DNA of 64,000 nt, from the NCBI GenBank assembly GCA_011109175.1, contig RDEW01000009.1:109121-173120 (forward strand). The letters are read 5' to 3'. Source of the stretch: Dicyema japonicum. Taxonomy: Eukaryota > Dicyemida > Rhombozoa > Dicyemidae. Position numbers and translations under genes: made by a program. The notes below the pieces were generated by a model. It was not told the origin of the DNA and ran no database searches. It saw nothing but the letters and a program-made list of their open reading frames with translations. Position 1 is the stretch's first letter. The number at the start of each line of letters is the position of its first letter. Positions 1-64,000 of the stretch are shown here, in pieces.

Positions 1-1939
1 TGGACCCCATCGTTGACCGGATATCCATATCAATTAACGATAGAAGATCTTTTTCGGCGTAGCATGGGGATCCCCGTAGAATAAAAAGGAGTCTTGGGAG
101 AAGGAGACAATTCTTCAGCATAAAAAAGGCGACATGACGGTCCAAAAAACTCATCCTGTCGGCATACTGACGTAAATTAGTCCTCTTGCCTTCCAATAAC
201 TCCCTCACCCGGTTTACCAAAATCCCACACCCAAGGAAGTCGAGAGAATCAATATGAGTCTCCTTAACCCCTGGGATGATATCGCAGAGTTTTCTATGAA
301 AAAGGTAGAATGAATCGGAACTCAAATTCAGATTAATTGCTTCGCACTTTTCATTGTTAAATTCCAGACCGATTTTTCCACACAAACGTCTGATCGATGC
401 AACTTTGGAGAGAATATCATCGGGACTTCCACCGAGAATACAATCGTCCAGATACCAGACGTTTAGTGGAGTGCAACGGTCCTGGGCAATATGGTCGATA
501 GACAAGGAAAATAGAAGAGGACCGAGTGGGTCCCCCTGTTGAACTCCGGATCCGGACGAAATAATTCCACTGCCAAAAACAAGAGGGGATGGATCCGAAT
601 ACGCGAGATATACAAAGGGATAAATCTGAGGAATCCTCCTCCTACAGGTATCAAGGACGGTGTCCCTTCTGACTGAATTGAAGGCATTCCGGAGGTCCAA
701 TTTGAATAAAACTCTGTCCTCAACATTCAATTCAGCTGATTGTGACGCAAATTCTCTCACTGCGTGGATCCCAGCTTCACAGCCGCCATTGATTCCGACA
801 CCAAGCTGCGAAGGACAAAATTCGGCTGAAATTCGGGAGATAACAAAACGACAAGCCATTTTTGCGGATAAACGTCGAAATACGTTTCCAATTGCAATGG
901 GGCGAATACCACCATCTTTCTTTCCAAGGCCCGTTAGATTCGCCGAAAAGAGGAGATTCCGACCAAAATCGGAAACGTTTCCGGAAAGCATGCGAGCTAC
1001 GAGATCCCGGGTTCGCTCCAAGAGTAGCGATCCAGGCGTGACGACAGAATGAGTCACCAAGTCTGACAGATGGCCAGGTTTGAGACCGTCAACTCCCCTA
1101 CTGCTACTTTTTCGGAAATAACGAAGAGCGTAGTAAATGGCTGAAGTGGAAATATCATGCATAGATTGTTCTGGACGAACAGGTTTACAAAAGTCTTATG
1201 GTTCAGGAGGATGTTTCTGTCCCAACATACAGAGTGTCTCCTGAGTGGCTTTCACCGGGTCAGAATCCGTACAAACAGTTCGAACTGCAGCAGTAAGATC
1301 GCCTTCCATCAATTTCCTCCTGACACGAGAGCGAAGCCTCTCAGGAGCCATACTGGATTGTGTGGAATTGGACTTTGGGAAGTAATCAACTGGGGAAACA
1401 AATAATTCTTCAGCCAGGGACTCCCATGAATCCATAAAGGCACTCACGCGCTTCTTCAGGACATGGGATAGAGAGGGTTTCCGAGAAGATGGGGCAGGCT
1501 TACGCTCTAACCCCATAGCCAGGACAGGGAAAGAGAAAAGAACCATCCAATCCTTTTTCGAGCCATTGGACACAGCTTTCTCAATGCAAGAAGAAAGGGC
1601 AGAAGCAATTGAGATCCGGGAAGCCTTGGGGATCCTGACAGGGATAATCTTCCTTTGTCGCGTGTTTGATAATAAAACCAGAAAATCCTCCGGAGACATG
1701 GCTTCCAGAAGATCTGATACAGATGATGATGACACAAAATGATCATGAGGTTCAATTTTAGTGAGTTCCAGACGGCACGACCACGAGGGAAGTGATCAAG
1801 CAATTTTCTTGGATAGTTTTTCACAACCTATGTGGTAGTTACCAACACATACAGAGCATCGAATCCCGCACTTGCGAGAATTGGATACTCTGCACCCTTT
1901 GCATGAGGTGTCTTCGTGTAGTACATCATAAAAAGACAT
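1..1939 (-). pseudogene. LINE polyprotein with N-terminal zinc finger and YLDD reverse transcriptase, partial
   Basis: A single frame starts at an ATG at 1937-1939 and stays open to the window edge except for TGA at codon 48 (1796-1798) and TAA at codon 248 (1196-1198). Residues 13-39 form a PHD-like finger, C-x2-C-x7-C-x3-C-x2-C-x4-H-x2-C. A motif ending QKHPPEP lies just before codon 248, then SSSRGVDGLKPGHLSDL (RT fingers), GVQQGDPLGPLLFSL (motif B, about codon 465) and WYLDDCILGG (motif C, tyrosine at codon 496). These are standard landmarks of a non-LTR reverse transcriptase. The C-terminus lies beyond base 1. The related C-terminal domain is seen separately at 23,746-24,330 and 38,330-38,900. 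Only two stops in about 640 codons suggests a young copy. The exact clade is not assigned. Confidence 0.85.
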
Positions 1940-1999
1940 GAATAGATAATAGGAGAGAAACTGTATATATTAACGACGACAACAACGACCGATAATTAG

Positions 2000-3443
2000 C
2001 ACTAGGTTAATACAAAATTAACTTGATTTATTTTCTCCCTAAAGATGTATCCAAAGCAATATCAAATCAGAAAAAACAAACTCATGTGCCCAGACGGAAT
2101 TCCTTTTATTCTGCTGAAACACTTGGGCCCAGCATCAATAAATGCATTATCAATCATCTACAACACATCGCTGAACATAAATACCATACCGACTCTATGG
2201 AAACTATCAAAATTCGACCAATATTGAAGCCGGGAAGACCGAAGAACGATCCCGCCTCTTACAGACCAGTTTCCTTTATATGTGTTTTGTCGAGGATCCT
2301 GGAGAAACTGGTCCTAAAAGTTATTCGCCCTTCTCTCTCACAACCTACATTCCAACATGGCTTCAAGGAAGGATTATCAACAACCTCCTTCCTAACAACA
2401 TTAATGAAGTTCATAACTGAAGGACACAAGAACAAGCCAAAACAGGAAAAATCGGTCATATGTACGATCGACATTCAAAAAGCTTTCGACCTGTCCCAAG
2501 GAAGATCCTCTTACGAAAAATATTTTTGACAAAAATTGATGCACCATTAAAGTTATGGTTAGCAAATTTCGTAAGTGGACGCCGAGGGAAAGTATCCGTC
2601 GGAAACAAGAGTTCCAGATCGGGATTATTACCCAATGGTGTACCCCAAGGATCTCCTCTGTCACCAATCCTTTTTAATTTGTTTTTGAGTGATCTCCCGT
2701 ACCTATGAATAATAATGACATGCTACTTTCTTATGCCGATGACATAGTTGTCGCATCTAGAGACGTAAATGTCGAACATGCTAAAGAAAGGACTACAAGG
2801 AATACTAAATAACGTTGTGCGAAAATCGATTAAATGCATGTTCCGAAAAGTCAGCAGTCATTCTATTTACTAAGAATAGAAAGATGGGAACGCAAACAAT
2901 TGATGTCACGTTAAATGGAGTACCTATACCACAAAAGAAATCGCAGAAGATACTGGGAGTAACTTTTGATACTTTCCTCTGCTTCTCAGCCCATGTGGAA
3001 TCTATCATATCAACCTGTGCAAAGAAGATCAATTTTGCAAAGGCCTTCCTTTGGAACTGTGGAGGAATTTATCCGCCAGGTATCGGGACCCTCTACAAGC
3101 AGTATGTCGAGCCAACAATAGGCTATGCATGTGCTGCATGGGGATCTAACCTGTCGGCAACAAACCTAGCAAAAATTCAAGAGATCCAGTCAAGAGCAAA
3201 AAATTACTAGAAAAATATACAGATAAAAAATTGCCCCCAGAGCACTCGAGTCTATCATAGAGGCAATGGAGGCAATTTCAGAAGAGGAAAGGAAAAAGAC
3301 CGCCCGTATAGAAAATGCGTGGGATCACGGTCAGAGCATCGAGAAAAAATGGCCCGATTATTGAGAGATGCCGGGATCACCTGAATATTAGTTATTGGTT
3401 AAGACGGTGTTTCTTTGGCTTAAATAATAATAATAATAAAAAA
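2000..3443 (+). pseudogene. Jockey-like LINE reverse transcriptase, 3' part with TAA tail
   Basis: Fragments in shifting frames give an ordered reverse transcriptase: DGIPFILLKHLGPAS, PASYRPVSFICVLSRILEKL, QHGFKEGLSTTSFLT, CTIDIQKAFD (motif A), GVPQGSPLSPILFNLFLSDL (motif B) and SYADDIVVASRD with YADD at 2732-2743 (motif C). The thumb follows (SEKSAVILFTKNRK, KILGVTFD, YVEPTIGYACAAWGS) and then a terminal stretch with RLLRDAGIT near 3,370. The copy ends in a TAA repeat at 3419-3443, the usual tail style of Jockey/CR1-type elements. At least three frameshifts make it non-functional. Related copies are at 21,690-23,175, 36,320-37,755 and 61,556-63,200. Confidence 0.88.
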
Positions 3444-3744
3444 TATTCCTGAATATTTTCAGGTTTAAACTTTCGATCTTTAGAATTTTCGTCAAAGAGA
3501 TATCCTTTCAACTAAGGCTGAGCTTCCGCAACAACTTCGAAGGTATGAGTAAATTTCTAGAGAAAGATTTTCATTTGAGAAATCGAGAATAGTTAGTATA
3601 CCAGATTATTGAAACTTTTTGACATATAATTTTTTATATTGCACCGATCTGATGAAAATTCTAAGTTTTTTAATTGAATAATCGAATAGTTAGGTATTTG
3701 AAATCATTTCAATTAAAATCAAATCGTTTGAACTGATTTCGGTT

Positions 3745-3905
3745 TAACAGGATAACAACGACATACACCCAAGAAAAAAAAGAAGTGAAGAGCATTCCTT
3801 GGTTCTCCCTCTACGATTAGTTATTATAACTTTTCTTTACTTAAATAAAGTGTGTGTTCTGCACGAGCGAAACCCTAGGAATTTTACGTGCTTATGGCAA
3901 CGCGG
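3745..3905 (+). repeat. SINE fragment, 3' half
   Basis: This stretch aligns by eye to the 3' half of the tRNA-derived SINE at 35,022-35,360: the shared blocks are aagaagtgaagagcattcct, ttggttct, ctacgattagtta and ctttacttaaataaagtgtg. No tRNA-like head is present, so it is 5' truncated. Further copies are at 52,925-53,060 and 53,545-53,800. Confidence 0.7.
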
Positions 3906-3982
3906 GAGGACTTACTTTTATTAAGAAAACAACATGGGAATATTTACTGATTCTTCGTCCTAAAAAATTCAAAATCGAAATT

Positions 3983-4801
3983 TTAATAATTAAAAATCGA
4001 ATTAAAAGCTCTTAGGATATGTCTAAAGAGCTGCCATTTCGCCGAAGTAACTTTATTCCCAATCTTTGTTGTTTGAGTAATTCTATATAGCTCGTTGTTG
4101 GTCACTTGGTTTGGCCAGTAGACTCCCAAAAGAAGTCGTAGTTGTTTTCTGTGGAAAGAGTTGAAGTTTTCCAGTTTTTTGGTGGTTAGGCCCCAGGTCC
4201 CCGCGTTATAAAGTAGAATTGGTTCGATAAAGGAGTTGTACAACCGAATTCGAAGGCGAATGCCTATGTACTTTCGTCGCATCCAGATCTCCCACAATTT
4301 TTTGAAAGACGATCGCCAAAACTTTCCTGTGAATAACGTCCTCCGAGTCCCCGAGGAGAGATCAAACTTTCTTGCATATTCTCCACTTTTTCTCGTTTCT
4401 CGTCGTGCAACAGGATATGCTAGTTCTTTCCGTTTTGTCTGGGTTTACTACCAGGGACCAGTACTCCAAGCCTTGAGGGATCACTTTTAGTATGTTTCCA
4501 GCGTATCCCTATCTCGGCAGACAAAATCAATATCATCGGCGTAGATTACCTCCATCACGTTAGAGAAACAATTTTTCGGCCAGGTCTGAATCCACTGACG
4601 TGGAAAAGATTTGGATAAAAAAATTTCATTGAGGTCCCAGCCAAAATTAGATTTATTCCTACTACTTGTCATATATCTTGCGGCATCTGTGATGAATAAG
4701 ACTAACTTTTTTCGAATCAGAGTAATTAAAAAGCGAGTTCCGTTGACTTGAGCTTTATCGCAAACCAGAAAAACATATTCCCCACTATTAAATAACTTCA
4801 A
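3983..4801 (-). pseudogene. LINE reverse transcriptase, palm to C-terminal end
   Basis: Read on the minus strand from 4801, the frame carries EVIYADDIDFVCRDRD, with the catalytic YADD at about 4531-4542. After a frame change come VVNPDKTERTSISC, EKKWRICKKV and LLGDSEDVIHRK, and then, at 4297-3983, RLYNSFIEPILLYNAGTWGL and RKQLRLLLGVYWPNQVTNNEL. The LLGDSEDI and NPDKTE motifs and the ILLYN(A/S)GTW block are shared with the plus-strand fragments at 16,210 and 32,700, so this is the same LINE family. Frameshifts between blocks make it a pseudogene. Confidence 0.82.
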
Positions 4802-5026
4802 AAAATAACATTAATTAATTCTGAATAGTATTTACTTCATATTTTGATATTTGGTTTTTACATATAGATTAGGATGACAATTCATTTGTATCATCTTGAA
4901 AAAGGCGTATGGGAGAAGGGTGTCATCTTGTAAATTGGAAAATTTGCCTCTTGTTACTTTCATAGCCCAACTTTTCAGTGTCGGTTATCTATGAAATGTT
5001 TGTGAACTCTGAGAAGGGCTGTTATG

Positions 5027-5308
5027 TTATGTTGTCCAATTAAGTCGCGTACGACCCTTGGAGATCTCATGAACGAGTTTCCTCCACTCTCCCCGATCCG
5101 TTGCAATTTGGAATAGCCTTGATATAGGTATTCCCGTGACGTCTTCCACCGTGGATAGCCACCGAGTCCTCGGTCGGCCAGGTCTTCTCTTCCCAGTAAT
5201 ATTGTTCAGCATAATGGTTCTTTCCAGGGAATCAGAGCAGACAACATGCCCAAAGTACGGCAATCTGTGTTTTACGATTCTTCCTTCTAGCGAAATGTTT
5301 GTCTCCAA
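5027..5308 (-). pseudogene. LINE C-terminal fragment (GRPRTRW type)
   Basis: A 93-residue minus-strand frame contains LPYFGHVVCSDSLERTIM, then GKRRPGRPRTRWLSTVEDVT and ATDRGEWRKLV. This order (FGHV, GRPR-x-RW, DR-x2-W) is the conserved C-terminal end of many RTE/CR1-type LINE polyproteins after the reverse transcriptase. The frame ends in TAA just before 5027. No RT core is attached, so it is an isolated fragment. Confidence 0.72.
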
Positions 5309-5828
5309 GAAGGGCTGTACGTTTCTATAATTTTAAACTCAAAAAATACTGTGCCCTTTTGAATGTCTTTTTGTAGAACAATGTTCATCAACAAAATTTT
5401 TTTTCTTAGAGAACAACAGTCGAGCAATTAAACAAAATAAATTCCTCTCCCCGTCAATAAAAAACTCTGGGATTTTTTTTGCATAAAAAAAATTTTCTGT
5501 GAAATAGTCCTTTACCCATACAACATACAATGCACGTCTTTTATAAATTTTTATTCTTAATTAATTTTAAATCATTTTATTTTTTTCAGCATGAAAATAT
5601 TATGAAAGATAGGAAATATCAAAATCAACAATTAATATATCAACAACTTTATTTCCAAAAAACAGGATAAATATGAGTAGTTGTTACTTTTTTCACGTAT
5701 TTGATTACCGCTTTTATGTAAACCAAAGAACTCTTAACAACTAACAAAGTAAAGTAATTTCACTGTAGGATTTACAACAAAAAGTAATATAAGGGAAACT
5801 TTCTAGAAATGTATAGTTATAGTCTATA
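5309..5828. other. AT-rich DNA, no feature recognised
   Basis: Very AT-rich sequence with homopolymer runs. I see no coding pattern, RNA gene or transposon end in it. Confidence 0.5.
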
Positions 5829-5890
5829 CCTGGGGTCGGCAACCGTGGCTCTTTGAGTTTTTATGTGGCTCTTTAAGTTATCAAAATTGA
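5829..5890 (+). repeat. hAT-like terminal sequence
   Basis: The block cctggggtcggcaaccgtgg followed by ctctttgag resembles the terminal inverted repeat and subterminal sequence of hAT elements (the CAGGGGTCGGCAACC style). No matching partner end or target duplication was found nearby, so this is likely a solitary end. Confidence 0.4.
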
Positions 5891-6089
5891 TTATTTACAC
5901 CACCAATAAAAACGAAAACATGAAAGCCACACCTTGGCTATAAAATAAACAAAGAAGGCACACTATTTTGAAAGCAAGGGATATTCACTACCGAAACGTT
6001 ATATTGATGTTGTCCATTCTTATGATTTCGGTTATTTCGGGTTTATCTTGGTTTATGATTTTGAACCATTTACCCAATTTGTTTAGTGT

Positions 6090-7030
6090 ATTTTTCACTA
6101 TAGATCACAGGTGGCATTTTTTTATTTTTGAGCTGTTGCACACCGTTACCTATGGTCCACTATCGACCTTACTCCACAAAATCCGAATGGCTGGCTGACA
6201 GGTAGTTTCCTGCGGGATTTTTTAAGCGGTCCAAAGCGACAAATTCAAAACTTTGCGTATGTGCTTAACAATATGAGTGGACGTAGGCTTTTTAGTGATC
6301 CTTTTGGTTTGTTAGGATTTTGTATAAGTGTCAATATCCCGTTTCCCAGTGGTAGGACCTAGTTAGATGTAAACATTCCATTAAATATTGTCGTAATCGT
6401 TTCGAAGAGACGTATAGGTCCATATTTCAGCAGTTCCGGGGAGATAACATCCGATCCAGCGCTCCCTTGATTCTTTAGTTTATTTCGCGCACTCAGAACT
6501 TCCTTGGATTTGATAATTGTTTCCAGCATCAACGGTTCTCAGATGAAAGGGCCTAGTTCATAGCCGTTCACATCGAGCAGTTTTTCAAAATGAAAAGTAA
6601 TCAATTCGATCTAATCGTCTGCATTTGAGATAAATTTCCCCTTCCTATCAATAACATGTACTGTCGGTTTTTTCTTTCCTCGCATGAGTCTGACTGCAGC
6701 GAACAATTGTGCATTGTCCTTTAGTGGCTCCAGCTCATTTAAATGTGCTTTATTAAGCCTCAATTATTTTCTTGATAATATTTGTCCGCTCGAAGTTTGT
6801 CTTCGATGTGCATATCCGTCGTATTTAGTCTCTGTATACATAATTCTCGTAGTTGTTCTGCCAGTAATAAGGAGTCTTGGTGGGCCAGTGACATGTTTCC
6901 AGCTGTCCGCTGTCTCATTCCATGGTGGGTGTTTGCAGGAAGACAAATAATGCTTTTACTCTGGCCTCATAGGTCTTTTATAGTCATATTAGTCGGTAGT
7001 GTATTTAGATGGCTCTCAATTTGCTTTTGG
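6090..7030 (-). pseudogene. Degraded LINE, linker and start of reverse transcriptase
   Basis: Reading the minus strand, 6,520-6,390 gives EVLSARNKLKNQGSAGSDVISPELLKYG, recognisable in pieces as the RT finger block (ARNKLKNQGSAGSD, SPELLKYG). Further downstream, near 6,190-6,120, KLPVSQPFGFCGVRSIVDH resembles the 'GFR-x-GRST-x-DH' block. Upstream (6,950-6,700) is a poorly conserved linker containing ADIIKKII. Stops and frameshifts are frequent. The copy is old and lacks the catalytic YxDD motif. Confidence 0.6.
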
Positions 7031-7213
7031 TAATTTATCCCCAGCAGCGGCTGAGACCCAAGCTTCTCAATCATGGGTATGATAGGGTGATGGCATTTTG
7101 CTTAGGTTTGGGTTCTTCTTGGAAATGTAGTATTTCTCAGGGAAAACTTGCCAAGAGCATATATACAGACCATTACACTAAAGAAAACTCTTGAAAGTAT
7201 GTGTTGACTAAAC

Positions 7214-7456
7214 ATGGAATTAAAATTCAAGATAGCGAAATTTTCCCAGATGATTTATTTTTTTCCTGATCATGAGACGGAGAAATGGAAATTTAATGAC
7301 GAAGCTTTGGATGAGAATACATATCCTCACAATATTTCTGATAAAACCGAGGAACAGGAGGACTATGAAATGATCCCCACTGAGACTGATAATGTGCTTG
7401 AAAATTCGAACAATGAGCTAGAGACGAGTGATGGAAAAAAAGATCTTGGGAATTGA
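7214..7456 (+). CDS. Short acidic open frame, unrecognised
   Basis: An ATG-to-TGA frame of 80 codons encodes an acidic, asparagine- and glutamate-rich peptide (for example KTEEQEDYEMIPTETDNVLE). No domain is recognised. It sits between a decayed LINE and a fold-back repeat, with no supporting neighbour. It may be a chance frame or a leftover exon. Confidence 0.2.
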   Translation: MELKFKIAKFSQMIYFFPDHETEKWKFNDEALDENTYPHNISDKTEEQEDYEMIPTETDNVLENSNNELETSDGKKDLGN

Positions 7457-7671
7457 CCAATCCTGGAGCCAAAAGAAGATGTTAAGCTTTGTTTACTCTT
7501 AATTAGATGTTAATTAGTTTTCTAATAAAAATGGGCACTATTTATCATCGACCCGCCATAAGAACAGGAATCATGCAGTAGGGGTTTGTCCTTAGTCCCA
7601 CAAATGTAGTCAATTTGAATGTATATTTTGACACTTTCGTTTGACTCCTGTAGCGACTGAATATATAAAGG

Positions 7672-7910
7672 GTTCCCATTCAAAATGGCCTCCAATTAAT
7701 TTTCTCAGGTTGTGGATAAGTTCATCAATAAACATCACGAGATAATTTACCAAAGTCCTCGACATCTTTAGGTAAAAAAGTCATCTTTTTTAATATTTTT
7801 ATTTAACTTTGAAATGAAAGATTTATTTTCAAAAGGAAAAAAATAATTATAAATGTTAGTAGAAAATAAATTCAACTAAATTGAATATATATTCTATCGG
7901 ATCCATATTA
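7672..7910 (+). repeat. Half copy of a fold-back (MITE-like) repeat
   Basis: The blocks ttcaaaatggcctccaatta, catcacgagat, cctcgacatctttaggtaaa, aaagtcatctttt and gaatatatattct also occur, partly in inverted order, at 19,744-20,330 and 34,665-35,600. Only one arm plus part of the centre is present here. Confidence 0.6.
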
Positions 7911-8182
7911 AGTAACATTGTTCTTAAACAAATCTTAGTATATTCTCAGATAAAGCGATATATTTAGTTTTTCTAAGAATTTTTCTCCATTTTGTAATCT
8001 TAAGAATTGTATCATTATGCCTTCTTTATCAATGTGGTATGTCCTCATATAAATTATCCAGATTATTCCAATAATTAATTGCAAATCTTGGAATTAATTA
8101 ATTTTCTTGATTTCCGATATAATTGATCAAAAAATATTGATATAATGAATTTAGAATCGCAGGAATATCTGATCTCGACACT

Positions 8183-9523
8183 ATCTAATCCAGAGGTTGT
8201 CAAACGGTGTGCCGCCTGCCAAATACAAATTTGAATAAATTTATATACATTTTTTGACCTAATTAATTTAAAAAGATAAATAAATTAAAATAATCATTTT
8301 TTATTATATATTAAATGACATTTACATTGGTTAACCATTATTTAATAATTTTTTAATAACGTGCGCATCAACGGTTATGGGTAAATCAGTTCGTCTGTCT
8401 TATAAAGATTCTTATTTGTCATTTGGATTTATATGCATAGATAAAAATAAACTACCTAAATGTCTAATTTGCATGGAAGTTTGGCAAATGATGCTATGGT
8501 TCCTAGCAAACTAAAGAGACATTTTACTTCCAAGCATCCGGACTATTCCGAAAAATCTGTGGATTATTTTATCCATTTGAAAAAACAACACAAGTATTAT
8601 TTAGTTTTTACTATGAATCGCAGATCTAGTCAAATGATGTTCAGTGAAACTTTTGTAAACACAAAGGAATCATTGAAATGTTCATACCTGATCTGAGAAT
8701 TGATAGCAAAACAACTAAAACCTCACACTATTGGTGAAAACTTGATAATCCCTGCTTGTCGTATTATTGCTCGGACAATGTTTGGTCTTAAATATGAACA
8801 AAAAATTAAAGAAACTCGTTTTCATTACAACTTGATGAATCCACGGATATTGGTTTATTTTATATTTTAATTATAATAAGGATATAATGGTGAATTGTTA
8901 CAGGGACTGATTAATGAACATTTAATAATTTTGGAAAACAAAATGGATGCTTATTTTCCAGACTTAGAAATTGGAAAATTCGATTGGGTTATTGTTTTTT
9001 AAATATTTTTTAGATACGAAATCCTTTTCTTGTGTCAGAATCAAAACACTTATCTGTTAAAGAAAATGAAGAACTTATTGCACTGTTTAATGATCGATCC
9101 TTAAAATTAATGATGACGGAGTTAGACATTGGAGAATTCTGGATATATATTCGAAACATATATCCCAGTTTATCAAAACAAGCAATGACCATAATTTTAC
9201 AGTTTTCAACGACCTATTTATGCGAAACAGGTTTTTCTACGATGCATAATATGAAATATAACAAACGTGAAAGTTTGAGAAACATTGATGCTGAAATGCG
9301 GGTGGCTTTGTCAACCATTCGACCTGATATTGATGATATATGCAAAAACAATAATAATTAAGATTTCATTTCTATTATTAATAAAAATTTGGGCATTAAA
9401 TTACCAATTTTTTACTTAGTTTTACACATCTTAAAAATTTAATTTTTTAATGTGTGCCGTGGATTATTTTTTTTACGATTAGTGTGCCGCGGGAATTATT
9501 TTTTGAAAAGCTCTGATCTAATC
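8183..9523 (+). mobile_element. hAT (Buster-like) transposon, internally deleted, with perfect 8-bp target duplication
   Basis: The element spans 8191-9515 (1,325 bp). It begins CAGAGGTTGTCAAACGG and its far end, read inverted, is CAGAGCTTTTCAAAAAATA. ATCTAATC flanks it at 8183-8190 and 9516-9523. The plus strand encodes a BED-type zinc finger (SYLSFGF near 8,420, then C-L-I-C, AMVPSKLKRHFTSKHPDYS, YFIHLKKQ) and, at 9,032-9,361, the hAT C-terminal dimerisation region (EELIALFNDRSLKL, EFWIYIRNIYPSLS, FSTTYLCETGFSTM, MRVALSTIRPDIDDIC). Most of the catalytic middle is missing, since intact relatives are more than twice as long. It is therefore a non-autonomous deletion derivative of the SCAND3/ZBED5-related group. 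Confidence 0.92.
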
Positions 9524-10005
9524 AAAAGTGTTCTATACAGTATGTACAGGAATAAAAGAAAGGCATTTCGACAGTTTTACAAATCTATCGTTATTTTAAA
9601 TCACATTTAACTTATTTATGTCGTTGAAAAGTTCTAACTCCAATATTTTTTTGTTAATTTTTATCCTATATGGAACATGCAGCAATTTATCCGTGCGTTT
9701 GGAAATGACTTTTGAAAAAAGTTTATTGCTCCTTTTTAAAAATCTGAAACAATAACTCTTGGTTCTTAATCCGGAATGAGACGTTTAATTATTTAAAGCA
9801 TTGTGTCATCAGGTACGACCTGAGCACCTCCAATATGTGCTTTGTCCCTTCCTGTATTTTAAATGGTGCAGATTTTAAACTAGATTTACCTATTGGTTAA
9901 CGAGAAACGGCATGCAATAGTGAATCAATTAAATAAAATATTCAAAAGTTTTATTAAAACGAAATCCCACTTTATTTAACAAACAATAAAAAGTTAATAT
10001 ATTTA
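9524..10005. other. Intergenic, no feature recognised
   Basis: AT-rich, non-coding by eye; no repeat end or RNA gene recognised. Confidence 0.5.
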
Positions 10006-10009
10006 ATCA

Positions 10010-10920
10010 ACAACCTTCCTCGCCTGCCTGTTCGCCAGCATCCTCAGGCAGGTTCGATTCTGGTTGCTGAAACAACTCCGAGAGCGCCTTGTCTAATTGA
10101 ACCCTCTGCCCATATGGCATCTCAGGGCTCTGCCTCCTATACTCCAATGTCAGGCTCTCTAGGGTCCGCTTTAACACAGTGGACTGTAGACAGGCCTGGA
10201 GCTTCCTATCTACCCCAACTGCTTAAGATAACCCTTGTGGTACTTTGTTGCAATTCCTTCCCACGTCATTACTATAGAAATAACGAGGACCTTGCAACCA
10301 AGCACATCTCGTTTGCAAGAAAATCATACTTCCTTTTTTTCTCCACCTCCACAGTCTGCAAACGGTCTTGAACGTGATGTCAACTTCTATGATAAGGACT
10401 TGGCCAGTTTTTAAAAATCTAGCACTATGTGGAGCGTACACGTTAATGATTTTCATGTATCTATTAGAAGGGCACATATTATACATCCTGATTCGCAGGA
10501 CACTGATCCTGTCATTGACTTTCGAAAAATGATGTATTCAAGAACAAGATGGGCATGGACTGCAAAACCTTGTCCGTAACCGGGAAGAGAATTAGTTTGT
10601 AGATCCCATAGTGCTCACAGCATTCTTCAGACACCTTTGCTATGCAGGCATCCGATAGATATGTGGTACCTCTTTAAATCATCGCACTGTGTTTTTCTCA
10701 TCCTTGTAATTGAGATCCCCATGACGTTAAACGAAAGTAATTTAAGGCCGTCCAACTGAATCATATGTTTCTCAGACTGCAATGTAAAGATGCATGTCAA
10801 CAGCTCAACCAAAAAGCAATTATCCTTGGAAATAACCTGAATAGACTGTAGAAGAGTTGAAATTCGAAGATGACCTACACTTATTAGAGTCAGAAGAGTA
10901 CGACATCCAAAATTGTGTCT
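10010..10920 (-). pseudogene. LINE fragment: apurinic-type endonuclease joined to a C-terminal nuclease-like region
   Basis: From 10,780 down to about 10,430 the minus strand shows an AP-endonuclease-like domain in broken frames: LKLLSFNVMGISITRMRKTQ, DDLKRYHISIGCL, and NRYMKIINVYAPHS. From 10,420 to 10,010 the sequence changes to LIIEVDIT, a degraded VEVEKK-KYD-LANEM block, GYLKQLG and LEYRRQSPEMPYGQRVQLDK. The second part matches the plus-strand fragment at 21,175-21,672. The reverse transcriptase expected between the two is absent. Either the RT was deleted from one element or two LINEs are joined here. Confidence 0.7.
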
Positions 10921-10975
10921 TTGCTGTTCATGTGGAGCTATGAGTATTATGACTCTCATAAAGTGCTATTTAGCT
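10918..10975 (+). repeat. LINE/SINE 3' tail fragment
   Basis: The blocks ctgttcatgtggagctatga and ttatgactctcataaagtgc match the LINE 3' end at 16,841-16,890 (ctgcacatgcggggctataa, ttatggctctcgtaaaagtg). Confidence 0.55.
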
Positions 10976-12085
10976 GATTTTACTTAATTCTGTCCACGAG
11001 AGACTCCTACTCCATTAAGGTCTCTATACTACACTTGGAATTAAAGTCACCGATATTTTTCCTATCAAAACGACTTTGCTCTCATAACCGAGTTGTGTTT
11101 ATATTTTCAAGTAAGAGATAGTAAAGATTCTTCAACTCAGTTAAAGTCAGTCACGTCGTCTCAATTTTCGTTTATTAATCTTTCCATATGTAATTTTTAA
11201 CAAGAATTGATAAAATCGAGCATTATTGACTTTCTTTGAATATCGGGGCAATTTCTTTTAAACTTAACAGATTATGTTGTCTCTGATTTGACTTAACGGC
11301 AAAAGTAGAAAATCTATAAATCCAAAAAAGATCTCTGAGTTCAACCCATTCTACCAGACAGAAAAGACGTTAGCCATTTCTGCAAAATTGGTGAGATTTC
11401 CGATGAAATAATCTTCTTGCTAGCAGGTGTCACAAAGTTCTACCAAAAACATTGTTTATGTCGATTTTCGAAGATCCTGAATGACATGGATCCTTTTGGT
11501 TTCTGAATAGGAATGACTGGTTACTGTTTCCGCAAAACAAAGGAAAATCCAGAGTTTGAAAATTTCCATAAGGCTTCTTAGCCCCTCTGGACTTGATTCT
11601 TAGATGGTAACTCAAATCCATTCGACCTCTTTCGATGATTTTTTACCTCCTGGCCGTATGAAGATGTGCTTTTCGTCTGCGCATTCTAGATATATTTTAG
11701 AACTTTCCAGAACTATGAAGTTTTTTGAGTTTTTGACTAAAGACAAATTCGTTCCATCTATTTCTTTATATCTAAAATAAAAGAGACAGTTTGATCTGAG
11801 CCGAGGTTTTCAGAAAATAACTAATCGTATAAAAATTAATCCCGGCACTCATTAAAAATAAAAAAATTCAATTCTTTTCGGATACGTAAAAAGTGAGGAG
11901 AAAAATTGGTAAATTTAATGGGCAATTTTTATCAATTTTCTAAAATAGAGAATTCGTTAATATGCAACAATGTCTAAGGATTCATCAAGTTGTAATAAAA
12001 AACGAGTTTTCTTAATAGAAAATGATACATTGTTTTCAATATTCTCCGACAAAGAACCGACGAGAAACAGTGTTATCTGACAAAG
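10976..12085. other. Non-coding stretch, no feature recognised
   Basis: About 1.1 kb of AT-rich DNA. Short open frames exist (for example at 11,430-11,621 minus) but none resembles a known family, and no transposon ends were found. Confidence 0.45.
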
Positions 12086-12585
12086 GTATCTTTTTATTTT
12101 TTGTTCATATTTAGACCAATCATAGTCCGAGCAATGATATGGAAAGCAGTGATTATCAAGTTTTCGCCAATGGTATGCGGTTTCAGTTCTTTTGCTATCA
12201 ATTCAGAAATCAGATGTGAACATTTCAATAATTCTGTTGAGTCCACAAAAGTCTAACTAAACAACATTTGGCTGGATCTACAATACATAGTAAAAACTTA
12301 ATAATACTTGTGTTGTTTTTTTCAAATGCATAAAATAATCCACAGATTTTTTAGAATAGTCCGGATACCTGGAAGTAAAATGTCTATTTAGTTTGCTAGG
12401 AACCATTGCATCATTTGCCAAAACTTCCAGCAAAATTAGGCATTGAGGTAGTTTCTTTTTATCATGTAAATCCAAATGACAAATAAGAATCTTTATGAAA
12501 GACAAACTTATTTATCCATTTAAAAAATAAATATAAATTTATTCAAATTTGTATTTGACTGGTGGCACACTGATGACAATCTCTG
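12086..12585 (-). mobile_element. 5' fragment of the 8,191-type hAT transposon
   Basis: Minus-strand relative of the hAT at 8,191-9,515. The end at 12,585 reads, inverted, CAGAGATTGTCATCAGTGTG, followed outside by ATCTGAGC. The frame at 12,505-12,278 carries the same BED-finger region (NDAMVPSKLNRHFTSRYPDY, VDYFMHLKK). In this copy the second zinc-ligand cysteine is lost (C-L-I-L) and the RHFTSKH histidine is changed to tyrosine. It stops near 12,086, inside the region just after the BED finger. Confidence 0.8.
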
Positions 12586-13291
12586 ATCTGAGCGAATATT
12601 GTGGTAAAACACAGTTTCCTTGCTATAGTGGTTTTAAATTGGTCGGTCAATGGAGAAGGGGTTCAAATATCTCATTTGACTTGCCTAACTAATCCCTCAA
12701 GCGTTGATGTGAGAGTGGATAGCTTTTAGCTCCGAAAGCTGCACCCAACAAAAGAATTCGGAAATCTTCATATTTAAGGTATATAGTTTATTGCAGAAGG
12801 TGTCTCAGAGGTATTGCTTTTTTTCATATTCCATCTTTGTTTCACCAGGGCTATGATATCGCTACTGAGAAACGGCCAGCACGGGAATACACCACCTTGG
12901 GATGGATTTTCGATCAGCGGAAATTATAATAGAATTAAAAAATGTCAGAGTAGTCTCAATTGAATTAAAATTTGTTACATCTTTGAAATTAACAACATTA
13001 CTATTGAAATATACAACATTTCCCACAGGTAAAGATAAAAATATTATGAAAAGCTCACAATTTTTATCGAAAGTATGAGAAATTACCTAAAAGATATAAC
13101 AGGCCAAAGATATAGACAACCTAGACACATCCTAAAATTGGAAACCTCGAGAAAAGTATAAAGAAATCTAAAAGACCGGATAATCTGGTAAACGAAAATA
13201 TAACTTTTTGTTTGAGTCTGCATTATAGTAATTACAGCATCAAGCCAGATCTCTATATCAGTACTATAACAATCCAAATCACACATCAATT
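12586..13291. other. Unit A left flank, no feature recognised
   Basis: Unique sequence up to the start of tandem unit A. Short frames only; nothing recognisable. Confidence 0.4.
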
Positions 13292-13533
13292 TTATAGTCG
13301 CAGTTGACCAAGGACTATCTTTCGCTAGAAAATTAAATAATAATTAGTATTATTGCCACAGGATAACTGGGTTAAAGAAAAAGAATCTCCCATCTAACAA
13401 ATTAATTCAAGGCCGTCAAGGGGGAGAAAATTCAATAAATTTAATTATCACAAAATAATTTATTTTTTATAAAAGTCATGAAATATTTTATTTGAAAATT
13501 AATTTAATTATAAATTCAAAATCTTGTTAGAAA

Positions 13534-15928
13534 ATGGAAATTCCTTCACTATATGCTCATTGCATGAAAACTATTCGAGAATACATTAATGGGACAAATT
13601 ATCAAGCATTAAGCGAAAAAACTAAAAAAATGATTTCTAAAAGATTATCAGAAGATCCAAGTTATTTAGAATATCTATTTGCCGGTGAAAATCGAAAAGA
13701 ACAATATTCACGTATATACAAATTCCAGATGTAGTACATAAGAATATTTTCTGCGTTAAATTGATAAATGAAAAAGTTGACATTAAAGATGTTGTCAGGA
13801 TGATTCAAGTTTATCCGAATTTATCGAATATTAAAATATGGCAAATAACTTCAACAGAAAAGCAGCCTTTACTACCATTTTCACCTAATAACGTCAAATC
13901 ATTCTCACTTCTAGAATATAATGACCCAGATTTGTTACATTCCCTATTTATGACTGGATTTAACAAAATAACATGCCTTGAACTTTTTCATGACGAACGT
14001 GAAGTGTCAGTAATCCTTAAAAGTACCACATTGAAAATAATGGAGAAACTGGAACGCATAGAATTATCTAACGTTATGATTATCGACTTTGAAGAATTTT
14101 TGGCAAACCTAAACAGTCCAGAGTCCTTGTGGTTTGTTTTTTTATAATTCAGTCATTTTGCACTCGTGCATACTGGACTTTGGAATCGTAGAAGGTTGGA
14201 TGTGAACGATATATGTTGTCTTTTTGAAAAAGCAAAGAACCTTACTTTTCTAGATTTATCAAAGTCTCTTATCGATGTACAAAGACTCAAATAGTAATTT
14301 ATTTTAATAATCTTAGTCAAATGCTGAAATACGGATTGAACAAACATCAAGATGAGAATACCTTATTTTTCATTCAAAATATAAACGAATGGGTAAATCT
14401 GAGAAAATAAAATAGATTGATCGAGAATTGGCATTAAATAACTTAGCCAGGTTTGTTGTAACTACAAGAACTATTGGATGAAACAATCTGTAAGTTTCGC
14501 AATAAGAAACTTCGAAATAACTTTCTAAATCGATTTTTGAGAGTATTTTGAAAATATTATTGTAGATTTTATATCATAAATATAACGTCAAAGATTATAG
14601 ATACCCGCGTTATTCTATGTAACTTATTATATTACTTCAGAAATATTCTAAATCATATTACCAAAACACACGATATTTCGTATTTTAATCGTCGGTATGA
14701 GTTGATCTTATTCGTAGTTTAATTTATGATATTTTTCTCATTGTTCTTATGTTTTGCATATGTAATAGAAAATTGGTAATTGAGATTTTAAATTTGTAGC
14801 ATATTGCTCTTGATTGTTCAAATTTATTATTCAATTTAAAACCATGGAATACGCCAATTTTCGTTGATTACTTTTTATTTTAGATCAATGCGTTGTCATG
14901 CATGTTTATTGCAATAGCTACATCTCCCGACCCTAATAATAGAATATATAAAAACTGTCGATTTGTCATGAAACGTTTAAATATCGGATTTTTATCTTAT
15001 TTTGGGCATTCTGGACTTGTCAAAGTTTAAAATTTTGTATTTTTAGTACTGCCTTGAATGTATCAAAACATTATCTGTCGGAGTTGGTGGGTTTCTATTT
15101 ATATTGGGCTGGCTATTAGGTATTTGAAATACGTTTAGTTAGACGAAAATAAAATGAATGTGAATTTGTTTATTGATTTTGGCGGAATTGAAATTATTTG
15201 TCATATTGATGATAGATCCCGGTTCAAAAATTCCAACTTAAAGATTATGCTTTCACTCGTTGAAATTGCGGAAAATCTTGCTAAATTCCCGAAATCTAGA
15301 CGTTTACTGGGGGCTTGTAGACTCGTAGAATTTTTATTGTAAACTTGTTAACTTATTAAAAAGGATCCAACTTACGACAATTGGGAATTCTATCTGCCCT
15401 ATAGAATCAGGCGGTGCATGTGTATTTTATTGAGTGATTCTCATATTTCCCCTACATTTATAAATTTGGATATAGGTGATATGAGCCCCCGAGAAATGAT
15501 TCTAGATAAAATTTTTCAATTTGTAAATAAATATACTTTTGCAGGATGTCATGATATTATTGAATGTGATGCTGATAGAAGGTTATTCCATTTTATATGT
15601 AAGGTCGTTTATGTCAACAGTAAATCTATTATGCGTAAACACAGATGAGCGAATTTGGCTTTGGGCTGTGTGGGAATGTGCTAATATATCATTTACATCT
15701 CGTTAATATTTATTTTTATAATAGCAAATGTACTTATGTTCAAATTGATGGACTATTATATTCTTCCGAAAATTAGCAATGTATGTATAAAATCTAAAAT
15801 GGAAGAGATCCATCACTATTTTTGGACTTTTAGAATAAATTACTTTGTTGCTATTTTTATAATTTTAGGAATTCATTAGAAGTCAACTTAGAAGTGCGAA
15901 TTCTTTAGTTATTTCAATTTCTCATTAA
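13534..15928 (+). pseudogene. ZYG11/ZER1-like gene, decayed copy 1
   Basis: Aligned by eye with the intact copy at 48,895-51,275, it has the same ATG, exon order and ultrashort intron positions. One base is lost near 13,721 (tacaaattcc against tacaagattcc), so the first frame ends after 66 codons. One base is gained near 14,470 (actacaagaac). The acceptor of intron 11 near 15,368 is shifted by one base, which puts the downstream exon out of frame. Introns at positions matching 12 and 13 keep GT and AG. The 3' end is longer than in copy C if the last intron is removed (stop at 15,926-15,928). Some one-base differences could be sequencing error, but several independent ones argue for a pseudogene. 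Confidence 0.8.
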
Positions 15929-15954
15929 CAAATAATTAATTATTATTAATTGCA

Positions 15955-16212
15955 ATGTCCACGGAACCAGAAAAGTTAGCTAATTTGAGATTCCAATTTT
16001 GCCATGCATCTCTGGATTTGCGTTGTAAGTAGTTTCCATCCTCCCCTTTTTTTCGTAACCGCTTTCAGATCATTCAGATCTCTCCTCTCCTGTTTTCAGT
16101 TTTCTTCTATGTAAGTGATATCTTTTTCAAGCGTCGACGGCAACGTTGTTCTTTGTCGACCTCGATACGTTGTTATGTCTAATATAGGAAATTATGATTC
16201 AATGGACGAATG
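15955..16212 (+). CDS. Candidate host gene 5' exons, unrecognised
   Basis: Just downstream of the ZYG11-like copy an ATG opens MSTEPEKLANLRFQFCHASL, followed by a GTAAGT donor at about 16,025 and a pyrimidine-rich stretch ending in CAG about 44 nt later. A second GTAAGT donor (near 16,110) is followed by CAAG 21 nt on. The same arrangement is kept in unit B (32,448-32,703) but is absent after copy C. The protein is not recognised. The LINE 3' fragment starting near 16,210 may have truncated it. The assignment rests only on the initiator and the splice-like signals. Confidence 0.3.
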
Positions 16213-16900
16213 AATAACTCACTCAAAGAGAAATGGAGTCACACAAAGAAACTTGGCTTCCTATTAGGAGATAGTGAAGATATCATACGGAGAAAAACCA
16301 TGGCAAACGCGGCATTACACAGGCTGAAAAACCTATGGCTAAAACGGAGAGGGAACAACATAAAACAAAAGATAATGTTATACAACACTTTTATCAATCC
16401 AATCCTCCTATACAACTCTGGGACCTGGGCCACCTCAAAAGAGGATTTGGAGAGGCTAGACTCGTTTCACAGGAATCATCTAAAAACATTACTGGAATGT
16501 CCTGGCCATCCAAATTTTGCGGAAAGGACTGTACAATAAGTGTGACTGTACACCATTAAGTCACGAGATCATTAGCTCTTGTTGGAGACTTTTTGGACAA
16601 GTCCTGAAATTGGACCCGATATTCACCTTTCCCCGAATATCGCAATGGAAGATTATTACTCTTCTCCAATGTAAAGCGATATAGTGGAAGACCGAGAACA
16701 ACCCTACCGGTCGTTTTACAAAACGATTTGAAAGCCGTAAAGAAAACATTGGCATCTGGTGACGATCTGGACTCACTGAGGGGTCTAGCTAAGAACAGAA
16801 GAGCTTGGAGCAACTAACTAATTCTCTTATATTTTTTGCTGCACATGCGGGGCTATAAATATTATGGCTCTCGTAAAAGTGCTAATAATAATAATGATTC
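16210..16900 (+). pseudogene. LINE reverse transcriptase C-terminal end with 3' tail
   Basis: The frame from 16,210 gives EKWSHTKKLGFLLGDSEDII, KQKIMLYNTFINPILLYNSG and RLDSFHRNHL. After frame changes, 16,640-16,815 gives GRPRTTLPVVLQNDL, GDDLDSLRG and AKNRRAWSN, which is the conserved C-terminus. The 3' untranslated end has ctgcacatgcggggctataa and ttatggctctcgtaaaagtg and finishes in (taa)n near 16,880-16,897. Same family as 3,983-4,801 and 20,870-21,110. It is 5' truncated and frameshifted. Confidence 0.82.
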
Positions 16901-17159
16901 CACGGCCTGATTGGCCGGTGCCATTTCCAAAACTCTTGTGATATATCAAAGAGCTGCCATTTTGCCGAAGTAACTTTATTCCCAATCTATGTTGTTTGAG
17001 TAATTCTGTAGAGCTCGTCGTTAGTCATCCGTTTTGGTCAGAAATAATTTTCATAATTGTATTTTTGACCGGCATTCTCAATCAATTGATATTAATTTAA
17101 TCTTATTAATTTAACTTACATATATTTTACTGATCACGAGGTCAACCAAATGTTATTAA

Positions 17160-17400
17160 ATCTTAATTTATTTTATTATCCCCCTATACACTAAGAAGGA
17201 AGTTAAAAGTGAAAAACTAGTTAAGTGTATCCAGCTTCCAATGCTACGGAAACAGAGTCCATTCGGTACCAGTATAAAAGATAAAAGACCTCCATTAGTT
17301 GCAGTTGTGGAAAACTTTCCCATGGAGTGGGGGAGAGCAAATGAATTTTTTTAGTGTCGTCTGGTACTGGGCGCCATTCTATTAAAAACGGAAAGAGAAG
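17160..17400 (-). repeat. Recurrent ~240-bp SINE-type repeat (family 2), minus copy
   Basis: Inverted, it carries ttttccacaactgcaacta, aatggactctgtttccgtag, ggaagctggatacacttaac and a tail of ataataaaataaa. The same blocks occur at 20,520-20,800, 27,600-27,790, 33,660-33,895, 35,760-36,060 and 46,485-46,655. It is short, non-coding, dispersed and has a simple AT-rich tail, which fits a SINE. No clear tRNA promoter boxes were seen. Confidence 0.6.
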
Positions 17401-17519
17401 GAACAGACAAAACAAATAAAAACTTCTTTTATTTGTTAAAAAATTACATTTAATAATTAATTTTTGTATTTTTCTAAAAATAAATTGCAATTTTTTGATA
17501 TTTTTATTTTTCGGTTGTC

Positions 17520-18640
17520 CAACAAGTGCCTTTGTGTCTCACGGAAACTCACTTTTGTCTATGTGGGTGGATGTGAAGAAGGCTTACGATTCAGTTGATC
17601 ATTCTTACCTTGTCGAGTCGTACACACTCTGTTTATGTTTGGTTCATTAGCTTTGTAGTGGATGTGATAAATATGTGAAATCTGAACTATAATAGGCACC
17701 GGATAGGCGAGGTAAAACTCAAGAGGGGAATCCTTCAGGGGGGTCGCATGTCTCCGCTGCTCTTTTTTCTATGTTTGGAGCCATTGATTCGCCGCCTCAA
17801 TGACCGTTTTGAGCAAATACCAGTTCATTGTGAAAGGGTTTGTTTCAGTACAAATCACCTTCTTTTTATCGATGACCTGAAGGTGTATGCTCGAACAGCC
17901 AAGGATCTCTCCTTGGGGGTCTGTGCCAGGGAATTATTTGAGAGTATAGACTAGATTTGAATTATTAAAAGTCTGCGAATAACACGCATGTAGCGAGTTG
18001 TAAGAGTCCTAGATGAACACGAAGGATATAAGTATCTGGGTGTTACCGAAACTCCAAAGTCCCTTATAATGTTTGAGACAAAGCGACAAATTATTATTAT
18101 GACGTCTCTAAATGCAAGGAATTTGTTACTAGCATTAAATGAGTATGCTGTCTCGCTGCTAAACTACTACATAGGTGTTGTGGAGTTTGAGCTACATGAG
18201 TATGATGAGATGGATGTTATGATCCGTGGAGTACTGAGGGAAAACCATGTCCATGTGCTGGCAGCCAATAAGGAGAGACTACATTTCCCCCGTAATAAAT
18301 TCGGCCGTGGACTGTGTGGAGTAGTCCAACTAAGTGAGCGCATCCTAATGCGAATGCACAATACCCTGATAGCTGGGTCAAGTGTGTCTGCTAGGAAGCA
18401 CTCCATAATAACTACCGAGAAAACACGGGCAACCCACCTAGGCACTATCAGACCTTTTTGTCTGCTAAGTATGGTGTTGATGATGGTGGGCTAGTAAATG
18501 TGATGGCGTTGATCGAATTACAATATAATAATTTGATGGAAAAGATCAACTTAAATAGACTTCACAAGGTCCTCTTCAGAGCATTGGACAACCCCCCGTC
18601 GACAATATGCATTGTTAGAGAAATTATAATTTAGTATTAA
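17520..18640 (+). pseudogene. LINE reverse transcriptase (HERO/R2-like group)
   Basis: Ordered motifs on the plus strand in broken frames: LSMWVDVKKAYDSVDHSYL (motif A), KRGILQGG then SPLLFFLCLEPLIRRLND (motif B), HLLFIDDLKVYARTAKDL (motif C, FIDD), GYKYLGV, then RNLLLALNEYAVSLLNYYIG and HFPRNKFGRGLCGV. This set (I/MDDLK-x-YA, the AIN-x-WAVP-like helix, PR-x-x-x-GRGL) is typical of LINEs that carry a restriction-enzyme-like endonuclease. The segment 17,408-18,848 exists only in unit A. The matching C-terminal piece is at 21,175-21,672. Confidence 0.78.
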
Positions 18641-18649
18641 ATATTTTTC

Positions 18650-19740
18650 AATATTGTTTTCTTTGAAATTTCTATCTTTAGACATCTGTTTTTTTCAAAC
18701 GTGAGAAATATTGTTTCACTGGAATTTAACAGCAGGATATTTTGTAACATGTCATTGGATTTATTGATTTGTTAGTCATTTTAGCAACATCCATTAAATC
18801 ATTCTTCTCATACCTTTCAATAAAATAATTTTCAATATCTCCTTTTCAGAAATAGAACTAAAATTTTCAAAATTCAAAACTTTTACGATTGAAATATAAA
18901 TTTTTTTTCAAATTAGTTTTTAGCCATTGTATTTAGTAATTTTGGAGTTCATGAAACAAATTTTTATTCATTGTCAATTGCTTCGCATTCGTAACATTAA
19001 TCCTATCGTTTTCAAAATTTTTCACTGTCTTTTATTGCAACAAAATTTTCGGAATAATAAAATACGCTTCTAAGAAACCCTCACATATTGAGAAAATTAC
19101 ATCTGGAGGTAATCTAATCCCATGAAACATAGCTCTGCGCTTAATTAATTTCGAAAGATGATATAAGGCGCCGGATCGTTAATAAATAATTTCAAATTTA
19201 AAATTTTTAATAAGAATCCATCAAAAACATTAATAATTGTTTGAATTATATCATTCGAATACGAATGTAATTTATACCTGATTTCACAATGCATAAAGTT
19301 TCTGGATTACAAATTGTCCAGAAAATTACAGTTAATATTATTTTCCTGTTAGTGTTAATTTCATCAATAATAAAATAGAATCATTTTTTTAAATATTTTC
19401 TGTAGTTCAATAATGTGTCGATCATAAAGTTTATGTATATTTTTTGCAGTGGTATAATTGAAAGTGATATTATTTTTAACAAATAATTTTTTTTAATAGA
19501 ACTATTCACTAATCCGCCAAGTTTATTTAAAAATGCTTTAACAAAAAAAACATTCAGTTTTTTCGTTATCTTTAATAAGAAAAAATGAACGGTGTCTATA
19601 CATTTTTGGCATTCTGTCTGATTTCGTTTTCCTTTAAAATGTTGATCGATGTAGTATTGTTAAGATGATTTTACTATCTTAGAGCATTTTTGGCAAAATA
19701 AATTTTCTTTAAATGTTCTTGTAAATATTTATTAGTGTTT
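18650..19740. other. AT-rich DNA with a degraded minus-strand frame
   Basis: Mostly non-coding. Around 19,300-19,040 the minus strand holds a frame (HCEIRYKLHSYSNDI...) that is longer and uninterrupted in unit B (34,095-34,349). Confidence 0.4.
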
Positions 19741-19743
19741 CCT

Positions 19744-20330
19744 TTCAAAATGGCCTCCAATTAATTTTCAAGTTTTAGACAGGTTCATCAAAACCATTAC
19801 GAGATTTACCAAAAAAGACATCCTTAGATAAAAAATTCATCTTTTAAATCTTATAAACATTGATTTTAGTGAGTACTCAACATTTTACCAAGGTCTTTCA
19901 AATTTTTAGAACAAATGTTACTTAACAAGAATCCGACAGAATATATATTCAATTTAATAGAATATGTATTCTATTAACTTTTTTAATTATTTTACTATTT
20001 TCCTGTTTAAAATAAATCATTCATTCTAAAGCTGTATGAAAATAAAAATATTAAAAAGACGACATTTTACTTAAAGATGTCGAGGATCTTGTTAAAATGG
20101 TCTACATACCCATTAAAATCAAATTTTTATTAGATTTAAAAAAGATGACTTTTTACCTAAAGATGTCGAGGACCTTGGTAAACTGTTCAATTTACCAATA
20201 TGACCCATCAAAATCAATTTTGTAATATTTAAAAAGATGACTTTTCTATCTAAGGATGTCTTTTTGGTAAAATCTCGTGATAGTCTTGATGAATTGTAGG
20301 CCACTTTGAATGGACACGTTATCAATTTTT
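19744..20330 (+). repeat. Fold-back (MITE-like) repeat, full copy
   Basis: Left arm ttcaaaatggcctccaatta ... aaaaaagacatccttagat pairs with the right arm, which inverted reads ttcaaagtggcctacaattc ... aaaaagacatccttagat. The inner part repeats cgaggatct/cgacatctttaggtaaaa modules, and the centre has the palindromic gaatatatattcaattt / agaatatgtattctatt. No coding capacity. Copies: 7,672-7,910 (half) and 34,665-35,600 (with a SINE inside). Confidence 0.7.
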
Positions 20331-20519
20331 GGGTATTGCTTTTAAAATTCGTTCCTTATTTTTGCCTGAGTTCTAATAATTTTAATAATTGAGAAAATAC
20401 AAACCTGTCATTAAGTGAAGACAGCTAATACACGACAAAAACTATTTATTATTTCATTTTGAATCATTTTTGCCACGTGGCGACATGTGGTGCTGCGTGG
20501 TTAATTGGTTTAATTTTTC

Positions 20520-20800
20520 TGCTTGCTTGTCTGTTCCTCCTCTCTCTTCCTAATAGAGTGGCGTCATGTGATCCACCTGTCTAGGTGACGCCCAATGCCA
20601 GGCCTGCATGAAAAAGGATCATTTGTTCTTCCCACTCTAGTGAAGGAGTTTCCACAACTGCATGTAATGGACGTCTTACCCTTTATGCTATTTCCGGATG
20701 GACTCTGTTTCTGTAGAAGTGGAAACTGGATACACTTAATTAGTTGTTTACTTTAACTTCTTTATCGGTGTATCCGGGGTTAATAAATAAATAAATATTA
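20520..20800 (+). repeat. SINE-type repeat (family 2), plus copy
   Basis: Carries ctagtgaaggagtttccaca, ggactctgtttctgtagaag, actggatacacttaattagt and tcggtgtatccggggttaat, followed by an aataaataaata tail. Head region includes gtgacgcccaatgccaggcc. Confidence 0.6.
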
Positions 20801-20869
20801 TTTCTATAGGCACGTATGAGATTCCAAGATCAAGACAAAGCATGTGCAAAACGAAAAAGTTATTAATCT

Positions 20870-21110
20870 AATTAACATAGCCCATCACCTTTTATCCGTT
20901 GCCATGTTCCGCATATCTAGATCATCCCCATTTTTAAGGCACTTTCTAATCCTACTGAGATCTTTATCTAAGATTACTAGCAGTTTTGTTTTTGGCCGAC
21001 CGCGGAAAGCGAAACCTCTAAGAAAAAATACTTCTCCAATGCTATGTTGGCAATGGTCCCCATATCGTGACGGAATATGTATCCAAACAGCCTCCATCTT
21101 GAATCAATAA
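20870..21110 (-). pseudogene. LINE C-terminal fragment
   Basis: The minus strand reads SIGEVFFLRGFAFRGRPKTK, LVILDKDLSRIRKC, NGDDLDMRNMATDKR. This matches the GRPRTTLPVVLQNDL...GDDLDSLRG...AKNRRAW block at 16,640-16,815, so it belongs to the same LINE family. Present in unit B at about 36,090-36,320. Confidence 0.7.
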
Positions 21111-21174
21111 TTTCACATGCTATTGGCTCAGTTCCTGTTATCTTGTACAAGATTTTGGACGGCTATTTGAAAAA

Positions 21175-21672
21175 GCTTCGAAAAGAAAGGATTGCTCGGA
21201 GATTGTGGTACACGATAAGGAGTCTAGCCACGTCCTTATCATAGAGGTTGACATTACGTCTCAAAACCGTTTGCAGAGTGTAGAGGTAGAAAAAAGGAAG
21301 TATGACTTGCTTGCAAACGAGATGGGGCAGATGCTTGTTTGTTAGGTCTTTGTTATTCCAATAGTAATGGCGTGGGAAGGAATTGAAACAAAGTACCAAA
21401 AGGGTTTTCTGAAGCAGTTAGGGGTAGATAGGAAGCTCCAGGCTTATCTACAGTCCACTGAATTAAAGCAGACCCTAGAGAGCTTGACACTGGAGTATAC
21501 GAGGCAGAGCCCGGAGATGTCATATGGGCAGAGAGTTCAATTAGACAAGGCGCTTTCGGAGTTGTTTAGGCAACCAGAATCGAACCAGTCTGAAGAATCT
21601 GGAGAACAGGAAGTGTTCGACTGTTTATCTTTGCAATTATACAATACTTACTTGTTTCCAAAAACTCGATAG
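21175..21672 (+). pseudogene. LINE C-terminal region with a nuclease-like VD/EVDIT motif
   Basis: Plus-strand frame: DCSEIVVHDKESSHVLIIEV, DITSQNRLQSVEVEKRKYDL, LANEMGQML, one stop, then a second open frame from 21,367 (KGFLKQLGVDRKLQAYLQST, LTLEYTRQSPEMSYGQRVQL). The first part resembles the PD-(D/E)xK-like end of restriction-like endonuclease LINEs, matching the RT type at 17,520-18,640. Segment about 21,062-21,684 is absent from unit B. A degraded minus copy is at 10,010-10,420. Confidence 0.6.
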
Positions 21673-21689
21673 TTTAAGATATAAAGCCG

Positions 21690-23175
21690 AGAATAATCCT
21701 ATCTCGTGCTAACAATCGCTCCCTGCGTGAGGGCATGAGGATTTTATCAAAAGAAAGCCAGTCTACTTCATAAAAAAGCATTCTCGCGCAGCCGAATCAC
21801 TTACGAAGGAAAGAGATTGCCTAAAAAGCTGACATAAACAGCCTTGGGAAACCAGGGCGAAAATCCGAGTCTTGGAGAGAGATCAGATACAAGGCTAAGA
21901 TGAAAAAGGAAAGAGATAGAAATAACCTTATTTACACCGTAAACAAACAGTCCTCCCACACGAGGATGTGGGATACTCTTCTGGGCTTTACCAACTTTTA
22001 GAGACTGGCTCCTTGTGAAGACCTAGAGAACAAGAACTTTTTAAACAAGATGATAAAATTTTACTCCTCCGTGAGCTTCATTCCACAAAAAGAAATTGAG
22101 GTATTCCCACATCCTCAACAAAACCAAAACGCGATGCAATCTCGAACAGCCTTTCAATGGACGTCTTGCGGAAATCTATTCAAAGCCAGAAATCGTCTAA
22201 CACAAGTGGTCCAGATGGGATTCCCTCTATTGTAATTAGATGATTGACCCCTACACCATCTTGACTTTAACTAGAATTTACAACTTCTCCATCAGTAGGA
22301 ACTCGATTCCCACTCTATGGAAATTATCCCATATTCACCCAATCTTAAAACCTGGACGGTCGAAAGGACTCACCAGCTTCGTACAGACCAATATCCCTCC
22401 TATGTACCACCTCAAAAATCCTGGATAAACTCATTCTCGATCAGATTAACCCTTACCTACCAGATGAATCCTTCCAACATGGATTTAAGAAAGCTCGTTC
22501 CACAACAACCCACCTTACTTTCCTGACAAAATTCATTAAGGAAAACCTTCAACATTAACCTCGGCATCAAGACGATTATGTGTTCCATTGACATACAGAA
22601 GACTTTTGACTCAATACCGTGGAAATAGCTCACTAGAAAGATTTATGACTAACATTCCCAACAACCTGAAAATTTGGCTCGCTAACTTCCTTAACGGATG
22701 AAGAGTAAGAGTAATCTCCCATTCCATATTTTTAATCACTAAATTTTAACCGAACGGGGTCCTGCAAAGATCCTTCCCTCTCTCTTATTCTATTCAACCT
22801 ATTCATCAGCGACATGCCTTTCTACAGCTGCGACGATACCCTATGCCTTGCTTACGCAGACGACTTAATCCTGGGAACAAGAGACCAGTGTATTTACACA
22901 GCTGATTCCCGCTTAAAGATTCGCTGGACAACCCGAACTTTTGGCATACGAGGAACCAACTACATATAAGTCTTGAAAAGTCGTGCTCTATGATCTTTAC
23001 TTTTTTTAGAAGATTGACTAACTCGACGCCTTCATTAACCCTAAATAAGATAAACGAATGAGAACGGGAGCTCAACCAAACCCCTAAACTTTTGAAAATT
23101 GATTCGTCTAACAATAAGTGCCTCGAGAGGAACACCAGGAAGATGAGGCGGCTACTCAAAGGGGCCGGGATCACC
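21690..23175 (+). pseudogene. Jockey-like LINE reverse transcriptase, degraded copy
   Basis: Blocks in changing frames: LRKSIQSQKSSNTSGPDGIP, IPTLWKLSHIHPILKPGR, PASYRPISLLCTTSKILDKL, SFQHGFKKARSTTTHLTFLT, MCSIDIQKTFDSIPWK, NIPNNLKIWLANFLNG, LCLAYADDLILGTRDQC (YADD near 22,853), SLEKSCSMIFTFFRRLTNST and KMRRLLKGAGIT at the end. It corresponds in order to the copy at 2,000-3,443. Numerous frameshifts. The sequence then changes abruptly to an integrase fragment. Confidence 0.82.
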
Positions 23176-23189
23176 AGACGGTCCCTAGT

Positions 23190-23420
23190 TAAGTTAGAGA
23201 TTGTTTGGAATTTGTATATTTAAACTTTGGCTCGCCCAAAGTTACTCATTCAGATAACGGAAAAGAGTTTAAAAACGCAGAAGTTTCCCAACTTAACGAA
23301 GAATGGAAGATTAAGTTTATTTATGAAAGAACCATACATCTTCAGTCTTAAGGTCAGATAGAACGTTTTAATCAAACGAAAAAACGTTGGTTGGGAAAAA
23401 CTCTTTTTTGCGACTGAATC
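23190..23420 (+). pseudogene. Retroelement integrase core fragment
   Basis: Reads VRDCLEFVYLNFGSPKVTHS, DNGKEFKNAEVSQLNEEWKI and GQIERFNQTKKRWLGK, with one stop. HSDNGKEF holds the second catalytic aspartate of the D,D-35-E integrase core, and the Q-x-x-(I/V)ERFN block carries the glutamate. Only the middle of the domain is left. A better preserved copy is at 37,760-38,000. Confidence 0.72.
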
Positions 23421-23745
23421 ACAGATTTGGGTAGATGTTTTGCCCAAGACAGTTTATAAATATAATTTCACTAAACACTGAGCATCTGAGAATCTCCATT
23501 TAAATTTTTTATGTGCTGTCCAGGCTTCAATTCTATTAATACCATCTTTGTAGGCAATGCACTCAACTTAGTGATTCATTTTTCTAAACATAATTCTGCT
23601 TACAAAATACCAGTACTCAGAAATTCCAATTCCAATTTCAATAGAAAAAATTTAAACATGGGAGAATGAGTACGTATTAAAGTAGATTTTAATAATAACT
23701 TAAATACAAAAAAATAAATAGTTATTTTTTGAGGAAAAGCAAATG
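23421..23745. other. AT-rich spacer
   Basis: No coding pattern or repeat end recognised; also present in unit B at 38,001-38,330. Confidence 0.4.
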
Positions 23746-24330
23746 TTAGTTGAGGAAGGCGGCTGCGTGGATCGAGAACGAGTTCCCTCGGAGTATGGTC
23801 ATTCTAATCTTTTGCCTCAGCCATAACCCTTCTCGTTGATCCCTTTTCTTCCTGGCAAGCATTCCACCGAGTTCGCGCAAAAACTCAGTCGTCATTGGAC
23901 CAACGGCTCCCAATGACTCGACCGCAACAGGAGTAAATTGTAGCGGTTCCCGAGGTAGGAATATTTCTTGATTTTTAGGTTTTTCGCGGTCGACGCAGCC
24001 GCTCCAGGTGTCTGAACTGATTTTATAAAGATTTGTGCTTGAGATCGTGTCAACACAAGTAGCGTCCCAGACCAAAGATCTTCCGGATGTGAAAGGGAAA
24101 AGGGTCATCCCGTCAGGTATCTTTCCATCTCCTCGGTCGAGACTCACTGGTTCAAGCTGTGCTGGGAAGCCTGTAGCCTTCAGAGCACTGACGATCACAT
24201 CGTACAGAGCAGCGTGACGTGGTTCTCTTCCGGCGCTTCTTCTGCAGGACAGCGGATGCAATCTCTTCGCATTGACTGTTTTCCCGCATCGGGTGCTCCT
24301 GGCAAACGTCTATTCCTAGTATTTGTGTTA
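23746..24330 (-). pseudogene. LINE C-terminal domain (YLDD family)
   Basis: Minus-strand frame with a zinc-binding stretch C-G-K-T-V-N-A-K-R-L-H-P-L-S-C, then RRSAGREPRHAALYDVIVSA, GDGKIPDGMTLFPFTSGRSL, VWDATCVDT, FTPVAVESLGAVGPMTTEFL, RELGG and TILRGNSFSIHAAAF. This is the conserved C-terminus of the LINE group whose N-terminus and RT are at 1-1,939 (RRSAGR-x-x-RH, DGKRPDG, W-D-x-T-C-V-D, PVAVE-x-LG). The 171-codon frame ends in TAG. Confidence 0.78.
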
Positions 24331-24379
24331 GAAAAAGTATCTGATTAATGAAGTTTTAATAAAAATTCGTTTTAATTTT

Positions 24380-24825
24380 TTGACTATTGCTTAATTTTGT
24401 TATAGAAAATTTAAAGGCTGTTGATTACGCTCTCGAAAACATCCAGTTTCACGTGAATCCTTGGTGACCTGACGTCTCAACAGCAAATGGGATAAACAAG
24501 TAATCCTCTGAGATGCTTCTATACTTCCTTCATTTCTGATTCTCGGCGTGTTTAGAAGCATGACCTGAGTCCAAGACTGAAGATCCTCTTGATGCCGGCC
24601 AGGCATTGGGTGCCTCTTCATTAAGATGAATCCAGTGACACCATTGGAAGGAAGGAAAATAATTTTGACTAACTATCTACGTAGCACCACATAACGCCAC
24701 GAGATTTTTTTAATCTAGGAATTCTATTATTCCTCTTGTTTTGTAATTTTGTTCATTAAAATTTAAGAATATTTTTTATTGAAATTAAAATTATTTTCTT
24801 TATATTTAGAATTTAAAGATGGTTC
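24380..24825. other. Uncharacterised repeat segment
   Basis: A 73-codon minus-strand frame (24,621-24,400) is not recognised. Similar short blocks (ctctcgaaaacat, tgccggccaggcatt) recur at 38,990-39,190, 52,755-52,800 and 61,030, so the segment is repetitive, perhaps another LINE interval. Confidence 0.35.
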
Positions 24826-25671
24826 CCTTGCGCTTGCGACGCTGGAATTCTTGAGTCGTCTAGGGCAGTGGTTCTCAACCTTTTATTTAATCGCCCCCGA
24901 TAATTTTTTTATCGCCCCTCAGTTCACAGGTCAAAAAATTATTACCACGTACAGAAATATTTTCTATTTAAAAATCAGAGTTTTAATGAGATCCCTGTGG
25001 TTGATGAACATTCACGAGATTCTCTAAATTTGCCTTTCTTTTCGTAAGTGCAATCCTTATCTCTCCTCTTGTACATTAATTTTGTTTCGTTTTCCCGATG
25101 AATTGGTAGAGTGCTAAATCCTCTTTCTATGCTAAATAAAGTCGGAAAACATAAAATGATTGGAGTCATTTTCCCCATAATTTCGGGACATTTATCTTCA
25201 TTAATTTAGATCCCAAGAACTGTAAACGGTTTTCACTTTAGAATTCGAGTCCTTCATAATTTTTCAATGGAAATGATTCTTCTTTAAATTCTCCGTCACT
25301 ATCATACGGAACTAGTACAAAGGGATTAATCATCCAATCTGAAAATTTCACGGATAATCTTTTTTTCAAATCTCGGGACAAAGATTCCTAGTGAAATTCG
25401 TAAAATCTTTAAATCGTTGTCATCAAAAATATCATCAAAAAATTCTAGATTTCCAATTTTTTTTTGTCAGGCTAAATTGAAAAAAAATCAACTTTTTCGA
25501 GAGTATTAATAATTCTTTTGCAATCAATTACATTAATATAATCCCCTTGTAATGTCAATGGAAATTCATTCAATTTTTAAAAAAATCTAATTCAAAAAAA
25601 ATTTTTTTTCCAATGAATTTTGCAGGAATTAAACAAATCAAATTCTTTCTGTAATTTTAAAAATCAACTCG
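24826..25671 (-). mobile_element. hAT transposon, truncated copy inside a LINE C-terminal fragment
   Basis: Plus-strand LINE codons ALATLEFLSRLG run up to gtctaggg (24,858-24,865). A hAT end follows, CAGTGGTTCTCAACC at 24,866. The minus strand then encodes the hAT C-terminus (FPTLFSIERGFSTL near 25,150). At about 25,671 the match to unit B stops in the middle of the element and jumps to LINE ORF1 sequence. The full element is at 39,439-41,455 in unit B, so this copy is a deletion product. Confidence 0.8.
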
Positions 25672-25679
25672 CCTTGTGT

Positions 25680-26191
25680 TTCTCCTCGCCACAGTTCACG
25701 CACTTGAGAGACCTGACTTTTGATTGCAGGCTTTTGGCGAATTTGGACCCTCGCAGTTCAAGCACTTCTCTTTATGAGTGCATCATCGGTAGCTGGTGTG
25801 GCCGAATACTTCTCAGCAATAGCACTGGATTGCTGTTGATCGCTCTAGGGCCACACCGAACCTAAAGTAATCAATGCGTACTTTCTCGAGGCAGATCCTC
25901 TCTCTCTGCTCCAGAGCGAAGCCAGACCTTCATGGTCCGGAGTCTCCTCCCCCGCTTGTGGAGACCTTCTTGATGTGTTCCAGTACATCATCCACGAAGT
26001 CCAGAGTGACTCCGAAAACTAGTACTATTGAATTCGAAGCCATAGAATGACCCGTGACATGTTATGTTCCCCGGGCACAAAAGGTACCTTAGTACTGACC
26101 TCAGTTTCGAAAGCTGAGCGTCGTCGTCATTCCTTAATCCCAACAACCGCGTTTGATAACTCGTTTGATAACTCCTTTTTATTTTTACCAA
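25680..26191 (-). pseudogene. LINE ORF1 (gag-like zinc-knuckle protein), partial
   Basis: Minus-strand remnants of the ORF1 seen more completely at 44,051-44,641. Here the N-terminal part (SYQTRLLGLRNDDDAQLSKL) and the region before the zinc knuckles are recognisable, but the frame is broken and the 3' end is cut by the deletion junction at about 25,671. Confidence 0.6.
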
Positions 26192-26372
26192 ATTTATTAA
26201 TATTTAAATTCTAGTAGTTAAGTTAATGCCCAAATACTTTAAAAATAGTTTTTTTTCAAAAATAATCACATCTAGAAAAATTTCTTCTCTCGTAAAATCC
26301 AACATGTCGTATTTTTAAATTTAAAATTGTCTCGTATTGGCATCATAATCCTGTCTAAATAATTTTTAATAA

Positions 26373-27520
26373 CTATATGATATTATACCTTAATATAACC
26401 ATGCTGCTAATTTTAAACGTATCTTCATCGCTTTTCCATTTACGCTTTTCTTCTATCCGGTCTGCTGCCAGCACAATATTTATATATGCATCTTTTCTCG
26501 AATCCTCCAATTGCAGTAATTCAGTGTCTACCGCCTTTAATTGTTCTAATTCATTGTCTTTAACTTTGATAGGATATTCAATTCCCATAAAAATGTAAAA
26601 TGGTATTTTCTTTGTAGAAAATCGTATTATCGTGTTATTATAGTCGTAAATGATGTCCTGAAGGTATCGCAATATCTTCCAAAACAATTATCTGTATAGC
26701 TTTTTGATGATATCCATCTTTTGATGCTTTATTTAATCTCATTAGTAATAACAAGTTTTAGCAAACCGTTCAACCTGGCCTTGTATCCACGGAGCTCTTG
26801 GTCTTCCACGAATATGGTGTGCCTTGAATTTTTGGCATAACCCCTCCATATATCCGTTACAGATTTCCTTCCCGTTGTCTGTATATAAAATCAATGGAAG
26901 GCCAATACGTCTGGACACAATTTGGAATAATTTGGCGATTTCTTTAGCACATTTTGAATAAGACAGTTCAACGACTGCGGATTTGGAAAAAAGCAATAAT
27001 TACAAAGATGTAATATTATTGATGAGATGAATTCCCAGTTATAGGAATCATTGATTTCGGAATATCTTTTAAATCAATTAATCCGCTAAATATCGGTCTC
27101 TACATTTTCTTGCGAGATTGGTGTATCGAGGTTGTGTATACAATGCTTTTTTCGATTGGCATGGAACATACGCTGAAATTACTTTTGAAATTTGGGCTCT
27201 TGCTATTCCATAATATTTTCTTCGGAGTTTCGAATATAACCGATCCCGCCCAAAATGATTCTGATTGTGCTCAGCCTAAAACTCCAAAACATCAATAAAT
27301 TTTAGCTTAATTTCTTGCTCTTCCTTATAAAAAATCTCAATTTAGTTTGATTTCTGATTATTTGAGGAATACCATCTTCAAAAATTAAAGATTTGGCTAT
27401 TTGATTTAGCCTAAATATTTTCGCTCTAGATTCAGAATCTTCAGCCCCAAATTGGCTTGGATTGAGTTTTGAATTCTTTATTTTTTCGAATGTTTCTTTG
27501 TCGAGACTCACTAAACCCAT
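26373..27520 (-). pseudogene. KRBA2-like integrase, degraded
   Basis: On the minus strand, 27,520-27,302 gives an N-terminal region (VSLDKETFEKIKNSKLNPSQ, AKSLIFEDGIPQI). After about 300 bp in broken frame (LIDLKDIPKSMIPITGN), 26,996-26,742 gives the integrase core: LFSKSAVVELSYSKCAKEIA, GLPLILYTDNGKEICNGY, IRGRPRAPWIQGQVERFAK. TDNGKEI and QGQVERF carry the second Asp and the Glu of the D,D-E triad. 26,687-26,373 continues with ILRYLQDIIYDYNNTI and PFYIFMGIEYPI. The order fits integrases of the KRBA2-like type found in many invertebrate repeats. Duplicated in unit B. Confidence 0.72.
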
Positions 27521-27599
27521 TCAGAAACGTTGTATTTTTTTAAATTATAGTTATTATTGTTTTCTAATAATTTTATTATCAAAAAATTATTTTTTTGCA

Positions 27600-27790
27600 A
27601 TTTGTTATAAAGCGTTACACCTACGCCCCCACTCCACTGGAGGGGTTTCCACAACTGCAACTATGGACGTCTTACCCTTTATGTTGATTCCAGATGGACT
27701 CTGTTTCTGTAGAAGTGGAAACTGGATACACTTAATTAGTTGTTTACTTTAACTTCTTTCTCGCTGTATCCGGAATTAATAAATTAAATT
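27600..27790 (+). repeat. SINE-type repeat (family 2), plus copy
   Basis: Contains cactggaggggtttccacaa, ctgcaactatggacgtctta, ggactctgtttctgtagaag and actggatacacttaattagt, with a taataaattaaatt tail. Confidence 0.65.
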
Positions 27791-28214
27791 ACACCTATGG
27801 ACTGTCACATGGTCTTAATTTTCCTTTAGTTGGGGATTTCCATTGTGGATAGAAAGGATCGTCATTTTGAATATCCTACAAATTTATTCAAAGTAAAATA
27901 TTATCCACCTTTGTTAGAATAAAAAAAGGAGGCAACCGTATAGTGAGTCGGTCCTCCTATTTGCAACTTTTACTCAAGAAAATATAATTATTGTATTAAC
28001 AATTTCCCATGCCTAAACATAACATAAATTCTATTTTGGTGATATTTAGAACATCAATTCTACTTATATTGAGACATAATTTGTCCAGGTTACCACGTGG
28101 AGAAACTTTCTGGGATTGTTGATTTGATTTGTTATGATTAATCTTATTTAATCAGGTTTATTCTGTTTTAAAATTAATCTATTTTTTACTACTAAAATTT
28201 AGTACAAAATTAAT
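27791..28214. other. Spacer with a conserved hairpin-like motif
   Basis: No gene seen. At about 27,929-27,960, GGAGG-CA-ACCG and CGGT-CCTCC can pair around a tatagtgagt loop; in unit B (near 46,790-46,820) one stem base differs (CGAT). No other structure recognised. Confidence 0.35.
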
Positions 28215-28380
28215 TATAAAAGTTTAATGGTCCCCGCGAACATAATCGACGTTGAGTAGCCTCTCCGACAGCAACAGAGATCAACTGGAGAAGCCACTGA
28301 GTCGCACGTGTGTCGTGGCTTTTCATTGTAGCTAGGCGTCCAAGTTTCTTTTGGAGACGAAATGCTTTCCCGCTGGAATT
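28215..28380 (-). pseudogene. LINE C-terminal fragment
   Basis: The minus strand reads AFRLQKKLGRLATMKSHDTR and QWLLQLISVAVGEATQ. It matches KSLRFLKKLGRLATLKSHDA...WLLQLISVAIVRGNA at 51,908-52,162, the C-terminal end of the LINE group with the PVAVE motif. The same piece lies at 47,095-47,240 in unit B. Confidence 0.65.
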
Positions 28381-29810
28381 AAGGCTGAACAGTCCTTGCT
28401 ATCCCCTTTTTACGGTATTGGAATAAGTATAGATCTTTTTCACTCGCGTGGCCAAATACCAGTTTCCCGAATTTTTTGACATAACTGGTGACAGCTGTCA
28501 CCGGTATAGCCTTCAGCAATTCGTTTGAAATGTTGTCAATTCCTGGTGCCTTGTTCCCCGTTAATTGCCGTGTAGCCCACATGCAATTCTCCCTAAGGAT
28601 TTTATTCCCCTCACCCAACGTTGCTTCATCAACATATATTGGTGGGCATATAGTTTCTGAATGTAGTCGTTCCGTATCTTCTCTCCGACGATTTCGGATG
28701 TTCTTTTGGATTAGTAATTCTACACCATCCTTGTCCTTGATTTTGCCCATCATTTTTGTACCGGGGTTCATAATATTTTTAGTTGTAAATACGCATTCCT
28801 AGTGTGACCTCTCTTATAGTCATCTTTCATTTTTTTGCAGCGTAACCTCCACTAGTCTCCTTTATCCTTCCTGGTGCCTCTTTGAATTCAGAGTTAGGTT
28901 TTCTTTATCTTGTCTATATTCCCAAAGAGTTTAGCAGTTTTACGAGCCTCAGCAATGTCTAGGGTGTTGACAGAGAGCCACTCAGAGCACTTGGCCGGCG
29001 TTTTGTATTTGACATGTTTTATTGCAGCGTTCCTGATAACCAACTGCATATCATTCCATAATTCATCAGTCATCCTTCCGTTCAAATCCAGTAATCCAAT
29101 ATTGTGCTTAACTTCCATTGCGTATTCTGGTGGTATGTTTGAGACATCGAATTTCTCTACTCGGGGGGTATTCCAAGTGTAACTGAATTTCGTCCATATT
29201 TTTGCTACAATTAGCCGTTGGTCTGTTTCACGGTCTGACCTGGATATGTTTTGACGGCAGTTATAGAGCTTTTCCAACGTTTGACGTACAAAATATAATC
29301 AATCTGGTTCCTAGACATTCCATTTGGCAACGTCCAAGTGTATAATCGTCGTTTGTGCTGTTTGAACCATGTGTTAGTTATCTGAAATCCATTTTCCTGA
29401 CGGAATTGGACCAGTCGATCCCCAGCATCATTTCTTTTCCCCAAACCAAAACTTCCCACAAAATCCACATGTGGCATACACCCAACTTTTGAGTTGAAAT
29501 CCCCCATTATGTAGATTATGTCCTTTTTGGGTATTAGTTTTAGTGCCTCTTGAAATTCATAATAAAATTCGTCAATTTCGTCATCCTTGGCAATAGATGT
29601 TGGGGAATACACTTGCATGACCGTAATATTCAATGGTCGTCCACGGATGTGGATTAGTATTATCCGATAATTAAAAATTCTATGACTTTCAATAGCAGTT
29701 GCAATTTTCTTTGAAGCAATAAAGGCCACTCTATTTCTCTTCGCATTAATGTTACCAGAATAATATATGACGAAATCATCAATTTCAATCGCATAGTCGC
29801 AGTTGACCAA
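28379..29810 (-). pseudogene. RTE/BovB-like LINE: endonuclease, linker and RT start (unit A)
   Basis: The minus strand starts near 29,810 inside an AP-endonuclease domain lacking its first ~70 residues: FVIYYSGNINAKRNRVAFIA, IMGDFNSKVG, GSFGLGKRNDAGDRLVQF, FKQHKRRLYTWTLPNG and RNQIDYILYVKRWKSS. After a frameshift comes SDRETDQRLIVAKIWTKF, where the catalytic SDH histidine is replaced by glutamine. A linker follows (CSEWLSVNTLDIAEARK), then RT fingers (NKAPGIDNISNELLKAI). The element is cut before the catalytic RT motifs. It resembles the 'craniofacial development protein 2-like' endonucleases of RTE/BovB elements. Inactive. Confidence 0.82.
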
Positions 29811-30031
29811 GGACTATCTTTCGCTAAAAAATTAAATAATAATTGATATTATTGCCACAGGATAACTGAGTAAAAGTTGAAAGAATCTCCCATCTAACAA
29901 ATTAATTCAAGACCTTCAAGGGGGAGAAAATTCAATAAATTTAATTATCACAAATTAATTTATTTTTTATAAAGTCATGAAATTTTTATTTGAAAATTAA
30001 TTTAATTATAAATTCAAAATCTTGTTAGAAA

Positions 30032-32421
30032 ATGGAAATTCCTTCACTATATGCTCATTGCATAAAACTATTCGAGAATACATTAATGGGAAAGATTATC
30101 AAGCATTAAGCGAAAAAACTAAAAAAATGATTTCTAAAAGATTATCAGAAGATCCAAGTTATTTAGAATATCTATTTGCCGGTGAAAATCGAAAAGAACA
30201 ATATTCATGTATATACAAGATTTCAGATGTAGTACAGAATAATATTTTCTGCGTTAAATTGATAAATGAAAAAGTCGACATTAAAGATGTTGTCAAGATG
30301 ATTCAAGTTTATCCGAATTTATCGAATATTAAAATATGGCAAATAACTTCAACAGAAAAGCAGCCTTTACTACCATTTTCACCTAATAACGTCAAATCAT
30401 TCTCACTTCTAGAATATAATGACCCAGATTTGTTACATTCCCTATTTATGACTGGATTTAACAAAATAACATGCCTTGAACTTTTTCATGACGAACGTGA
30501 AGTGTCAGTAATCCTTAAAAGTACCACATTGAAAATAATTGAGAAACTGGAACGCATAGAATTATCTAACGTTATGATTATCGACTTTGAAGAATTTTTG
30601 GCAAACCTAAACAGTCCAGAGTCCTTGTGGTTTGTTTTTTTATAATTCAGTCATTTTGCACTCGTGCATACTGGAGTTTGGAATCGTAGAAGGTTGGATG
30701 TGAACGATATATGTTGTCTTCTCGAAAAAGCAAAGAACCTTACTTTTCTAGATTTATCAAAGTCTCTTATCGATGTACAAAGACTCAAATAGTAATTTAT
30801 TTTAATAATCTTAGTCAAATGCTGAAATACGGATTGAACAAACATCAAGATGAGAATACCTTATTTTTCATTCAAAATATAAACGAATGGGTAAATCTGA
30901 GAAAATAAAATAGATTGATCGAGAATTGGCATTAAATAACTTAGCCAGGTTTGTTGTAACTACCGAACTATTGGATGAAACAATCTGTAAGTTTCGCAAT
31001 AAGAAACTTCGAAATAACTTTCTAAATCGATTTTTGAGAGTATTTTGAAAATATTATTGTAGATTTTATATCATAAATATAACGTCAAAGATTATAGATA
31101 CCCGCGTTATTCTATGTAACTTATTATATTACTTCAGAAATATTCTAAATCATATTACCAAAACACACGATATTTCGTATTTTAATCGTCGGTATGAGTT
31201 GATCTTATTCGTAGTTTAATTTATGATATTTTTCTCATTGTTCTTATGTTTTGCATATGTAATAGAAAATTGGTAATTGAGATTTTAAATTTGTAGCATA
31301 TTGCTCTTGATTGTTCAAATTTATTATTCAATTTAAAACCATGGAATACGCCAATTTTCGTTGATTAATTTTTAATTTAGATCAATGCGTTGTCATGCAT
31401 GTTTATTGCAATAGCTACATCTCCCGTCTCTAATAATAGAATATATAAAAACTGTCGATTTGCTATGAAAAGCTTAAATATCGGATTTTTATCTTATTTT
31501 GGCATTCTGGACTTGTCAAAGTTTAAAATTTTGTATTTTTAGTACTGCCTTGAATGCGTAACAAAACATTATCTTCGGAAGTTGGTGGGTTTCTATTTAT
31601 ATTGGGCTGGCTATTGGGTATTTGAATTACATTTAGTTAGACGAAAATAAAATGAATGTGAATTTGTTTATTGATTTTGGCGGAATTGAGATTATTTGTC
31701 ATATTGATGATAGATCCCGGTTCAAAAATTCCAACTTAAGATTATGCTTTCACTCGTTGAAATTGCGGAAAATCTTGCTAAATTTCCGAAATCTAGACGT
31801 TTACTGGGGGCTTGTAGACTCGTAGAATTTTTATTGTAAACTTGTTAACTTATTAAAAGGATCCAACTTACGACAATTGGGATTCTATCTGCCCTATAGA
31901 ATCAGGCGGTGCATGTGTATTTTATTGAGTGATTCTCAATTTCCCCTACATTTATAAATTTGGATATAGGTGATATGAGCCCCGAGAAATGATTCTAGAT
32001 AAAATTTTTCAATTTGTAAATAAATATACTTTCGCAGGATGTCATGATATTATTGAATGTGATGCTGATAGAAGGTTATTCCAATTTATATGTAAGGTCG
32101 TTTATGTCAACAGTAAATCTACTATGCGTAAACACAGATGAGCGAATTTGGCTTTGGGCTGTGTGGGAATGTGCTAATATATCATTTACATCTCGTTAAT
32201 ATTTATTTTTATAATAGCAAATGTACTTATGTTCAAATTGATGGACTATTATATTCTTCCGAAAATTAGCAATGTATGTATAAAATCTAAAATGGAAGAG
32301 ATCCATCACTATTTTTGGACTTTTAGAATAAATTACTTTGTTGCTATTTTTATAATTTTAGGAATTCATTAGAAGTCAACTTAGAAGTGCGAATTCTTTA
32401 GTTATTTCAATTTCTCATTAA
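30032..32421 (+). pseudogene. ZYG11/ZER1-like gene, decayed copy 2
   Basis: Same organisation as the intact copy at 48,895-51,275. One T is missing after codon 10 (attgcataaaac at about 30,058), so translation from the ATG stops within 20 codons. Further one-base losses lie near 31,740 (cttaagatt against cttaaagatt) and 31,979 (gagccccgag against gagcccccgag), and the intron 11 acceptor is shifted. The short introns at positions 1-10 are otherwise conserved. It is closer to copy 1 than to copy 3 in its 3' two-thirds. Confidence 0.8.
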
Positions 32422-32447
32422 CAAATAATTAATTATTATTAATTGCA

Positions 32448-32703
32448 ATGTCCGCGGAACCAGAAAAGTTAGCTAATTTGAGATTCCAATTTTGCCATGC
32501 ATCTCTGGATTTGCGTTGTAAGTAGTTTCCATCCTCCCCTTTTTTTCGTAACCGCTTTCAGATCATCCAGATCCTCTCCTGTTTTCAGTTTTCTTGCTAT
32601 GCAAGTGATATCTTTTTCAAGCGTCGACGGCAACGTTGTTCTTTGTCGACCTCGATACGTTGTTTTGTTTAATAAAGGAAATTATGATTCCATGGACGAA
32701 TGA
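32448..32703 (+). CDS. Candidate host gene 5' exons, unit B copy
   Basis: Counterpart of 15,955-16,212: ATG with MSAEPEKLANLRFQFCHASL, then the same GTAAGT donor. The second donor is changed here (gcaagt, near 32,601). Only one residue differs in the first 20 codons (Ala for Thr). Product unknown. Confidence 0.28.
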
Positions 32704-33390
32704 ATAACTCACTCAAAGAGAAATGGAGTCACACAAAGAAACTTGGCTTCCTATTAGGAGATAGTGAAGATATCATACGGAAGAAAAACCATGGCAAACG
32801 CGGCATTACACAGGCTGAAAAACCTATGGCTAAAACGGAGAAGGAACAACATAAAACAAAAGATAATGTTATACAACACTTTTATCAATCCAATCCTCCT
32901 ATACAACTCTGGGACCTGGGCCACCTCAAAAGAGGATTTGGAGAGGCTAGACTCGTTTCACAGGAATCATCTAAAAAACATTACTGGAATGTCCTGGCCA
33001 TCCAAATTTTGCGGAAAGGACTGTACAATAAGTGTGACTGTACACCATTAAGTCACGAGATCATTAGCTCTTGTTGGAGACTTTTTGGATAAGTCCTGAA
33101 ATTTGACCCGATATCCACCCCTCCCCGAATATCGCAATGGAAGATTATTACTCTTCCTCCAATGTAAAGCGATATAGTGGAAGACCGAGAACAACCCTAC
33201 CGGTCGTTTTACAAACGATTTGAAAGCCGTAAAGAAAACATTGGCATCTGGTGACGATCTGGACTCACTGAGGGGCCTAAGAACAGAAGAGCTTGGAGCA
33301 ACCTAACTAATTCTCTTATATTTTTTGCTGCACATGCGGAACTATAAATATTATGGCTCTCGTAAAAGTGCTAATAATAATAATGATTCC
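32700..33390 (+). pseudogene. LINE reverse transcriptase C-terminal end (unit B)
   Basis: Same fragment as 16,210-16,900, with LLGDSEDII, ILLYNSGTWATS and the GRPRTTLPVVL C-terminus. Additional frameshift after LLGDSEDII. The tail (ctgcacatgcggaactataa, taataataatga) is retained. Confidence 0.8.
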
Positions 33391-33659
33391 ACGGCCTGAT
33401 TGGCCGGTGCCATTTCCAAAACTCTTGTGATATATCAAAGAGCTGCCATTTTGCCGAAGTAACTTTATTCCCAATCTATGTTGTTTGAGTAATTCTGTAG
33501 AGCTCGTCGTTAGTCATCCGTTTTGGTCAGAAATAATTTTCATAATTTTATTTTTGACCGGCATTCTCAATCAATTGATATTAATTTAATCTTATTAATT
33601 TAACTTACATATATTTTACTGATCACGAGGTCAACCAAATGTTATTAAATCTTAATTTA

Positions 33660-33895
33660 TTTTATTATCCCCCTATACACTAAGAAGGAAGTTAAAAGTA
33701 AAAAACTAGTTAAGTGTATCCAGCTTCCAATGCTACGGAAACAGAGTCCATTCGGTAAAAATGTATAAAGATAAAAGACCTCCATTAGTTGCAGTTGTGG
33801 AAAACTTTCCCATGGAGTGGGGGAGAGCAAATGAATTTTTTTAGTGTCCGGTCTGGTACTGGGCGCCATTCTATTAAAAAACGGAAAGAGAAGGA
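33660..33895 (-). repeat. SINE-type repeat (family 2), minus copy in unit B
   Basis: Matches 17,160-17,400. At 33,900 the sequence continues directly as agaaatagaactaaaatttt, which in unit A lies 1.44 kb further on. Confidence 0.6.
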
Positions 33896-34094
33896 ACAGA
33901 CAGAAATAGAACTAAAATTTTCAAAATCTCAAAACTTTTACGATTGAATACCATGAGTTTAGAATTTTTTTCAAATTAGTTTTTAGCCATTATATTTAGT
34001 AATTTTGGAGTTCATGAAACAAATTCTCATTCATTGTTGATTGCTTGGCATTCGTAACATTAATCCTATCGTTTTCAAAATTTTTCACTGTCTT

Positions 34095-34349
34095 TTATTG
34101 CAACAAAATTTTCGGAATAATAAAATACGCTTCTAAGAAACCCTCACATATTGAGAAAATTACATCTGGAGGTAATCTAATCCCATGAAACATAGCTCTG
34201 CGCTTAATTAATTTCGAAAGATAATTAAGTCGCCGGATCGTTAATAAATAATTTAAAATTTTTAATAAGAATCCATCAAAAACATTTATAATTGTTTGAA
34301 TTATATCATTCGAATACGAATGTAATTTATAGCTGATTTCACAATGCAT
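34095..34349 (-). CDS. Unrecognised open frame, 84 codons
   Basis: Minus-strand ATG-to-TAA frame: MHCEISYKLHSYSNDIIQTI, then SKLIKRRAMFHGIRLPPDVI and CEGFLEAYFIIPK. No family recognised. In unit A the same region is interrupted in the middle. The composition is protein-like, so it may be an exon of a host gene or an unknown transposon. Confidence 0.3.
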   Translation of the reverse strand: MHCEISYKLHSYSNDIIQTIINVFDGFLLKILNYLLTIRRLNYLSKLIKRRAMFHGIRLPPDVIFSICEGFLEAYFIIPKILLQ

Positions 34350-34664
34350 AAAGTTTATGGATTACAAATTGTCCAGAAAATTACAGTTAATATTATTTTC
34401 CTGTTAGTGTTAATTTCATCAATAATCAAATAGAATCATTTTTAAAAAATATTTTCTGTAGTTCAATATGTTTTTCTGTTATCTTTAATAAAAAAAATTG
34501 AACGGTGTCTATACATTTTTGGCATTCTGTCTGATTTCGTTTTCCTTTAAGATGTTGATCGATGTAGTATTGTTAAGATGATTTTACAATCTTTGAGCAT
34601 TTTTGTCAAAAATAAATCTCCTTTAAATGTTCTTGTAAATATTTATTAGTGTTTCTTTCAAAAT

Positions 34665-35600
34665 GGCCTCCAATTAATTTATTCAAGTTTTAGACAGGTT
34701 CATCAAAACCATTACGAGATTTACTAAAAAAGACATCCTTAGATAAAAAATTAATCTTTTAAATCTTATAAACATTGATTTTAGTGAGTACTCAACATTT
34801 TACCAAGGTCTTTCAAATTTTAGAACAAATGTTACTTAACAAGAATCCGACAGAATATATATTCAATTTAATAGAATATGTATTCTATTAACTTTTTTAA
34901 TTATTTTACTATTTTCCTGTTTAAAATAAATCATTCATTCTAAAGATGTATGAAAATAAAAATATTAAAAAGACGACATTTTACTTAAAGATGTCGAGGA
35001 TCTTGTTAAAATGGTCTACATTTTTTTTAAAGCCTTTTCACGAGAGCCATAGTATTTTATAGCTCCGCATAGGCAGGACACACACTTTATTTAAGTAAAG
35101 AACAGTTAATTTTAACTAATCGTAGAACCAAGGAATGATCTTCACTTTCTTTTTCTTGTGTGAGTGTCCTTTCTAGACAATCCGGTTCCGCAGTGAATAT
35201 CCACTGATGACGGCGTCACTCGTCAAACCCTTTCTGCATCGTAGATGCGTGGAACCTTCCACCAGGTGAACAGCAGCGAGATTCGAACACGTAGCCTAAG
35301 CCACTTAAGCCCGACACCTAACCACTAAGCCACCCGGTTACATACCATAACCACTAAGCCAATGGTCTACATACCCATTAAAATCAAATTTTTATTAGAT
35401 TTAAAAAAGATGACTTTTTACCTAAAGATGTCGAGGACCTTGGTAAACTGTTCAATTTACCAATATGACCCATCAAAATCAATTTTGTAATATTTAAAAG
35501 ATGATTTTTCTATCTAAGGATGTCTTTTTGGTAAAATCTCGTGATAGTCTTGATGAATTGTAGGCCACTTTGAATGGACACGTTATCAATTTTTGGGTAT
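34665..35600 (+). repeat. Fold-back repeat interrupted by a SINE (unit B)
   Basis: Same arms and centre as 19,744-20,330 in unit A, but split at 35,010-35,372 by the SINE described separately. Confidence 0.7.
35010..35372 (-). mobile_element. tRNA-derived SINE with 12-bp target duplication
   Basis: The insert 35,022-35,360 (339 bp) is flanked by AATGGTCTACAT at 35,010-35,021 and 35,361-35,372. The empty site occurs once in unit A at about 20,097-20,108. On the minus strand the head has a pol III A box (TGGCTTAGTGG at 35,332-35,322) and a B box (TGTTCGAATCTC at 35,289-35,278) about 33 nt apart, as in a tRNA. A second copy of the head motif (taaccactaagcc on the plus strand) lies at the very 5' end. 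The body follows, and the 3' end carries tatgcggagctataaaatac and atggctctcgtgaaaaggct with an A-rich tail. Confidence 0.9.
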
Positions 35601-35759
35601 TGCTTTTAAAATTCGTTCCTTATTTCTGCCTGAGTTCTAATAATTTTAATAATTGAGAAAATACAAACCTGTCATTAAGTGAAGACAGCTAATACACGAC
35701 AAAAACTATTTATTATTTCATTTTGAATCATTTTTGCCACGTGGCGACATGTGGTGCTG

Positions 35760-36060
35760 CGTGGTTAATTGGTTTAATTTTTCTGCTTGCTGTCTGTTCC
35801 TCCTCTCTCTTCCTAATAGAGTGGCTCATGTGATCCACCTGTCTAGGTGACGCCCAATGCCAGGCCTGCATGAAAAAATCATTTGTTCTTCCCACTCTAG
35901 TGAAGGAGTTTCCACAACTGCATGTAATGGACGTCTTTCCCTTTATACTATTTCGGATGGACTCTGTTTCTGTAGAAGTGAAACTGGATACACTTAATTA
36001 GTTGTTTACTTTAACTTCTTTATCGTGTATCCGGGGTTAATAAATAAATAAATATTATTT
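35760..36060 (+). repeat. SINE-type repeat (family 2), unit B
   Basis: Counterpart of 20,520-20,800, with small indels. Confidence 0.6.
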
Positions 36061-36089
36061 CTATAGGCACGTATGAGAATTCCAAGATC

Positions 36090-36320
36090 AAGACAAAGCA
36101 TGTGCAAAACGAAAAAGTTATTAATCTAATTAACATAGCCCATCACCTTTTATCCGTTGCCATGTTCCGTAGCATATCTAGATCATCCCATTTTTAAGGC
36201 ACTTTCTAATCCTACTGAGATCTTTATCTAAGATTACTAGCAGTTTTTGTTTTTTGGCCGACCGCGGAAAGCGAAACCTCTAAGAAAAAATACTTCTCCA
36301 ATGCTATTTGGCAATGGCCG
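36090..36320 (-). pseudogene. LINE C-terminal fragment (unit B)
   Basis: Counterpart of 20,870-21,110. The match to A ends at ggcaatgg, where about 0.62 kb present in A is missing. Confidence 0.6.
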
Positions 36321-37755
36321 AGAATAATCCTATAATCGTGCTAACAATCGCTCCCTGCGTGAGGGCATGAGGATTTTATCAAAAGAAAGCCAGTCTACTT
36401 CACGAAAAAGCATTCTCGCGCAGCCGATTCACTTACGAAGGAAAGAGATTGCCTAAAAAGCTGACAATAAACAGCCTTGGAAAACCAGGGCGAAAATCCG
36501 AGCTTGGAGAGAGATCAGATACAAGGCTAAGATGAAAAAGGAAAGAGATAGAAATAACCTTATTACACCTTAAACAACAGTCCTCCCACACGTGGATGTG
36601 GGATACTCTTCGGGGCTTTTACCAACTTTTAGAGACTGCCTCTTTGTGAAGACCGAGAGAACAAGAACTTTTTAAATAAGATGATAAAATTTCACTCCTC
36701 CGTGAGCTTCATTCCACAGAAAGAAATTGAGGTATTTTCACATCCTCAACAAAACCAAAACGCGATGCAAATCTCGAACAGCCTTTCAATGGACGTCTTG
36801 CGGAAATCTATTTAAAGCCAGAAATCGTCTAACGCAAGTGGTCCAGATGGGATTCCCTCTATTGTAATTAGATGATTGACCCCTACACCATCTTGGCTTT
36901 AACTAGAATTTACAACTTCTCCATCACTAGGAAACTCGATTCCCACTCTATGGAAATTATCCCATATTCACCCAATCTTAAAACCTGGACGGTCGAAGGA
37001 CTCACCAGCTTCGTACAGACCAAATATCCCTCCTATGTACCACCTCAAAAATCCTGGATAAACTCATTCTCGATCAAGAAGGCTCGTTTCACAACAACCT
37101 TACTTGCCTGACAAAATTCATTAAGGAAAGCCTTCAACATAAACCTCGGCATCAAGACCATTATGTGTTCCATTGACATAGAAGACTTTTGACTCAATAC
37201 CGTGGAAATAGCTCACTAGAAAGATTTATGACTAACATTCCCAACAACCTGAAAATTTGGCTCGCTAACTTCCTTAACGGATGAAGAGTAAGAGTAATCT
37301 CCCATTCCATATTTTTAATCACTAAATTTTAACCGAACGGGGTCCTGCAAGGATCCTTCCCTCTCTCTTATTCTATTCAACCTATTCATCAGCGACATGC
37401 CTTTCTACAGCTGCGACGATACCCTATTCCTTGCTTACGCAGACGACTTAATCCTGGGAACAAGAGACCAGTGTATTTACACAGCTGATTCCCGCTTAAA
37501 GATTCACTGGACAACCAGAACATTTGGCTTACGAGGAACCAACTATACAAAAGACCTGAAAAGTCGTGCTCTATGATCTTTACTTCCTTTAGAAGATTGA
37601 ATAACTCGACGCCTTCATTAACCCTAAATAAGATAAACGGATGAGAACGGGAGCTCAACCAAACCCCTAAACTTCCGAAAAGTGATTTTTCCAACAATAA
37701 GTGCCTCGGGAGGAACACCAGGAAGATGAGGCGGCTACTCAAAGGGGCCGGGATC
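36320..37755 (+). pseudogene. Jockey-like LINE reverse transcriptase (unit B)
   Basis: Counterpart of 21,690-23,175, with the same motif order (LWKLSHIHPILKPG-like, MCSIDI-EDFDSIPWK, LFLAYADDLILGTRDQC near 37,440). About 45 bp are additionally lost near 37,076 (the stretch encoding NPYLPDESFQHGF in A). Non-functional. Confidence 0.8.
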
Positions 37756-37759
37756 ACCA

Positions 37760-38000
37760 GACGGTCCCTAGTGAAGTTAGAGATTGTTTAGAATTTGTTT
37801 ATTTAAACTTCGGCTCGCCCAAAGTTACTCATTCAGATAACGGAAAAGAGTTTAAAAACTCAGAAGTTTCCCAACTTAACGACGAATGGAAGATCAAGTC
37901 CATTTATGAAAGAACCATACATCTTCAGTCTCAATGTCAGATAGAACGTTTTAATCAAACGAAAAAACGTTGGTTGGGAAAAACTCTTTTTTGCGACTGA
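37760..38000 (+). pseudogene. Retroelement integrase core fragment (unit B)
   Basis: Open frame with CLEFVYLNFGSPKVTHSDNG, KEFKNSEVSQLNDEWKIKSI and QSQCQIERFNQTKKRWLG. The domain around the second Asp and the Glu is intact, but the N-terminal zinc part and the first Asp are absent. Better preserved than the A copy. Confidence 0.75.
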
Positions 38001-38329
38001 ATCACAGAATTGGGTGGATGTTTTGGCCAAGACAGTTTATAAATATAATTTTACTAAACACTGAGCGTCGGAGAATCTCCATTTAAATTGTTTCTGTGCT
38101 GTCCAAGCTTCAATTCTATTAATACCATCTTTGAAGGCAATGCACTCAACTTAGTGATTCATTTTTCTAAACATAATTCTGCTTACAAAATACCAGTACT
38201 CAGAAATGCCAATTCCAATTTCAATAGAAAAAATTTAAACATGAGAAAATGAGTACGTATCAAAGTAGATTTTGATAATAACTTAAATACAAAAAAATTG
38301 ATAGTTATTTTTTGAGGAAAAGCAAATGT

Positions 38330-38900
38330 TAGTTGAGGAAGCCGGCTGCGTGGATCGAGATCAAGTTCCCTCGGAGTATGGCTATTCTAATCTTTTGTCT
38401 CAGCCATAATCCTTCTCGTTGATCCCTTTTCTTCCTGGCAAACATTGCACCGAGTTCGCACAAAAACTTAGTCGTCATTGGACCAACGGCTCCTACTGAC
38501 TCGACCGCAAAAGGAGTAAATCGTAGAGGTTCCCGAGGTAGGAATATTTATTGATTTTTAGGTTTTCCGCGGTCGAAGCATCCGCTCCAGGTGTCTGAAC
38601 TGATTTTATAAAGATTCGTGCTTGAGAACGTGTCAACACAAGTAGCGTCCCAGACCAAAAATCTTCCGGATGTGAAAGGGAAAAGGGTCATCCCGTCAGG
38701 TCTCTTTCCATCTCCTCGGTCGAGACCCACTTGTTCAAGCTGTACTGGGAAGCCTGTAGCCTTCAGAGCACTGACGATCACATCGTACAGAGCAGCGTGA
38801 CGTGGTTCTCTTCCGGCGCTTCTTCTGCAGGACAGCGGATGCAATCTTTTCGCATTGACTGTTTTCCCGCATCGGTGCTCCTGGCAAACGTCTATTCCTA
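38330..38900 (-). pseudogene. LINE C-terminal domain (YLDD family), unit B
   Basis: Counterpart of 23,746-24,330. HPLSCRRSAGREPRHAALYD, GDGKRPDGMTLFPFTSGRFL and VWDATCVDT are intact, but a stop at 38,548 and later changes break the PVAVE block. Confidence 0.75.
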
Positions 38901-39390
38901 GTATTTGTGTTTGAAAAAGTATCTGATTAATGAAGTTTTAATACAAACTCGTTTTAATATTTTGACTATTGCTTAATTTTGTTATAGAAAATTTAAAGGC
39001 TGTTGAATACGCTCTCGAAACCATCCAGTTTCACGTGAATCCTTGGTGACCTGACGTCTCAACAGCAAATGGGATAAACAAGTAATCCTCTGAGATGCTT
39101 CTATACTTCCTTCATTTCTGATTCTCGGCGTGTTTAGAAGCATGACCTGAGTCCAAGATGAAGATCCTCTTGATGCCGGCCAGGCATTGGGTGCCTCTTC
39201 AGTAAAATGAATCCAGTGGCACCATTGAAAGGAAAATAATTTTGACTAACTATCTACGTAGCACCACAGAACGCCACGAGATTTTTTAATCTAGGAATTC
39301 TATTATTCCTCTTGTTTTGTAATTTTGTTCATTAAAATTTAAGAATATTTTTTTATTGAAATTAAAATTATTTTATATTTAGAATTTAAA

Positions 39391-39438
39391 GATGGTTCCC
39401 TTGCGCTTGCGACGCTGGAATTCTTGAGTCGTCTAGGG
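39391..39438 (+). pseudogene. LINE C-terminal fragment, left part split by hAT
   Basis: Encodes ALATLEFLSRLG, ending in the target sequence gtctaggg. It continues in frame after the hAT at 41,456 as GLGNRIATQKGNPHERCWLF. Confidence 0.65.
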
Positions 39439-41463
39439 CAGTGGTTCTCAACCTTTTATTTAATCGCCCCCGATAATTTTTTTCGCCCCTCAGTTCACAA
39501 GTCAAAAAATTATTACCACGTACAGAAATATTTTTTTATTTAAAAATCAGAGTTTTAATGAGATCCCTGTGGTTGATGAATATTCACAAGATTCTCTAAA
39601 TTTGCCTTTCTTTTCGTAAGTGCAATCTTATCTCTCCTCTTGTACATTAATTTTGTTTCGTTTTTTCCCGATGAATTGGTAGAGTGCTAAATCCTCTTTC
39701 TATGCTAAATGAAGTCGGAAAACATAAAATGATTGGAGTCATTTTCCCCATAATTTCGGGACATTTATCTTCATTAATTTAGATCCTCAGAACTGTAAAC
39801 GGTTTTCACTTTAGAATTCGAGTTCTTCATAATTTTTCAATGCAAATGATTCTTCTTTAAATTCTCCGTCACTATCATACGGAACTAGTACAAAGGAATT
39901 AATCATCCAATCTGAAAATTTCACGGAAAATCTTTTTTTCAAATCTCGGGACAAAAATTCCTAGTGAAATTCGTAAATTTTTGAATCGTTGTCATCAAAA
40001 ATATCATCAAAAAATTCTAGATTTTCAATTTTTTTTGTCAAGCTAAATTGAAAAAAATTCAACTTTTTCGACAGTATTAATAATTCTTTTGCAATCAATT
40101 ACATTAATATAATCCCCTTGTAATGTCAATGAAATTCATTCAATTTTTTTAAAAATTAATTCAAAAAAAAATTTTCCAATAAAATTTGCAGAATTAAACA
40201 AATCAAATTCTTCTGTAATTTTAAAAAATCAACGATGAAATCGAATAATTTTACAAATCGTTCCAAACAATTTCCTTTGGACAACCATCTTACTTCAGTA
40301 GCAAAAGTAATCGAACACAACCGTCAGCTTGATCAGTGCAATATTCTCTGAAAATACAGTCATGTTTACTATTTCTTTTTATTTTATTGATTATTTTAAT
40401 AACAATTAGCAAATTTTTCAGATAATTTTTTAGCAACCAATTGATGTCGATGTAAAACAATGATCGAAATAACCATTTGACATATTTGTTTCAAAAAAGC
40501 TAAAAATCCACGATATTTTCCAACCATAGCCATCGATTGCACATGATAATATTTTTTCAAATAAGATTCTAAAATTTTGAATATAGATAATCATTTAGTA
40601 TTCATAATTAAAGATTTTACAAAAATAACTCTTTTTGCAAATTACAGTCATCATCAAAATATCTTTATGAGTTATATATTTAAAATACCTGACATAAGCC
40701 ATCAAAATAGATTGATTATAACTGACAACTGATTCGTCAAGTTGAACGGAAAACTTACGTCTCTGAGAGATAATATTAAAGATTGTTCAATGTCATTAGA
40801 CATTTCATCAATTCTCCTTATTATATCATTGCTTAATGGGATTGTCTTCAGTCTGTTTAAAATTCTTTTTGTAAAAATTCGTGAAATAAATGAGTCTAAA
40901 TACGGCGAATAACACTCTCTGTTATCAAATGGGGATTACCTATAAATTAAAATAAATAAAATAACCAGTTTTTGCAACTATTTCTGCAACTTTGTATAAA
41001 TAAAATAGTCCAGAAACATTTTGAAATTTACTTTTATTAAAAAGAAGTTAAAGTATTTGTATTTTCATTATTCTTTTTTAATTCAAAAAAAATCTTTTTT
41101 TTCAATTGAGTTGGGATGTTTGCGCTTTAAATGTTCGATTAAGCGCGATGACTTCATTGCCTCAATGGAAAACACTGTATCACATTGCAAACAAAGCGAT
41201 TTATGAGATCCTGAGAATTTGTAAAACCAAACTACCTAAAATAAACAGACTCACTACGAATTATTAGAAATCAAGCTAATAATTTTAAATGAATTATAAT
41301 ATAAATATTGTAGTTTTAATATAATATAAATGATATAAGACTCGATTATTTATTTGTCTTTAATTTTTCTATGACAATGAGCTCTTTGAGAAGCATCGCC
41401 CCCTTATCAGAAAAATCGCCCAAAAAAGGCGATTCGCCTTCGTTAAGAACCACTGGTCTAGGG
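39431..41463 (-). mobile_element. hAT transposon, complete ends, perfect 8-bp target duplication
   Basis: The element spans 39,439-41,455 (2,017 bp). Left end CAGTGGTTCTCAACC; right end, inverted, CAGTGGTTCTTAACG. GTCTAGGG flanks it at 39,431-39,438 and 41,456-41,463. The minus strand encodes a BED-type finger near 41,210-41,090 (C-L-Q-C ... SSRLIEHLKRKHPNSIEKK) and a hAT C-terminus near 39,720 (FPTLFSIERGFSTL). The transposase frame between is broken by many stops. It sits inside a LINE C-terminal region. Confidence 0.9.
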
Positions 41464-41577
41464 AATCGGATCGCTACACAAAAAGGTAACCCTCATGAGC
41501 GCTGCTGGTTATTTGAGCGAATCTTGCTCGCTATCCTGAGAGGTAATACCCACGCTGATAGAGCATCTTCTGTATAA
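41456..41577 (+). pseudogene. LINE C-terminal fragment, right part split by hAT
   Basis: Codons LGNRIATQKGNPHERCWLFE, RILLAILRGNTHADRAS follow the hAT target duplication. This resembles the terminal 'LG-x-R ... LAI-x-RGN' block of the PVAVE-type LINEs. Confidence 0.65.
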
Positions 41578-41646
41578 CCGTTACTCTATTTTTTTTCTTC
41601 AATAAAAATTTTATTTAAAGACACTAACAAATTGGAAACGTGTTAT

Positions 41647-43894
41647 ATGGTTGTTGTTGTTACGCAACATCGAGACTTCAAGTCTAAATTCGATAAAGAT
41701 ATAACAGAGTTGAGTTTAGGAAGCTCTTATACATTCAAAGACGGCGTAAGTACCCAGTGAGCAATTGTCTCAGGACCCTGTTGAAGATGGTGTATCGGTT
41801 TCTAAATTTAATTTACAGTCCTGGACTCTAAATTATACGATCACTGCCGACACACATTTAAAAAGCAATTGATAATTGTCGAGCAAATTGAACAAAGCTC
41901 GAAACCCCGAATTAAAAAGATTCTATCAAGATTGGCAATTACTTACTGGAGTGTTTGAACTGTGTCATTAGCAAGTGGGTTAAAAAAAACTCTATACTTA
42001 TGTGGATCAAGTTTCTACTCTTATTTATGCTGGACAAGTTACATATCAAATTATTTCAGTGAAAAAATGAGCCATCAAAAATGGATAGAAAATATAAATA
42101 GAAAGAATGAAAAGTGGAAATCATTTTTTTTGCTAACTGAAAAGTTTTTTTATGAAGACTTTGTCGACCGAGGAAAAACCTATGGCTTGTCACGCATTAT
42201 CGTTAGTGGGTTAAAAAATATGGTGAAAGAGCGAGATTACTTCTTACATTGAAGATAAAATTAAAATTCTCGAAAAGAAATTGTCGGTATCTGAGTTCCG
42301 CGAGAAATTTCGCCTAAACAGTGGTTCCCAACCTTTTTGAGAGCACGGAACCCTATCGACATTTTTCGTTTTATACGGAACCCTTAGTTTTTAACAATTA
42401 TCAGTATTTTACTAATATAAAAAAATAAAATGCTAGTTAGTGAGATGGTTGATGTCTCTTGCATAGCTCTGAAATATTTGGCTTTGTCCTTTAAAAGGAT
42501 AAACGTAGGTCTTCTTCCACATACAGTTGGTTCGCGCGTTTTTATGCTTTATATTTGTTAATGCAGAAAATCCACTTTCACAGAGATAAGTCGTTGAAAA
42601 CTTGATCAAAACTCTTGCCAGAATAAGTTATTCTTTTTTTACAATCAACCAAAAAGAATCAACATCAAGCTGTAATTATTCCATTTTTAACGTTCTGTCA
42701 CTTGAAGCGAACGCAAGTTCTTTTTCCTCTTTTAATGATAGCTCGTATCCAGTTATTTCGCACTCAGCAAGGATTTTTCACCCAAGCATAGAATTCAACT
42801 GATATGGGTAGAAAAAAAATTATTCGCAGATGAAAAAAACAATGTGTGTGAATAATGTTCGGATTCTTATTTTTCGCAATAGAAACAAAGCCTTTGCCAG
42901 TCATTGTTAGAACACCAGCTCAGATGCCCACACACGCATTCCAATCCAACGTTATATCCTCAAAATATGAATTTGTAAGATTGAAAATGTCATATCCCTT
43001 TGTTGTTCCGAGCAACTCTTTGCAACAAATAAAATATGGATACATCGTTCATGTATCGAACGAAAACAAGGAGTTGCATTCTTCCTGTAATATCTGAACT
43101 TTTATCCACTTGAAGCGGAAAAAACACAGATTTTTTTATTCGCAATATCATCAGACAAATCCTTGATGCGTCTGCTTACAGAATTATTAGAAATAGGAAT
43201 TAAGTTGAGCTCAGCGGCAGCAATTTCTCCGAACATTATCTTGACTACATCTTTGCATTTAGGCTAAACAGTTTTGGCGTGAATATGCGATTTTATAATT
43301 TTAGCTGCAATCTCAGTAACAGCATAACTAACATGCAGTGTTTTTTTGTTTATTTTGAATATTTTTCGTAAAACTGGATGCTTGAAATTTATTCTGGTAC
43401 AATTTCCGCATAAAAATATTCTTTTTTTTCTTTGAAAGTCCGGGTGCTTGATTGAGAAATAACGTCTAAGTTTCGTTGGAGCCATACCACTTTTCGCATG
43501 TTTTTCACCGCAAACTACACAAAGTGGTAAAGTGCAATCCGTGTCCCCAGTCTATGTGAAACCAGTTCGATGCGATCAAACTTTAAGATATGCACTTCAC
43601 AAGACTCCATTTAGACACGTGCAAATTAAATTAATTGTTTTGAAAAAATTATTATTTTGAAAAAAAAAATTAAATTTTTTTTGAAATTTCGCGGAACCCA
43701 GGTTAGAAATTTCTGATCTAAACTTTGAATTAAATCGAAGATCATTTTACAGAAACCTAACCCCTACTGCAAATAATGATTCTATGTCACATGGATGGCT
43801 AGATGCCTATGGCCAACTTGTTTTTTTACGTGTTTCCATGATAGCCAGATATCAATTGCTATATTTAACAAAGAATTTATTTAAAATAAAATAA
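41647..43894 (+). pseudogene. Candidate host gene with very short introns, split by a hAT insertion
   Basis: An ATG at 41,647 opens MVVVVTQHRDFKSKFDKDIT. The frame continues if GT...AG introns of 28 nt (41,746-41,773, donor GTAAGT), 29 nt (41,790-41,818) and 21 nt (41,951-41,971) are removed, giving DSKLYDHCRHTFKKQLIIVE, RIKKILSRLAITYW and a long exon to about 42,240. A one-base shift near 42,220 leads into a lysine-rich stretch (EDKIKILEKKLSVSEFREKF) up to the hAT at 42,319. After the hAT, NFELNRRSFYRNL, SMSHGWLDAYGQLVFLRVSM continues to TAA at 43,892-43,894. The family is not recognised. Absent from unit A because of the 3.9-kb deletion. The intron choice is inference. Confidence 0.5.
42319..43715 (-). 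mobile_element. hAT (Buster-like) transposon inserted in a host gene
   Basis: Left end CAGTGGTTCCCAACCTTTTT; right end, inverted, CAGAAATTTCTAACCTGGG. Flanks are cgcctaaa and atctaaac, an imperfect target duplication. The minus strand encodes a BED-finger region at 43,485-43,264 (MAPTKLRRYFSIKHPDFQRK) and a hAT C-terminus near 42,600-42,520 (FSTTYLCESGFSALTNIKHK). The middle is degraded and the length (1.4 kb) is short for an autonomous element. Confidence 0.85.
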
Positions 43895-44050
43895 CAATTA
43901 TTTTTTTCGTCTTGACATTAAGACAGACCTACTTCTTCCATCAGAAAATTCAACCTTTAAATCTGTAGCACAACCGAATATCCCTAAGCGCGTGAGGGAT
44001 AGTATAGCCGGAAGTGTTGCAATATCCTTATACCATACAATAGATAGTGC

Positions 44051-44641
44051 TTACATCACTAGCCATTCATGAGGGCGCCTGCCTTCTCCCCTGTAGTACC
44101 TTCTCCGTAACCTGTGGATACAGGGGGCATCTAAAATAGCTCGCCTGTGTTCCTCCTCGCCACAGTTCACGCACTTGAGAGACCTGACTTTTGATTGGCA
44201 AGCTTTTGGCGAATTTGGACCCTCGCAATTCAAGCACTTCTCTTTATGAGTGCATCGGTAGCTGGTGTGGCCGAATACTTGTCAGCAATAGCACTGGATT
44301 GCTGTTGGTCGCTCTAGGGCCACACCGAACCTAAAGTAATCAATGCGTACTTTCTCGAGGCAGATCCTCTCCCTCTACTCCAGAGCGAAGCCAGACCTTC
44401 ATGGTCCGGAGTCTCCTCCCCCGCTTGTAGAAACCTTCTTGATGTGTTCCAGTACATCATCCATGAAGTCCAGAGTGACTCCGAAAACTAGTACTATTGA
44501 ATTCGAAGCCATAGGAATGACCCGTGACATGTTATGTACCCCGGGCCCAAAAGGTACCTTAGTACTGACCTCAGTTTCGAAAGCTGAAGCGTCGTCGTCA
44601 TTCCTTAATCCCAACAACCGCGTTTGATAACTCCTTGGCAT
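44051..44641 (-). pseudogene. LINE ORF1 (gag-like zinc-knuckle protein), unit B
   Basis: Minus-strand blocks from 44,641: RSYQTRLLGLRNDDDA, VPFGPGVHNMSRVIPMASNS, DFMDDVLEHIKKV. After a frame break come IDYFRFGVALERPTAIQC, FGHTSYRCTHKEKCLNCEG and VRSLKCVNCGEEEHRRA. The cysteine/histidine spacing (C-x2-FGH-x4-C, C-x2-C, C-x2-C-x4-H) is that of nucleic-acid-binding zinc knuckles in Jockey-type ORF1 proteins. It fits as ORF1 of the Jockey-like LINEs in the window, though it is not adjacent to an RT. Confidence 0.7.
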
Positions 44642-44855
44642 AGGTAGCCAGAGTACCTTTTTATTTTTACCAAATTTATTAATATTTAAATTCTAGTAGT
44701 TAAGTTAATGCCCAAATACTTTAAAAATAGTTTTTTTTTCAAAAATAATCACATCTAGAAAAATTTCTTCTCTCGTAAAATCCAACATGTCGTATTTTTA
44801 AATTTAAAATTGTCTCGTATTGACATCATAATCCTGTCTAAATAATTTTTAATAA

Positions 44856-46223
44856 CTATATGATATTATACCTTAATATAACCATGCTGCTAATTTTAAA
44901 CGCATCTTCATCGCTTTTCCATTTACGCTTTTCTTCTATCCGGTCTGCTGCCAGCACAATATTTATATATGCATCTTTTCTAGAATCCTCCAATTGCAGT
45001 AATTCAGTGTCTACCGCCTTTAATTGTTCTAATTCATTGTCTTTAACTTTGATAGGATATTCAATTCCCATAAAAATGTAAAATGGCATTTTCTTTGTAG
45101 AAAATCGTATTATCGTGTTATTATAGTCGTAAATGATGTCTTGAAGGTATCGCAATATCTTCCAAATGAATTATCTGTATAGCTTTTTGATGATATCCAT
45201 CTTTTGATGCTTTATTTAATCTCATTAGTAATAACAAGTTTTAGCAAACCGTTCAACCTGGCCTTGTATCCACGGAGCTCTTGGTCTTCCACGAATATGG
45301 TGTGCCTTGAATTTTTGGCATAATCCGTTACAGATTTCCTTCCCGTTGTCTGTATATAAAATCAATGGAAGGCCAATACGTCTGGACACAATTTGGAATA
45401 ATTTGGCGATTTCTTTAGCAGATTTTGAATAAGACAGTTCAACGACTGCGGATTTGGAAAAAAGCAATAATTACAAAGATGTAATATTATTGATGTAATG
45501 AATTCCCAGTTATAAGAATCATTGATTTCGGAATATCTTCTTAAATCAATGAAATCCGCTAAATATCAGTCTCTACATTTTCTTGCGATGATTGGTGTAC
45601 TCGGAGGTTGTGTATCCAATGCTTTTTTCGATTGGCATGGAACATATGCTGAAATTACTTTTAAATTTTGGGCTCTTGTTATTCCATAATATTTTCTTAG
45701 GAGTTTCGAATATAACCGATCCCGCCCAAAAGGATTCTGATTGTGCTCAGCCTAAAACTCCAAAACATCAATAAATTTTAGCTTAATTTCTTTCTCTTCC
45801 TTACAAATAATATCAATTTAGTTTGATTTCTGATTATATGAGGAATACCATCTTCAAAAATTAAAAATTTGGCTATTTGATTTAGCCTAAATATTTTCAC
45901 TCTAGATTCAGAATCTTCAGCCCCAAATTGGCTCGGATTGAGTTTTGAATTCTTTATTTTTTCTAGTGTTTCTTTGTCAAGACTCACTAAGCCCATTNTA
46001 AATTTTAGCTTAATTTCTTGCTCTTCCTTACAAAAAATATCAATTTAGTTTGATTTCTGATTATATGAGGAATACCATCTTCAAAAATTAAAGATTTGGC
46101 TATTTGATTTAGCCTAAATCTTTTCACTCTAGATTCAGAACCTTCAGCCCCAAATTGGCTTGGATTGAGTTTTGAATTCTTTATTTTTTCGAGTGTTTCT
46201 TTGTCGAGACTCACTAAACCCAT
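44856..46223 (-). pseudogene. KRBA2-like integrase, unit B copy
   Basis: Counterpart of 26,373-27,520. Core at 45,467-45,225: LFSKSAVVELSYSKSAKEIA, LPLILYTDNGKEICNG, GQVERFAKTCYY, with 15 bp lost relative to A (the YMEG stretch). The N-terminal region appears twice (45,996-45,778 and 46,223-46,005) because the sequence is duplicated around the N at 45,998. Confidence 0.72.
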
Positions 46224-46425
46224 TCAGACACGTTATATTTTTTTAAATTATAGTTATTATTATATATAATTTTATAAATATTTGTCGTTTTCTAATAATC
46301 TTATTTTGAATTCTTTATTTTTTCGAATGTTTCTTTGTCGAGACTCACTAAACCCATTCAGAAACGTTATATTTTTTTAAATTATAGTTATTATTATATA
46401 TAATTTTATAAATATTTGTCGTTTT
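45772..46425. repeat. Local duplications around a single N
   Basis: 45,772-45,997 and 45,999-46,223 are near-identical copies on either side of the N at 45,998. In addition about 120 bp ending in tttataaatatttgtcg is repeated at about 46,164-46,290 and 46,305-46,425. Unit A has this sequence once. Confidence 0.85.
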
Positions 46426-46484
46426 TAATAATCTTATTATCAAAAAATTATTTTTTTGCAATTTGTTATTGAGCGTTACACCTA

Positions 46485-46655
46485 CGCCCCCACTCCACTG
46501 GAGGGGTTTCCACAACTGCAACTATGGACGTCTTACCCTTTATGTTGATTCCGGATGGACTCTGTTTCTGTAGAAGTGGTAACTGGATACACTTAATTAG
46601 TTGTTTACTTTAACTTCTTTCTCGGTGTATCCTGAATTAATAAATTAAATTAGAT
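46485..46655 (+). repeat. SINE-type repeat (family 2), unit B
   Basis: Counterpart of 27,600-27,790; same blocks and AT-rich tail. Confidence 0.65.
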
Positions 46656-47240
46656 TTATAGACTGTCACATGGTCTTATTTTCCTTTAGTTGGGGATTTC
46701 CATTGTGGATAGAAAGGATCGTCATTTTGAATATTCTACAAATTTATTAAAAGTAAAACATTATCCAGCCTTTGTTAGAATAAAAAAAGGAGGCAACCGT
46801 ATAGTGAGTCGATCCTCCTATTTGCAACTTTTACTCAAGAAAATATAATTATTGTATTAACAATTTCCCATGCCTAAACATAACATAAATTCTATTTTGG
46901 TGATATTTAGAACATCAATTCTACTTATATTGAGACATAATTTGTCCAGGTTACCACGTGGAGAAACTTTCTGGGATTGTTGATCTGATTTGTTATGATT
47001 AATCTTATTTAATCAAATTTATTCTGTTTTAAAATTAATCTATTTTTTACTACTGAAATTTAGTACAAAATTAATTATAAAAGTTTAATGGTCCCCGCAG
47101 ACATAATCGACGTTGAGTAGCCTCTCCGACCGCAACAGAGATCAACTGGAGAAGCCACTGAGTCGCACGTGTGTCGTGGCTTTTCATTGTAGCTAGGCGT
47201 CCATGTTTCTTTTGGAGACGAAATGCTTTCCCGCTGGAAT
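46656..47240 (-). other. Spacer and LINE C-terminal fragment, unit B
   Basis: 46,656-47,090 has no gene but keeps the hairpin-like motif. 47,095-47,240 repeats the LINE C-terminal fragment of 28,215-28,380 (LQKKHGRLATMKSHDTR). Confidence 0.5.
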
Positions 47241-48672
47241 TAAGGCTGAAGAGTTTTTGCTATCCCCTTTTTTCGGTATTGGAATAAATATAGATCTTTT
47301 TCACTCGCGTGGCCAAATACTAGTTTCCCAAATTTTTTGACATAACTGGTGTTAGCTGTCACCGGTATAGCCTTCAGCAATTCGTTTGAAATGTTGTCAA
47401 TTCCCGGTGCCTTGTTCCCCGTTAATTGCCGTGTAGCCCACACGCATTCCTCCTCGAAGATTTTATGCCCCTCACCCAACGTTGCTTCATTAACATATAT
47501 GGGTGGGCACACAGTATCTGAATGTAGTCGTTCCGTATATTCTCTCCAACGATTTCGGATGTTCTGTTGGCTTAGCAATTCTACACTATCCTTGTCCTTG
47601 ATTTTGCCCATCATTTTCTTACGGTGGTTCGTAATCTTTTTAGTTGTAAATACGCATTTCTAGTGTGACCTCTCTTATAGTCATCTTCCATTTTTTTGCA
47701 GCGTAACCTACATTAGTCTTCGTTATCCTTCTTGGGTGCTTTTTTAAAATTCAGAGTTAAGTTTTCTTTTATTGTTTATATTCCCAGAGACTTTAGCAGC
47801 TTTACGAGCCTCAGCAATGTTTAGGGTGTTGACAGAAAGCCATTCAGAACACTTGGCGGGGGTTTTGTATTTGACATGTTTTATTGCAGCGCTCCTGATA
47901 ACCAACTGCATATCATTCCATAATTCATTAGTCATCTTTCCGTTCAAATCCAGTAATCCAATATTGTGCTTAACTTCCATTGCGTATTCTGGTGGTATGT
48001 TTGAGACATCGAATTTCTCTACTCGGGGGGTATTCCAAGTGTAACTGAATTTCGTCCATATTTTTGCTACAATTAGCCGTTGGTCTGTTTCACGGTCTGA
48101 CCTGGATATGTTTTGACGGCAGTTATAGAGCTTTTCCAACGTTTGACGTACAAAATATAATCAATCTGGTTCCTAGACATTCCATTTGGCAACGTCCAAG
48201 TGTATAATCGTCGTTTGTGCTGTTTGAACCATGTGTTAGTTATCTGAAATCCATTTTCCTGACGGAATTGGACCAGTCGATCCCCAGCATCATTTCTTTT
48301 CCCCAAACCAAAACTTCCCACAAAATCCACATGTGGCATACACCCAACTTTTGAGTTGAAATCCCCCATTATGTAGATTATGTCCTTTTTGGGTATTAGT
48401 TTTAGTGCCTCTTGAAATTCATAATAAAATTCGTCAATTTCGTCATCCTTGGCAATAGATGTTGGGGAATACACTTGCATGACCGTAATATTCAATGGTC
48501 GTCCACGGATGTGGATTAGTATTATCCGATAATTAAAAATTCTATGACTTTCAATAGCAGTTGCAATTTTCTTTGGAGCAATAAAGGCCACTCTATTTCT
48601 CTTCGCATTAATGTTACCAGAATAATATATGACGAAATCATCAATTTCAATCGCATAGTCGCAGTTGACCAA
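47240..48672 (-). pseudogene. RTE/BovB-like LINE: endonuclease, linker and RT start (unit B)
   Basis: Counterpart of 28,379-29,810. The endonuclease part differs from A by only one residue in about 199 (Pro for Ser), whereas the linker and RT parts differ more. The same SDH-to-Gln change and the same frameshift are present, so the inactivation predates the duplication. Confidence 0.82.
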
Positions 48673-51300
48673 GGACTATCTTTCGCTAGAAAATTAAATA
48701 ATAATTAGTATTATTGCCACAGGATAACTGAGTAAAAGTTGAAAGAATCTCCCATCTAACAAATTAATTCAAGACCTTCAAGGAGGAGAAAATTCAATAA
48801 ATTTAATTATCACAAATTAATTTATTTTTTATAAAGTCATGAAATTTTTTATTTGAAAATTAATTTAATTATAAATTCAAAATCTTGTTAGAAAATGGAA
48901 ATTCCTTCACTATATGCTCATTGCATTAAAACTATTCGAGAATACATTAATGGGAAAGATTATCAAGCATTAAGCGAAAAAACTAAAAAAATGATTTCTA
49001 AAAGATTATCAGAAGATCCGAGTTATTTAGAATATCTATTTGCCGGTGAAAATCGAAAAGAACAATATTCATGTATATACAAGATTCCAGATGTAGTACA
49101 TAAGAATATTTTCTGCGTTAAATTGATAAATGAAAAAGTTGACATTAAAGATGTTGTCAAGATGATTCAAGTTTATCCGAATTTATCGAATATTAAAATA
49201 TGGCAAATAACTTCAACAGAACAACAGCCTTTACTACCATTTTCACCTAATAACGTCAAATCATTCTCACTTCTAGAATATAATGACCCAGATTTGTTAC
49301 ATTCCCTATTTATGACTGGATTTAACAAAATAACATGCCTCGAGCTTTGTTATGACAAATTTTCAGTGTCAAAAATCTTTAAAAATAGCACATTGAAAAT
49401 AATGGAGAAACTGGAACGCATAGAATTATCTAACGTTATGATTATCGACTTTGAAGAATTTTTGGCAAACCTAAACAGTCCAGAGTCCTTGTGGTTTGTT
49501 TTTTTATAATTCAGTCATTTCGCACTCGTGCATACTGGAGTTTGGAATCGTAGAAGGTTGGATGTGAACGATATATGTTGTCTTCTCGAAAAAGCAAAGA
49601 ACCTTACTTTTCTAGATTTATCAAAGTCTCTTATCGATGTACAAAGACTCAAATAGTAATTTATTTTAATAATCTTAGTCAAATGCTGAAATACGGATTG
49701 AACAAACATCACGATGGGAAAACCTTAGTTTTCAATAAAGATATAAACGAATGGGTAAATTTGAGAAAATAAAATAGAATGATCGAGAATCGGAATTAAA
49801 CAACTTAGCCAGGTCTATTGTAACTACCAAACTATTGGATAAAACCATCTATAGGTTTCGCAGTAAAAAACTTCGAAATAACTTTCTAAATCGATTTTTG
49901 AGGGTATTTTGAAAATATTAGTATAGATTACCTATCATAAATATAACGTCAGATATCATAGATATGGTCATTATTCTATGTAACTTATTATATTACTTCA
50001 GAAATATTCTAAATCATATTACCCAAACACACGATATTTCGTATTTTAATCGTCTGTATGATTTGATTTTATTCGTAGTTTAATTTATGATATTTTTCTC
50101 ATTGTTCTTATGTTTTGCATATGTAATAGAGAATTGGTATTTGAGATTTTAAATTTGTAGTACATTGTTTTTGATTGTTCAAATTTATTATTCAATTTAA
50201 AACCATGGAATACGCCAATTTTCGTTGATTAATTTTTAATTTAGATCAATGCGTTGTCATGCATTTATATTGTAATAGCCACATCTCCCGTCTCTGATAA
50301 TAGAATATATAAAAACTGTCGATTTGTCATGAAAAACTTAAATATCGGATTTTTATCTTATTTTGGCCATTCTGGACTTGTCAAAGTTTAAAAACTTTGA
50401 ATTTTTAGTATTGCCTTGAATGCATCGAAACATCATCTGTCGAAGTTGGTAGGTTTCTAGATATGTTGGGCTGGCTATTAGGTATTTGAAATACGTTTAG
50501 TTAGACGAAAATGAAATGAATGTGAATTTGTTTATTGATTTTGGCGGAATAGAAATTATTTGTGACGTTGTCGATAGACTCCAGTTCAAACATACCGATT
50601 TAAATATTATGCTTTCACTCGTTGAAATCACGGAAAATCTTGCTAAATTTCCGAAATCTAGACGTTTACTGGGGGCTTGTAGACTAGTAGAATTTTTATT
50701 GTAAACTTGATTACTTATTAAAAGCGATCCTACTTACGACAATTGGGATTTCCATCTTCTCTATAAAATCATGAGATGTATGTGTATTTTATTGAGTGAA
50801 CCAAATATATCCCCTACATTTACAAATTTGAATATAGGTGATACGAGTCCCCGAGAACTGATTCTAGATAAAATTTTTCAATTTGCACTCAAGTATCATC
50901 ATTCAGTCGGTCGTGTTATTATTGATGTTGATAACGATAGAAGGTTATTCCATTTTATATGTAAGGTCATTGATGTCAACAGTAAATTTATTATGCATAA
51001 ACACAGATAAGCGAATTTTACTTTGGGCTGTGTGGGAATGTGCTAATATATCAAATATATATCGTTGATGTTTGTTTTTATAATAGCAAATGTACTTATG
51101 TTCAAAATGATGGATCATTGCATTCTTCAGGAAATTGATAATGTACGTACAAAATCCAAAATGGTAGGGATTCGTTACTATTGTTGGGATTTTAGAAAAA
51201 ATTACATTGTTGCTATTTTTATAATTTTAGAATTTCATTAAAAATCTATGTTATGCCTGCCCATTCTATAGTTAACTCATCTCTTATTAACTAATAATTA
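48659..51300 (+). repeat. Tandem segmental unit C (partial)
   Basis: Starts with the same tagtcgcagttgaccaagga junction. It is almost identical to B up to about 49,340, then clearly more diverged, and similarity ends near 51,300 just after the ZYG11-like gene. Confidence 0.85.
48895..51275 (+). CDS. ZYG11/ZER1-like protein, intact, 14 ultrashort introns
   Basis: ZYG11/ZER1 proteins are substrate receptors of Cullin-2 RING ubiquitin ligases. The ATG at 48,895 starts a 592-nt exon (SLYAHCIKTIREYI, then leucine-rich segments LSNIKIWQI and LERIELSNVMIIDFEEFL). Removing GT...AG introns at 49,491-49,514, 49,656-49,678, 49,755-49,777, 49,904-49,926, 49,980-50,001, 50,056-50,078, 50,137-50,160, 50,224-50,244, 50,386-50,408, 50,482-50,504, 50,701-50,724, 50,961-50,982, 51,064-51,086 and 51,209-51,230 (21-24 nt) gives one frame of about 686 residues; ZYG11B is about 740. 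ARM-like landmarks: WLLDENEMNVNLFIDFGGIE, SLVEITENLAKFPKSRRLL, LLWAVWECANIS, then MFKMMDHCILQEIDNV, in family order. Introns 1 and 9 have alternative donors in the same frame. If intron 14 is retained the stop is at 51,239-51,241. Copies 1 and 2 are broken. Confidence 0.88.
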
Positions 51301-51889
51301 ACATCAATTTATTTTTGACTGGCATTCTTAATTTATATTAAATGTCGCAGGCCTCTGAACGTACCGTTATCGTAATGATAATCAATTTTTGCTTTAATTA
51401 TTTAATATTTGAGCTTCCTCATCAATTAATATTAATTTGATTATTTAATCTAATCACCGAGCTGGACAGACTCCTCTGGAGGCCCTTATGAGACTTGACT
51501 CCAGATCACGGGAATTAGGCCCTGAAAATCAGTCAGCCGTCTTGTACGATCATGCGCGGGCACGAGAGAATAACACCGGACAAAGGTCGCTATAAGAATG
51601 CATGAAGATCAGGTGTAATTAGTTTTGTTTTTTACAATTAATTGTTATATTTTTTTCTAAAAATAAACTGCTATTAATATAAATTTGGTAAACTTATTAC
51701 AACTAAAGTCGTATACGTAAATTTTAATCCAAAATCACAACCCTAAACCGTAATTCAAACCATCAACCCTAAACGTTAATCCTATTTCTAATCTTAACCC
51801 AATCCTAAGACAAACCATAACCATATCTATAAGAGTCAATCAATAGCTAATCCTAGGAAATCATCGTACGCTGCCCTCATTTTATAATA
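51276..51889. other. Intergenic, with a degenerate ccctaa-rich patch
   Basis: No gene seen. Between about 51,730 and 51,835, variants of caaccctaaac / cttaaccca recur irregularly. The block at 51,470-51,560 is GC-richer but not recognised. Confidence 0.4.
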
Positions 51890-52162
51890 TTTATATTTGA
51901 AAAAACGATGATGGCAAAGGAGAAGAAGTACGAAGCGCTACGCGACCGATTCGCGTTTTATCCGATAGTGGTCGAGACAACTGGAGGAATAAGTGGAAAA
52001 TCGCTTCGCTTCCTAAAGAAACTTGGACGCTTAGCTACACTAAAAAGCCACGACGCACGTGAGACCCGGTGGCTTCTCCAGTTGATCTCTGTTGCAATCG
52101 TGAGAGGCAACGCAACGTCGATAATGTCGGCGGGGTCCACTTTGGATGGATGGCAGTTTTAA
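51890..52162 (+). pseudogene. LINE C-terminal fragment (PVVVET type)
   Basis: An 84-codon frame: EKKYEALRDRFAFYPIVVET, TGGISGKSLRFLKKLGRLAT, ETRWLLQLISVAIVRGNATS. The order 'F-x-P-V-x-x-E-T-x-G ... F-L-K-x-L-G ... Q-x-I-S-V-A-I-x-R-G-N' is the end of the same LINE group as 23,746-24,330. A spliced-looking host gene segment follows, so it may lie in an intron or flank. Confidence 0.7.
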
Positions 52163-52251
52163 ATATGATTTACTGGGGATAAATTAACTGATTATTTTAT
52201 TTATTTGATCATTTTGTAAATTCTAAAAAAAAATATTTATTATTAATTTAG

Positions 52252-52618
52252 ACATCCTGACAACTGCACTACGATTGAAAGACACCTAAGAGAGGGAGAG
52301 GATTTGGATAAAGAAGATAATTTTGTTACTTTTTATCAACTCGAATCGCATGTTATTCCATCTCAAAATATCGAGTGAAACTCCCTAGAATAGCCGCGAA
52401 GATAGCTCGAACGCGTGGAAATCAGACCCCCAAGTCAAGACAGAAATTCCATGTAATGGGTCCTATGACACTAGAAGTCTTCACAGCGATAAGAGTATTC
52501 AACATTCCATCAGGTAAGTCAGCATATATTTCTGCTAAGCAGGCAATGGATGCACTCTTGGGATATCTTTTGCGGTAAAGATGTCCGTGCACGTGACATT
52601 TCAGGCTTCCCAGATTAA
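52252..52618 (+). CDS. Candidate host gene segment with ultrashort introns, partial
   Basis: An acceptor-like tttag at 52,251 precedes a frame HPDNCTTIERHLREGEDLDK...HVIPSQNI. Removing GT...AG introns of 19 nt (52,375-52,393) and 26 nt (52,514-52,539, donor GTAAGT) continues it as REDSSNAWKSDPQVKTEIPC, DTRSLHSDKSIQHSI and HSWDIFCGKDVRARDISGFP to TAA at 52,616-52,618. In the related copy at 56,662, three of four differences before the split are synonymous in this frame (ttg/ctg, aaa/aag, gac/gat), which supports it as coding. The product is not recognised and the 5' end is not found. Confidence 0.45.
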
Positions 52619-52924
52619 AATGGAAAAAGGACAACCCATCTGGTCATAATCCATAATTCCTACATAAGCCGACAGGTTCAAGCAGAGACGGATAATAGGT
52701 AGCATCCATAGCCCAATTCTAAAGCAACAGGAAATTAATAAATATCGGGTTTTTCCTCTGACAATAGCTCTCTCGAAAACATCTATCTCGCGTATACCTT
52801 AGTGATCATTTGGATCATTAAGCCGATTTGGCAGACTAGGTTGTCTACTTGTGAAATAAGGACTCCCGGAACTCAACTGCAAAAATTGAGTGTTATTAGT
52901 AACAAAATCCATAAAATAGAGAGT

Positions 52925-53060
52925 TGGAGTCTCGCTGCTGACCATTCCGTGTTAAAGTACCACATATCTACGATGTTTTTTTTATTAACAAGTGACGCAG
53001 TGACTCATCACTGTCTATTCGAATTGTCTTTAATACTCACACGGAACCAAAAAGAAAAGA
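52925..53060 (+). repeat. SINE copy, degraded
   Basis: Aligns with the minus-strand SINE of 35,022-35,360: gagtctcgctgctg, ccacatatctacgatg, aacaagtgacgcagtgactc, cacacggaacc. Starts just after the B-box position; tail not preserved. Confidence 0.6.
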
Positions 53061-53544
53061 ACTCAAAAAGAGGATATTTTGTCCATGATATTTAAGAATT
53101 CTCATAATGAGGATAAACCTGTTCAGAATTACCAACAGAAAAATCTCAGAGCGAGCACAAAATTATACTTAAATATTTCGACTTAATTCGAGACGTTGTT
53201 TAAGATTTACGTTTTTAGGAAAATAAATAAAAAATATCCGTTTTATAGATAATATATAATTTTCAACATTTGGGCACATCAATAATAATATATTTTCCGT
53301 ATAAATTTTTGTGACGGTAAATGCAACATTTATGGGTTATTTTCGGAATAGCATAACAAATTATAGTTTAATTTCTGTCCCCTAAAGTCAGTTTAATTAA
53401 TTCTCCAAAAAATAAAAATTGTGAGTTTACTAAAAATTAAATTTTATCGACATTACCACAAATTCACGAATAACCAAAGTTCCTAGTGTCTTAATGAAAA
53501 ATTTGTTATAATTTTGTAATATATCCTTTAAATCACATCTGAAA
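53061..53544. other. AT-rich DNA, no feature recognised
   Basis: No coding pattern, repeat end or RNA gene seen. Confidence 0.45.
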
Positions 53545-53800
53545 ACTGCTGCAGTGTAAGTGCCGGGCAAAAGCTTTGATGGTCCCTAGTTCAAATTTCA
53601 CTACTTTACATTTCGGCTGAAGGTTCCACGTATCTACGATGCTTTGGCTTGACGAGTGATGCAGTCGTAATCGAACATCTCACTAAAGAACAAGATCGTC
53701 TGTAAAAGACTCATAAAAAGAAAAAAAGAAGTGAAGAGTATTCCTTGGTTCTCCTTCATCGATTAGTTATCATTAGTTATCATAACTGTTTTTGACATTC
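53545..53800 (+). repeat. SINE copy
   Basis: B-box-like agttcaaatttcac, then gaaggttccacgtatctacg, gcttgacgagtgatgcagtc, agaagtgaagagtattcctt and cgattagttatcattag. The A-box part is poorly preserved. Confidence 0.65.
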
Positions 53801-54021
53801 AGAAAACGTCCAAGATAATTTTGAAGAACGATGAACGAAAATTTTTTTAAATTCCTTAACTGAACAAAAAAACGTATTTAAGTTTTATTTTTTTAATTAA
53901 GATAATTTATTTTTTAAATTATGAATAATTGGGACGACAGAATGGCGAAGGCGTTAACTCTGATAATTACCATTTCGAGCCTCTGCCTCAACCAGAGTCC
54001 AAGGTATGTCCTATCAAGCTC

Positions 54022-54475
54022 CTAGTCTAAGGTATGTTTGGTTGCGTTACGTAGGACTGCTTGGACCAAACGACTACAGCTCGCAAGGGATGAAAAGTAG
54101 GCTGGCAGGGCGGCCTTAAGGGGGATCTTAACCAATTGCCCCCATTTCTCAAGGTAGTTTGTACATAGTCCAGTCAGATCATCGAATTTGACATTCAGTA
54201 TTGACTCCGCCGATCGTCTCAGAGTCCCATCAGCCGACAATAGTGCCCTCCGGTGTTCAAAACATGTTGAACATCTCAAAATGTACATCATCTTCGACAT
54301 GGAAATACATTTCTTGAGCAAGAAGGACACATGTGGATCCAAAGATGATACTCTCTTTGTAAAGGCTTCAACTTCATTATTCTTACTGGTAAGGTAGTTC
54401 TCCAGCTGGTCGTCTCCGATAGGGCAGCCAAGGAAGTGTGCCTTGTCCAAGAAGGATTTTCTGAAACCTGGAAGT
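54022..54475 (-). pseudogene. LINE (YLDD family) downstream part
   Basis: Minus frame FLDKAHFLGCPIGDDQLENY, VSSLDPHVSFLLKKCISMSK, MYILRCSTCFEHRRALLSAD, FDDLTGLCTNYLEKWGQLVK. It corresponds to the region after the YLDD motif in the 1-1,939 element (LDRHVAFFMLKNCLLLPRLL). It is the second half of one LINE split by the hAT remnant at 54,480-54,857. Confidence 0.72.
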
Positions 54476-54479
54476 AGGT

Positions 54480-54865
54480 ATCTGAATTTTTGGCAGGCAG
54501 TAGAAAAGCTAGGAGATGAGCAGGAAATATTGATCAGTTCTGATTTTAAAATTGTTTTTTATTGCTTTCTCCACTTCTTATTTGGTTGAGAAAGGGTTCA
54601 GTCTTGTATTACAGATAATTACCAAAAGGAGAAACCGCTTGGACTTTGTTGAAAGAGGAGATCTACGAATTAGGCGCACAAACATGAACCCAAATATTGA
54701 GAAACTTGTGTCTAACTTTTTGCAACATCATTGTTCACATTAATTACTAATTTTTTTATTCCCAACTCGTTACCATAAAGGTTTTCCCGGTGGACGATAG
54801 TTTTTAAAAGTTTGTTAAAGGGGACGATGACCTGAATAAGTTTGGGAACGCCTGCCCTAGACGGT
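54480..54865 (+). mobile_element. hAT transposon remnant nested in a LINE
   Basis: Plus-strand blocks FWQAVEKLGDEQEILIS, FSTSYLVEKGFSLVLQIITK and GDLRIRRTNMNPNIEKLVSN form the hAT C-terminus. The right end, inverted, is CAGGCGTTCCCAAACTTATT, ending at 54,857 and followed by ccctagac. The left end is lost. The LINE resumes immediately on both sides. Confidence 0.75.
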
Positions 54866-55343
54866 CTCCCTGCTGAACGCCTGTGCGTGAATAAACGATG
54901 TCGTTTCCGTAAACTAAGGCTGAGTCCGTCCCATACGATAAGTGTACTAGTCGGCCAATCTCTGGAGCTCTCTTCCAACAGGTTTCCGAAATACAGTCTC
55001 TCCTCAGCGAGTTGGAGGCATTTGATATACCAAGCTTCAGGCCTTGCCTTTGAGTCTGAAAATTATTTATGTTGAAGCAACTCCTCACGGTGTGGACTGC
55101 TTCCTCGCAACCACTGGTCACTTCCACCCCAAGTTGAGTCAGGAACAGCTTTTCAGCTATATTGTGGGAGACTCTCCGGGCAGCGATTTTAGCAGCAAGC
55201 CTTGGAAAGTATGTACCGATCACATTGGGCGGACATCTCCATCTCCTTTTCGGGATGCCAATAGATGTCCACAAAAAAAAGATCTCTAGCAAATTTTGGA
55301 ATATCACCATTAACCATTCGAGTGAACAGCAAGGTGTTTTCAA
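54858..55343 (-). pseudogene. LINE (YLDD family) reverse transcriptase, upstream part
   Basis: Minus frame: NVIGTYFPRLAAKIAARRVS, LFLTQLGVEVTSGCEEAVHT, SNASNSLRRDCISETCWKRA, LVYGNDIVYSRTGVQQGDRL. These match the 1-1,939 LINE (NVFRRLSAKMACR, SQLGVGINGGCEAGIHAVRE, NAFNSVRRD, GVQQGDPLG). The YLDD block is lost at the hAT insertion. Confidence 0.75.
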
Positions 55344-55614
55344 TTTATAATATTTTATTTAAATAAAAATTACAATCCATAAATTAGAATGCGACACCTT
55401 TATCAAACCAATCCTTCTATANCGGACACCTCCATCTCCTTTTCGGGATGCCAATAGATGTCCACAAAAAAAAGATCTCTAGCAAATTTTGGAATATCAT
55501 CATTAACCATTCGAGTGAACAGCAAGGTGTTTTCAATTTATAATATTTTATTTAAATAAAAATTACAATCCATAAATTAGAATGCGACACCTTTATCAAA
55601 CTAATTCTCCTATA
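55230..55614. repeat. Duplication around the N at 55,422
   Basis: 55,230-55,421 and 55,423-55,614 are near-identical; both run from cggaca(t/c)ctccatctcc to a LINE fragment start (tttatcaaac). Confidence 0.85.
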
Positions 55615-55790
55615 CAACTCTGGGACCTGGGCCACCTCAAAAGAGGAATTGGAGAAGCTAGACTCGTTTCACAGGAGTCATCTAAGAAACATAACTGGAA
55701 TGTCCTGGCCATCCAAGATCTCGCGGAAAGGACAGTACAATATGTGTGATTGTACACAAATAAGTCTCTACCTTAACTTTTCTATTTGAT
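55590..55790 (+). pseudogene. LINE RT C-terminal fragment
   Basis: Plus-strand ILLYNSGTWATSKEELEKLD, SFHRSHLRNITGMSWPSKIS matches 16,380-16,540. The left edge is the join described at 55,422. Confidence 0.7.
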
Positions 55791-56645
55791 TCTGTGTCCC
55801 CGTCACATAATGCCCAAATAGTCTCCTCACTTATTCAGATATGTTAATACGTTGACAAAGTTTTGGTCAGTGAGGTCATCTTTAAGCCAACTTCTTTGTC
55901 TTTTTTTGGAAGGATCGTGTGGAGTGTTTTTTCTAAACTGAGAATGGTCAGTTAAATCACGGATGAGGATGGGCACGTGACTTGTAATAATTTCACACTA
56001 CAGAACGGTGTGTTATGCATGACTGGCCCTAAAAGTGAATTGAGACTGACTTGTTTGGTTTTGTTATTCCATGTTGGTTGTCCTCACTATTTAGGTGGTT
56101 TGGTCCATGTTTGCTATTTATGTGAAATATTTTTGGTGGATGTTTTGTTTTAACATATTTTGCTATATTGAATAATTTTTAACTGTACTAGTCATTTCTT
56201 GCCTGCGTGGAGTGTGGGTGTTGTGGGAAGTGAAATTATAAATTAACTGGTTGCTTTTTTCCCCGACTGGTCTCGGAGTTCATTTGTAAGCCGGTAAAAA
56301 ACTGTTAGGCTTGGCNCTGTGTTATGCATGACTGGCCCTATAAGTGAAGTGAGACTGACTTGTTTGGTTTTGTTATTCCATGTTGGTTGTCCTCACTTTT
56401 AGGTGGTTTGGTTCATGTTTGCTATTTATGTGAAATATTTTTGGTGGATGTTTTGTTTTAACATATTTTGCTATATTGAATAATTTTTAACTGTACTAGT
56501 CATTTCTTGCCTGGCGTGGAGTGTGGGTGTTGTGGGATTATAAATTAACTGGTTGCTTTTTTCCCCCGACTGGTCTCTGAGTTCATTTGTAAGTCGGTAG
56601 AAAACTGTTAGGCTTGGCTCTTTTAAAGAACATAAAACGATATAT
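55791..56645. repeat. Non-coding DNA duplicated around the N at 56,316
   Basis: About 56,009-56,315 and 56,317-56,632 repeat the same sequence (gtgttatgcatgactggccc ... aaaactgttaggcttggc). No coding pattern seen; the stretch is GT-rich. Confidence 0.75.
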
Positions 56646-56661
56646 TTACCGTTTTTTTTAN

Positions 56662-56986
56662 AGACATCCTGACAACTGCACTACGATTGAAAGACACCTA
56701 AGAGAGGGAGAGGATCTGGATAAGGAAGATAATTTTGTTACTTTTTATCAACCCGAATCGCATGTTATTCCATCTCAAAATATCGAGTGAAACTCCCTAG
56801 AATAGTCGCGAAGATAGCTCGAACGCGTGGAAATCAGACCCCCAAGTCGATTCAGAAACTGCATCCAAAAAAAAGATCCTTCTTTTCTCCAGTAGAGAGG
56901 TTCCCACAATGGCGGATATGGATGAACGTGATGTTTGGAAAGAATGTGTCACACTCGGACAGGGTTACTGCATGAAACCTCTTTAA
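56662..56986 (+). CDS. Candidate host gene segment, relative of 52,252-52,618
   Basis: Begins right after the N at 56,661 with the same exon (HPDNCTTIERHLREGEDLDK), the same 19-nt intron position (gtgaaactccctagaatag) and REDSSNAWKSDPQV. After that it diverges from 52,438 onward: DSETASKKKILLFSSREVPT, MADMDERDVWKECVTLGQGY, CMKPL, stop at 56,984-56,986. Two genes, or two 3' ends, share one 5' segment, or the join at the N is artificial. Product unknown. Confidence 0.4.
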
Positions 56987-57141
56987 GGTTTGTCATTATC
57001 CCCCAGAGTTTTAACCAAAAAGAATCCTCGAGCTACCTATCCATAAGTCAAATATGTTGAACAAAATGGGAAGGAGTATCTACAAGAGACTTTAAAGCTG
57101 GATTGAGTCAAGAATTAGTTTGGCTTTTTCTTGAAAAGTCC

Positions 57142-57597
57142 TGAGACATTGTTTATTCGTCTAAAATCTAAAATAGCAAGGCACGTGGTTTTAAATGTCA
57201 TCTTGATAGTATGTAGCATGAAATCCCACTGAAACGGCTTCAGTGAGCGAGTAAACTGAATTGTCTATACGGACTTCTAAGAGATTGTCCTGAAGAAAGA
57301 AGTCTCTCAGGAGTCCGTCTTCAGGTCGCTTCTTTAAACATCTTTATGGGGGACATTCCACAACCGAGNTGAGACATTGTTTATTCGTCTAAAATCTAAA
57401 ATAGCAAGGCACGTGGTTTTAAGTGTCATCTTGATAGTATGTATCATGAGATCCTACTGAAACGGCTTCAGTGAGCGAGTAAACTGAATTGTCTATACGG
57501 ACTTCTAAGAGATTGTCCTGAAGAAAGAAGTCTCTCAGGAGTCCGTCTTCAGGTCGCTTTTTTAAACATCTTTATGGGGAACATTCCACAACCGAGA
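57142..57597. repeat. Duplication around the N at 57,369
   Basis: 57,142-57,368 and 57,370-57,597 are near-identical (tgagacattgtttattcgtc ... aacattccacaaccgag). No gene seen inside. Confidence 0.85.
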
Positions 57598-57659
57598 TAA
57601 AGCGATACAAAATTGCTTATTTATGACCACGATGTTCTCTGTATGTCCAAGGAACCGGA

Positions 57660-57891
57660 GGTTTAAGAAGGAATCCTTTTGGAATACACGAACTGTGTCA
57701 ATTGTTGGGGTGGAGTGAGACGTCTGTCAGAAAACAAACGCTATTCGTATATTTGGTTTGAGAAAACTTCATTAGGATTGTATACTCAAGTGGTGAAGAA
57801 TGTAAGCCTATTCCGACGGAACTTCTATTTTGACACAAAGGCGATTACAGTGAAAATATTGAAGCCAAGAGGAGAATACACTTCTAGGTGA
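57660..57891 (+). CDS. Unrecognised open frame
   Basis: A frame ending in TGA at 57,889-57,891 reads EYTNCVNCWGGVRRLSENKR, YSYIWFEKTSLGLYTQVVKN, TKAITVKILKPRGEYTSR. A GTAAGC occurs in the middle. No family recognised; composition is protein-like. Could be a host exon or transposon fragment. Confidence 0.3.
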
Positions 57892-58255
57892 TTCTGTATT
57901 TTCGAATGCTCAAGATTCTGCGGGATACTCTCCTCTGTCTTCCAAATATATACGGGTTTGGTATAAGTCTAAAAATTGAGATGATGAATACCATATCTGA
58001 AGGAATTAGTGAATGAACTAGCATTTCTCGTGGAACTTAAAATGTCGACATTCTAGTAAACCAAAATCAAATGCGGAGATAAAGGGGCTTTCTATCGATG
58101 GACATCAAATGGAAAAAAGAAGCGATGGTGGAAGTGAAACGTTGATTCTACTTTAACACTTTTGAACAAGGAATCCTCGTATCGACGATTCGTTTTTCTG
58201 CGTACTTGAGTCTATTGAAGTTAGTAGTACGGGGATTAATAGTAGAAGCCGGTCT

Positions 58256-58530
58256 TCAAAAATTTTGAAGCAGAGTTGGGTGCAAAAAATCAACCCGGAT
58301 GGACGACATCTGAAGTTCTAATCGGAATCTTATAATTTGAAGTGTTGAAGTCTGAAGACACTTACCATTTTCTGCATACGGCATCGACAAATTAAGAGTT
58401 TTCTTAATTTCACCCTCCGTATGTAGATTGACCAAGAACTTCATGAGGCATTGGAAGCGATCATATTCGCGGGAAATTGCCCCGAACATTTCCAAGATTC
58501 GACATGAAACGTCGAACTGTGTCTACCGTG
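58256..58530 (-). CDS. Candidate host exon, unrecognised
   Basis: After a TAG that could be an acceptor, the minus strand reads TQFDVSCRILEMFGAISREY, DRFQCLMKFLVNLHTEGEIK, KTLNLSMPYAEN and then a GTAAGT donor near 58,368. No family recognised. Supported only by open frame and splice-like signals. Confidence 0.3.
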
Positions 58531-58750
58531 GGTTTATGCTTTTAGCCATGAGATTTTTTGAAACCCAAGGACATTAAAAGAGGAAAATAGGAAAATCCGA
58601 TGCAGACCTACCTAAGGCATGATGGACTTCTTTAAGAAGATTAATACCTCAATTCAAGTCGATTATCTCACTTATTCTGAGATAAGAATCAGCTACGTGC
58701 CAATTATTATTATTAACCCAAGGCTTACCATTGTAAGCCCAGCACAAACA

Positions 58751-59939
58751 GTCATAACTAGGACGATTTTGTCAATAAAGTCAAAAATTGATATTCTTTA
58801 AAATTGTTTAAAACTTGTAAAAATGTAGTTTTTATCAAAAAATGACAAAATTAAAGTTTTTTACGTCAACAAAGTCAAAATTTTTATTGATTTTTATTTT
58901 TTAATTTTCTAGTTTTTAAATAAAATACTAGCTTGACTCATAAAATACAATTATCATGACTCACTGTGATGCCTAGTTCAATCAAAAATGAAATTGAAAA
59001 GATTAACTCTGTTGTTAGAAAATATCCTGATGAATTTTCAATAAATTAACAAGGAAATTTTTTTTGAAATTTATGTGGGATATTTGTAACAGCAAAAATC
59101 AATTTTTTTATTGAATCACATCCATCGTCAAAGAAGCATATCAAATTATCAGGTTTATTATTTTTATTGCTATTTTACAGATGTCAATACTTTAAACCCC
59201 ATTAATTCTCTCGTCCCATCGGCCGACACATGGGCCGATGAAGTCACTAAGGCTTTTGTCGATATTCCCTTGCATGAGTTGAACAGTAAACTCTTACGAG
59301 ACTTGTTTGAGAGTATTCGAGATAATCTCTCTTCCACTACGCTTGCCGAACAAGTGGAGACAGAAATGTGTCAATACACTTTTGGAGGAATTTCTGATCC
59401 CAAAAAATATTTTTAATATCTGGTCGTCATTGTCTTCTGAGGCTAACTTTTAGAATATCTGTCAGATAATTGAAGATGTTCTAAGTGATTTTGCGATAGA
59501 TCGACGCTGTAGAATACATTCAGAGATTGCATTTCAGAGACGATTTATGTGGAATCAAGAAGTACTGGAATCAAGATTAATTGTCAATCGAGTGCTTTCT
59601 ATCACAAAAGTGGAAAAACAACATATTTTTTCATTTGTATACAACTATCTAAAAAAGTGTCTTTCCACATCATTATTTGTTGAGAGAACTTTTTCTTCAT
59701 TGGAAAAAAGTACTATCTAAAGGCCGAAATTTTAAACCCGAAACGTTTTGAAATACACTATTCTGTATTTTAATAAATATTTTTATTAGTTATTCTTTAT
59801 ATTAAAATTTTTTTTTGTAGATAAATTATCATAAAGTCAAAAAAGGTCAAAATTTTGAAAATTTAAAATCAATAAAATCAATTTTTAGGTCAAAATTTCC
59901 GATTTATAAAGTCAAAATAAAAATCTCCCTAGTCATAAC
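58751..59939 (+). mobile_element. hAT (Ac-like) transposon remnant with perfect 8-bp target duplication
   Basis: The element spans 58,759-59,931 (1,173 bp). Its left end is TAGGACGATTTT and its right end, inverted, TAGGGAGATTTT. GTCATAAC flanks it at 58,751-58,758 and 59,932-59,939. Plus-strand remnants: DTWADEVTKAFVDIPLHELN, RDLFESIRDNLSSTTLAEQV, then LESRLIVNRVLSITKVEKQH and KCLSTSLFVERTFSSLEKST, the last being the hAT C-terminal signature. Start and catalytic core are lost. Confidence 0.85.
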
Positions 59940-60239
59940 TAACTAATCCAAGGAAAGAACCAAAGGGAGAACATTTGCTTGTGCCGACCAAATCCATCTT
60001 CCAATCTTCATTACAGGCTTCCGCTTTCAAAGAGGTGGTGAAGTAGGTCCGCCTTTTTCCCACGTCCTACCGTCCTGGACATCAGTTCATTCTTTAGCGG
60101 AATAGTTTTCATAATGCAATCTTCATTACAGGATTTGGTCATAGAGAAAGGTTGGAAGATCTCTTTGAACAACTGTGTAGTGGCAGAAGGACTCGTCGCC
60201 TCACGGGTGGGATCTATTTGATAAGATTTGACCTTCGCT
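59940..60239. other. Possible SINE body, otherwise unrecognised
   Basis: Lies 3' of the tRNA-like head at 60,240-60,332 (minus). No coding pattern. The block caatcttcattacagg occurs twice. Confidence 0.35.
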
Positions 60240-60332
60240 GAAAACTACATCTTTCGGATTCGAACCCACGACCTTTAGATCCGATGTCATCAGACATTAA
60301 CGTTCAGCCAGAAGGCATACGTGGCAATTAGA
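60240..60332 (-). repeat. tRNA-derived SINE head
   Basis: The minus strand shows ctggctgaacgttaatg (A-box-like, TGGCTGAACGT) and, about 40 nt on, gtcgtgggttcgaatccga (B box GGTTCGAATCC). Acceptor arms do not pair as in a real tRNA, so a tRNA-derived SINE is more likely than a tRNA gene. Confidence 0.55.
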
Positions 60333-60625
60333 AACGTTCGGTGGATGGGATCGGTGGACAAATCCTTTCCATCGGAGTACATCAATAAAAAAGTTTAATG
60401 AATATATTTATAAAATATAATCAATCCTAACGGTTACTTGGTACCCAAGATAAGCTGATGACTTTGACGCGCCATTGCATAGCTCTAGTACACTTGATGT
60501 TTTATTCCCTTCAAAGTGAATTTAACCTTTCGTCCCCCTTTTAATGGACTCAGAGGCATCAGGTGCACAGTTTTTTCAGAATTTTTCACGCACTATCATT
60601 TCATCGCTCCTCTATGCACTAAACC

Positions 60626-60840
60626 AGCGATTCCAGATTCGTTTAGAGTTCGCACCCCTAAAAAATTAAAAAAAAACAATCTCGCACCCCCTTATTCTAA
60701 ATCTAACAGAATTCGAATTTTATTTAAAAAAATTAATTAGGTTCCTTGAGATTTTTCCTGCTTTTTAGTATCAATTAATTTTTTGAAACGTAGTCTTTTG
60801 TTTGCTAGTGCAATTCTAAGATCGTTTTCAGGGTTAAGAG
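60626..60840 (-). mobile_element. hAT remnant end
   Basis: A CAGCGATTCCAGATTCG end at about 60,627 followed by ttcgcacccct resembles a hAT terminus. Minus-strand codons NPENDLRIALANKRLRFKKL further in match the 'NDLR-x-x-L' part of hAT C-termini. The other end was not found. Confidence 0.5.
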
Positions 60841-61555
60841 CATTTCGGTATTATTTTTGTATATAGTAGAGATGAAACTCCAGATTCACATAGCCAAGTT
60901 GTTGCCAGCACTTGCAGTCCTTTTTTCGCAAGGGTCTGAAACCCAACATGAGAGGCAAACTAAAAAACCTCCTAAGATTTCGAGGCGTATATAGATGTAC
61001 ATGCTTGCAGTTAAAATCAAATTGATCCTTTAGAGTGCCGGCCACGCATTATGCGTCACCTTAGTAAGATGGATCAAAGGACGCTATCAGAGAGAAGGAG
61101 GAAAATTTTTCAACTAACTAGCCACATAAAACCACATTATGTAATAAAGTTCATTAATGGTAAGAAATTAAAGGAACTTTTAAAGTCAGGATTGGGTGTA
61201 AGCCTACTGAACCGTAATATCATGAGGAGGAGGCTTATTGAGCATATTTTGTTCAAATAGTGGGGAAAACGCATTCTGAGAGAGATCACCTTCGACTGAT
61301 AGAAACCTTTAATAGTTATTATCTGTTTATATTGTTCATTTACTAAGTAGTCCAGTATGTCTAAAGCCACGTGCATAAACAATTTTGTAGTATTTCACAT
61401 GTGTAGTCTTTATCACAAACTATAAAAACCACGACTGATATCAATGACAGGAAATTAAATAAACCGCATAATTTGTGATGAACAAAAAGACGATAAATTA
61501 AATTTAATTAATGAAATATTTTTTTAAATGAGAATAAAAAATATTAATTTATTTT
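60841..61555. other. Unrecognised repetitive DNA with a 69-codon frame
   Basis: A plus frame at 61,051-61,260 (KFINGKKLKELLKSGLGVSL) is not recognised. The block gagtgccggccacgcatt resembles 24,592 (gatgccggccaggcatt), so it may be part of a dispersed repeat. Confidence 0.35.
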
Positions 61556-63200
61556 TTGAAGAAATTTAAAACGATCACTTTAAAAGAAAAAATTTACATA
61601 ATTAATATATACGTCCCCCACCTGTTAATAACTATGTTATTGACGATTATGAACGACCCATTAAAAAATAAGAAAACTCCCTACAGTGCTACCGGCCAGG
61701 AATCTTCCTTGGATGTCTCTCTTTGCTCACCTCCTTTAAGTGCTAATCTAATCTTACTCAAAATCAGAAATGAAACCTTTGTTCTAAGGAGAATCTCTTG
61801 GCACTATAAATTTACCAACGGGAGTCTCTACAGATCGACACATGACAACCTGCTGTGGAATCTATAACTGAGTGGCATCTCCTCCCTTGACAAAGTGGTG
61901 GCCTATATCAACTGGACTGTGCTAGAAACAAGGGAGATATCAGTACCGAAATGTTATACTAACCCTTCCAGTTGGCATGTAAGATTCGTCATGTAAAGAA
62001 AGAAATCGCTTTTAAAAGATGAGCCAGCCAACGAAAGAAATAAGACTCAAGGTCCGAATTCTGAACCAAGAGATAAAGGACAGAACTTAAAGTCCAGAGG
62101 GCTAAATGGTCCCGAGTATTTTCAATTTTGAAAAGGAACCGGTCTACAGAAGAAATTTGGTCGGCAATCGGACACATTTCAAGTACCACCGGAAATGTAC
62201 ATAACGATGATTTCAACTTGATGATCTAAACAAGCTAGCCAAATTATATTAAAAGAGAACCAAAAAAAGAACCAGAATCAACATTCTTTACCATAAAAAA
62301 CAAGGAAATGTGCTGAAACAGACTATAAAGACTCCTTCCTGCGGTCCTGATATGATTCCCATTATTTTACTTAAAAATCTGGGAACAATTGCCGTCCTAT
62401 CGAGACTGTTCAACACATCAGTCTGCAATGACTTACCTTNAACCAGAATCAACATTCTTTACTATAAAAAACAAGGAAATGTGCTGAAACAGACTATAAA
62501 GACTCTCTCCTGCGGTCCTGATATGATTCCCATTATTTTACTTAAAAATCTGGGAACAATTGCCGTCCTATCGAGACTGTTCAACACATCAGTCTGCAAT
62601 GACGTACCTTTATTGTTCAATCTATTTAGGCCGATCTTCCTATTCTAGAAAACGAGAACGAAATGACATTGTTCTGGCCTAACGTGATCGACATATTCAG
62701 GTTGCAACGACACGTGGACCGTATTAATGTTGGCTAAAGGACAATCGCCTATCAATTATCTCGGAGAAATCAGTCACCACATTATTCACTTCCGACAAAA
62801 TATTGAGCATACAAACGGTGGAGCTAAAGGTGGATAATGCCTAAATCCTTTTTGGCAAACACCTGAAAATTCTGGCAGTCAAATTCTACATGCACACGTG
62901 TTTTTCACAGCATGTCTTAAACGTGATATCAAATGTGAGAAGGCAAACGTTTTGAAAAACATTCCTGGTGTAAGGAAAGAGGAAGTCATCAAGTCTTGAA
63001 CAAATATACATGTAGTACGTCGAGCCATGCTTATCATATCNATGCACACGTGTTTTTTACAGCATGTCGAAAACGTGATATCAAATGTGAGAAGGCAAAC
63101 GTTTTGAAAAACATTCCTTGTGTAGAGAAAGAGGAAGTCATCAAGTCCTGAACAAATATACATGTAGTACGTTGAGCCATGCTTATCATATCCATGTGCT
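61556..63200 (+). pseudogene. Jockey-like LINE: endonuclease end and reverse transcriptase, degraded
   Basis: 61,680-61,760 gives ATGQESSLDVSLCSPPLS, like the end of LINE AP endonucleases. 62,310-62,440 gives SCGPDMIPIILLKNLGTIAV and LFNTSVCND (RT fingers). After an internal loss, LLFNLF (motif B end) and the thumb follow: SEKSVTTLFTSDKILSIQTV, FYMHTCFSQHVLNVISNVRR and YVEPCLSY. The catalytic YADD is not seen. Two N-flanked duplications (62,440 and 63,041) fall inside it. Confidence 0.65.
62270..63193. repeat. Duplications around the Ns at 62,440 and 63,041
   Basis: 62,270-62,439 repeats as 62,441-62,609, and 62,889-63,040 repeats as 63,042-63,193, each pair nearly identical and separated by one N. 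Confidence 0.85.
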
Positions 63201-63894
63201 TCATTGGGCTAATCTCTTGGACAAATTGCGCGAAAATCGAAAACAGCCAAAAAAGTTCAAAAAATACGAAAAAATGGACTTCTGGAGAGTCTCTGTCTCC
63301 AATGCCTCTTGAATTTTTAATGCGAAAAAACATAGGAACCTTTCGACTACGAGGAACCTGTTGCATACGTCCGATGCTTAATTGGGTGAGTTCGAGGGAG
63401 GATCATCGTGTCAAGCTGAATTTTCTTTTGAAGCATGCTGGGAGCACGTCATTAGTTAATTTGGCATAATTTTGGTCATTGGAATTATTTTCAAAGATTG
63501 TTGTGGTTTATAGCGACCGAGTTGGATGTCTAAGCCACATGACAACCAGAGGGAGATCGTTGAAGAACATCGAGTGATTGGTAGATCTTGTTGAAAAGTG
63601 CAAAATTGCTACAGGAAATTGTTGTTAATGTTCGTACATCAAAGGGTTTGTTGATTTTAGCAGCTTTGATTTTGCCGACGTCCTTAGTATTCAAAATTAT
63701 GAATAGCAAAATTATTTATTCAATAACCTCTGATGTACTGATAAGGGGCTAAAGGATGACGTCTACTGAAGTACAGTGGAACGCGTCAGGTATATCTGCC
63801 ACAGTGGAAACCCCTTCACTGGATTAGAATGAGATAGGTCCCTTTTGGACACTCGTCATAAATAAGCAGTTTCCTTTGGCAAATGGATCAACTG
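63201..63894. other. Unrecognised, partly repetitive
   Basis: No gene recognised. Inverted, 63,780-63,830 contains ccagtgaaggggtttccact, like the family 2 SINE-type repeat, and it is followed by ttgaataaataatttt, so a diverged copy may lie at about 63,680-63,840 (minus). Confidence 0.35.
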
Positions 63895-64000
63895 AGGAAA
63901 GCATAGAGCAGAACGGAATCCTTCGACCAGGCTGCGTGAGAATCGAACAGCCAATCACGGTTCGAGAGACGGCACTAACTACTATACCACCCGTTCCTGC
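63895..64000 (-). repeat. tRNA-derived SINE head at window edge
   Basis: The minus strand begins gcaggaacgggtggtatagt; the A box TGGTATAGTAG is at 63,989-63,979 and the B box ctgttcgattctcac near 63,950-63,936. Spacing is tRNA-like, but it continues into non-tRNA sequence (gcagcctggtcgaaggattc). It may join the family 2 repeat at 63,680-63,840. Confidence 0.6.

Follow-up and report, generated by a model that had tools for sequence, protein, structure and literature searches.

A ZYG11/ZER1-family gene with 14 predicted introns of 21 to 24 nucleotides, one of a large and apparently partly decayed gene family in Dicyema japonicum

The stretch of DNA analysed here (64,000 nt, in the following the window; GC content 35%) very probably contains, at 48895-51275 of the plus strand, a spliceosomal gene of the ZYG11/ZER1 family which is interrupted by 14 mini-introns and is one of a large, at least locally tandemly grown and apparently partly decayed family of putative ligase receptors with changed degron reading. 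The assembly comprises 64.67 Mb in 191 contigs; 67.5 Mb and a GC content of 36.7% are given for the published Dicyema japonicum genome (PMC6736024). The BC box and the family assignment are supported by the sequence, and everything past family membership we infer.

According to the first-pass annotation of this DNA, removing about 14 introns of 21-24 nt at this locus would yield a single frame of about 686 codons. The final model bears this out, with a coding sequence of 2064 nt (687 amino acids plus stop) running from an ATG at 48895 to a stop codon ending at 51275 and distributed over 15 exons. Without splicing, the DNA offers a 205-codon open stretch (48892-49509) and short frames thereafter. 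The annotation had also described introns with lengths other than multiples of three and others with in-frame stops, and indeed 10 of the 14 are not divisible by three and 11 of the 14 would introduce an in-frame stop if retained. On the other hand, GTAAGG cannot be a recurring donor as claimed, since it occurs only once in the gene (50961), where in this model it straddles the acceptor of the intron at 50944-50965. Removal of the 14 segments by splicing is predicted from the DNA. In the following list, introns 1-6, 8-11 and 13 are placed by a paralogue alignment free of length limits, by position and phase shared with paralogues and by splice-site scores.

48895..51275, plus strand: complete coding region from ATG to stop in 15 exons, 687 amino acids (spliced-frame tests, paralogue profile)
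48895..49493, plus strand: exon 1, with the N-terminal box and the region in which ZYG11B carries LRRs; query for the copy count
48907..48936, plus strand: BC box SLYAHCIKTI (pattern SLxxxCxxxI), which binds Elongin C in relatives (contact residues from PMC13201589)
49494..49514, plus strand: intron 1, 21 nt
49656..49678, plus strand: intron 2, 23 nt
49755..49777, plus strand: intron 3, 23 nt
49904..49926, plus strand: intron 4, 23 nt
49980..50001, plus strand: intron 5, 22 nt
50056..50078, plus strand: intron 6, 23 nt
50137..50160, plus strand: intron 7, 24 nt (splice-site scores; ambiguous without them, 57 nt called)
50224..50244, plus strand: intron 8, 21 nt
50386..50408, plus strand: intron 9, 23 nt
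50482..50504, plus strand: intron 10, 23 nt
50701..50724, plus strand: intron 11, 24 nt
50944..50965, plus strand: intron 12, 22 nt (splice-site scores; ambiguous without them, 34 nt called)
51064..51086, plus strand: intron 13, 23 nt
51209..51230, plus strand: intron 14, 22 nt (set manually; position common to 24 of 31 paralogues)
50409..51208, plus strand: ZER1-like C-terminal ARM domain, exons 10-14, edges approximate (Pfam, PDB profile matches)

For the paralogue alignments, the genome was searched with the Pfam profile PF22964, giving 32 weak matches, one above the cut-off together with its neighbours, and 20 loci were taken. Eight of these served as profile seed after splicing by a finder that admits no introns outside 17-45 nt, and the profile was then rebuilt from alignments with free intron length (15-5000 nt), always excluding the window gene. 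When aligned to this profile with lengths free, the window gene shows 13 introns and neither frameshift nor stop. Eleven of these introns agree in position and phase with 10-17 of 17 paralogues (the 20 loci minus L032, L036 and L049), although these counts are not independent due to near-identical pairs among the paralogues. With splice-site scores trained on the actin loci described below, two more introns were resolved, at 50137-50160 and 50944-50965, the latter being chosen because the RS...LL stretch following its acceptor is invariant in a seven-member alignment of the family (A2). Intron 14 is located where the local alignment has already ended; it was set by hand because most of the paralogues covering that point have an intron there. 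An 18-nt segment also removed by the aligner (50112-50129) is provisionally retained as exon in the final model. Of the 486 introns called across 40 paralogue loci, 423 coincide with the 14 shared positions; among the latter, 364 measure 20-26 nt and 402 not more than 32 nt (median 23). Any given shared position is covered by 31 to 39 copies, of which 17 to 39 carry an intron there.

Tiny introns are ordinary in this genome. Human beta-actin was aligned to 20 actin/Arp loci with introns of 15-5000 nt permitted, and the count covered the 14 loci whose identity to human actin was at least 36%. At these loci, 50 of the 56 introns are not longer than 35 nt, and the 48 sequence-distinct ones within this limit most commonly measure 25 nt, with a mean of 24.6 nt. 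At the six weaker loci, which were excluded, longer introns were also called, some of which look like alignment faults. Introns mostly under about 30 nt and with a narrow spread are thus found in genes unrelated to the ZYG11/ZER1 candidate, in line with the earlier statement that introns near 26 nt are typical of dicyemids, with which the intron data in PMC2222250 and PMC6543705 agree. Two pairs of actin matches have equal scores (C94:965106 and 1001667, 36 kb apart; C137:1184227 and 1197917, 14 kb apart) and may be either recent segmental duplicates or assembly duplicates. Furthermore, four PAX loci in the genome identify it as that of an animal.

The profile search proposed with the annotation for checking the ZYG11/ZER1 assignment came out in its favor. 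The profile of alignment A2 matched 26 sequences of the PDB, the 17 best being ZYG11B or ZER1 (best E 8e-14) and the remaining nine designed armadillo proteins and beta-catenin-like protein 1. PF22964 was matched by all seven A2 members (best 1e-35), and the divergent copy L032 alone retrieved ZER1 at 4.6e-17. The window gene reached PF22964 with an E value of 0.0018 after crude splicing and of 0.00027 after better splicing (20.1 bits, below the Pfam cut-off of 27); its ZER1-like C-terminal ARM domain is found by the family profile, with the window gene alone staying under the cut-off. The crudely spliced protein on its own retrieved nothing from the PDB at E 10, and of the 6685 candidates that a profile search drew from about 5.8 billion proteins, none matched at E 0.001. 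At the N-terminus, a BC box was found in 33 of 41 copies with a somewhat widened pattern, while S or N apparently takes the place of the Cul2-box proline (P51 of ZYG11B), as judged by eye and not from an alignment. Pfam detected no LRR above cut-off (LRR_4 at E 0.25 only), and a weak stretch resembling the LRR part of ZYG11B is not significant. PF25013 (LRR_Zer-1) gave one weak place elsewhere, below its cut-off, and was dismissed, as was an AlphaFold model of exon 1 that is too poor for use (mean pLDDT 34.7). Taken together, membership of the gene in the ZYG11/ZER1 family, with an N-terminal BC box and a C-terminal ARM domain, is supported by these sequence comparisons.

In human ZYG11B, L18 and C22 contribute to the Elongin C contact and W522, D526, N567 and E570 hold the N-terminal glycine, as described in PMC13201589 and PMC13379236. 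The pocket residues could be mapped on 40 of 43 copies, L032 being possibly misaligned at W522. W522 is kept in none of the 40, D526 in 34, N567 in 24 and E570 in one, with K replacing E570 in 34, whereas R649 is kept in 35. No copy among the 40 combines all four residues of the glycine pocket, and the window gene itself shows G, D, N and K at the respective positions. As the glycine-holding residues of human ZYG11B are partly replaced, the copies probably read degrons other than Gly/N-degrons. Regarding the ligase partners, the genome encodes an Elongin C (57% identity over residues 8-67, E 6e-16). The single place matching PF03931, which from its letters we take to be SKP1, was rejected as Elongin C. 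The cullin profile PF00888 gave nine matches on five contigs; in the two cullin genes examined, C104 (nearest to CUL1) and C174 (weakly CUL1, then CUL2), a clear CUL2 was not found.

With exon 1 as query, 124 matches from 138 candidates were obtained in the genome. Merging those that share a strand and lie within 1200 nt leaves 91 loci, spread over 36 contigs, a count which includes many fragments, may be inflated by assembly duplicates and excludes L036 and L049, two copies lacking exon 1. At least in this window, the family has grown by tandem segmental duplication, as three copies lie within duplicated units spaced by about 16.5 and 18.9 kb. Besides the gene described above, these are:

13534..15939, plus strand: tandem copy 1, with frame breaks (genome match, window self-alignment)
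30032..32432, plus strand: tandem copy 2, with several small frame-breaking indels (genome match, window self-alignment)

The segments 13294-17421 and 29793-33917 match at 97.6%, and 27467-32432 and 46304-51301 at 93.3%. Divergence between copies 1 and 2 is low (dN 0.012, dS 0.028, intron interiors 0.020) compared to that of the window gene from copy 1 (dN 0.090, dS 0.116) and copy 2 (dN 0.087, dS 0.117). Between the window gene and these two copies, the intron interiors have diverged by only 0.060 and 0.064, respectively, which is about half the synonymous rate. Likewise, in 72% of 117 copy pairs, which are not independent of each other, intron divergence is below that at fourfold sites. The introns thus change more slowly than synonymous sites, which suggests that intron interiors are under constraint over most of their 21-24 nt. 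With 423 introns at shared positions, this one gene family lets one measure what a spliceosome needs within 21-24 nt. Positive selection was considered for exon 1, where dN/dS values of 1.22, 0.91 and 2.21 result from 9-22 changes, but dismissed, as none is significant by bootstrap. In exon 1, not only dN but also dS is lowered, a pattern equally compatible with gene conversion and with selection.

Several further elements were seen in the window. Endonuclease-like ORFs (PF03372) of retroelement-like appearance lie on the minus strand at 29214-29813 and 48076-48675, just upstream of copy 2 and of the window gene as third copy, and a retroelement-like piece of reverse transcriptase (PF00078) is found at 2011-2526. 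Between 55230 and 63196 there are several tandem repeats of two copies each, their units being 152-228 nt long and 93-97% alike.

Free choice among the many GT...AG pairs of AT-rich DNA might by itself produce an open frame, in which case the gene would consist of the 205-codon stretch only. Some gene-finding results point in this direction: guided by codon scores alone and allowed introns of 60 nt at most, the finder usually halts at 49509 or, when forced onward, chooses a mixture of introns of 15-60 nt, so that the gene is not recovered by codon scores unaided by a trained intron model. However, when asking how far the DNA stays open from 49492 with GT...AG introns of set length removable at will, the real sequence reaches 51290, that is, the full 1799 nt, with introns of 20-25 nt, while none of 1000 dinucleotide shuffles (best 478 of 1799 nt) and none of 402 other window segments (both strands, overlapping) does so. 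Allowing 17-45 nt provides weaker, less specific evidence, since the end is then reached by 16 of the 402 segments, albeit still by 0 of 1000 shuffles. Within the gene, GT...AG spacings of 21, 22, 23 and 24 nt occur 6, 10, 13 and 6 times (35 in total), whereas any other spacing between 18 and 40 nt occurs 4.1 times on average. The whole window shows no clear excess at 21-24 nt, and the genome scan for tiny introns suggested in the annotation, done with the single pattern GTAAAT-N14-TAG, found no excess either, the 788 matches being fewer than the 1328 of the reversed control. Little weight is given to these two counts, as the gene takes up only a minor part of the window and the scan used one pattern on mostly non-coding DNA. 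Considering also that the intron positions and phases are common to paralogues and that the ZYG11/ZER1 similarity resides in the spliced downstream part, an artefactual frame is highly improbable.

A less remote, though still unlikely, reading accepts the introns as real but takes the gene for a decaying family member that gives no working protein. Many copies indeed look decayed: frame breaks or stops were called in most of the 43 examined (40 fetched plus the three in the window), and only seven, the window gene included, cover more than 600 profile positions with no frameshift or stop called, although some of these calls may be alignment or assembly faults. In addition, pocket residues are lost, and dN/dS over all exons amounts to 0.77 and 0.75 for the window gene versus copies 1 and 2 (0.42 between the latter two). 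Against decay of this particular gene, its 687 codons are free of frame breaks and stops, with BC box and splice sites kept, and at the family level 30 of the 91 exon 1 loci are open over full length by hand count. The reading as an intact, spliced ZYG11/ZER1-family gene is thus preferred.

For a product of this gene, the BC box would dock on Elongin C and thereby join a Cullin-RING ligase, while the groove of the C-terminal ARM domain would select proteins for ubiquitination and destruction. Most likely, the protein acts as substrate receptor of an Elongin-based Cullin-RING ligase having an ARM groove with new specificity, and the copies may be read as Cullin-ligase receptors that are radiating and have changed in specificity. 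For Dicyema japonicum, 5,012 genes have been published. Judging from the expansion, such a reduced parasite genome can devote dozens of its loci to a single kind of degradation receptor with changed pocket, making the family a testable case of new degron specificity. Short introns of dicyemids are already known, whereas the expansion with altered pocket appears to be undescribed in the literature searched: no paper joining dicyemid and zyg11 was retrieved, and neither 'zyg' nor 'ubiquitin' occurs in the main text of the paper on the Dicyema japonicum genome (PMC6736024).

With regard to known systems, the introns resemble the dicyemid mini-introns in having GT-AG borders, a narrow length distribution near 25 nt and several occurrences per gene. 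Such mini-introns were reportedly treated by Ogino et al. in 2010. For dicyemids, a mean of 26.2 nt in 16 introns (PMC2222250) and a median of 27 bp are given, the latter alongside a median of 57 bp for orthonectids (PMC6543705). Paramecium and a nucleomorph have very short introns as well (PMC2222250). With a mean of 22.6 nt, the window gene is at the short end, compared to 24.6 nt in the actin/Arp genes of the same genome and the published 26.2 nt.

ZEEL-1, a ZYG11B homologue in C. elegans and the antidote of a selfish element (PMC12680543), likewise represents a ZYG11 relative tied to protein degradation outside the canonical receptors. By analogy, one might speculate that in this dicyemid ZYG11/ZER1 has given rise to a large, fast-turnover repertoire of degradation receptors without Gly/N-degron reading, driven by genetic conflict much as ZEEL-1 in nematodes, with selfish elements, transposons or foreign intracellular proteins as drivers, a scenario we regard as rather doubtful. 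Among spiralian parasites, flatworms also show a lineage-specific expansion of this family, the 12 zyg11-like paralogues of Hymenolepis microstoma being reported as part of a large expansion in parasitic species (PMC6225667). By count, the dicyemid family has many more loci, though many of them are fragments or broken. With ZYG11B and ZER1, which are substrate receptors of Cullin-2 RING ligases, the copies share the N-terminal BC box, the C-terminal ARM domain and, mostly, D526 (34/40) and R649 (35/40). They deviate in W522 (0/40), in the E570 to K exchange (34/40), in the apparently replaced Cul2-box proline and in sheer number, with 91 exon 1 loci, fragments included.
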